Source: Geopsychrobacter sp.
GTDB lineage: Bacteria > Desulfobacterota > Desulfuromonadia > Desulfuromonadales > Geopsychrobacteraceae
Assembly (NCBI GenBank): GCA_012974425.1
Contig: JAAXQE010000318.1
Span: forward strand, 1-32,110
Length of the DNA stretch: 32,110 nt
Direction of reading: 5' to 3'
Below the pieces are notes generated by a model. That model was given only the letters and a program-made list of their open reading frames with translations, did not search any database and had not been told where the DNA came from. Shown piece by piece: positions 1 through 32,110 of this stretch (position 1 is its first letter; each line of letters opens with the position of its first letter). The position numbers and the translations under genes are program-made.

Positions 1-1
1 A

Positions 2-2494
2 CGGATGCAGGATCAGCTCGAATTACAGCAGCTCCACTCGGTATTGCTGCTTGACGCCGATGGAAAGCTGCTGATCAGGGTCGGGGAGCGACAGGCTACC
101 AATTGTGGCAGCGCTTCTCATCTTGGCGCGGCCCAGTCTCTGACCCGGAGCGGGAGGAGTTTTTATGGGGATATTTGCTCGGAACGCACCGAGGGGGAAG
201 ACACGCATGCCCATCTCGACCTGTTTATTCCACTGCTCGCAGAAACAGCGGGAGGCTTGGAAGCAAGCGCATTCATTGTCTTCCGCGATGATCCGAACCG
301 CTATCTTTTCCCCCTGATCGAGGCCTGGCCGACCCCGAGCGAAAGCGCGGAGTCGGTTCTGCTGAGGGCAGGGGAAAAGGGGATTGTAACTCTGAGTGAA
401 CGGCGTCACCAGGCAGATACTCCGGCCGAACATTTTCTCCCGACGCCAGGCCTGTTGACTCCGCCCGGTCTGGTCATGGCCGGAGAGGAGGGCGTTATCG
501 AGCACTTCGATTACCGCAATACCCAAGCCCTCTCTGTGGTGCGCAAGGTTGAAGGTTCTCCTTGGTTTTTGATCGCCAAGATGGATATTGCCGAGATTTA
601 CGCACCAGTCATCCGTTTGGCGCATAACATCCTTATCGTCGTTTTTGCGTTTATCCTTGCCACCGGAGTGACCGCTTATCACTGGTGGCGACAGATGCGG
701 GCAAGTTTCCTGGTGGGCCACTACCAAACCGAATTGAAACGCCAAATGCTCGAGCAGCGCTGTAATGCACTGACCATGTATGCCAACGATATTATTCTGC
801 TGGTCAACTCTGCGGGGCAGATTATCGAAGCGAATGATCGTGCGGTGGAGGCCTTCGGCTTTTGCCACGCGGAGCTGCTTAGCCTAGAGGTTGACGCCTT
901 ACGTCCCGCGCGTGAAAAAGGACTGTCTTTGGAGCAGCATACAAGGCTGCGCGAGGAAGGTTCTCTGTTGTTTGAGGCGCTGTTTCTGCGCCGCAATGGC
1001 AGTGAGTTTCCGGTTGAGGTCAGCGCGCGTTTGATAGAGTTGGACAATGAGTTCTTTTCACAGGGGATACTGCGCGACATCACCGAAAGAAAGAAGGCTG
1101 AGGCACAGATTCAGTACCTTGCCCATTATGATGCCTTGACCGGTCTGCCTAACCGGTCGCTATTACAGGATCGTCTGACTCAGAGCCTGGCCAGGGCCCA
1201 TCGCCATAATGGCCAGGTTGCCGTGCTGTTCCTCGATTTCGACCGCTTTAAAAATATCAATGACTCCCTCGGACATTCTGTCGGTGATAGCGTCTTACAG
1301 ATGGTGGCGACGCGGCTTGAAACCTGTATTCGCGAAGGGGATACTGTTGCCCGGCTGGGCGGCGACGAATTTGTCATCGTCCTGCCCGATCTGCAGCAGG
1401 TCGAGTCTGTCGCCCAGGTGGCCAAAAAGGTCCTGAAACTTGGCTCAGAGCCCTATGTTTTTGCCGGACATCGGCTTAGGGTAACCATCAGTGTCGGCAT
1501 CAGTGTCTACCCCAACGACGGCTGCGACATCGAATCCCTGTTGAAAAATGCCGATGCCGCCATGTATCACGCTAAGGAGGCGGGGCGAGACAGTTACCAT
1601 TTCTACACCCAGAATATGAATGACCGGGCGCTCGATATTTTGCAGATGGAGAACGGCCTGCAACAAGCCCTGGTCAACAATGAGTTCAGCCTCTCTTATC
1701 AGCCGCAAATTGATATCCAGAGTGGGCGGATCGTCGGAGCCGAGGCTCTGCTGCGTTGGAATCATCCGGCAAGAGGACCAATCTCCCCGGCAGATTTTAT
1801 TCCGCTTGCCGAAGAGCGTGGTCTGATTGTGCCGATCGGCGCATGGGTTCTCGAAACCGCCTGTCGGCAGCACAGGCAATGGCAAGAGGAGGGACTGCGG
1901 CAGATCCAGATCGCCATCAATATCTCCGCTTTGCAACTCCAGCATGCAGGTTTCGTCAACAATCTCGCCAGGGTTCTGGAAGAGACCGGGATGCCTCCCG
2001 AACTGCTGGAACTGGAATTGACGGAATCTGCTGTCATGCAGGACGCAGAGCAGAATATCGGTCTGTTTGGGGAACTAAAAGAGATGGGTGTGTCTTTAGC
2101 TATCGACGATTTCGGGACCGGTTATTCCAGCCTCAGTTATCTTAAACGCTTCCCCATCGATCATTTAAAGATCGATCGCTCGTTCATCACGGACCTGACT
2201 CTCAATACCGAAGATCAAGCGATTGCGCGGGCGATCATCGGCATGGGAGCAACCTTGAAAATGAAAACTATTGCGGAGGGGGTCGAGACCGAAGAGCAGC
2301 TCAGCTTTCTCAGACAGGAGGGCTGTGATGGTTTTCAGGGCTTCCTGTTCAGTGAACCGCTGCCGGCTGCTGAGTTTGCCCAGCTTCTAGGCGATGACAG
2401 AGGTCTCAATGTGGGGTCGGACCTGACTGCAGCGACATCTCAAGGGTTGCCAGTCGACCAGGGTGAGTTCAGCATTAACTCGCTGAATCGATAG
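2..2494 (+). CDS. PAS-GGDEF-EAL c-di-GMP turnover protein (5' end cut by window)
   Basis: Likely bifunctional or regulated c-di-GMP enzyme of the inner membrane. The reading frame is open to the first bases, and the ATG at base 5 has no ribosome site before it, so the true start and a first membrane helix probably lie outside the window. Visible layout, numbered from that ATG: an extracytoplasmic Cache-like sensor region (1-200), a membrane helix (about 205-228, LIVVFAFILATGVTAY), a PAS domain (255-365), GGDEF (370-540) and EAL (550-800). The cyclase motif RLGGDEF (450-456) is intact, with an RxxD inhibitory site (REGD) five residues before GGDEF. The EAL motif (580-582) and DDFGTGYSS (701-709) are also intact, so both cyclase and phosphodiesterase activity are possible. 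The sensor ligand is unknown. The family call is firm; the net direction of activity cannot be read from sequence. Confidence 0.93.
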   Translation, partial: RMQDQLELQQLHSVLLLDADGKLLIRVGERQATNCGSASHLGAAQSLTRSGRSFYGDICSERTEGEDTHAHLDLFIPLLAETAGGLEASAFIVFRDDPNRYLFPLIEAWPTPSESAESVLLRAGEKGIVTLSERRHQADTPAEHFLPTPGLLTPPGLVMAGEEGVIEHFDYRNTQALSVVRKVEGSPWFLIAKMDIAEIYAPVIRLAHNILIVVFAFILATGVTAYHWWRQMRASFLVGHYQTELKRQMLEQRCNALTMYANDIILLVNSAGQIIEANDRAVEAFGFCHAELLSLEVDALRPAREKGLSLEQHTRLREEGSLLFEALFLRRNGSEFPVEVSARLIELDNEFFSQGILRDITERKKAEAQIQYLAHYDALTGLPNRSLLQDRLTQSLARAHRHNGQVAVLFLDFDRFKNINDSLGHSVGDSVLQMVATRLETCIREGDTVARLGGDEFVIVLPDLQQVESVAQVAKKVLKLGSEPYVFAGHRLRVTISVGISVYPNDGCDIESLLKNADAAMYHAKEAGRDSYHFYTQNMNDRALDILQMENGLQQALVNNEFSLSYQPQIDIQSGRIVGAEALLRWNHPARGPISPADFIPLAEERGLIVPIGAWVLETACRQHRQWQEEGLRQIQIAINISALQLQHAGFVNNLARVLEETGMPPELLELELTESAVMQDAEQNIGLFGELKEMGVSLAIDDFGTGYSSLSYLKRFPIDHLKIDRSFITDLTLNTEDQAIARAIIGMGATLKMKTIAEGVETEEQLSFLRQEGCDGFQGFLFSEPLPAAEFAQLLGDDRGLNVGSDLTAATSQGLPVDQGEFSINSLNR

Positions 2495-2505
2495 ATTTAT
2501 TAGTT

Positions 2506-2535
2506 TTGCCAAATAGTATATGATTCTGTTATACT
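2506..2535 (+). promoter_or_regulatory. Candidate sigma70 promoter for the 131-aa gene
   Basis: TTGCCA (2506-2511) and TATACT (2530-2535) are separated by 18 bases, 41 bases before the start codon of the next gene. It lies just after the stop of the GGDEF-EAL gene, so the small gene can be transcribed on its own. Confidence 0.5.
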
Positions 2536-2576
2536 TGATCTCCGTTAGTCAGCTTACGGCAAAAGGAGAATAAACA

Positions 2577-2972
2577 ATGTCGACAAATAGTCTCTGGGGA
2601 GAAATACCCGATCTCGAGAATATCAAAACTCCGGGCTCAATGCTCGCCGAGCAGGGGGAGATGCTCAGCGAAGTGACGAGTGGACGGCTAAAGTGCCGGA
2701 TCGATAGATCCCAGAGTAACAATAGGTTTACCTACGAAATGAAGATCGTAGTTCCGTGCTTGGCTAACTATTCCCAAAAGATCCTCAAGGTGACCCATGA
2801 CCTGTCTATCTATCCGGTCATGCTCTCTCACGAGCAGTCTGGCCGTGAATACACCGCTAGGAATGATGCCCAGTTTATGGCTCATCTCGGCGAGATCCTC
2901 TCTTCTGAGGAGAATCGTTTGATCATCTGTGGACTCAATGCCCAGGTTCGCCTTGCGGCAGAGGATGAATAA
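2577..2972 (+). CDS. Hypothetical 131-aa protein
   Basis: I do not recognise this family. The start is well supported: an AAAAGGAG ribosome site lies a few bases before the ATG. The protein is soluble-looking, with no signal peptide or membrane helix, and only two cysteines apart from a single late one (K-C-R, V-P-C-L and I-I-C-G contexts, not paired as a metal site). The middle (about 50-80, YEMKIVVPCLANYSQKIL) looks like beta-strand/helix alternation, and the C-terminus is acidic. It has its own candidate promoter upstream and a strong terminator downstream, so it forms a single-gene unit. A link to the c-di-GMP enzyme next to it is possible but rests on position only. Confidence 0.75.
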   Translation: MSTNSLWGEIPDLENIKTPGSMLAEQGEMLSEVTSGRLKCRIDRSQSNNRFTYEMKIVVPCLANYSQKILKVTHDLSIYPVMLSHEQSGREYTARNDAQFMAHLGEILSSEENRLIICGLNAQVRLAAEDE

Positions 2973-3010
2973 GCCAGTCCATAGGATTTACTTCAGGTTA
3001 GAAATAAAAG

Positions 3011-3040
3011 TGGGCCGGTCAATTTGACCGGCCCATTTTT
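3011..3040 (+). terminator. Rho-independent terminator after the 131-aa gene
   Basis: An 11-bp perfect stem (TGGGCCGGTCA / TGACCGGCCCA) with a 3-base loop is followed by a T run. The stem closely resembles the terminator at 3672-3703, with matching compensatory changes. Confidence 0.9.
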
Positions 3041-3077
3041 ATTTGCCGCCGGTTTTTAGAAAAGCGCTCAAATTTGA

Positions 3078-3214
3078 TTAAGTGGCACAGGGGCAAAATG
3101 CCTCTTCCAAATCTTCGGCCTCGATCCAGGCCAGGGCTTGTGCTGCGCTGCAGAAAAACCTGCCAACGGCGCGGCCGACACCTCGGTCAAACCATCCGCA
3201 ACGAATTGCATCAT
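3078..3214 (-). pseudogene. Decayed fragment of a PfkB-family kinase
   Basis: This stretch is clearly related to residues of about 194-240 of the intact kinase at 3734-4753, in the same orientation. At DNA level it shares TGCCTCTTCCAAATCTTC and CCAGGCCAGGGCTT exactly, with diverged bases between. Read on the minus strand it gives MQFVADGLTEV, then after a frameshift FFCSAAQALAWIEAEDLEEA and a stop. The intact gene has MVQFFRDGLAEM...LFCNEAEALAWTGCEDLEEA. The catalytic C-terminal third and the N-terminal half are missing, so it cannot encode a working enzyme. The rest of the 2973-3480 gap holds the terminator before it and, beyond 3215, only a short inverted repeat and a possible TTGACA. Confidence 0.85.
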
Positions 3215-3370
3215 CCGTATTTCAAGAGAGACCATTGCGAAGTTATTTACTTATAGGATTTGGATCCGAGTCTGGTTGCCGAGTGCATAGGATGTTGCTT
3301 GAAGGAGCGACGCCCTGATTTTGTAGAATGATTAATTGAGCTATGCGCGCCACTTGTCTTTCTTGTCCTG

Positions 3371-3392
3371 CTATTGTCTAGCGAAACAATAG
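3371..3392. repeat. Short inverted repeat upstream of the 60-aa gene
   Basis: CTATTGT and ACAATAG form 7-base arms around an 8-base spacer, about 90 bases before the small gene at 3481. It lies just upstream of a TTGACA at 3404-3409 that has no convincing -10 partner. It could be a regulator site, but this is weak. Confidence 0.25.
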
Positions 3393-3480
3393 GCAATTCT
3401 TGGTTGACATTAAAAGCAAACGATGTTCTTCTGTTGTCATGATTTGAGGTTACTCACAATAAACGAGGAGGATATGATCC

Positions 3481-3663
3481 ATGGCGGAGATTACGAAGTT
3501 TCAGCAAATGAATGGATGTTCGGCTTGTAAGTATGCAGCGGGTAAAGACCCTGAGGGGAACTCTACTTCCACGTATGGCAAGGGTTTCTGGTGTAGCAGT
3601 TTAAATAAGGCAGTTGATTCAGGAGATGGTGTCGCCTGCGCAAGTTGGGAATATGAGAGCTAG
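3481..3663 (+). CDS. Small four-cysteine protein (60 aa), function unknown
   Basis: A 60-residue protein with a near-ideal ribosome site (GAGGAGG, about 9 bases before the ATG) and its own terminator, so it is very probably a real gene. Cysteines sit at positions 13, 16, 38 and 53: a CSAC pair, then one after an aromatic (FWC), then one in VACASWEY. That spacing would suit a zinc or iron-sulfur site, but no named family is recognised. There is no signal peptide or membrane helix. It is monocistronic, between a kinase fragment and the intact kinase on the opposite strand. A small redox or metal protein is a reasonable guess only. Confidence 0.8.
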   Translation: MAEITKFQQMNGCSACKYAAGKDPEGNSTSTYGKGFWCSSLNKAVDSGDGVACASWEYES

Positions 3664-3671
3664 AAGATACT

Positions 3672-3703
3672 CAGGCCAGTCATCTTGACTGGCCTGTTTT
3701 TTT
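3672..3703 (+). terminator. Rho-independent terminator after the 60-aa gene
   Basis: An 11-bp perfect stem (CAGGCCAGTCA / TGACTGGCCTG) with a TCT loop is followed by seven T. It lies between convergent genes. It is near-identical in architecture to the terminator at 3011-3040. Confidence 0.92.
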
Positions 3704-3733
3704 ATCAACTGCATTTTTATTTTCAGAAAACGT

Positions 3734-4753
3734 TTAACTTACATTTACAGCCGTTGATTGGTCATTAAAAACTTCCGCCAGTATTTCCGCATGGGCCTCT
3801 TTTAGCAGGCGTGGACCGAAGCTCTCTACGACCTTGGCTGATGACAGGCTGGCGAGTCGGCCAGCATCGGGGAAGCAGTCGCCGCGACTGAGTGAGAATA
3901 AAAATGCGCCTGCAAACATATCACCGGCACCGTTACTGTCGACTGCGCTGACGGTATGAGGCGCAACCTTGTGGATTGTTTCGCCATCAAACAGAACAGC
4001 CCCTTGCGCACCACGGGTAATCGCGAAGCTTCTGGCGATCGGTTGCAGGGCATCAAGTGCCTCTTCCAAATCTTCACATCCGGTCCAGGCCAGGGCTTCT
4101 GCTTCGTTACAGAAGAGTATGTCGACCCCAGTCCCGATCATCTCAGCCAAACCATCCCTAAAAAATTGCACCATCGCCGGGTCGGAGAAGGTGAGTGCGG
4201 TTTTCACACCGGCTGCTTCGGCGAGGCGTTTGGCTTCAATTGCTGCGGCGCGTCCACTGGGAGAGGTGACCAGGTAGCCTTCAATGTAGAGATATTCAGA
4301 GGCGGCGATCACTTGCGGCTCGAGTTCGGCCAGCGAAAAGCCTTCTGAGATACCCAGAAAGGTATTCATGGTCCGTTCGGCGTCGGGGGTGACCATGACC
4401 AGACATTTGCCGGTTTTACCGGCACCCCGGCCATTGTCGGCATTGCTGGCAACTCCAGCTGCGTGCAGGTCACGCAGGTAGAAATCGCCGGTTTCATCGG
4501 CGGCCAGTTTACAGGAGTAGAAACAGTCGGCACCGAACTGGGCGGCAGCTATCACCGTGTTGGCTGCGGAGCCGCCACAGGCCCATTTTCCGGGATGACC
4601 TTCCAGCGCGGCAACCAGTTCGTCCTGGCGTTGTTCGGTGACCAGGGTCATGATCCCTTTTTCGATCGCGCAGGCGGCGAGGAAGCTCTCCCCAACCTTA
4701 AATTCCATGTCGACCAGGGCGTTACCGATGGCGCAGAGCTGATATCTTTTCAT
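3734..4753 (-). CDS. PfkB-family carbohydrate/nucleoside kinase (adenosine kinase-like)
   Basis: Cytoplasmic ATP-dependent kinase of the ribokinase/PfkB superfamily, probably phosphorylating a nucleoside or sugar. The start chosen is the ATG giving MKRYQLCAIGNALVD (339 aa). It has an AAAAGGAA ribosome site in front and begins right at the family's first beta strand; the track's longer start adds 24 unrelated residues. Motifs: the substrate-binding GGSAANT (60-66), the anion-hole and catalytic signature DSNGAGD (272-278, catalytic Asp 278), and the usual small lid region between. The substrate cannot be named: the sequence resembles proteins annotated as adenosine kinase as much as fructokinase or ribokinase. 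It stands alone on the minus strand with a candidate promoter. A decayed second copy lies at 3078-3214. Confidence 0.9.
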   Translation of the reverse strand: MKRYQLCAIGNALVDMEFKVGESFLAACAIEKGIMTLVTEQRQDELVAALEGHPGKWACGGSAANTVIAAAQFGADCFYSCKLAADETGDFYLRDLHAAGVASNADNGRGAGKTGKCLVMVTPDAERTMNTFLGISEGFSLAELEPQVIAASEYLYIEGYLVTSPSGRAAAIEAKRLAEAAGVKTALTFSDPAMVQFFRDGLAEMIGTGVDILFCNEAEALAWTGCEDLEEALDALQPIARSFAITRGAQGAVLFDGETIHKVAPHTVSAVDSNGAGDMFAGAFLFSLSRGDCFPDAGRLASLSSAKVVESFGPRLLKEAHAEILAEVFNDQSTAVNVS

Positions 4754-4796
4754 GCGTAGATTCCTTTTAGGCATAACTGATTTCTTGAGAAAACCG

Positions 4797-4825
4797 ACTT
4801 TAACCAATTCTCTACTCTGAGCCAA
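4797..4825 (-). promoter_or_regulatory. Candidate promoter for the PfkB kinase
   Basis: On the minus strand, TTGGCT (4820-4825) and TAAAGT (4797-4802) are separated by 17 bases, about 45 bases before the kinase start. It is a moderate match to sigma70 consensus. It lies inside the extra N-terminal codons of the track's longer ORF, which supports the shorter start. Confidence 0.35.
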
Positions 4826-4957
4826 CTGATTTCGCGATAACTCGTGTGTGGGGGCATTTTGGGTAAGCGCACCGCTGTAATACTGTTAAATTATTGAAAT
4901 ATCTCTGCCTTTTTGTTTAACTCGATACAGAACAGCCTCTTTAAGGGGAGTTACTTG

Positions 4958-5779
4958 ATGAATTTTCTGGAGAAAATCAATCTGAACCTCCCAAGTAAAC
5001 AGCTGCTGCGCAAAATTCTGGAAACCGGACTCTTTCTGCTGATGGTCGCAGTGGTGTGTCGTGGTTTCTATCATGGTGCCGAGAACCTGGGTTATAACTG
5101 GCAGTGGTACCGCATCTCCCGTTACTTCGGCACCTTTGCGCAGGGCGGCTGGCAGGCCGGGCCGCTGGTGACGGGTTTGTTGGTGACCCTGCAGGTCGTC
5201 ACGGTCAGTCTGTTGTTTTCCTTGCTTATCGGACTACTGGTGGCGCTGATGCGCCTGAGCCGCAGCCCTGTGGCCCGCCTGCTTGCCAGTTGCTACCTGG
5301 AACTGATCCGCAACACCCCGCTCTTGGTGCAGATCTTTCTGATCTATTTTGTGCTGGCCCCGATCCTCGGGATTGAGCGTTTCGCGGCTGCGGTTCTGGC
5401 GCTCAGCCTGTTTGAGGGGGCCTATGCCTCGGAGATTTTTCGCGCCGGGATATTGGCGATTCCGGTTGGCCAATGGGAGGCCGCAGCCTCATTGGGGATG
5501 TCGTCACGCCAACGCTACCGCTATGTAGTGCTGCCCCAGGCGCTGCGCAATATGGCGCCCCCCTTGACCAGTCAGGGGATTTCGCTGATCAAGGATTCGG
5601 CGCTGGTTTCAACCATCGCGATCTATGATCTGAGCATGCGCGGCCAAGAGTTGGTTGCCGAGAGCTTCCTGACCTTTGAGGTCTGGTTCACAATTGCCCT
5701 GATTTACCTCTGTTTAACCCTGGGACTTTCCGCCGTGGTACGCTTATTCGAATGGCGTCTGGGTGCCCCGGGCGCATGA
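4958..5779 (+). CDS. Polar amino-acid ABC transporter permease
   Basis: Inner-membrane permease of a polar amino-acid importer (HisM/GltK/AapM type), 273 aa. The ATG at 4958 (MNFLEKIN) is preceded by AAGGGGAG; the track's upstream ATG lacks a ribosome site. There is one N-terminal helix (about 27-45), a periplasmic segment NLGYNWQWYRISRYF, then a five-helix BPD_transp_1 core. The EAA loop that docks the ATPase is clear (EAAASLGMSSRQRYRYVVLPQALR), as is the N-terminal signature ELIRNTPLLVQIFLIYF. It is the first gene of a three-gene unit, with 20 bases to the binding protein. It is paralogous to the permease at 6622-7509, so the two probably form a heterodimer. The substrate is unknown, probably an amino acid such as glutamate/glutamine or a basic residue. 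Confidence 0.93.
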   Translation: MNFLEKINLNLPSKQLLRKILETGLFLLMVAVVCRGFYHGAENLGYNWQWYRISRYFGTFAQGGWQAGPLVTGLLVTLQVVTVSLLFSLLIGLLVALMRLSRSPVARLLASCYLELIRNTPLLVQIFLIYFVLAPILGIERFAAAVLALSLFEGAYASEIFRAGILAIPVGQWEAAASLGMSSRQRYRYVVLPQALRNMAPPLTSQGISLIKDSALVSTIAIYDLSMRGQELVAESFLTFEVWFTIALIYLCLTLGLSAVVRLFEWRLGAPGA

Positions 5780-5799
5780 TCCCTTGCCGAGGAGAATGT

Positions 5800-6621
5800 A
5801 TGCCAGCGTTTAGAACGGTCCTGCTACTTGTTATCTTCCTTTTTGCAACAACATCTGCGTTTTCCGCCAGTATAAAACGGGATCTGTCCAAAGAGAGCAG
5901 CCTTGAGCAGGTGCTGAGCAAGAATCGCCTGCGGGTTGGTTTTTCGACCTTCGTCCCCTGGGCGATGAAGAATAAACGGGGTGATTTTGTCGGGTTCGAG
6001 ATCGATGTCGCCAGGAGACTTGCCGCCGATATGGGAGTCGCGATCGATTTTATTCCAACCAAGTGGTCTGGCATTATCCCGGCGCTGTTGACCGGTAAGC
6101 TCGATGTGATTATCGGCGGGATGGGGATTACTCCCGAACGGAACCTGAAGGTGAACTTTACCGATCCCTATGAATTCTCAGGGATGTCGCTTGTGGCTAG
6201 CAGCAAGCTGCCGGGGAAAACCGAGATCGCCAGTTTCAATCAGGCTGAGACCACAATTGTTGCCCGAATTGGAACAACTGCTGCCGAAGCCGCCAAAAAA
6301 TATCTGCCCAAGGCCGACTTGAGACTCTTCGATGATGAAGGCCAGGCCTTGCAGGAGGTCCTGAACGGGCGCGCTATGGCGATGGTTTCCTCGCAACCCT
6401 TCCCCGAGTTTCAGAGTCTGAAGTACCCGGAACGTCTCTATTTGCCGCTGGCTGGTGAGACCTTCACCAAGGAACCGATCGGGATTGCGCTTGGCAAGGG
6501 GGACGTCGACTTTCTCAATTTCCTGAACAACTGGATCCGGGTGCGTCAGGCCGATGGTTTTCTGCAGGAGCGTTACGCCTACTGGTTTACCACCCAGGAC
6601 TGGCAGGGGCAGATGGAGTAG
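5800..6621 (+). CDS. Periplasmic amino-acid-binding protein (SBP_bac_3)
   Basis: Extracytoplasmic solute-binding protein that delivers substrate to the flanking permeases, 273 aa. The start at 5800 has GAGGAG in front and yields a classic signal peptide (MPAFRTVLLLVIFLFATTSAFSA, cleavage near 23). The mature chain shows the family-3 layout: LRVGFSTFVPWAMKN with a GFEIDVARRLA segment, KLDVIIGGMGITPER (substrate-contact region), and then a second lobe. There is no lipobox cysteine, so it should be soluble in the periplasm. The gene order permease, binding protein, permease is compact: the stop of this gene abuts the next ATG. The amino-acid specificity cannot be read with confidence. Confidence 0.93.
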   Translation: MPAFRTVLLLVIFLFATTSAFSASIKRDLSKESSLEQVLSKNRLRVGFSTFVPWAMKNKRGDFVGFEIDVARRLAADMGVAIDFIPTKWSGIIPALLTGKLDVIIGGMGITPERNLKVNFTDPYEFSGMSLVASSKLPGKTEIASFNQAETTIVARIGTTAAEAAKKYLPKADLRLFDDEGQALQEVLNGRAMAMVSSQPFPEFQSLKYPERLYLPLAGETFTKEPIGIALGKGDVDFLNFLNNWIRVRQADGFLQERYAYWFTTQDWQGQME

Positions 6622-7509
6622 ATGTCATTACTGCCTGGTGGGAAAATAAAATGGAGCGGCATCGATCTGGTGCTGCTCCTGCTGCTGGGGCTGGTCGGCA
6701 CCCTGTTGGTGTATCGAATCAACGAGAACCTGGCCTATCGCTGGAACTGGGCGGCCATACCACAGTATTTTTTCTACTTCGATGAAGAGAGCGCCGCGTA
6801 CCTGCCGAACCTGCTGGTTCAGGGGCTGCTGACGACAATTCGCTTGAGTATCTGGAGTCTGGTGCTGGCGTTGCCGTTGGGGATTGTGATCGGTCTGCTG
6901 CGGATCAGTCAGCATCTGTTCAATCGACTGGTGGGCGGCAGCTTTGTCGCTCTGTTCCGCAACCTGCCGCCATTGGTGCTGGTCTTCATCGGCTACTACT
7001 TCATCAGTGATCAAATTTTGCCGCAACTCGGCCTGCCCGCGCTGATCCAGCGCCTCCCCGCGTCGAGTGAGACTCTCGTGCGCCTGTTTTTCGCTCCACC
7101 CGCTCAGCTCGAGGCTTTTCTGGCGGCGGTGATGACGCTGGCTCTGCTCGAAGGGGCCTATATCGCGGAAATTGTGCGTGCCGGACTGCAGGCGGTTGTC
7201 AGGGGGCAGTGGGAGGCGGGGGCGGCGCTCGGGTTTAAGCGCTGGCAGATTCTGCGTCAGATCATCTTTCCGCAGGCCTTGCGCCCGATGGTTCCGCCTT
7301 TGGCCGGTCAATTTATTTCAACCATCAAAGATTCGGCAATCGTTTCGGTCATCTCTATCCAGGAGTTGACCTTTCAGGGGATGGAGTTGATGTCGGCCAC
7401 GTATCTGACCTTTGAGATCTGGCTCTGCATCGCACTCCTCTATTTCCTGTTGACCTTCGGCTGCTCACTTGTGGCGCGGCGCCTCGAAACCTCCTTGGCC
7501 GACCGCTAG
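6622..7509 (+). CDS. Polar amino-acid ABC transporter permease (second subunit)
   Basis: Second inner-membrane permease, 295 aa, starting on the ATG directly after the binding protein's stop, consistent with translational coupling. It shares the odd N-terminal motif NLAYRWNWAAIPQYF with the first permease (NLGYNWQWYRISRYF), then a BPD_transp_1 core with FRNLPPLVLVFIGYYF and the ATPase-docking loop EAGAALGFKRWQILRQIIFPQALRP. It is somewhat longer than its partner because of an insertion around residues 135-165 (LPQLGLPALIQRLPASSETLVR). No ATP-binding subunit follows; the next genes belong to a metal transporter with its own promoter. The transporter therefore needs an ATPase from another locus. 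Confidence 0.93.
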   Translation: MSLLPGGKIKWSGIDLVLLLLLGLVGTLLVYRINENLAYRWNWAAIPQYFFYFDEESAAYLPNLLVQGLLTTIRLSIWSLVLALPLGIVIGLLRISQHLFNRLVGGSFVALFRNLPPLVLVFIGYYFISDQILPQLGLPALIQRLPASSETLVRLFFAPPAQLEAFLAAVMTLALLEGAYIAEIVRAGLQAVVRGQWEAGAALGFKRWQILRQIIFPQALRPMVPPLAGQFISTIKDSAIVSVISIQELTFQGMELMSATYLTFEIWLCIALLYFLLTFGCSLVARRLETSLADR

Positions 7510-7568
7510 AAGTCAGCGGGCTTCCGCTGATTGCTCATGGATCGTCCAGCAGTTTTACTGAAAACGCC

Positions 7569-7598
7569 TTGACAGCGGCACCGGCCAGTCCTTACAAT
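7569..7598 (+). promoter_or_regulatory. Sigma70-type promoter of the nickel/cobalt transporter operon
   Basis: TTGACA (7569-7574) and TACAAT (7593-7598) are separated by 18 bases, about 50 bases before the first gene. This is an almost perfect consensus promoter. A direct repeat follows immediately over the expected start of transcription. Confidence 0.7.
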
Positions 7599-7629
7599 TT
7601 GTGCTACGATTTTCATATTTGTGCCACGC
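7597..7629 (+). promoter_or_regulatory. Candidate metal-regulator operator: direct repeat ATTTGTGCYACG
   Basis: ATTTGTGCTACGA (7597-7609) and ATTTGTGCCACGC (7617-7629) are two near-identical 13-mers whose starts are 20 bases apart, about two helical turns. They overlap the -10 and transcription start of the metal-transporter promoter, where a repressor would act. The known NikR sites are inverted repeats, so this may be a different regulator or chance. Confidence 0.35.
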
Positions 7630-7647
7630 AAAAGGGATCTTTTTAAA

Positions 7648-8436
7648 ATGCCAAATATCCGTCTGGTTCTCGCCTGTGCCCTGCTGCTTGTCGCCGGCCC
7701 CGCACTGGCGCATTTCGGGGTGATCCTGCCGTCTGATGATATCATCGCGCAAAATGAGAGCAGAACTCTCGAGCTGCAGGTCAAGTTTATTCATCCGGCC
7801 GAGGGCCAATATATGGAGATGGCCAGGCCGCAACGGTTCGAGGTGCACAGGGGGGGGAAGCGCGAAGATCTGCTGCCTGCCCTTGAAGCAGTCACATTTC
7901 AGTCTGCGGGTCAAAAAACGCCAGTCCGATACTGGCGCGCAGCCTATCAGGTGCGACGTCCCGGTGATCACACCTTCTTTGTTGAGCCGACCCCTTACTG
8001 GGAAGCGGCGGAGGATAAATTTATCCTGCATTATACCAAGGTCTGTGTCTCTGCCTTCGGCCTGGCGGGGAGTTGGGATCAGCCGCTGGGCGTTGAAACC
8101 GAAATCGTGCCCCTGAGTCGTCCCTATGGGCTCTGGACCGGAAATCTGTTTTCCGGGCAGGTGCTGCTGAAGGGAAATCCTCTGCCGTTTGCCGAAATTG
8201 AGGTTGAATACCTGAATGAGGCGGCAATCGGAGAGCAGCTCTCTTTTCCTGCAGGCCCCTTTGTGGCGCAGACGCTTAAGGCCGATAACCAGGGGTTTTT
8301 CCATTATGCCATGCCGAAGGCAGGTTGGTGGGGTTTTGCCGCACTCTCGGATGCGGACTGGAAATTGCAAAAAGATGGCGAGGGTAAAGGTGTCGAGCTC
8401 GGCGCGGTCTATTGGGTCAGGGCGACAGATCTCTAA
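7648..8436 (+). CDS. DUF4198 periplasmic component of nickel/cobalt ECF transporter
   Basis: Periplasmic protein of the DUF4198/COG5266 family, which is regularly encoded with NikM/NikQ/NikO-type nickel or cobalt importers (called NikK in some schemes). The ATG at 7648 is used because it begins a clean signal peptide (MPNIRLVLACALLLVAGPALA); an AAAAGGGA lies upstream. The mature chain should begin HFGVILPSDD, placing a His at the new N-terminus. Family landmarks are the beta-rich core, RPGDHTFFVEPTPYWEAAEDKFI, and a C-terminal FHYAMPKAGWWGFAAL segment ahead of a final YWVRATDL. It is first in a six-gene plus-strand unit with a strong promoter. A role in catching metal before transfer to the membrane subunits is family-based inference; direct binding is not proven for this protein. 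Confidence 0.85.
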   Translation: MPNIRLVLACALLLVAGPALAHFGVILPSDDIIAQNESRTLELQVKFIHPAEGQYMEMARPQRFEVHRGGKREDLLPALEAVTFQSAGQKTPVRYWRAAYQVRRPGDHTFFVEPTPYWEAAEDKFILHYTKVCVSAFGLAGSWDQPLGVETEIVPLSRPYGLWTGNLFSGQVLLKGNPLPFAEIEVEYLNEAAIGEQLSFPAGPFVAQTLKADNQGFFHYAMPKAGWWGFAALSDADWKLQKDGEGKGVELGAVYWVRATDL

Positions 8437-8451
8437 ACTTTGGGTTTCCAG

Positions 8452-8778
8452 ATGAAAAAAGCCTTGCTGCTTCTCTTGCTTATGGGTCTGCTTGGCGCCA
8501 CTCCGGCACTGGCTCACAAGGTCAATCTGTTTGCCTACGTGGAGGGCGGTCAGATCTTCATGGAGAGCTATTTCCCCGACGGACGCCCGCTTAAACAGGC
8601 TATCGTTGAAATTTATTCGCCCGAAATGCAATTACTGCAGCAGGGTGTGACCGATGATGAGGGACAGTATACCTGCGCCATCCCGCGGTTTGTCGCTCTG
8701 GAATTACGGGTCAGGGCGAGCATGGGGCATCAAGCCAGCTTTATCCTCAAGCGGACCGAACTGGAGTCGGGGCGATGA
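8452..8778 (+). CDS. Small periplasmic protein of the nickel/cobalt cluster (108 aa)
   Basis: A 108-residue secreted protein. The start MKKALLLLLLMGLLG is chosen over the track's upstream codons because it gives a classic signal peptide ending ALA; the ribosome site is poor, so translation may be coupled to the gene before it (15-base gap). The mature protein should start HKVNLFAYVEGGQIFMESYF, then a short beta-sandwich like carboxypeptidase-regulatory or transthyretin-like modules (KQAIVEIYSPEMQLLQQGVTDDEGQYTC). There is no membrane anchor after the signal peptide. Both this and the upstream protein are predicted to expose an N-terminal His after processing. Comparable small genes accompany DUF4198 proteins in other metal-transport clusters, which is the main support for its role. 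Confidence 0.8.
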   Translation: MKKALLLLLLMGLLGATPALAHKVNLFAYVEGGQIFMESYFPDGRPLKQAIVEIYSPEMQLLQQGVTDDEGQYTCAIPRFVALELRVRASMGHQASFILKRTELESGR

Positions 8779-9053
8779 CTGTTTTCCGCCGGGTTATCTA
8801 TCTTGGGTTGCTGGTTTCCTGTCTTTTTTTTGTCGGCCCGCAACTGATCATGGCCCAGCAAGTGCCGGCGCAGGTTGAACTGTTGCAAGAGAAGAACCAG
8901 CAATTGCATCAACAATTGCGCGATGCGCGCCGCGAGATCGCCCGCTTGAAGGCTGAGGATTCCGCGCCGGGGTGGAAAGATGTCGTGACCGGTCTTGGCG
9001 CGATCTTTGGTCTCTGTGGCGTTGTGATGATGGTGAACGCCCGGCGGCGTTAA
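8775..9053 (+). CDS. Two-helix membrane protein with coiled coil, CbiN/NikN-like position (92 aa)
   Basis: A 92-aa protein whose ATG overlaps the previous stop in an ATGA pattern. It has an N-terminal helix (about 5-25, VIYLGLLVSCLFFVGPQLIMA) that is a signal peptide or anchor, a heptad-like segment (about 31-60, VELLQEKNQQLHQQLRDARREIARLKAE), and a C-terminal helix (70-88, VVTGLGAIFGLCGVVMMV) followed by a basic tail. This topology, two helices around a periplasmic loop, and its place just before the NikM/CbiM gene match the small N/L component of nickel or cobalt ECF transporters. The coiled-coil loop is not typical of CbiN, so sequence homology is not claimed. It also resembles the C-terminal end of some SH3-type envelope proteins. 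Confidence 0.75.
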   Translation: MTVFRRVIYLGLLVSCLFFVGPQLIMAQQVPAQVELLQEKNQQLHQQLRDARREIARLKAEDSAPGWKDVVTGLGAIFGLCGVVMMVNARRR

Positions 9054-9091
9054 ATATCGATGACAATCTTTTTCGGAGCTTCTCTTTTTTT

Positions 9092-9712
9092 ATGCATATC
9101 TCTGATGGTGTTCTCCCAACCGCTGTTGCGCTCGGTAGCTATGCGCTGAGTGCCGGGATAGTAGTCTGGAGTCTGCGCCGCACGCCTACGGATGATCTGC
9201 CTAAGGTGGCAGTCATGACCTCTGCATTTTTTGTCGCATCGCTGATCCATTTACCCTTCGGGCCAACCAGCGTTCATCTGCTGATCCCTGGCCTGGTCGG
9301 GGCGCTCCTCGGCCCTTCAGCCTTTCTGGCTATCGCGCTGGGCCTGGTATTGCAATGCCTGTTGTTTCAGTTTGGCGGGCTGACCGCACTCGGGGCAAAC
9401 CTGTTGCTGATGGGACTACCGGCGCTCTTGGCGGGTCTGGTTTTCTATCACTTCAAGGGACGCGGTAAGAAACAACGCATCCTGGTCGGTGCCCTGTGCG
9501 GCGGCGGGGCGACGCTTTTTTCGGCCCTGTTGCTCGCTCTCCTGCTGGCCAGTGGCGGCGAAGATTTTATGGGGGTCGCCAAGCTGGCCTTGCTCGCCCA
9601 TATCCCGGTGGTCCTGGTCGAAGCCGGGGTCAGTGCCATGGTTGTCTCTTTTCTGCTCAAGGTGAAGCCGGAACTGCTTGATATCCCCTTCGTGCTCAAG
9701 GAGAAACTGTGA
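9092..9712 (+). CDS. Nickel/cobalt ECF transporter substrate-binding membrane subunit (NikM/CbiM)
   Basis: Integral membrane S component that binds Ni2+ or Co2+ and passes it inward. The start is fixed by the family: the protein must begin Met-His (MHISDGVLP), because the N-terminal amine and His2 are metal ligands. The track's ORF start 120 bases upstream is wrong. It is 206 aa, with six or seven membrane helices. His53 (LIHLPFGPTS) and His62 (VHLLIPG) fall in the conserved block, the latter fitting the further ligand known in NikM structures. A GGAG lies about 13 bases before the ATG. It overlaps the next gene by four bases. Nickel versus cobalt cannot be decided; the DUF4198 neighbour makes nickel somewhat more likely. 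Confidence 0.92.
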   Translation: MHISDGVLPTAVALGSYALSAGIVVWSLRRTPTDDLPKVAVMTSAFFVASLIHLPFGPTSVHLLIPGLVGALLGPSAFLAIALGLVLQCLLFQFGGLTALGANLLLMGLPALLAGLVFYHFKGRGKKQRILVGALCGGGATLFSALLLALLLASGGEDFMGVAKLALLAHIPVVLVEAGVSAMVVSFLLKVKPELLDIPFVLKEKL

Positions 9713-10623
9713 GCGGTACGCTCCCGGTCTCTGTTTTATGGTTGTTGCCGTTGCTGCTTTTGCCGCTGGCGGTCTATTCCGGCTTTCGCATGCTGATCGG
9801 TATCGCACGCAAGGAGCAGGGCGCAGAGGAGCGCGACTGGTCGGTCCCGCAGATTGAGTTTGAAGGGGGTGAGATCTCAGCGGTCCATCGCTGGGATGTG
9901 CGCTTTAAGCTGGCCAGTTTTCTACTCCTGGCTTTTTTGATCGTATCCCTGCAGCATCCGCAAACGGCTGGGGCGGCACTGCTGTTGGCCCTGGTCGGCT
10001 ACCGGCTGGCCGCTATCCCCTGGCGGCGTGGCTTGAAGCGCCTGCTCGGCATGGCAGGCTTTTTGTCGATGTTCCTGCTGATGCTGCCGCTGACCGCGGT
10101 GCAACAGAGCAGTGATCTGGTGCTGGTGTTCGGCAGCATCGACTGGCTTAATTTTAATCTGCGCGGCCTGGATCTGGCTATATTGATCATCCTGCGCGCC
10201 GCGACGGTCGCCCTGTTGATGGAACCCCTGTTGGCAACCGCACCATTGCCGGTGACCCTGGCTGGACTCGCGCGGATGGGGGTGCCGCGCCGCCTGACCG
10301 AGCTGCTGCTGATTACCCACCGTTATCTCTATGTCTTCCTCCACGAAGCGCGGCGCATGCAGATCGGCATGGAGGTGCGTGGCTTTCGCAAATCGACCAG
10401 TCTGGCGACCCTGCGTTCAGTCGGTAATTATGTCGGGATGCTCTTTGTGCGCAGCTTTGAACGCACCGAGCGGGTCCATGCGGCCATGCTGGCGCGTGGC
10501 TATCAGGGTCACTGGCCCCAGCCTATCAGCTTCAATGTGCGCTCTGGCGATTATCTTAAGGCGGGCCTGGTGATCGGCATCGGACTGCTGCTGGTCATCT
10601 GTGACCAGTTCTTGGGGGGATAG
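9709..10623 (+). CDS. Nickel/cobalt ECF transporter transmembrane T subunit (NikQ/CbiQ)
   Basis: Energy-coupling T component, an inner-membrane scaffold joining the substrate subunit to the ATPases, 304 aa. It starts with GTG overlapping the NikM stop (GTGA). It has hydrophobic helices through the first two thirds, then two cytoplasmic coupling motifs of the family: GMEVRGFRKS, a variant of the first Ala-Arg-Gly signature, and the canonical MLARGYQG, which insert into the ATPase grooves. The N-terminus carries a longer than usual first region (residues 1-60) with one additional hydrophobic helix (LPVSVLWLLPLLLLPLAVYSGF) before the canonical domain starting at about HRWDVRFKLASF. A gap of six bases separates it from the ATPase gene. 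Confidence 0.92.
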   Translation: MSGTLPVSVLWLLPLLLLPLAVYSGFRMLIGIARKEQGAEERDWSVPQIEFEGGEISAVHRWDVRFKLASFLLLAFLIVSLQHPQTAGAALLLALVGYRLAAIPWRRGLKRLLGMAGFLSMFLLMLPLTAVQQSSDLVLVFGSIDWLNFNLRGLDLAILIILRAATVALLMEPLLATAPLPVTLAGLARMGVPRRLTELLLITHRYLYVFLHEARRMQIGMEVRGFRKSTSLATLRSVGNYVGMLFVRSFERTERVHAAMLARGYQGHWPQPISFNVRSGDYLKAGLVIGIGLLLVICDQFLGG

Positions 10624-10629
10624 ACATAG

Positions 10630-12447
10630 ATGCATCAGCATATGAAAGCAGCCGAGTTTGAGCATGATAACCGCCTGTTGATGCAGGTTGAATCCCTCGC
10701 CTACCGCTATCCGGATGGCACCCAGGCGCTCGCTGGGATTAATCTTCAAGTCAGGGCCGGTGATCGCATCGCCCTGGTCGGACACAACGGTTCAGGTAAA
10801 ACGACTCTGGTCAAACAGCTCTGTGGTCTGCTGCTGCCGGACGCGGGGAGCGTCACCTATAAAGGCGCGCAATTTGTCGGAGCGCATCTGGCGAGTGCCC
10901 GTCTGGAGATTGGCTTGCTTTTTCAGGATCCTGACGATCAGCTGTTTGGTAACAGCCTCTATGAAGACGTGGCCTTCGGCCCGCGTAATCAGGGGCAGTC
11001 TGAGGTCGATGTCGATCTGGCGGTGCGTCAGGCGCTGAAGGCTGTCGGGCTCGAAGCTCTGATGTTCAAGCCACCCCATGCCCTGAGTTACGGGCAAAAG
11101 AAGCGCGCTGCCCTCGCCGGTCTGCTGGCGATGCGCCCCTCCTTATTGATTCTGGATGAACCGACCGCCAACCTCGACTCTGTACAGGAACAGATCTTTC
11201 TCGATCTGCTCAAGAACTATGCGGGAACCCTTATTCTGATCAGCCATGATCTGATCTTCCTCTACGAACTCTGTGAGCGCGCGCTGGTGCTGGATAGCGG
11301 TCGGGTTCACCACGATTATCCGCTGAAAGAACTGGTCGCGCATCGCCCCTCCTTGCGCGAGCACGGTTTGGACTTCTCTTTCCGTTTTGCCGAGAGCCGC
11401 CAGAAAGCGGAGACGGTAGCGGTTGAACGACGTAAATTCGCGCATAAGATTGAGCTTGATGTCTCAGCTGGTAGTCGTTCTTCTGCTCTGGTTGATGTTC
11501 GATCCCTGTCCTATCGCTATCCAGACGGGACCCAGGCGCTGAAGGAGATAGATCTGGCGATAAAGCCGAGCGAGCGGCTCGCCTTGGTCGGAGCGAATGG
11601 GGCCGGTAAGAGTACTCTGCTGATGTGCCTGCTGGGTATTTTCCCTTTTAGCGGAGAGTACCGTTTTGCCGGCAAAAAGATATTACCGGGTAAGGGACGA
11701 GCGGTCTGGCGACAGACCGGGATGGTCTTTCAGGACTGCGCCGATCAGCTGGTCTGCCCGAGCTGTTATGATGAGGTTGCCTTTGCCCCGCGTCAGTTTG
11801 GCGTTGCTGAGGAGCAAGTCAGGGAGCGTGTCGAATTAGCCCTTAAAATGGTCAAGCTCGATGGGTTTGAGGAGCGCGTCCCTCTGCATCTCTCCGGTGG
11901 CGAACGGAAGCGTCTGGCTCTGGCCAGTGTGCTGAGCCTGCAGCCACAGCTCTTAATTCTGGATGAACCGACCGCAGGCCTCGACCCGCAGGGCGAAGAG
12001 CTGCTGCTCGATATCTTAAGTGAAATTGATGCCACTCTGATTCTGGTTAGCCACGATATCTTCTTCGTGCGTGAACTGACCCAGCGCACCCTGGTCATGC
12101 ATGCTGGCGAGATCGCCCTCGATTATTCAACCAAGAGCTTTTTTGCCGATAAAAACCTGACCAGTCTGAATGGTCTCGATTATACCTATCGCGACCGCTG
12201 TGCGCTGCAGATCCGAGAGTTGCAACACCGCCACGAGCATGCCCATCCGCACCGCCACCTTCACGAGCATAGCCATCGACATGGCGATCTGGTTCACCGG
12301 CACCCGCACGAACATCAGCACGAGCATGAGCACAGTTATGTCCACCGTCACGCTGATCAGGGTGCCCATCAGCATCCTATCCAGAATGAATATCATGAGC
12401 ATGACCATCCTGCTCATGAAGAGGACGACCACGACCACGCACACTAA
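10630..12447 (+). CDS. Double-ATPase subunit of nickel/cobalt ECF transporter with His-rich tail (NikO/CbiO)
   Basis: Cytoplasmic ATPase with two complete ABC domains fused in one 605-aa chain; most NikO/CbiO proteins have a single domain and dimerise. Domain 1: Walker A GHNGSGKTT (51-59), signature LSYGQ (152-156, a variant of LSGGQ), Walker B LLILDEP (172-178). Domain 2: GANGAGKST (321-329), signature LSGGE, Walker B LLILDEP (441-447). A linker near 258-285 joins them. Residues 533-605 form a tail with 28 His in 73 residues, mixed with Glu and Asp, ending HDHAH. Such tails bind Ni, Co or Zn in other proteins. A GGGGGA site lies 10 bases before the ATG at 10630. It is last in the transporter operon. 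Confidence 0.93.
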   Translation: MHQHMKAAEFEHDNRLLMQVESLAYRYPDGTQALAGINLQVRAGDRIALVGHNGSGKTTLVKQLCGLLLPDAGSVTYKGAQFVGAHLASARLEIGLLFQDPDDQLFGNSLYEDVAFGPRNQGQSEVDVDLAVRQALKAVGLEALMFKPPHALSYGQKKRAALAGLLAMRPSLLILDEPTANLDSVQEQIFLDLLKNYAGTLILISHDLIFLYELCERALVLDSGRVHHDYPLKELVAHRPSLREHGLDFSFRFAESRQKAETVAVERRKFAHKIELDVSAGSRSSALVDVRSLSYRYPDGTQALKEIDLAIKPSERLALVGANGAGKSTLLMCLLGIFPFSGEYRFAGKKILPGKGRAVWRQTGMVFQDCADQLVCPSCYDEVAFAPRQFGVAEEQVRERVELALKMVKLDGFEERVPLHLSGGERKRLALASVLSLQPQLLILDEPTAGLDPQGEELLLDILSEIDATLILVSHDIFFVRELTQRTLVMHAGEIALDYSTKSFFADKNLTSLNGLDYTYRDRCALQIRELQHRHEHAHPHRHLHEHSHRHGDLVHRHPHEHQHEHEHSYVHRHADQGAHQHPIQNEYHEHDHPAHEEDDHDHAH

Positions 12448-12609
12448 CCCGCCCCCATTCAGAGGTTTGTTCGTGAGCCTCCCATTGCATATCTCCGCAG
12501 CTAGTGTTTGCAGCCCGTAAATTTAATGGCAATGTATGACCTCACTTGAAATCAGGGTTTTAGCCGGATATCCTGTCTGATATGACATTAACGACAGGGA
12601 GGTTGTGCC

Positions 12610-13593
12610 GTGCTGAATATTGCAATTTTAGCGTTCGATAATTGCCTGCTTTCGAGTATCGCCGGTCCGTTGGATCTGTTTACTGTGGCGAATTGGGAAA
12701 TAAAGAAGCGAAATAAGACAGATTTTCAGCCCTTCTGCCGTTGGGAGGTGCTGACGGTCGATGGCGGGCCGGTGGTCTGTTTCAGTCAGGAACCCCTGGT
12801 TCCTCACCGTTCGATCGGCAATTGTCGCCTGCCCGATCTGATTATCCTCCCCTCGGTGCTCGGAAATATCGAATCCCTACGCCAGGAGAAGGAGGCGATC
12901 GCCTGGCTGAAGGCGCAACATGCCCGTGGAGCGATAATCGCGAGCATTTGTGCCGGGGCCTTTCTGGCCGCCGAGGCCGGGATTTTGACTGGGCGTGAAG
13001 CGACGACCCACTGGCAGTTGGCCGATCGTTTTCATCAAAACTACCCCAAGGTCAAATTGCAGGCTGATCGTCTGTTGATCGATGGTGGGGATTATCTCTG
13101 CGCCGGCGGAACCAGTGCCCATCAGGATCTGGCGATCTATCTGTTGGAAAAATTTGGTTCGGCAGAGCTGGCCGATGCCTGTGCGCGGATGATGCTGATC
13201 GACCGTGGCCGCCGTGAACAGGCGCCCTATATCCGTTTTCGGCGCCAGAAGACCCATGGTGATGAAAAGATTGTCGCGGTGCAGCGTCATCTGGAACAGA
13301 ACCTGACCAAACGGACCACTGTGGTTGAGATGGCGCAGTTGGCCGGAATGGTCGAGCGGACTTTTTTACGCCGTTTCAAAAAAGCAACCGGAGACACGCC
13401 GCTTGAATATCTGCAACGCCTGCGCATCGAAGCGGCGAAACGGCTGTTTGAGCGGGGTGAGATCCGCATAGATTTGATTACCAGGGCGGTTGGTTACGCC
13501 GACACCAGTTCGTTCAGACGGCTCTTCAAGCAGATAGTTGGCGTTTCACCGACGGTCTATCGGCGCCGTTTTGTAGAGTTGCAGGGGAGTTAG
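12610..13593 (+). CDS. GlxA-type AraC transcriptional regulator with DJ-1/PfpI-like domain
   Basis: Transcription factor with an N-terminal glutamine-amidotransferase-like (DJ-1/PfpI) domain and a C-terminal AraC DNA-binding domain, 327 aa. The GTG start is set by GGGAGG seven bases upstream and by the natural first strand MLNIAILAFDN. The nucleophile-elbow cysteine is present (ASICAGAFLAAEAG, Cys114), and an AGGTSAHQDLAIYLLEKF segment follows. The two helix-turn-helix motifs lie near 235-325, with the family signature AVGYADTSSFRRLFKQIVGVSPTVYRRRF. These domains are often non-enzymatic sensors, here of unknown signal. It follows the nickel operon after 162 bases and may be separate from it. 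An imperfect CCTGTC/GACAGG inverted repeat lies just before the ribosome site. Confidence 0.92.
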   Translation: MLNIAILAFDNCLLSSIAGPLDLFTVANWEIKKRNKTDFQPFCRWEVLTVDGGPVVCFSQEPLVPHRSIGNCRLPDLIILPSVLGNIESLRQEKEAIAWLKAQHARGAIIASICAGAFLAAEAGILTGREATTHWQLADRFHQNYPKVKLQADRLLIDGGDYLCAGGTSAHQDLAIYLLEKFGSAELADACARMMLIDRGRREQAPYIRFRRQKTHGDEKIVAVQRHLEQNLTKRTTVVEMAQLAGMVERTFLRRFKKATGDTPLEYLQRLRIEAAKRLFERGEIRIDLITRAVGYADTSSFRRLFKQIVGVSPTVYRRRFVELQGS

Positions 13594-13637
13594 CGGCTCA
13601 GGCTCTGAATCGAAAGCCAACTGGTGCAGGGGGCAGG

Positions 13638-14864
13638 CTAGCGGACCTGTTCTGTTTCCGGGGGCTGGTAGCTCTCAACCCGATTTCGACCATTCTTTTT
13701 GGCCCGGTAGAGAGCTTGATCCGCCAGATTGATCGTTTCAGTCAGGTTGCTCTCAGGGCTGATTCCGGCAATCCCCAGGCTGATGTTGACAGTCAGGGAC
13801 TGTTCAGCGATAGCAAAGGGTTTATCCGCGACAGCACTGCGGATCCGTTCGGCCACGATGCGGGCACTGGCGAGGTCGGCATTTGGCAGGATAATCAGGA
13901 ATTCCTCACCGCCGTAACGGCCCAGGATATCGTAGAGGCGCAACCCTGGTTTTATGCGGTCGGGCATTTGGCGCAACACCTCATCTCCGGCCTGGTGGCC
14001 GTAGACGTCATTGACTTGCTTGAAATTATCGATGTCAAGCATGATCAGGCTCAGTTCACCGTTGCCACCATCGGGGCCATGGCGCAGCGCGCGGGACATC
14101 TCCTTCTCGGCGCGCATCATCAGTTCGCCGCGATTAAAGATGCCGGTTAATGCGTCGATCATCGCCAGATTGCGCAAGCGCTCTTCCGCCTCGGAGACCT
14201 GTCTCATGCTGCTGCGTGCTATGCTGAAGGCGATAAGGTAAACGAGCAGTAAAATTGCCGAGAGCAGAAGGAGTGATTGCAGGGTTCCGTCACCGATCTC
14301 TTTGCGAAACTGGGTGACATCCATGTAGAGCTCAAAAACCCCGAGAATCTCTCCATCGAGCAGAATCGGCGTATAGGTTTCGACCACATCGACATCGAAG
14401 GCGGTCTCATTTTTGAGGTCGCGCATCGCTTCCTTGACCTCAAGCTGGGAATTGCTGGCTCCGTCGAGGGCTTCAAGCAAGCGTTTGTTTTGTGGGTTAA
14501 CCTCACCGATGATGGTGTTGTCGGTACTGTAGATGAGGGTGGTATCGGGTGAGAAAATCTTGATCTTGACAATATCGAAGGGGTGCAGCGAGTCGCTTAA
14601 GCTTTGATTCAGCCAGCTTATATAGGCAGGCTTGATCTGAAGTTGTGGCCTCTGGGCCTCATTCGGCGTAAACAGGGCGTCGCGTTGCTGTTCGGCCAGC
14701 AGGCGGCCAATCAGGATGGACTGTTTTTCTGCCATTCTGATAACCTGGCGAGAATAGATGCGGTGCATGCCAAAGCCGGCCAATGCGATAATCGCTATTC
14801 CGGACAGAAAGGCCAGGATGATCAGCAGCCGGACCAGGCTGGCAATGTTTTTATCTGCCTTCAT
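13638..14864 (-). CDS. Membrane-bound diguanylate cyclase (GGDEF)
   Basis: Makes c-di-GMP from GTP at the inner membrane. The start is the ATG giving MKADKNIASLV (408 aa), with GGAG eight bases before; the track's longer version adds 15 residues. It has a first helix (about 9-32), an extracytoplasmic sensor (33-194, no family recognised, possibly a single Cache-like fold), a second helix (about 195-216), then a signalling linker and a GGDEF domain (235-400). The active-site loop is GGEEF (318-322), with an RxxD inhibitory site (RLYD, 309-312) at the expected spacing, so it should be an active, product-inhibited cyclase. It has no EAL domain. It converges with the AraC-type gene, with 44 bases between and no obvious terminator. 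Confidence 0.93.
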   Translation of the reverse strand: MKADKNIASLVRLLIILAFLSGIAIIALAGFGMHRIYSRQVIRMAEKQSILIGRLLAEQQRDALFTPNEAQRPQLQIKPAYISWLNQSLSDSLHPFDIVKIKIFSPDTTLIYSTDNTIIGEVNPQNKRLLEALDGASNSQLEVKEAMRDLKNETAFDVDVVETYTPILLDGEILGVFELYMDVTQFRKEIGDGTLQSLLLLSAILLLVYLIAFSIARSSMRQVSEAEERLRNLAMIDALTGIFNRGELMMRAEKEMSRALRHGPDGGNGELSLIMLDIDNFKQVNDVYGHQAGDEVLRQMPDRIKPGLRLYDILGRYGGEEFLIILPNADLASARIVAERIRSAVADKPFAIAEQSLTVNISLGIAGISPESNLTETINLADQALYRAKKNGRNRVESYQPPETEQVR

Positions 14865-14952
14865 TGCGGACGCTCCGGTTAAGCCCTCCAGCAAAATAAG
14901 AAGTATCAAATGTAGCAGTTTTTTTAAGTATGTACCATAAATATATTCTTTT

Positions 14953-14992
14953 AAAAAAGCGGGCTGAAGGGAACCCTTCAGCCCGCTTTTTT
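14953..14992 (-). terminator. Rho-independent terminator after the rubrerythrin gene
   Basis: A long stem (GCGGGCTGAAGGG / CCCTTCAGCCCGC) with an AA loop is flanked by A and T runs, so it can stop transcription in either direction. It ends the rubrerythrin transcript before the diguanylate cyclase gene. Confidence 0.92.
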
Positions 14993-15010
14993 AAAAGGCG
15001 CAGTGCTGGC

Positions 15011-15559
15011 TTAAGCGAAGAAGCGCTTCAGTAGTCCAGCAAAGGCAGAGCCGTGTCGGGCCTCGTCCTTACACATTTCGTGAACCGTGTCGTGGATGGC
15101 ATCCAGGTTGAGCTCTTTGGCGCGGGTGGCCAGTTTCTTCTTGCCTACGCAGGCACCATGCTCAGCATCGACGCGGGCTTGCAGGTTGGTCTTGGTGTCG
15201 GCAACGAGGCACTCGCCAAGCAGTTCGGCAAATTTCGCTGCGTGCTCGGCCTCTTCGAAGGCGATCCGCTTGTAGGCTTCAGCAACTTCCGGATAGCCTT
15301 CACGATCGGCTTGACGACTCATGGCCAGGTACATCCCGACCTCGGTGCACTCACCGGTAAAGTTGGCGCGCAGGCCCTCGAGGATTTCCGAATCTACCCC
15401 TGCGGCAACACCGATGCGGTGCTCATCGGCCCAAGCGAGTGAGGCATCAGGGTCCACCGCGGAAAATTTATTGGCCGGTGCTTTACACTGTGGGCAGCAC
15501 TCTGGGGCTGAATCAGCTTCATGAATATAACCGCAAATAGTGCAGACAAATCTTTTCAT
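15011..15559 (-). CDS. Rubrerythrin with N-terminal rubredoxin domain (reverse rubrerythrin)
   Basis: Cytoplasmic non-haem di-iron protein that reduces hydrogen peroxide, an oxidative-stress defence of anaerobes. At 182 aa, the rubredoxin iron site comes first (Cys6, Cys9, Cys22, Cys25 in CTICGY and CPQCKAP), followed by the four-helix di-iron domain with ligand motifs [22 protein letters not shown] and [10 protein letters not shown]. The classic rubrerythrin has the reverse domain order, so this belongs to the rubredoxin-first group known in clostridia and Geobacter-like bacteria. AAGGAGA lies before the ATG. A full-consensus sigma70 promoter drives it, and a strong terminator closes it, so it is a single-gene unit expected to be highly expressed. 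Confidence 0.94.
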
Positions 15560-15618
15560 GGTAGGTTTTCTCCTTGGGTGAGGGTATATTGAGCGTATAC
15601 ATTACTAAATTGGTCGTG

Positions 15619-15646
15619 ATTATACCTGAAATCAGTCAGCTGTCAA
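15619..15646 (-). promoter_or_regulatory. Consensus sigma70 promoter of the rubrerythrin gene
   Basis: On the minus strand, TTGACA (15641-15646) and TATAAT (15619-15624) are separated by 16 bases. Both hexamers match consensus exactly. The -10 box lies about 60 bases before the start codon. Confidence 0.8.
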
Positions 15647-15666
15647 CTGCACTTTTCATCTATAAT
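15640..15666 (+). promoter_or_regulatory. Candidate divergent promoter for the tandem permeases
   Basis: TATAAT (15661-15666) is an exact -10 box about 50 bases before the permease start. The best -35, CTGTCA (15640-15645), is weak with only 15 bases of spacing and overlaps the -35 of the divergent rubrerythrin promoter. Confidence 0.4.
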
Positions 15667-15716
15667 TGCCGGCGGTGTTGCCAGTCTCTTTTTTGATTGT
15701 TGAATTGAAGGATTCT

Positions 15717-16205
15717 ATGGGAATCAGAAGTATCGGCCTTGTCTATTTGTTTATCGTCGGCCTGGCATACCTTTGGGCCTTCAGGCGTGATCCGCAAAAG
15801 GCGCAGGCCGCCATAAAAGCCGGCGCAGCATCTCTCTTGAACCTGCTGCCACTCCTGCTGGCAGTCTTCGCTCTGGTCGGCCTGTTTCAGGAATTTCTGC
15901 CACCGCAGATGATTGAATCCCTGTTGGGGCAGGGGAATCGAGCGGCTTCCTTGCTCATCGGTGGTTTAGTCGGCGCCATCTCAATCGGCCCACCCCTGGC
16001 GTCTTACCCGATAGCGGGTTCCTTGCTGGCTAATGGTGCCTGGCCCCCTGCGGTGGCGGCATTCATCATGTCCTGGATCTCTGTCGGAGTGGTTACTCTG
16101 CCCTTTGAGGCGAGTATTTTCAGTTGGCGTTTTGCCCTGTTGCGCAATGCGCTGACCCTGATTGCGGCGCTTTTTTGCGGTCTGCTCCTGGGAGGATTTC
16201 TGTGA
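15717..16205 (+). CDS. Half-size membrane permease, first of a tandem pair
   Basis: A 162-aa integral membrane protein with about four to five helices. The ATG at 15717 (MGIRSIGLVYLF) has AAGGA in front; the track's earlier codons lack one. It resembles one half of the two-part COG0701-type permeases, whose full-length members move arsenic or other solutes. The signature region is GLVGAISIGPPLASYPIAGSLLANGAWPPAVAAFIMSW. The cysteine motif of ArsP-type permeases is absent, so arsenic transport is not implied. The second half is encoded by the next gene, which overlaps this stop (GTGA) and shares the same internal pattern (GA-x-x-IGP...P...SL). The two probably form a heterodimer. The substrate is unknown. 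Confidence 0.8.
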   Translation: MGIRSIGLVYLFIVGLAYLWAFRRDPQKAQAAIKAGAASLLNLLPLLLAVFALVGLFQEFLPPQMIESLLGQGNRAASLLIGGLVGAISIGPPLASYPIAGSLLANGAWPPAVAAFIMSWISVGVVTLPFEASIFSWRFALLRNALTLIAALFCGLLLGGFL

Positions 16206-16723
16206 GTAAATCCAGCTCAGTTTTCAGCTGGCTTAGGCAGCAGCGCATGCTCTGTGCGGTCTGTCTCATCTATCTCTGGGCCTGGTCTCTGGCACCGCAC
16301 AAGGCCTTGTCCGCGCTGCAGGCAGGGATGAACCTGTTTATCTCGGTCACAATCCTGATCGCAGCAGTTTTTGCTTTAGTCGGTCTGATTCAGGTCTGGA
16401 TAGGTCGCGATATGATCGCCGCGGTTCTGGGACCTGAAGGGGGAGTGAAGGGCCTGTTGATTGCGGTCGGCTGTGGAGCGATATTGATCGGCCCGGCTTA
16501 TGTCATCTTTCCGTTGCTGATGAGCTTGCGGAGACTCGGGGCACGCTGGGCGGTGGTGGCGATAGTTCTGGCCGCATACGCTCTGAAGCCGCAGATGTTG
16601 CCGATAGAGGCAGAGTTTCTCGGTTTGCCCTTTGCCCTGGTGCGTGGTGGGTTAACCCTGCTGCTGGCGATTCCGCTAGGATTGGCGGTCGAGTGGTTTA
16701 TGCCGGAGGAGGAATCCCTCTAG
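16202..16723 (+). CDS. Half-size membrane permease, second of a tandem pair
   Basis: A 173-aa membrane protein with four to five helices, starting with GTG overlapping the previous stop by four bases, so the pair should be translated together. It is recognisably paralogous to its partner: both begin with a YLWAWS or YLWAFR helix, then a VFALVGL helix, a GAxxIGPxxxxxPxxxSL stretch (here CGAILIGPAYVIFPLLMSLRRLG), and end with a small-residue helix. The C-terminus is acidic (PEEESL). Split permease halves like this are seen in other Desulfuromonadales-type and clostridial genomes as general knowledge; what they carry is unknown. It converges with the hydrolase gene, with 42 bases between. Confidence 0.8.
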   Translation: MSKSSSVFSWLRQQRMLCAVCLIYLWAWSLAPHKALSALQAGMNLFISVTILIAAVFALVGLIQVWIGRDMIAAVLGPEGGVKGLLIAVGCGAILIGPAYVIFPLLMSLRRLGARWAVVAIVLAAYALKPQMLPIEAEFLGLPFALVRGGLTLLLAIPLGLAVEWFMPEEESL

Positions 16724-16765
16724 GATTGTCCGACAGTCTCCTGGTAGCCAGTGTCGCTGCCCGCT

Positions 16766-17509
16766 TCAGAGTTGGAGTTGCAGACCGTCTCGGGCTATCT
16801 CCAGCTCGATGGAGTGTCGTTGTTTGTCGATCATTGGACCGGTGTGGGTCAGAATGATGCGTTCTGCGCTCAGCTCGGCCAGATGCTGCTTAAGGGTCAG
16901 GTAGTCGAGATGCCCGGTGCTGGGTTGGTCGTAGTTGCAACACTCACAGATGAAGAGATCACTGCCTTTACTCAGCTCGATCAAGGAGTTATTCCAGCTG
17001 GTGTCGCCAGAGTAGGCGATTGTCCGGCCAGCCATTTTAACCCGCAAGGCGTAAGCGCCAGGCTGCTGAGCATGGCTGACGGCAAAGGTCGAAAGGGTAA
17101 AGGACTCCGCGACCGACTCATTTCGGACATCGAGCAGATGATATTCGACCACGAAGGGGAGGGGCCCATCCAAGGTTCCGGGGTAAAAGACTCTACAGGC
17201 TTCAACGACGCGACCTTCTGTCCCGGCAGGGCCATAGATGTGCAAGGGTTTGCTGCGCTTGCTGACAAAGATGGCGTCAAGCAGCAAAAACGGCAGACCG
17301 CCAAAATGGTCGCCGTGCAGATGGGAGATGGCAACAGAGTCGATCTGATTGCTGTTTAAGCCACAACGCTGCAGGCCGGTGAGCAGCGTTACGCCGCAAT
17401 CGAGAAGCAGACCATGGGTCTGCGACTCGATAAAAATACCACTCTGCAGGCGTCCGCCACTTGAAAATGCATCACCGCTCCCGATAAATGTCAGATTCAG
17501 TGGTTTCAT
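16766..17509 (-). CDS. Metallo-beta-lactamase-fold hydrolase (RNase Z-like group)
   Basis: Cytoplasmic zinc-dependent hydrolase of unknown substrate, 247 aa from MKPLNLTFIGSGDAF. This start sits one base after the stop of the DsbA-like gene, pointing to translational coupling; the track's start would run into that gene. The metal site is complete: SHLHGDH (His63, His65, Asp67, His68), the third-motif His (FAVSHAQQPGAYAL), Asp in AYSGDTSWN, and a final His in ILTHTGPM. The TFIGSGDAF...LLLDCG opening resembles the RNase Z/ElaC and PhnP-like branch, but the tRNase exosite is not visible, so it should not be called RNase Z. It is last in the aroC - DsbA-like - hydrolase unit. Confidence 0.88.
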   Translation of the reverse strand: MKPLNLTFIGSGDAFSSGGRLQSGIFIESQTHGLLLDCGVTLLTGLQRCGLNSNQIDSVAISHLHGDHFGGLPFLLLDAIFVSKRSKPLHIYGPAGTEGRVVEACRVFYPGTLDGPLPFVVEYHLLDVRNESVAESFTLSTFAVSHAQQPGAYALRVKMAGRTIAYSGDTSWNNSLIELSKGSDLFICECCNYDQPSTGHLDYLTLKQHLAELSAERIILTHTGPMIDKQRHSIELEIARDGLQLQL

Positions 17510-17510
17510 C

Positions 17511-18368
17511 TCATTGTTGCCGGGTTGCTTGTGCCGGAGTGACCTGACGTAATTCTTCATCGATCAGCCGGCTGAACCCTGCCATGCTACGTTCCGGTAG
17601 CAATCTACCATTAATGAAAACTGTTGGTGTGCCGCGGACTCCGATCGCCGATCCTTCTTTGATATCGCGATTGAGAAGTTCGTTCGTGATAGGGTCGATC
17701 CGGTCCTTTTTCAACTGCTCCATATCGAGCCCGGCCTGGGCAGCGAGATCATCGATTTTCTTCGGATTGAGACTGTTGTAGTTCGCGAAGAGCAGGTCGT
17801 GGAGTTCCCAGAACTTACCCTGTTTGTCGGCAGCAAGAGCGGTCAGGGCGGCGTTGCGCGCGTTGCGATGGTTCCCCAGGGGGAAGTTCTTGAACACCAG
17901 CTTAACCTGGCCGGCATACTTTTCAATAACCTGCTTGAACAATGGAACTGCCTTGGCGCAATAGGGGCATTCAAAATCATCGTAGACGACAATCGTAACC
18001 GGAGCGCTCTCGTCACCGAGGAAAGGAGAGCCGCTGATATCGATCTCTTGTGAGACTTCGAGCAAGGCGATCACCGCCTGTTTCTTGGCGGTTTTTTGTA
18101 AGAGCAGATGCTGAGGGCCCAAGGGACTAATCTGGTCGACTTCGGGATCAACCGCAACCCTTCCCTGCAGTTCACCGCCGATGGCGTAGATCAGGATCTG
18201 GCTGTCTTCGGTCAGGACATAGAGTCGGCGTCCATCAGCGGTGCTGGTCAACTGTTTGGGGGTTGACTCAAGTTGCATGGTCTTCAATTCCTGAAGCTTG
18301 ACCACGCCAGCAAAAGAGGGTGTTGTCCAGATAAGCAATGTCAGGATTAGCAGTGATAACCGGCGCAT
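17511..18368 (-). CDS. Secreted DsbA-like thiol-disulfide oxidoreductase
   Basis: Periplasmic thioredoxin-fold protein, 285 aa, that forms or reshuffles disulfides. The start is the ATG with AAGGAGA in front, giving a signal peptide (MRRLSLLILTLLIWTTPSFA). Residues 21-110 are an unusual N-terminal beta-rich domain with short repeat-like strands (LVVLTEDSQILIYAIGGELQGRV pattern), reminiscent of a beta-propeller or barrel piece. The DsbA domain follows: active site CPYC (134-137, in YDDFECPYCAKAVPLF) and the cis-proline loop RGTPTVFING. The helical insertion between them is present. The domain resembles DsbA/DsbG-family thioredoxins with an added N-terminal sensor-like module. It is cotranscribed between aroC (32-base gap) and the hydrolase (1 base). 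Confidence 0.9.
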   Translation of the reverse strand: MRRLSLLILTLLIWTTPSFAGVVKLQELKTMQLESTPKQLTSTADGRRLYVLTEDSQILIYAIGGELQGRVAVDPEVDQISPLGPQHLLLQKTAKKQAVIALLEVSQEIDISGSPFLGDESAPVTIVVYDDFECPYCAKAVPLFKQVIEKYAGQVKLVFKNFPLGNHRNARNAALTALAADKQGKFWELHDLLFANYNSLNPKKIDDLAAQAGLDMEQLKKDRIDPITNELLNRDIKEGSAIGVRGTPTVFINGRLLPERSMAGFSRLIDEELRQVTPAQATRQQ

Positions 18369-18400
18369 AAATTCTCCTTGTTTATGAAACAATGAAATGG

Positions 18401-19486
18401 TCAGAGCGGTTGGCGCATCTTCTGGATCAGAGCCAGATCGGCAATTACCAGGGCGGCCATCGCTTCAACGATCGGCACGGCGCGCGGAACAACACAGGGA
18501 TCATGACGGCCCTTGGCTTCAAGGGTTGCAGCCTCTCCCTGATAATCGACCGTTTGTTGGGCCAGGCCGATGGTTGCTGGTGGCTTGAAGGCAACCCTGA
18601 AATAGACATCCTCGGCGTTTGAAATTCCACCCTGCACACCGCCGCTCCGATTGGTCAAGGTGGCCAGGCGACCGTTCTTGAAGCAGTAGGGATCATTATG
18701 CGCCGAGCCACGCATTTTCGCGCCTGCAAAGCCATAGCCGACCTCAAACCCCTTGGTCGCAGGGATGGAGAGCATGGCGTGGGCCAACCGAGCCTCGAGC
18801 CGATCGAAGGCTGGTTCACCAAGCCCGGCGGGCAGATTTCGGCAGACGCAGGTCAGGACGCCTCCAATCGAGTCCTGCTCGGCGCGAGCGGTCAGAATTT
18901 GTTCGGACATCAATTGTGCCGCAACCGGATCTGGACAGCGCACATCATTCGCGTCGACCAGATCGCGGGTCAGATTGGCATGGTCGACATCCTGGGCATC
19001 AATCTCTCCTACCGAGCTGACCCAGGCGATTATCTCTATCCCATATTCCTCGGCGAGAAATTTTTCGGCGATGGCCCCCGCCGCGACCCGGCCGATCGTT
19101 TCACGTGCGCTCGAGCGACCTCCGCCACTTGACGCATGGATGCCATACTTCTGACGATAGGTCAGATCTGCGTGGGACGGCCGCGGGATCTGGCTCATTG
19201 AGCCGTAATCTTGCGGGCGTTGATCTTTGTTTCGGACCAACAGGCCGATCGGGGATCCAAGCGTCAGGCCATTTTCGACTCCCGAGAGAATTTCAACCTG
19301 ATCGGCTTCATCGCGATCGGTCGCTAATTTATTTTGCCCGGGACGTCTCCGATCCAGTTGAATCTGGATGTCGGCGGGTTCAAGCTTCATGCGTGGCGGA
19401 ACACCATCCACTACGACGCCGACGCCTGCGCAGTGGGATTCACCAAAGGTCGAAATTCGAAAAAGGGTACCAAGACTGCTCGACAT
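18401..19486 (-). CDS. aroC: Chorismate synthase
   Basis: Last step of the shikimate pathway: anti-1,4-elimination of phosphate from EPSP to give chorismate, using reduced FMN. The 361-aa form starting [21 protein letters not shown] is chosen because this is where all family members begin; the extra 13 residues of the track's start are not family-like. Family signatures seen are [17 protein letters not shown], the [22 protein letters not shown] block, [43 protein letters not shown], and [22 protein letters not shown] near the end. No in-frame damage. It is probably the first gene of a three-gene minus-strand unit, followed by the DsbA-like protein, although no good promoter could be fixed upstream. 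Confidence 0.97.
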
Positions 19487-19731
19487 GTTGACAACAGGCT
19501 CCTTGTTAGTGTGTCGATTGAACACTGAATATAACAGATTTAGTGACAGGGGTGTAGTTTGTCAGAATTGTGCAGCAGGCAGAAATGTTTTATCGGAATT
19601 AAATTTTTTTACCGCTGATAAAATATTTCTTGACCAATCCGCTGTTCCGGGGTATATCGATGAGCGTGGATGCAACTTACAGTTCTGCTCGCTCGATTTC
19701 TGTGACAGCTCCATTTATGTCTCTCCAATTT

Positions 19732-19762
19732 GCGCCCTGTTGCCCGACAGGGCGCCATTTTT
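19732..19762 (+). terminator. Orphan terminator-like hairpin
   Basis: GCGCCCTGT / ACAGGGCGC (9-bp stem, TGCCCG loop) is followed by ATTTTT. It points in the plus direction, but no intact plus-strand gene ends here. It may be left over from a lost gene or be a structured RNA in the gap upstream of aroC. Confidence 0.55.
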
Positions 19763-19821
19763 ATCCTCCTAAAACCATATCAGTATATTAATCCTGCTTG
19801 TAGTTGTTTTGGACGCGGCCA

Positions 19822-19957
19822 ATGGCTGATCTTCGGCACTTCATTGCGGGGTTTAGGCGTTTTTAGCAGCTACTCTCTGGCGACAACGAACGTCTAGACG
19901 CTAACCTGGTTAAGGGGCAGAATCCCCAAATGCTGTTTATTTGCTGCTCTGATCCAG
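19822..19957 (+). pseudogene. Decayed N-terminus of a beta-carbonic anhydrase
   Basis: Read in one frame, this stretch gives MADLRHFIAGFRRF, a TAG stop, then NERLDANLVKGQNPQMLFICCSDP. This matches the start of bacterial beta-carbonic anhydrases: the F-x-x-GF-x-RF opening, then LxxGQ-x-P-x-xLxIxCSDSR, whose Cys and Asp bind the catalytic zinc. Here the conserved SDSR is replaced by SDP, after which the homology breaks. There is an internal stop and nothing of the rest of the enzyme (no HxxC ligand pair), so it is a dead fragment joined directly to a histidine-kinase fragment. Confidence 0.7.
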
Positions 19958-20129
19958 GTGGCGATCTGTGAGATGCGCAATAGCAACGATCTGATCGTTA
20001 TTGAACGATCAGGGCATCGGGATGAGTATTGTCACGCAGATTATTGGCGGGCATGGCGGTGAGATCGAGATTATTAGTCATCCGGATAATGGCATCCGAG
20101 TCGAGCTCCGTCTACCATTACCCGCCTGA
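19958..20129 (+). pseudogene. Decayed C-terminus of a sensor histidine kinase
   Basis: Two frames together give VAICEMRNSNDLIVIE and then DQGIGMSIVTQIIGGHGGEIEIISHPDNGIRVELRLPLPA followed by a stop. This is the end of a histidine-kinase ATPase domain: the strand before the D-x-G-x-G box, then the second glycine box (GIGMSIV), the HGG motif, and the closing RVELRLP. The first glycine box and about 30-40 residues between the two parts are missing, and the frame shifts at about 20004. The DHp/His domain is absent, so this is a remnant. With the carbonic anhydrase fragment before it, it fills the otherwise gene-free gap of 19487-20178; the rest of the gap shows nothing else clear. Confidence 0.75.
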
Positions 20130-20178
20130 GCATTTCGCGCCCCTCCCCTTTAAAACAGCCTGGATTTATAGTCTCAGC

Positions 20179-22092
20179 TTAATTAATTTGAATGATGGCA
20201 CCGTCTTTGATCTTAAGCTGGAAGAGGACCTTGTCGGCTTCTCCGGTAAAATCGAAGCTGGTAGCGCCGGTGACGCCGGGATAGCCTTTCAGCTCAGCAA
20301 TGGCGTCGCGCAGGCTGGCTCGGTCGGTAATCTCTGGATTGTCGAGTTGGCCGAAGAGGATGTTAGCCGAATCGAAGGCCTGTGCTTCAAGAATAGAGGG
20401 TTCTTCGTCGTAGGTTTCAACGTAGGTATCGATAAATTCCTTGACGAAGGGGTATGGACTGTCGAGGAAAAACCCGTCAACAAAAACAGCCCCTTCAACA
20501 TGTCGGCCAGCCAAGCGGAGCAGATCGGGAGAGTTCCAGCCGTTGATCCCCAAGAGTGGCAGGTCTTGAATGCCGTAGAAGGCGAGCTGGGGGGCAATCA
20601 GGCCGATCCGATCTGCATAGTCGGGGAGAAAGAGCGCATCGAAGGTTGTTGAGGGATACTCGGGATGCTCAGGCAGAAAGAGATCGTCGAGGAGATCCTC
20701 TTCGCTCTTTTGGCGGTAATCGGTTTTTCTCCGTTCATCCGATTTCCCCATCAGGTGCAGAATCTGGCTACGAAAGTCGTTGGCCTCTTCAGGGTAGCTC
20801 TGCTCATCGATGACCAGCCCGCCCAGCTTGAGGACCTCTTCAGAGAAGAGTTCTGCCATCTCACGGCCGAGACGATTATCCGGAGCGAGAACGCCGAAGG
20901 AATGTAGTCCCTGCTGCAAAATTGCGTAGCGTGCCAGTGCGCGTGCCTGCAGCCTTGTTGTCAACGAATTGCGAAACACAAATGACCCGACCTCAGGGAT
21001 AGAGGCACGCTGTGAGAGCGCCAGCAGTGGTGTTTCATTCTGTTGGGCACTGGCCGAGGCTGCGATAGCTGCGGCACCAGTCAGCGGGCCGAGAATCGCC
21101 ATTACCCGCTCCTCGTTCGCCAAGGCTGTCGCGGCATTACGCGCTCTCGCAGGATCCCCCTGGGTGTCGCGATAGATTACCCGCAGGGGGGGATTGTCAG
21201 AATTGTGAAGCTTGAGGGCGAGCTCTATCCCCCGTTTTACCAGGGTACCAAAGGCTGCATAGCGTCCCGTCAGTGGCAGAAGTACGCCGATGGCATCCCG
21301 CTGGAGCCAGGCACCCTGACTAAAGCGATCCATCAGTTGTGCTGCTTCGTCGCGCCAGGGGAAGGAGATCTGGCTGGAGAGGATCTGTTGCAGATATTTA
21401 AGAGCTTCCTGCTGATCACTATCGACCAGAGCCTTGCGCGCAAGCTGCAGGCGGGCATCCTGTCCGATCGGGCCATTTCTGAAAAGAAAGCTTGCTTCGC
21501 TCAGCAGGCTGGCGTCGTTATTTTCCTGCAGCAGCGAGTGGACGCGTTCCAGCAGTTTTTCGCGATTATTCGCGGCGCGAAGCGCCTGGTTGTAAAAGTA
21601 AAGAGAGCGCAGCGGGTCCTCGAGCCGTTCATAGGCGAGAGCCATCCCTTCAAACAGGTACTGCTGGTCCGCCGGGCTGAAGGTCTGATTTACAACCTGG
21701 CGTAATTGGCTGAGTCCGGGGCTGATTTCACCCGCCATGACCAGGCTGTAGCCGATCAGTAAACGCACTTCACTGGAACGTTCTTCTTCGGTCACCCGCT
21801 CAAGGTAGAGCAGGGCATCTGAAAAGCGGTTCTGGGCGAGGAATATCCGGCCGAGATAGGCATAGGCCTGGGCGGCATCGGCGGAACCGTGATGGCGCAG
21901 CACAAAGCTGCGAAACCGCGATAATGCCAATGTCTGATCGCCGTTACGGTAAGCAGCCTTGGCTGCCGCGAAGGCCTCTTCGGCTGCGGCACGTTGGGCT
22001 ACAGATTGATCGCGCGCAGCAAAGGAGGTTGCAGGCAGGCCGGCAATAATCAACAGGAAAAAAAACAAAAGCCTAAGCAGATAAGGTTTCAT
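20179..22092 (-). CDS. LpoA-like protein: TPR region plus periplasmic-binding-fold domain
   Basis: Envelope protein of 637 aa combining an N-terminal tetratricopeptide-like helical region (about 30-240) with a type-1 periplasmic-binding fold (about 268-637, opening IGVLLPLTGRYAAFG). This is the architecture of LpoA, which stimulates peptidoglycan synthase PBP1A from the outer membrane, and of related binding proteins without a transport role. The start used (MKPYLLRLLFFFLLIIAGLPATSFA) is a signal peptide; the track's start would overlap dnaJ. No lipobox cysteine is visible, so unlike LpoA it may be soluble in the periplasm. It lies 31 bases after dnaJ on the same strand and could be read from the heat-shock operon. 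A role in peptidoglycan synthesis is family inference only. Confidence 0.85.
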   Translation of the reverse strand: MKPYLLRLLFFFLLIIAGLPATSFAARDQSVAQRAAAEEAFAAAKAAYRNGDQTLALSRFRSFVLRHHGSADAAQAYAYLGRIFLAQNRFSDALLYLERVTEEERSSEVRLLIGYSLVMAGEISPGLSQLRQVVNQTFSPADQQYLFEGMALAYERLEDPLRSLYFYNQALRAANNREKLLERVHSLLQENNDASLLSEASFLFRNGPIGQDARLQLARKALVDSDQQEALKYLQQILSSQISFPWRDEAAQLMDRFSQGAWLQRDAIGVLLPLTGRYAAFGTLVKRGIELALKLHNSDNPPLRVIYRDTQGDPARARNAATALANEERVMAILGPLTGAAAIAASASAQQNETPLLALSQRASIPEVGSFVFRNSLTTRLQARALARYAILQQGLHSFGVLAPDNRLGREMAELFSEEVLKLGGLVIDEQSYPEEANDFRSQILHLMGKSDERRKTDYRQKSEEDLLDDLFLPEHPEYPSTTFDALFLPDYADRIGLIAPQLAFYGIQDLPLLGINGWNSPDLLRLAGRHVEGAVFVDGFFLDSPYPFVKEFIDTYVETYDEEPSILEAQAFDSANILFGQLDNPEITDRASLRDAIAELKGYPGVTGATSFDFTGEADKVLFQLKIKDGAIIQIN

Positions 22093-22123
22093 GCTGAGTC
22101 CATTTGTAGGGTGTGACGACTTT

Positions 22124-23239
22124 TCAGCCGAACAGTTCCTTAACCTTATCAAAAAAACCTTTGCCGAGGGGGTGGATATCCTCACCACTCACGGCAGCGA
22201 ATTCTTCAAGAAGTTCGCGTTGGCGCGCATCGAGTTTGGTTGGTACTTCTACGCGCAGGATTACCATCTGGTCGCCACGCCCGTAGCCCTGCAGCGAGAC
22301 GATCCCCTTGCCGGGTAACTTGAAAATCTTACCACTTTGCGTTCCTGCGGGGACCTTGATGGAGACTTTCCCCTCGAGGGTTGGCACGTCGATTTCACAA
22401 CCGAGAGCGGCTTGCACAAAAGAGATTGGGACTTCACAGATGACATCCTGTCCTTCCCGTTCAAAAATGGGATGGTCCTCAACGGTGATGACAACGTAGA
22501 GATCACCGGAAGGTCCACCCTGCGCCCCTGCTTCCCCTTCACGGCTGAGTTTAAGCCGTGTGTCAGTTTCGACTCCAGCCGGAATCTTCAGGGACAGGCT
22601 ACGTTTCTTTTTGATCAGGCCCGAGCCGTGACAGTCGGGGCAGGGATCGGCAATGATTTTTCCTGCGCCTCGACAGTCAGGACAGGGTCTGGTCATCGTG
22701 AAAAAGCCCTGCTGAAAGCGAACCTGGCCCTGCCCGCGACAGGTATTACAGGTTTGAGCTTCGGTCCCTTTGCGCGCGCCCGAACCGTTACAGCTTTCGC
22801 AGGCCTGCTTGCGCGGGAGTTGCAGGTTTTTTTCTGCACCAAAGGCGGCATCTTCAAAAGATATTGTCAGGTTGTAGCGCAGGTCATCGCCACGTTGACC
22901 CCGGCTACTTCCACGTCGTGACCCACCACCGAAGACATCACCAAAGATGTCGCCAAAGATATCTTCGAAGGGGGAACCTCCGAAGTCGAATCCGCCGCTA
23001 GAGAATCCGCCGCCATTCATGCCTGCGTGACCGTATTGGTCGTAGGTTGCGCGCTTCTGGGCATCGGCAAGCACAGCGTAGGCTTCGCTCAATTCCTTGA
23101 ACTTCTCTTCGGCCGGTTTGTCTCCCGGATTTTTATCGGGATGAAACTTAATCGCCAGACGGCGGTAGGCCTTTTTGATTTCGGTGTCACTCGCGTTGCG
23201 GTTGACTTCGAGGATTTCGTAATAGTCACGTTTAGACAA
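22124..23239 (-). CDS. dnaJ: Chaperone protein DnaJ (Hsp40)
   Basis: Co-chaperone that delivers unfolded proteins to DnaK and stimulates its ATPase. At 371 aa it has the full type-I layout: J domain with HPD (33-35, [10 protein letters not shown]), a Gly/Phe-rich linker ([21 protein letters not shown]), four CxxCxGxG zinc repeats ([32 protein letters not shown]), then the client-binding C-terminal domains. It is the fourth gene of hrcA-grpE-dnaK-dnaJ, 96 bases after dnaK with a perfect hairpin in the gap. The Shine-Dalgarno match before its ATG is poor. The reading frame is intact and of normal length. Confidence 0.98.
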
Positions 23240-23258
23240 AATGGAATGGTTCCTGTAG

Positions 23259-23286
23259 CAACCCGGCAGCAGAGGCTGCCGGGTTG
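23259..23286 (-). other. Perfect hairpin between dnaK and dnaJ
   Basis: CAACCCGGCAGC and GCTGCCGGGTTG form a 12-bp stem with a 4-base loop, but no T run follows in the direction of transcription. It is therefore not a classical terminator. It may shield the dnaK mRNA end, be a processing site, or partly attenuate dnaJ. Confidence 0.6.
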
Positions 23287-23335
23287 AGGTTTAGAGATGG
23301 TACTTGTTCAGGATGATCTGAAGTTGCGGCTGTGC

Positions 23336-25225
23336 TTACTTCTTATCGTCGGCAACATCTTCAAATTCGGCATCGACCACACCGTCATCGGCGTTCGACT
23401 CAGCGGCATCCTCGCCGGGCTGAGCATCTGCATACATGGACTCGGCCAGTTTGTGAGAGGCCTGGGCCAGGGCTTCAGATTTCTGCTTGATGATCTCAGG
23501 ATCATCACCCTCCAGCGCGGTTTTCAGCTCGGCCAGGGCCGCTTCGATCTGCCCTTTGGTTGCGCTGTCGATCTTTTCGCTGTGCTCCTTGACGGCTTTT
23601 TCTGTGGTGTAGATCAGGCCGTCAGCCTGGTTGCGGGCTTCAATCAGCTCACGCTTCTTCTGATCCTCGGTGGCATGGGCTTCGGCATCCGTGACCATAC
23701 GATCGATCTCTTCTTGTGAGAGGCCGCTCGATGCGGTGATCTGGATCGATTGCACCTTGCCGGTACCCAGATCCTTGGCGGAGACATGCAGGATGCCGTT
23801 GGCATCGATATCGAAGGTGACCTCTATCTGTGGTACGCCACGTTGTGCGGGTGGCAGACCAACCAGTTCGAAGTTGCCGATGGTCTTGTTGTCGGTCGAC
23901 ATTTCGCGCTCACCCTGCAGAACATGGACCGAAACCGCTGGCTGGTTGTCGGCTGCAGTCGAAAAGACCTGGCTCTTCTTACAGGGGACGGTGGTGTTCT
24001 TTTCGATCAACTTGGTCATGACGCCACCCAGGGTTTCGATACCGAGGGAGAGTGGTGTGACATCAAGCAGCAGCACGTCCTTGACTTCGCCGGTGAGAAC
24101 ACCGCCCTGGATAGCGGCGCCGATCGCAACGACCTCGTCGGGATTGACCCCCTTGCTTGGGTCCTTGCCGAAGATCTCCTTGACCTTCTGCTGAACGATC
24201 GGCATGCGTGACATGCCGCCAACCAGCAGGACCTCGTCGACATCATTGGCTGACAGACCGGCATCCTTGATCGCCGTCCGGCAGGGGGCGATCAATTTGT
24301 CGATCAAGTCAGAACAGATGCTCTCCAGTTTGGCGCGTGAGAGCTTGATGTTAAGGTGCTTCGGACCGCTCTGATCGGCGGTGATGAACGGCAGGTTGAT
24401 GTCGGTCTCCATCGACGAGGAGAGCTCGATCTTGGCCTTCTCGGCACCTTCTTTGAGGCGCTGCAGGGCCATTTTATCAGAGCGCAGATTAATCCCCTGA
24501 TCTTTCTTGAACTCATCAGCGATGTAATCGATGATGCGCTGATCGAAGTCTTCACCTCCCAGGAAGGTATCCCCGTTGGTCGATTTAACCTCGAAGACGC
24601 CGTCGCCGAGTTCCAGGATCGAAACATCGAAGGTCCCACCGCCCAGGTCAAAGACCGCGATGGTCATCTCTTGTTTTTTGTCGAGGCCGTAAGCCAGTGC
24701 GGCGGCAGTCGGCTCGTTGATGATGCGCAGAATGTTCAGACCGGCGATCTTGCCCGCATCCTTGGTTGCCTGACGCTGCGAGTCGTTGAAGTAGGCCGGT
24801 ACGGTGATGACTGCGTCAGTGACATCCTCGCCCAGATAGTCTTCAGCGGTCTGCTTCATCTTTTGCAGGATCATCGCCGAGATTTCCTGTGGGCTGTACT
24901 GCTTGCCGCGGGCCTCGACCCAGGCGTCGCCATTGTCAGCCTTGACAATCGTGAACGGGCTGATCTCCTGGTCCTTCTTGACCTGCTCGGTGTCATACTT
25001 GCGCCCGATCAGGCGTTTGATGGCAAAAAGGGTATTCTCCGGGTTGGTGACAGCTTGACGCTTGGCCTGCTGACCGACCAGCCGCTCACCTGATTCAGAA
25101 ATAGCAACCATCGAGGGAGTTGTGCGTGCACCTTCCGAGTTGGCGATGACAACCGGCTCGCCGCCCTCCATAATCGACACACACGAGTTGGTGGTGCCGA
25201 GATCGATTCCGATAACTTTAGCCAT
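23336..25225 (-). CDS. dnaK: Molecular chaperone DnaK (Hsp70)
   Basis: ATP-driven chaperone of 629 aa. Landmarks: the phosphate loop [13 protein letters not shown], the [12 protein letters not shown] motif, [36 protein letters not shown], the interdomain linker [15 protein letters not shown], and an acidic C-terminus ending DVADDKK. AAGGAGA lies before the ATG. All nucleotide-binding motifs are intact. It is third in the heat-shock operon: grpE precedes it by 59 bases and dnaJ follows by 96. The length is close to that of other bacterial DnaK proteins. Control is through HrcA and the CIRCE element at 27039-27065, although additional sigma-factor control cannot be excluded. Confidence 0.99.
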
Positions 25226-25284
25226 GATTCTTCTCCTTAAGTTCTAATTCAGGCCTTAAGACCTGTGCTTTATAGGTGTCCCTG

Positions 25285-25947
25285 TTATTCGCCATCTTCA
25301 GCAGGCGTCGGGGTCTCTTCGTTCTCAACTGCAGGTTGGGGTGCCTTGGCAACCATGACCATCGCCGGGCGGAGCAGGCGACTGTTCAGCAGGTAGCCTT
25401 TTTGGAGTTCATTGGCAACGTGGTTGGCCGGGACATCTGTGGTCTCGAGCTGACCCACCGCTTGATGATGAGCCGGGTCGAACGCCTCGCCCATTGAAGA
25501 GAGGGATTCGACCCCGAATTTCTGCAGTACGCTGTTGGACTGAGAGAGGGTCATCTCCACCCCTTCCAGCAGACCGGCACCATCATCCTGGCTCTTGGCA
25601 TGCTCAATCGCGCGTTCAAGATTGTCGATAACCGGCAGGATCTCGCGCAGAATATTCTCATTGCTGAATTTTGCGATATCTTCCTTTTCGCGCTGGGTCC
25701 GTTTGCGCAGGTTGTCCATCTCGGCCAGGGTGCGCAGATATTGCTCCTGATTGCTGCGCGCTTCTTCCCGGGCAGCTTCCAGGTCAGCGGTCAGGCTAGC
25801 TGTGTCACTGGTAATTTCTGCAATCTCTTCCTGCAACTCCTCCGGAATATCGACCTTGGGCCCGAAGTTTTCGGTCATTTCTTCTATCTCGGCCATATCT
25901 TCACGAGATAGCTCTTCTGTGATGTCCACTTTTTTCTTTTTTGCCAC
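25285..25947 (-). CDS. grpE: Nucleotide exchange factor GrpE
   Basis: Releases ADP from DnaK and acts as a thermosensing dimer. The track's start at 26016 would overlap hrcA by about 50 bases. The GTG at 25945-25947 ([14 protein letters not shown]) has GGAG nine bases upstream and gives a 220-aa protein without overlap, so it is preferred. Layout: a charged N-terminus, a long coiled coil (about 40-100, [38 protein letters not shown]), the [12 protein letters not shown] hinge, and the beta-wing end with [47 protein letters not shown] proline/alanine-rich C-terminal tail follows. It is second in the hrcA-grpE-dnaK-dnaJ operon. Confidence 0.97.
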
Positions 25948-25963
25948 CTTCTTGTTCTCCTTT

Positions 25964-27001
25964 TCAAGATTCTCGATCGAGAAGACGGCCAACCAGGCTG
26001 GCCGTAAAATCGACAATCGGGATAACCTGTGAATAATTCATACGAACCGGCCCGATGACGCCGAGAGTTCCGACGGCACCATTCTGACCGGAAAAAGGGG
26101 CGGTAATCAGGCTGCAGCCTTCAATTTTGGAATCTGAGGCCTGACTGCCAATAAAAATCTGGACCCCGCTGGCCGATTGACTGCTGTCGAGCAGTTCGAT
26201 CAACTGTTGCTTGCTTTCCAGGGTGCGCATGATCCTCATCATCGAGTCATGCGAGGCGAAATCGGGTTGTTCCAGCATGCGCGAGGTGCCGGCTACATAG
26301 ACCTGCTCGGCAATATCCCCTTGCAGGGCCTTGTCTGAAAGTTCAAAGGCCTGTTTCTGAATTTTGTTCAGCCGGGTTTTCTCTTCGCGCAGTTCAAAAG
26401 CGATCCTCTCGCGCACCTGAGTAATGGTCATCCCCGGCAAGCGGTGGTTCAGGTAGTTGGTGATCGATTCGAGTTCGCGCGCGCTGAAGTCGATGCCCGG
26501 CTCAATGACCTTGTTCTGAACCAGACCCGATTCAGAAACAAAAATCACCAGCAGGCGCCCCTGCGATAGCCGAACAAACTCGATCTGGCGAAAGATTGTC
26601 GAGTTGAAACGCGGCGCCATGACCAGCCCGGTATAGCTCGAGATGCCGGAGAGCAGGTTGCCGACTTCCTGCATGACATCTTCCATGCATTTGCCGGCAA
26701 AGCGCGTATCATCATCGATGCAGCTGCGAAACTCTTCTGACAGATCACGTATCTGTAACAGCGACTCGACGTAGTACTGGTAGCCCTTTTCGGTCGGAAT
26801 ACGCCCGGCAGAGGTATGCGGGGAGGCGAGAAAACCCATATCTTCGAGATCGGCCATGACATTGCGCACCGTGGCCGGAGAGAGGTGGAAGGCGTGGCGG
26901 GTGGTGATGGCGCGGCTACCGACCGGTTCTGCGGTATGGATATAATCCTCGATAATCGCCTCGAGGATGTTTTGACTGCGCTCGTTTAAGGGTGCACCCA
27001 T
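25964..27001 (-). CDS. hrcA: Heat-inducible transcription repressor HrcA
   Basis: DNA-binding repressor of heat-shock operons that binds CIRCE when it is folded with the help of GroEL. The ATG at 27001 gives a 345-aa protein beginning MGAPLNERSQNILEAIIEDY; a GTG five codons earlier is also possible, and neither has a strong ribosome site. The winged-helix N-terminus is clear (HTAEPVGSRAITTRHAFHLSPATVRNVMADLEDMGFLASPHTSAGRIPTEKGYQYYV), followed by a GAF-like dimer domain with FVRLSQGRLLVIFVSESGLVQNKVIE, and a closing MNYSQVIPIVDFTASLVGRLL. It is the first gene of its operon, so it represses itself through the perfect CIRCE site upstream. It sits beside hemW but has its own promoter. Confidence 0.97.
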   Translation of the reverse strand: MGAPLNERSQNILEAIIEDYIHTAEPVGSRAITTRHAFHLSPATVRNVMADLEDMGFLASPHTSAGRIPTEKGYQYYVESLLQIRDLSEEFRSCIDDDTRFAGKCMEDVMQEVGNLLSGISSYTGLVMAPRFNSTIFRQIEFVRLSQGRLLVIFVSESGLVQNKVIEPGIDFSARELESITNYLNHRLPGMTITQVRERIAFELREEKTRLNKIQKQAFELSDKALQGDIAEQVYVAGTSRMLEQPDFASHDSMMRIMRTLESKQQLIELLDSSQSASGVQIFIGSQASDSKIEGCSLITAPFSGQNGAVGTLGVIGPVRMNYSQVIPIVDFTASLVGRLLDRES

Positions 27002-27038
27002 CTTGAAAATACTCACTTAAAAGTGGCTTAAAACAACA

Positions 27039-27065
27039 TTAGCACTCAACGCGAGTGAGTGCTAA
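27039..27065 (-). promoter_or_regulatory. CIRCE operator (HrcA binding site)
   Basis: TTAGCACTC-N9-GAGTGCTAA is an exact match to the CIRCE consensus. It lies about 40 bases before the hrcA start and just after the candidate -10 box, so bound HrcA would block transcription of hrcA-grpE-dnaK-dnaJ. Confidence 0.97.
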
Positions 27066-27068
27066 TGG

Positions 27069-27097
27069 AAGTTACCAACCGCTCCCTGTTTTGTCAA
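27069..27097 (-). promoter_or_regulatory. Candidate promoter of the hrcA operon
   Basis: On the minus strand, TTGACA (27092-27097) is followed 17 bases later by TAACTT (27069-27074), directly in front of CIRCE. The -35 is perfect and the -10 is only moderate. Confidence 0.55.
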
Positions 27098-27108
27098 GCC
27101 GATTGGGA

Positions 27109-28236
27109 CTAAAGAAAGTGACTGATCAGATGATCGTAGAGTAACCAGCTTTCTGCCGTAAAAAAATAGTGGTTACCCCTTTGTTGCAGGTGGGGGCTGA
27201 GGCTGGCAAGGGCTGCGGGGAAGGCCTCTGCCAGTGAGATTCCGAAGCGCTGGGCAAAGGCCGCAGAATCGACCCCCTCACTGGTGCGCAAGGCCAGATA
27301 GAGGGTTTCTGCCATGGCCTGTCGTTGGTCGAATTCTTCCAGGAGTTCGGCCGGGTTCTGGCCGCGGTTGAGTTGTTGCTGATAGTTCATCAGGTCCGGC
27401 GGGATAGCGCTGCGCTTGCCGTAACCTGTGGCATCGAAAGCATGAGCCCCTGCACCAGCGGCAAGGCAGGTTTTGCGTTGCCAATAGGCCTGGTTATGGC
27501 GGCAGCGGAAGCCGGGCCGGGCAAAGTTGGAAATCTCGTAGTGCTCATAGCCTGCTGCGCTGAGGAGACGGTTCAGCTGCAGGTAGCTTTTTGCATAGGT
27601 TTCTTCATCAACTTCCGCGACTTGACCCCTGGTCACCATCTCTTGAAGAAGGGTATCGTTTTCGACAGAGAGACCGTAAATTCCGACGTGTTCAGGGGAA
27701 AGCGCCAGCAGTTTCTCTATCTCTTGTTCGAGATCAGAGGGGCCCTGGCCCGGCAGGGCAAAGATCAGGTCGACAGAGATGTTTGTGAAGCCGATGTCAC
27801 GCGCCAGCATGAAGGATTTCGCGGCCTCCTCGGCGCTGTGCCCACGGCCGAGAAGCTGCAGGTATTTATTATCGAAACTCTGGATTCCAAGGGAGAGACG
27901 ATTGATGCCCGCAGCCAGAAAGCCTGCGAGGGAGCTAGCCGTCAGGGTGCCGGGGTTGGCTTCAAGGGAGATTTCGATGTTCTGACTGAGGGGGAAGAGC
28001 TCCCGACAGCAGGCCAGAGTGCTGCTGACCTGCGCCGGAGAGAGCAGCGAGGGGGTACCGCCGCCGAAAAAAATCGTCTCAATCTCAGGTCTCTGTTCTG
28101 TGCCGATCAGCCGCAGGTTGCGCTCCAAGAGCAGGTGCCAGGTTGCTAGCTGATCTCCTGCCGGTGGGGCCGAGAAGAAGTCACAGTAGTGACACTTATG
28201 CGCGCAGAAGGGGATATGCAGATAGAGCCCGGCCAT
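27109..28236 (-). CDS. hemW: Radical SAM protein HemW (CPO-III-like)
   Basis: HemN/HemW-family radical SAM enzyme. The iron-sulfur motif CxxxCxxC is present (Cys11, Cys15, Cys18, in PFCAHKCHYCDFFSAP). HemW proteins are haem chaperones rather than true coproporphyrinogen oxidases; the short N-terminus, 375-aa length and lack of the extra HemN cysteine (CxxxCxxCxC) favour HemW. Other landmarks: TIFFGGGTPSLLSPAQV, INRLSLGIQSFDNKYLQLLGRGHSAEEA, ISVDLIFALPGQGPSDLEQE, and GYEHYEISNFARPGFRCRHNQAYW. GAGGA precedes the ATG. It stands between the antiporter-like cluster (23 bases) and the hrcA operon on the same strand, so it may be transcribed with the genes upstream. Confidence 0.95.
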   Translation of the reverse strand: MAGLYLHIPFCAHKCHYCDFFSAPPAGDQLATWHLLLERNLRLIGTEQRPEIETIFFGGGTPSLLSPAQVSSTLACCRELFPLSQNIEISLEANPGTLTASSLAGFLAAGINRLSLGIQSFDNKYLQLLGRGHSAEEAAKSFMLARDIGFTNISVDLIFALPGQGPSDLEQEIEKLLALSPEHVGIYGLSVENDTLLQEMVTRGQVAEVDEETYAKSYLQLNRLLSAAGYEHYEISNFARPGFRCRHNQAYWQRKTCLAAGAGAHAFDATGYGKRSAIPPDLMNYQQQLNRGQNPAELLEEFDQRQAMAETLYLALRTSEGVDSAAFAQRFGISLAEAFPAALASLSPHLQQRGNHYFFTAESWLLYDHLISHFL

Positions 28237-28259
28237 GGAATCCTCTTCAGGGTAGAGAC

Positions 28260-30038
28260 TCAGAGCAGGATGTAGCAGAGCGATAACACGACCAGAAAGA
28301 CGACCGCCAGAAAAACTCCGCCGCCGATCGGATAGGCCGCGTGGCGTGTGCGGTGCTCGGCCGCGGCGAGACGCTTGGCCAGATGTTCTTCGTCGCCAGT
28401 GGCTTCAACCAGCAGACGAACCCCATGTTTCTGCAGCGAGGCCGCCGGATCTTTGGCAAAGCGCGCCAGAACTGCGGGTAGTTCCTGCATGAATACCCGG
28501 TCGCCGAAGGCGTTGAGGCCGTTGAACAGTTTCTCACAGTTGGTGAAAAACAGCCGTCCGCCCTTGCGGTAAAACCAGTCGGTATCAAGATTAATCGCGC
28601 GGATTTCGGCCGGATAGATGCCGGACAGCATCAACAGCGCGAAAGCGAGAGCGCCGAACAACAGGGTCTGTAGCTGACCGATAACATGGGCGCCGGTATA
28701 GGGGAGGTAGTCGACTGGAAAAGGCAGTAGATTATAGAGCGGCTTTGGAAACAGACCGATCCCAAAGCAGAGTACGGCGGCAATCCCCATAGCCAGCAGC
28801 ATGTTCCATGGCGCTTCCTTCGGCCGTAATCCGGAATCACGCCCGAAAAACATGAAAAACGGGATCTTGATTCCGGCTATGAGAAAAACTCCGCTCGAAG
28901 CGAACATCAGGATCAGCCAGATCATTGTCAGGCCTTCGTAGCCTGCAGCGCTGACAATCATCGATTTACTGACAAATCCGGAAAAGAGCGGAAATGCCGA
29001 AATCGATGCGGCGCCGATAATACAACAGACACAGGTAAACGGCATATACCTGTAGAGTCCGCCGAGATCTGTACATTTGGTCTTGCCGGTCCGGTACATG
29101 ACGGCACCGGTACTCATGAAGAGCAGCCCCAGGTAGAGGACACAGACGATGGCGTGACTGATCGCACCGTTGATGGCCAAGGCCGAACCGATACCGACAC
29201 CACACATCATGAAGCCGCCCTGAATGATCAGGCTATAGGAAAGGACTCCGCGGGTGTCATTTTCAAGGACCGCGTAGAAGAGTGGGAGAAAGACCATCAA
29301 CGCACCGAGCCAGATCAGCATCTCGGTTCCGGGAAAGGTACGGGCCATAACATAGACCGCGCTCTTGGTGGTGAAGGCGCTGAGGAAGACCGCACCGGAA
29401 AAGGAGGCCGTAGGATATGCATCCTTGAGCCAGGCATGCAGCGGCGGGATCGCCGCGTTCACGGCAATTCCGATAAAGATCAGCGCTGAAGAAAGGCCGC
29501 TCAGACCGACAAATTCGACGGCCAGGGAACCGGTTTCATGCAGCCGCAGGACAATTCCGGCCAGCAGAAACAGGCCGCCGCAGAGATGGATCAAGATATA
29601 ACGGAACGCCGCATGGCGCGATGCCTGGTCACGGGCAGCCAGAACGACGAAGGTTGAGGCGATCGCCATCAGTTCCCAGAAGATGTAGAGGCTGAAGAAA
29701 TCGCCGGCAAAGGTGACCCCGAGAGCGCTGCCGGCATAGATCATCGCCGCAGACTGCTCGAGCCGGTCGTTGTTCTGCAGGGCAAAAAGAACGGCCAGAA
29801 AACTGATGATGCAGAAGATATAACCGAAAACCCGGTTCAAGCGATCAACCTTGAGCAGGGCCATCTCCTGGTCAAGAAAGTTATAGCTGAAGTGCACACC
29901 TTCAGGCAGAAAATAGACTGCAACCAGCGCCAGAAGGGGCGCGGTCAGCAGCACCAGTTTGCGTGGCCCACTCGGAAACAGCGGCGCGAGCAGCGCCGCG
30001 GCCAGAAACCAAAACGCCGGGGGCAACTCAGTTATCAT
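28260..30038 (-). CDS. Antiporter-like (NuoL/NuoM/MrpD family) membrane subunit, 592 aa
   Basis: Large inner-membrane protein of the proton-conducting family shared by complex I, Mrp Na+/H+ antiporters and membrane hydrogenases, with about 14-15 helices. Features: Glu122 in FWELMA corresponds to the key glutamate of helix 5; LHAWLKDAYPTASFSGAVFLSAFTTKSAVYV matches the HxWL...Lys block, with Lys225. But the usual lysine of helix 7 is replaced by Asn194 (GIAVNAAIPPLHAWL). The last 130 residues include a long amphipathic stretch and a final helix. The first codons overlap the 82-aa gene by 11 bases. Ion and partner cannot be assigned; the altered lysine may mean that it is not itself a pump. Confidence 0.88.
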   Translation of the reverse strand: MITELPPAFWFLAAALLAPLFPSGPRKLVLLTAPLLALVAVYFLPEGVHFSYNFLDQEMALLKVDRLNRVFGYIFCIISFLAVLFALQNNDRLEQSAAMIYAGSALGVTFAGDFFSLYIFWELMAIASTFVVLAARDQASRHAAFRYILIHLCGGLFLLAGIVLRLHETGSLAVEFVGLSGLSSALIFIGIAVNAAIPPLHAWLKDAYPTASFSGAVFLSAFTTKSAVYVMARTFPGTEMLIWLGALMVFLPLFYAVLENDTRGVLSYSLIIQGGFMMCGVGIGSALAINGAISHAIVCVLYLGLLFMSTGAVMYRTGKTKCTDLGGLYRYMPFTCVCCIIGAASISAFPLFSGFVSKSMIVSAAGYEGLTMIWLILMFASSGVFLIAGIKIPFFMFFGRDSGLRPKEAPWNMLLAMGIAAVLCFGIGLFPKPLYNLLPFPVDYLPYTGAHVIGQLQTLLFGALAFALLMLSGIYPAEIRAINLDTDWFYRKGGRLFFTNCEKLFNGLNAFGDRVFMQELPAVLARFAKDPAASLQKHGVRLLVEATGDEEHLAKRLAAAEHRTRHAAYPIGGGVFLAVVFLVVLSLCYILL

Positions 30039-30276
30039 AATAATCCTCGTCTTTCTTCACAAGCATGCGTAGTCCCTTGGCTCCCAACACCAGCAGCACA
30101 CAGGAGATAAATCCGTAAGCGGCGAAGAAGTTCGGTACGCCATCAAAACCGAAGGCAGGGTGCTTGGCGACAAAAAAGTCGAGGACCAGCAGCAATGCAA
30201 GGCAGGCGTAGAAAATCCGCAAAAACAGGGTCAGGTTGGTTTTTTTGTCAAACCAGCCACTTTTTTCTGTTTGCAT
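30028..30276 (-). CDS. Small membrane protein of the antiporter-like cluster (82 aa)
   Basis: An 82-aa protein starting at the ATG (MQTEKSGWFDKKTNL) that overlaps the TGA of the 52-aa gene in a TGATG pattern; the track's longer start at 30375 runs through that upstream gene. It has two membrane helices (about 15-35, LFLRIFYACLALLLVLDFFV, and 45-65, FFAAYGFISCVLLVLGAKGL), a short loop with HPAFGFDGVPN, and a charged C-terminus (KKDEDYYDN). The overlaps with both neighbours show it is translated as part of the membrane complex genes. It does not clearly match MrpC, E, F or G, and its function is unknown. Confidence 0.8.
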   Translation of the reverse strand: MQTEKSGWFDKKTNLTLFLRIFYACLALLLVLDFFVAKHPAFGFDGVPNFFAAYGFISCVLLVLGAKGLRMLVKKDEDYYDN

Positions 30277-30434
30277 CAGTGGCCCCCAGAAGAGAGCAGC
30301 CCGCTGAAAGCCAGCAGCAGGTATAGGGTACCCAGGACAAACACAAGATAAAATGCCACGCGATATCCCGGCCAAGGGGACTGTGCGAGGACAATAATCT
30401 CAGCCTGTTCATTCTTTTGAATATCCTCAGCCAT
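30276..30434 (-). CDS. Tiny single-helix membrane protein (52 aa), absent from the ORF track
   Basis: A 52-aa reading frame below the track's size limit. Evidence that it is real: a strong GGGAGG ribosome site seven to eight bases before the ATG, a start three bases after the MrpD-like stop, and a TGATG overlap with the next gene. The sequence begins MAEDIQKNEQAEIIVLAQSPWPGYRVAFYLVFVLGTLYLLLAF: a soluble N-terminus, then one membrane helix (about 26-46) and a Gly/Ser tail ending SGGH. No family recognised. Its packing between two antiporter-like subunits suggests a structural or assembly role in the same complex. Confidence 0.8.
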   Translation of the reverse strand: MAEDIQKNEQAEIIVLAQSPWPGYRVAFYLVFVLGTLYLLLAFSGLLSSGGH

Positions 30435-30437
30435 TGT

Positions 30438-31907
30438 TCAACCTCCCAGGGCCTGCTGTGCCAGTTGCAGGAAAATGCCGTGAAAAAAGAACAGAGCCAA
30501 TGAGGCGATGGCAGTCATGCAGAGCGGTACAAGACAGAAAAGCGGTGCTTCTTTGATTTCGTCAACCTCACCGGCAGGCAGGGGAACCATAAAGGCACGA
30601 TAAACGATCGGTAGAAAATAGGCAGCGTTCAGCAATGAACTGGACAGCAGGACGACCAACAATATCAACTGGCCACTATCTACGGCTCCGATCAACATCA
30701 TCCACTTGCTGGTAAAGCCGCCCATTGGAGGCAGGCCAATGATGCTCATTGCGCCGAGGGAAAAAGCGAAAAAAGTGATCGGCATTTTGCGACCCAGGCC
30801 ATCCATCTGGCTGATATATTTCTTTCCGGCCGCGACATAGATCGCCCCGGCGCAGAAGAACAGGGTGATCTTGCCGAAGGCATGCATGGCGATATGCAGC
30901 AGACCGCCGGTCATCCCGGCCGCCGTCAGCATCCCGGCGCCCAGAATCATGTAGGAAAGCTGGCCGATGGTTGAATAGGCCAGCCGGCGCTTGAGATTAT
31001 CCTGAGACAGAGCCACCAGCGAGGCGACGATAATCGTGATCGATGCAATGGTGGTAATGACAACGCCAAGATTCACATCCTGCAGCAGATCAACCCCGAA
31101 GATGTGGAAGATGACGCGCAGGATCGAAAAGACCCCGACCTTGACCACCGCCACGCCGTGTAAAAACGCACTGACCGGAGTCGGGGCGACCATTGCCGCC
31201 GGCAGCCAGCCATGAAAGGGCATCAGGCCGGCCTTGGCAAAGCCGAACAGAAACAGGACCAGAATCAGTCCCAGAGTCGCAGGACTCGCGCCGCTGCCGG
31301 TCAGGATCCCGCCCTGGCTGAAGTCGAGGGTGCCCGCCAACTGATAGGTCAGCAGCATCGCCGGCAGGGCAAAGCCGATCGAGGTGCCGAGGATGTAGGT
31401 CAGGTACTTGCGCCCGGACTTCTTCGCTTCGGCGTCCTGGTGATGGGCAACCAGCGGGTAGGTCGAGAGCGAGAGCATCTCGTAGAACAGGTAGAGGGTC
31501 AGCAGGTTGGCCGAAAAGGCCACGCCGATGGTCGCCGAGATCGCCACGGCAAAGGAGGCAAAGTAACGGGTCTGGTCGTGCTCATCCAGCGCGCGCATGT
31601 AGCCGATCGAATAGAGCGAGGTAAAAAACCAGAGGATTGAAGCGACCAGGGCGAAGAACATTCCCATGGCATCGACCCGCAACTGAATCGGCACATTGGG
31701 GATGACTTCGGCGATGGTAAAGACAAAGCCGCCGCCGTTCAAGACTGTTGGCAGCAGCGAGGCGACGATGATGACCTTGGCCGCCGCGATGAGCAGCGTC
31801 CAGCTTTCGCGCAGGTTTGGCTTGCGGTCAGAGGCCAGGATCGGGATCGCCCCGCAGAGGGAGACGAGAATTGCCATCAGCGGCCAGATGGAATATTGAT
31901 AAATCAT
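30438..31907 (-). CDS. MrpD/NuoM-like proton-conducting antiporter subunit, 489 aa
   Basis: Inner-membrane ion-translocating subunit with about 14 helices. The pumping residues known in NuoM and MrpD are present: Glu143 (LYLFYEMLSLSTYPLVAH), Lys225 (FGFAKAGLMPFHGWLP) and Lys256 (GVAVVKVGVF). Other hallmarks are APTPVSAFLH and RRLAYSTIGQLSYM. It should therefore be competent for proton or sodium movement, unlike the 592-aa paralogue, which lacks the middle lysine. The gene precedes the two tiny membrane genes by three bases and follows the C-terminus of another subunit after 22 bases, forming a tight minus-strand operon. Whether the complex is a secondary antiporter or an oxidoreductase module depends on genes beyond the window. 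Confidence 0.9.
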   Translation of the reverse strand: MIYQYSIWPLMAILVSLCGAIPILASDRKPNLRESWTLLIAAAKVIIVASLLPTVLNGGGFVFTIAEVIPNVPIQLRVDAMGMFFALVASILWFFTSLYSIGYMRALDEHDQTRYFASFAVAISATIGVAFSANLLTLYLFYEMLSLSTYPLVAHHQDAEAKKSGRKYLTYILGTSIGFALPAMLLTYQLAGTLDFSQGGILTGSGASPATLGLILVLFLFGFAKAGLMPFHGWLPAAMVAPTPVSAFLHGVAVVKVGVFSILRVIFHIFGVDLLQDVNLGVVITTIASITIIVASLVALSQDNLKRRLAYSTIGQLSYMILGAGMLTAAGMTGGLLHIAMHAFGKITLFFCAGAIYVAAGKKYISQMDGLGRKMPITFFAFSLGAMSIIGLPPMGGFTSKWMMLIGAVDSGQLILLVVLLSSSLLNAAYFLPIVYRAFMVPLPAGEVDEIKEAPLFCLVPLCMTAIASLALFFFHGIFLQLAQQALGG

Positions 31908-31929
31908 TGCAATCGATGCCCTCGCAAAA

Positions 31930-32109
31930 TCAGAAGCCAGCAGGCAGGGCCAGCTTGATGACCCCCTGGACCAGTTGGCCGGAACCGAGGCCGATAATTA
32001 TTAATGCCGCCGCGCTCACCAGCAGAGACCCCTGCATATACCAAGGTGCTGGGGGTGTTGGTTGTAGGGTTTGGTCATGTCCCTGGTCGCCTTTGCCGAA
32101 ATAGGCAAT
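31930..32109 (-). CDS. C-terminal end of a membrane subunit in the antiporter-like operon (partial)
   Basis: The last 59 codons of a gene cut by the window edge. The end reads IAYFGKGDQGHD..., a Pro/Gln-rich linker, then a single membrane helix (SLLVSAAALIIIGLGSGQLVQGVI) and LALPAGF. A hydrophilic segment followed by a final helix is typical for the C-termini of NuoL/NuoM/MrpD-like subunits, and its place directly upstream of the MrpD-like gene supports this. It is too short to name the subunit. Confidence 0.6.
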   Translation of the reverse strand: MAYFGKGDQGHDQTLQPTPPAPWYMQGSLLVSAAALIIIGLGSGQLVQGVIKLALPAGF

Positions 32110-32110
32110 T

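Follow-up and report, generated by a model that had tools for sequence, protein, structure and literature searches.

The window analysed here is a whole contig of 32,110 nucleotides, which ends inside the gene for the first of three antiporter-like subunits (D1). The genes and features considered, all on the minus strand, are as follows.

31930..32109, minus strand: 3' end of D1, the remainder lying on another contig (C77) of the same genome
30438..31907, minus strand: D2, MrpD-like antiporter subunit of 489 residues (Proton_antipo_M)
30442..30447, minus strand: GGGAGG ribosome-binding site of S52, within the 3' end of D2 (read from the sequence)
30276..30434, minus strand: S52, open reading frame for a single-helix membrane protein of 52 residues
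30028..30276, minus strand: S82, open reading frame for a two-helix membrane protein of 82 residues with a C-terminal EDYYD motif
30028..30038, minus strand: 11 bases shared by the 3' end of S82 and the beginning of D3 (read from the sequence)
28260..30038, minus strand: D3, antiporter-like subunit of 592 residues (Proton_antipo_M; NF009310 above its cut-off)

The two small genes thus sit between antiporter-like genes, where the original prediction had placed them. D2 runs to the last base of its stop codon at 30438, and S52 begins 3 nt further on; the GGGAGG motif, the strong ribosome site of that prediction, lies about 8 nt upstream of the S52 ATG. Both of the proposed overlaps are also present: the S52/S82 junction reads CACTGATGCAA (TGATG), so that the S82 ATG overlaps the S52 stop, and the 3' end of S82 shares 11 bases with D3. 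Scans for sigma-70 promoters and terminators gave a single promoter-like site, which scored below the shuffled mean. After D3, hemW, hrcA, grpE and dnaK follow on the same strand (23336-28236 of the window), and the same neighbours recur in the loci L034, L037 and L042.

The missing part of D1 was located on C77 by a search of the same genome (G000). The last 55 bases of the window (32056-32110) are identical to C77:1-55, which places an assembly break within D1, and the two contigs very probably join. C77 carries, in order, MrpE, MrpF, MrpG, DUF4040, an MbhE-like gene, MrpB, MrpC and most of D1. The full operon would then comprise twelve genes in the order MrpE-F-G-DUF4040-MbhE-MrpB-C-D1-D2-S52-S82-D3, a joined order that we infer because of the 55 shared bases and because relatives such as L042 show identical gene orders. 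MrpB, C, E, F and G are encoded together with MrpD-like genes in one operon, in the window plus C77 and in the same order in L042 and others, as in Mrp (CPA3) antiporters. C77 encodes DUF4040 and MbhE separately, not as parts of the fused single-polypeptide MrpA of groups 1 and 2, and the predicted end of D3 after a lateral helix and one transmembrane helix also counts against a fused MrpA. In the Pyrococcus MBH hydrogenase, the antiporter part is split into subunits in this same way. No redox subunit of the NuoA-E type was found in the operon on C77, using a reference set without hydrogenase subunits, and no nuo gene stands beside D2-D3 in the window. The suggestion that the small genes belong to an Mrp-like or hydrogenase-like complex is therefore borne out for Mrp, by the set of genes from MrpE to D1 on C77; its hydrogenase-like half finds no support in the window, and among redox complexes the closest relatives of the cassette lie in complex I operons. 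The operon resembles Mrp (CPA3) in having MrpE, F, G, B, C and D-type subunits and in the absence of any redox subunits found. Usual Mrp complexes have two antiporter-like subunits, whereas this operon has three, lacks a fused MrpA, encodes a D3 with a predicted lateral helix and contains two extra small genes.

D2 and D3 both keep the conserved Glu and Lys residues of antiporter-like subunits. D3 scores 695.1 bits against NF009310 (PRK12668, Na+/H+ antiporter subunit D), with a cut-off of 564. Its structure is predicted with good confidence (pLDDT 88), and the best structural matches are MrpA and NuoL; at lower local confidence, the model continues after the antiporter core with a long helix (487-547) and a final one (571-591), which would correspond to the C-terminal lateral helix and last transmembrane helix of NuoL/MrpA.

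The small proteins were predicted to match no known Mrp or complex I small subunit, and this was upheld, neither S52 nor S82 rising above the cut-off of any named family. S82 had no match in Pfam (E up to 10) or NCBIfam (E up to 1), and its profile gave only chance matches in the PDB. The best candidate for S52, NF046005 (MPN207a-like PTS accessory protein), reached 18.6 bits, below its cut-off of 45. S52 has about 20 polar residues, a GYRxxFY motif and a single hydrophobic segment, predicted to form one transmembrane helix (about residues 26-48). S82 has two hydrophobic peaks and is modelled with low confidence (pLDDT 68) as two long helices, 12-38 and 50-81; a structure search with this model returned no match. 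Since positive charges are commoner at both ends of S82 than in its loop, both ends are suggested to lie in the cytoplasm. MbhI-like proteins and the C-terminal elements of NuoL/MrpA are likewise short, with about two transmembrane helices, and lie next to antiporter-like subunits, but the S82 profile has no sequence match in the PDB. Compared with the lateral helix of NuoL/MrpA, the interhelix loop of S82 is too short, and D3 already carries a predicted lateral helix of its own.

A lack of conservation in related clusters would have spoken against the two genes; instead, conservation and synteny proved very strong. Significant S82 homologues occur in 40 of 60 related genomes, and of the 296 genomes of the phylum searched with the S82 profile, 134 have a match. 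S82 was further found in 9/150, 5/120 and 4/117 genomes drawn from the phyla of three genomes outside the phylum of the window, as well as in rhizobial plasmids, where, in the incomplete gene table used, it is annotated 'hypothetical protein' or unlisted. G55, C59, K67 and Y80 of S82 are conserved across phyla, K67 and Y80 being kept in 97-98% of 164 sequences, and in 18 S52 sequences, with homologues aligned from the same place, L16, G23, Y24, F28, G35, Y38 and L39 are invariant. Comparison with two close relatives (NG86) gave dN of 0.16-0.22 and dS of about 1.8-2.2 for S82, and dN of 0.24-0.32 and dS of about 1-2 or saturated for S52; these estimates indicate that both genes are under purifying selection. 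A D2-S82-D3 cluster with 81% identity to sequences of Desulfuromonadales type stands on L049, a contig assigned to a Chloroflexi genome, and this assignment may be a binning error.

The association of S82 with D3 is close to invariant. A D3-type gene lies directly downstream of S82 in 108/108 loci and a D2-type gene upstream in 107, the remaining one being cut by a contig end. In all sequence fetched, covering several bacterial phyla, a D-type (D3-type) gene follows 222 of 223 S82 matches, the exception lying at a contig edge; these and similar counts include related species and some genomes represented twice, and so are not counts of independent events. Wherever the contig allows, the order is D2-[S52]-S82-D3 in 140 longer loci (60 Mrp, 67 complex I and 13 unclear at contig ends), and D2-S82-D3 was found in 9/9 loci of two further phylum-level draws. 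Conversely, none of the 39 genomes picked because S82 had not been found in them has a protein above the NF009310 cut-off. Among these genomes, G015 holds a contig-edge fragment that could be a truncated D3. One Mrp operon (L194:5492-9771) has the tandem order D2-S82-D3-S82-D3, with the S82-D3 pair doubled behind a single D2, and S82 is thereby tied to D3 rather than to D2; this operon would provide four antiporter-like subunits if all are used. The second S82 copy there is more divergent than the first. The link of S82 to D3 is strongly supported. Direct-coupling analysis of 164 D2/S82/D3 triplets (Neff about 95) did not clearly separate the partners from the shuffled control.

Long frames in L105, L106 and L111 were considered as S82-D2 fusions and rejected; the D2 of L105 has its own stop overlapping the S82 start, and the long frame there is open by chance, the DNA being GC-rich. 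More generally, zero frames match both D-type proteins and S82. D2 and S82 are about 180 bases apart in L032 (11474-11650; L009 is on this contig too), with no recognisable S52 between them; the gap may be the remnant of a lost small gene.

S52 is far more restricted. S82 follows it in all 63 S52 matches in the sequence fetched, some genomes being represented twice, and S52 is confined to one supported clade (29 rows) of the D3 tree, apart from L271, a locus of another phylum. Only one row of the clade (L161) was scored without S52, and a weak S52 match lies at the corresponding position of this row in L097. Most cassettes have no S52, which is therefore dispensable for the general machine.

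The cassette also occurs in a second type of host complex. In complex I operons it stands between NuoK and NuoM or after NuoN, and NuoL is missing; D2-S82-D3 after NuoN, not in the NuoK/NuoM interval, was found in L109, L151, L155, L211 and L221, and two MrpD-like subunits replace NuoL within the nuo operon in L072, L114, L115 and many others. Complexes with such a replacement go by the name of green complex I (PMC9040806; PMC7415380). The same D2-D3 pair is present in the green complex I of rhizobia and in Complex_I_3 of Ca. Manganitrophaceae, which has two MrpD-like subunits for NuoL, and on pSymA of Sinorhizobium meliloti an S82 homologue lies between the D2 and D3 of green complex I; unlike these, the window operon is Mrp and not complex I. 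The D2-D3 pair in complex I is thus already published, and S52 and S82 are without a family name in Pfam or NCBIfam. No mention of either was found in the available parts of the literature on complex I with two MrpD-like subunits, and an earlier mention is possible. A D3 tree with 120 rows requires at least three switches of the Mrp/complex I label, and the S52 clade includes four complex I rows, all of one family, a lineage that carries D2-S52-S82-D3 in complex I. These context changes and the complex I rows within the S52 clade show that the D2-S52-S82-D3 cassette has moved as a unit between complexes.

S82 is very probably a real, unnamed part of Mrp and variant complex I machines, most likely a structural or assembly subunit dedicated to D3, with S52 as an optional accessory; physical membership in the complex is inferred from the association of the genes. 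In the proposed scheme the window operon encodes a membrane cation/proton antiporter with D1, D2 and D3 as its three antiporter-like subunits, predicted to exchange protons for sodium or potassium in this organism. D2 and D3 would form a transferable module, used also in some bacterial complex I enzymes in the place of NuoL. The S82 hairpin of two helices would pack against D3, with the D2/D3 boundary or its vicinity as the likeliest site, and may be needed for folding D3 or holding it in place, and S52 would be an optional single-helix accessory of the module. We regard this explanation as a whole, with S82 as a dedicated small subunit of the D2/D3 module, S52 as an optional accessory and a three-subunit Mrp antiporter, as probable.

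Co-occurrence and gene order also fit a role in which S82, and S52, help D3 to assemble or insert but form no part of the mature complex, and the small size and translational coupling to D3 would suit co-translational insertion. Set against this, on grounds of plausibility, the dedication to one subunit, the constant place between D2 and D3 and the copying together with D3 are more typical of a stoichiometric subunit, and we judge such a purely assembly role unlikely. It is more doubtful still that the two are regulatory small membrane proteins of the KdpF or AcrZ style, binding according to conditions. The optional, clade-limited S52, a single transmembrane helix with a short conserved motif, would suit this role better than S82, whose near-invariant occurrence is unusual for a modulator. 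The overlapping starts and stops might also suggest that the frames do no more than couple translation of D2 and D3 (by reinitiation), with functionless products. Residues of S82 conserved across phyla and the purifying selection speak against this, as do the S82-D3 junctions, which range from overlap to gap across loci with the S82 protein kept; this last possibility is strongly disfavoured and seems very improbable.

How many subunits Mrp antiporters and bacterial complex I contain is regarded as a settled matter. A broader claim, to which we incline with somewhat less assurance than to S82 as a dedicated subunit, is that every D2/D3-type module, in Mrp and green-type complex I alike, has S82 as an obligatory subunit that has gone unrecognised. 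The module (D2-S82-D3, in one lineage with S52) would then be a plug-in by which unrelated membrane complexes gain an ion-pumping unit. Should S82 be structural, the inventory of subunits is incomplete for those complexes that have two MrpD-like subunits instead of NuoL, and attempts to purify, model or heterologously express them without S82 may fail. The cassette also offers a natural comparison of one pump module in a redox-driven and in a purely antiport complex, and comparing Mrp with complex I in this way is relevant to the addition and coupling of antiporter-like subunits.
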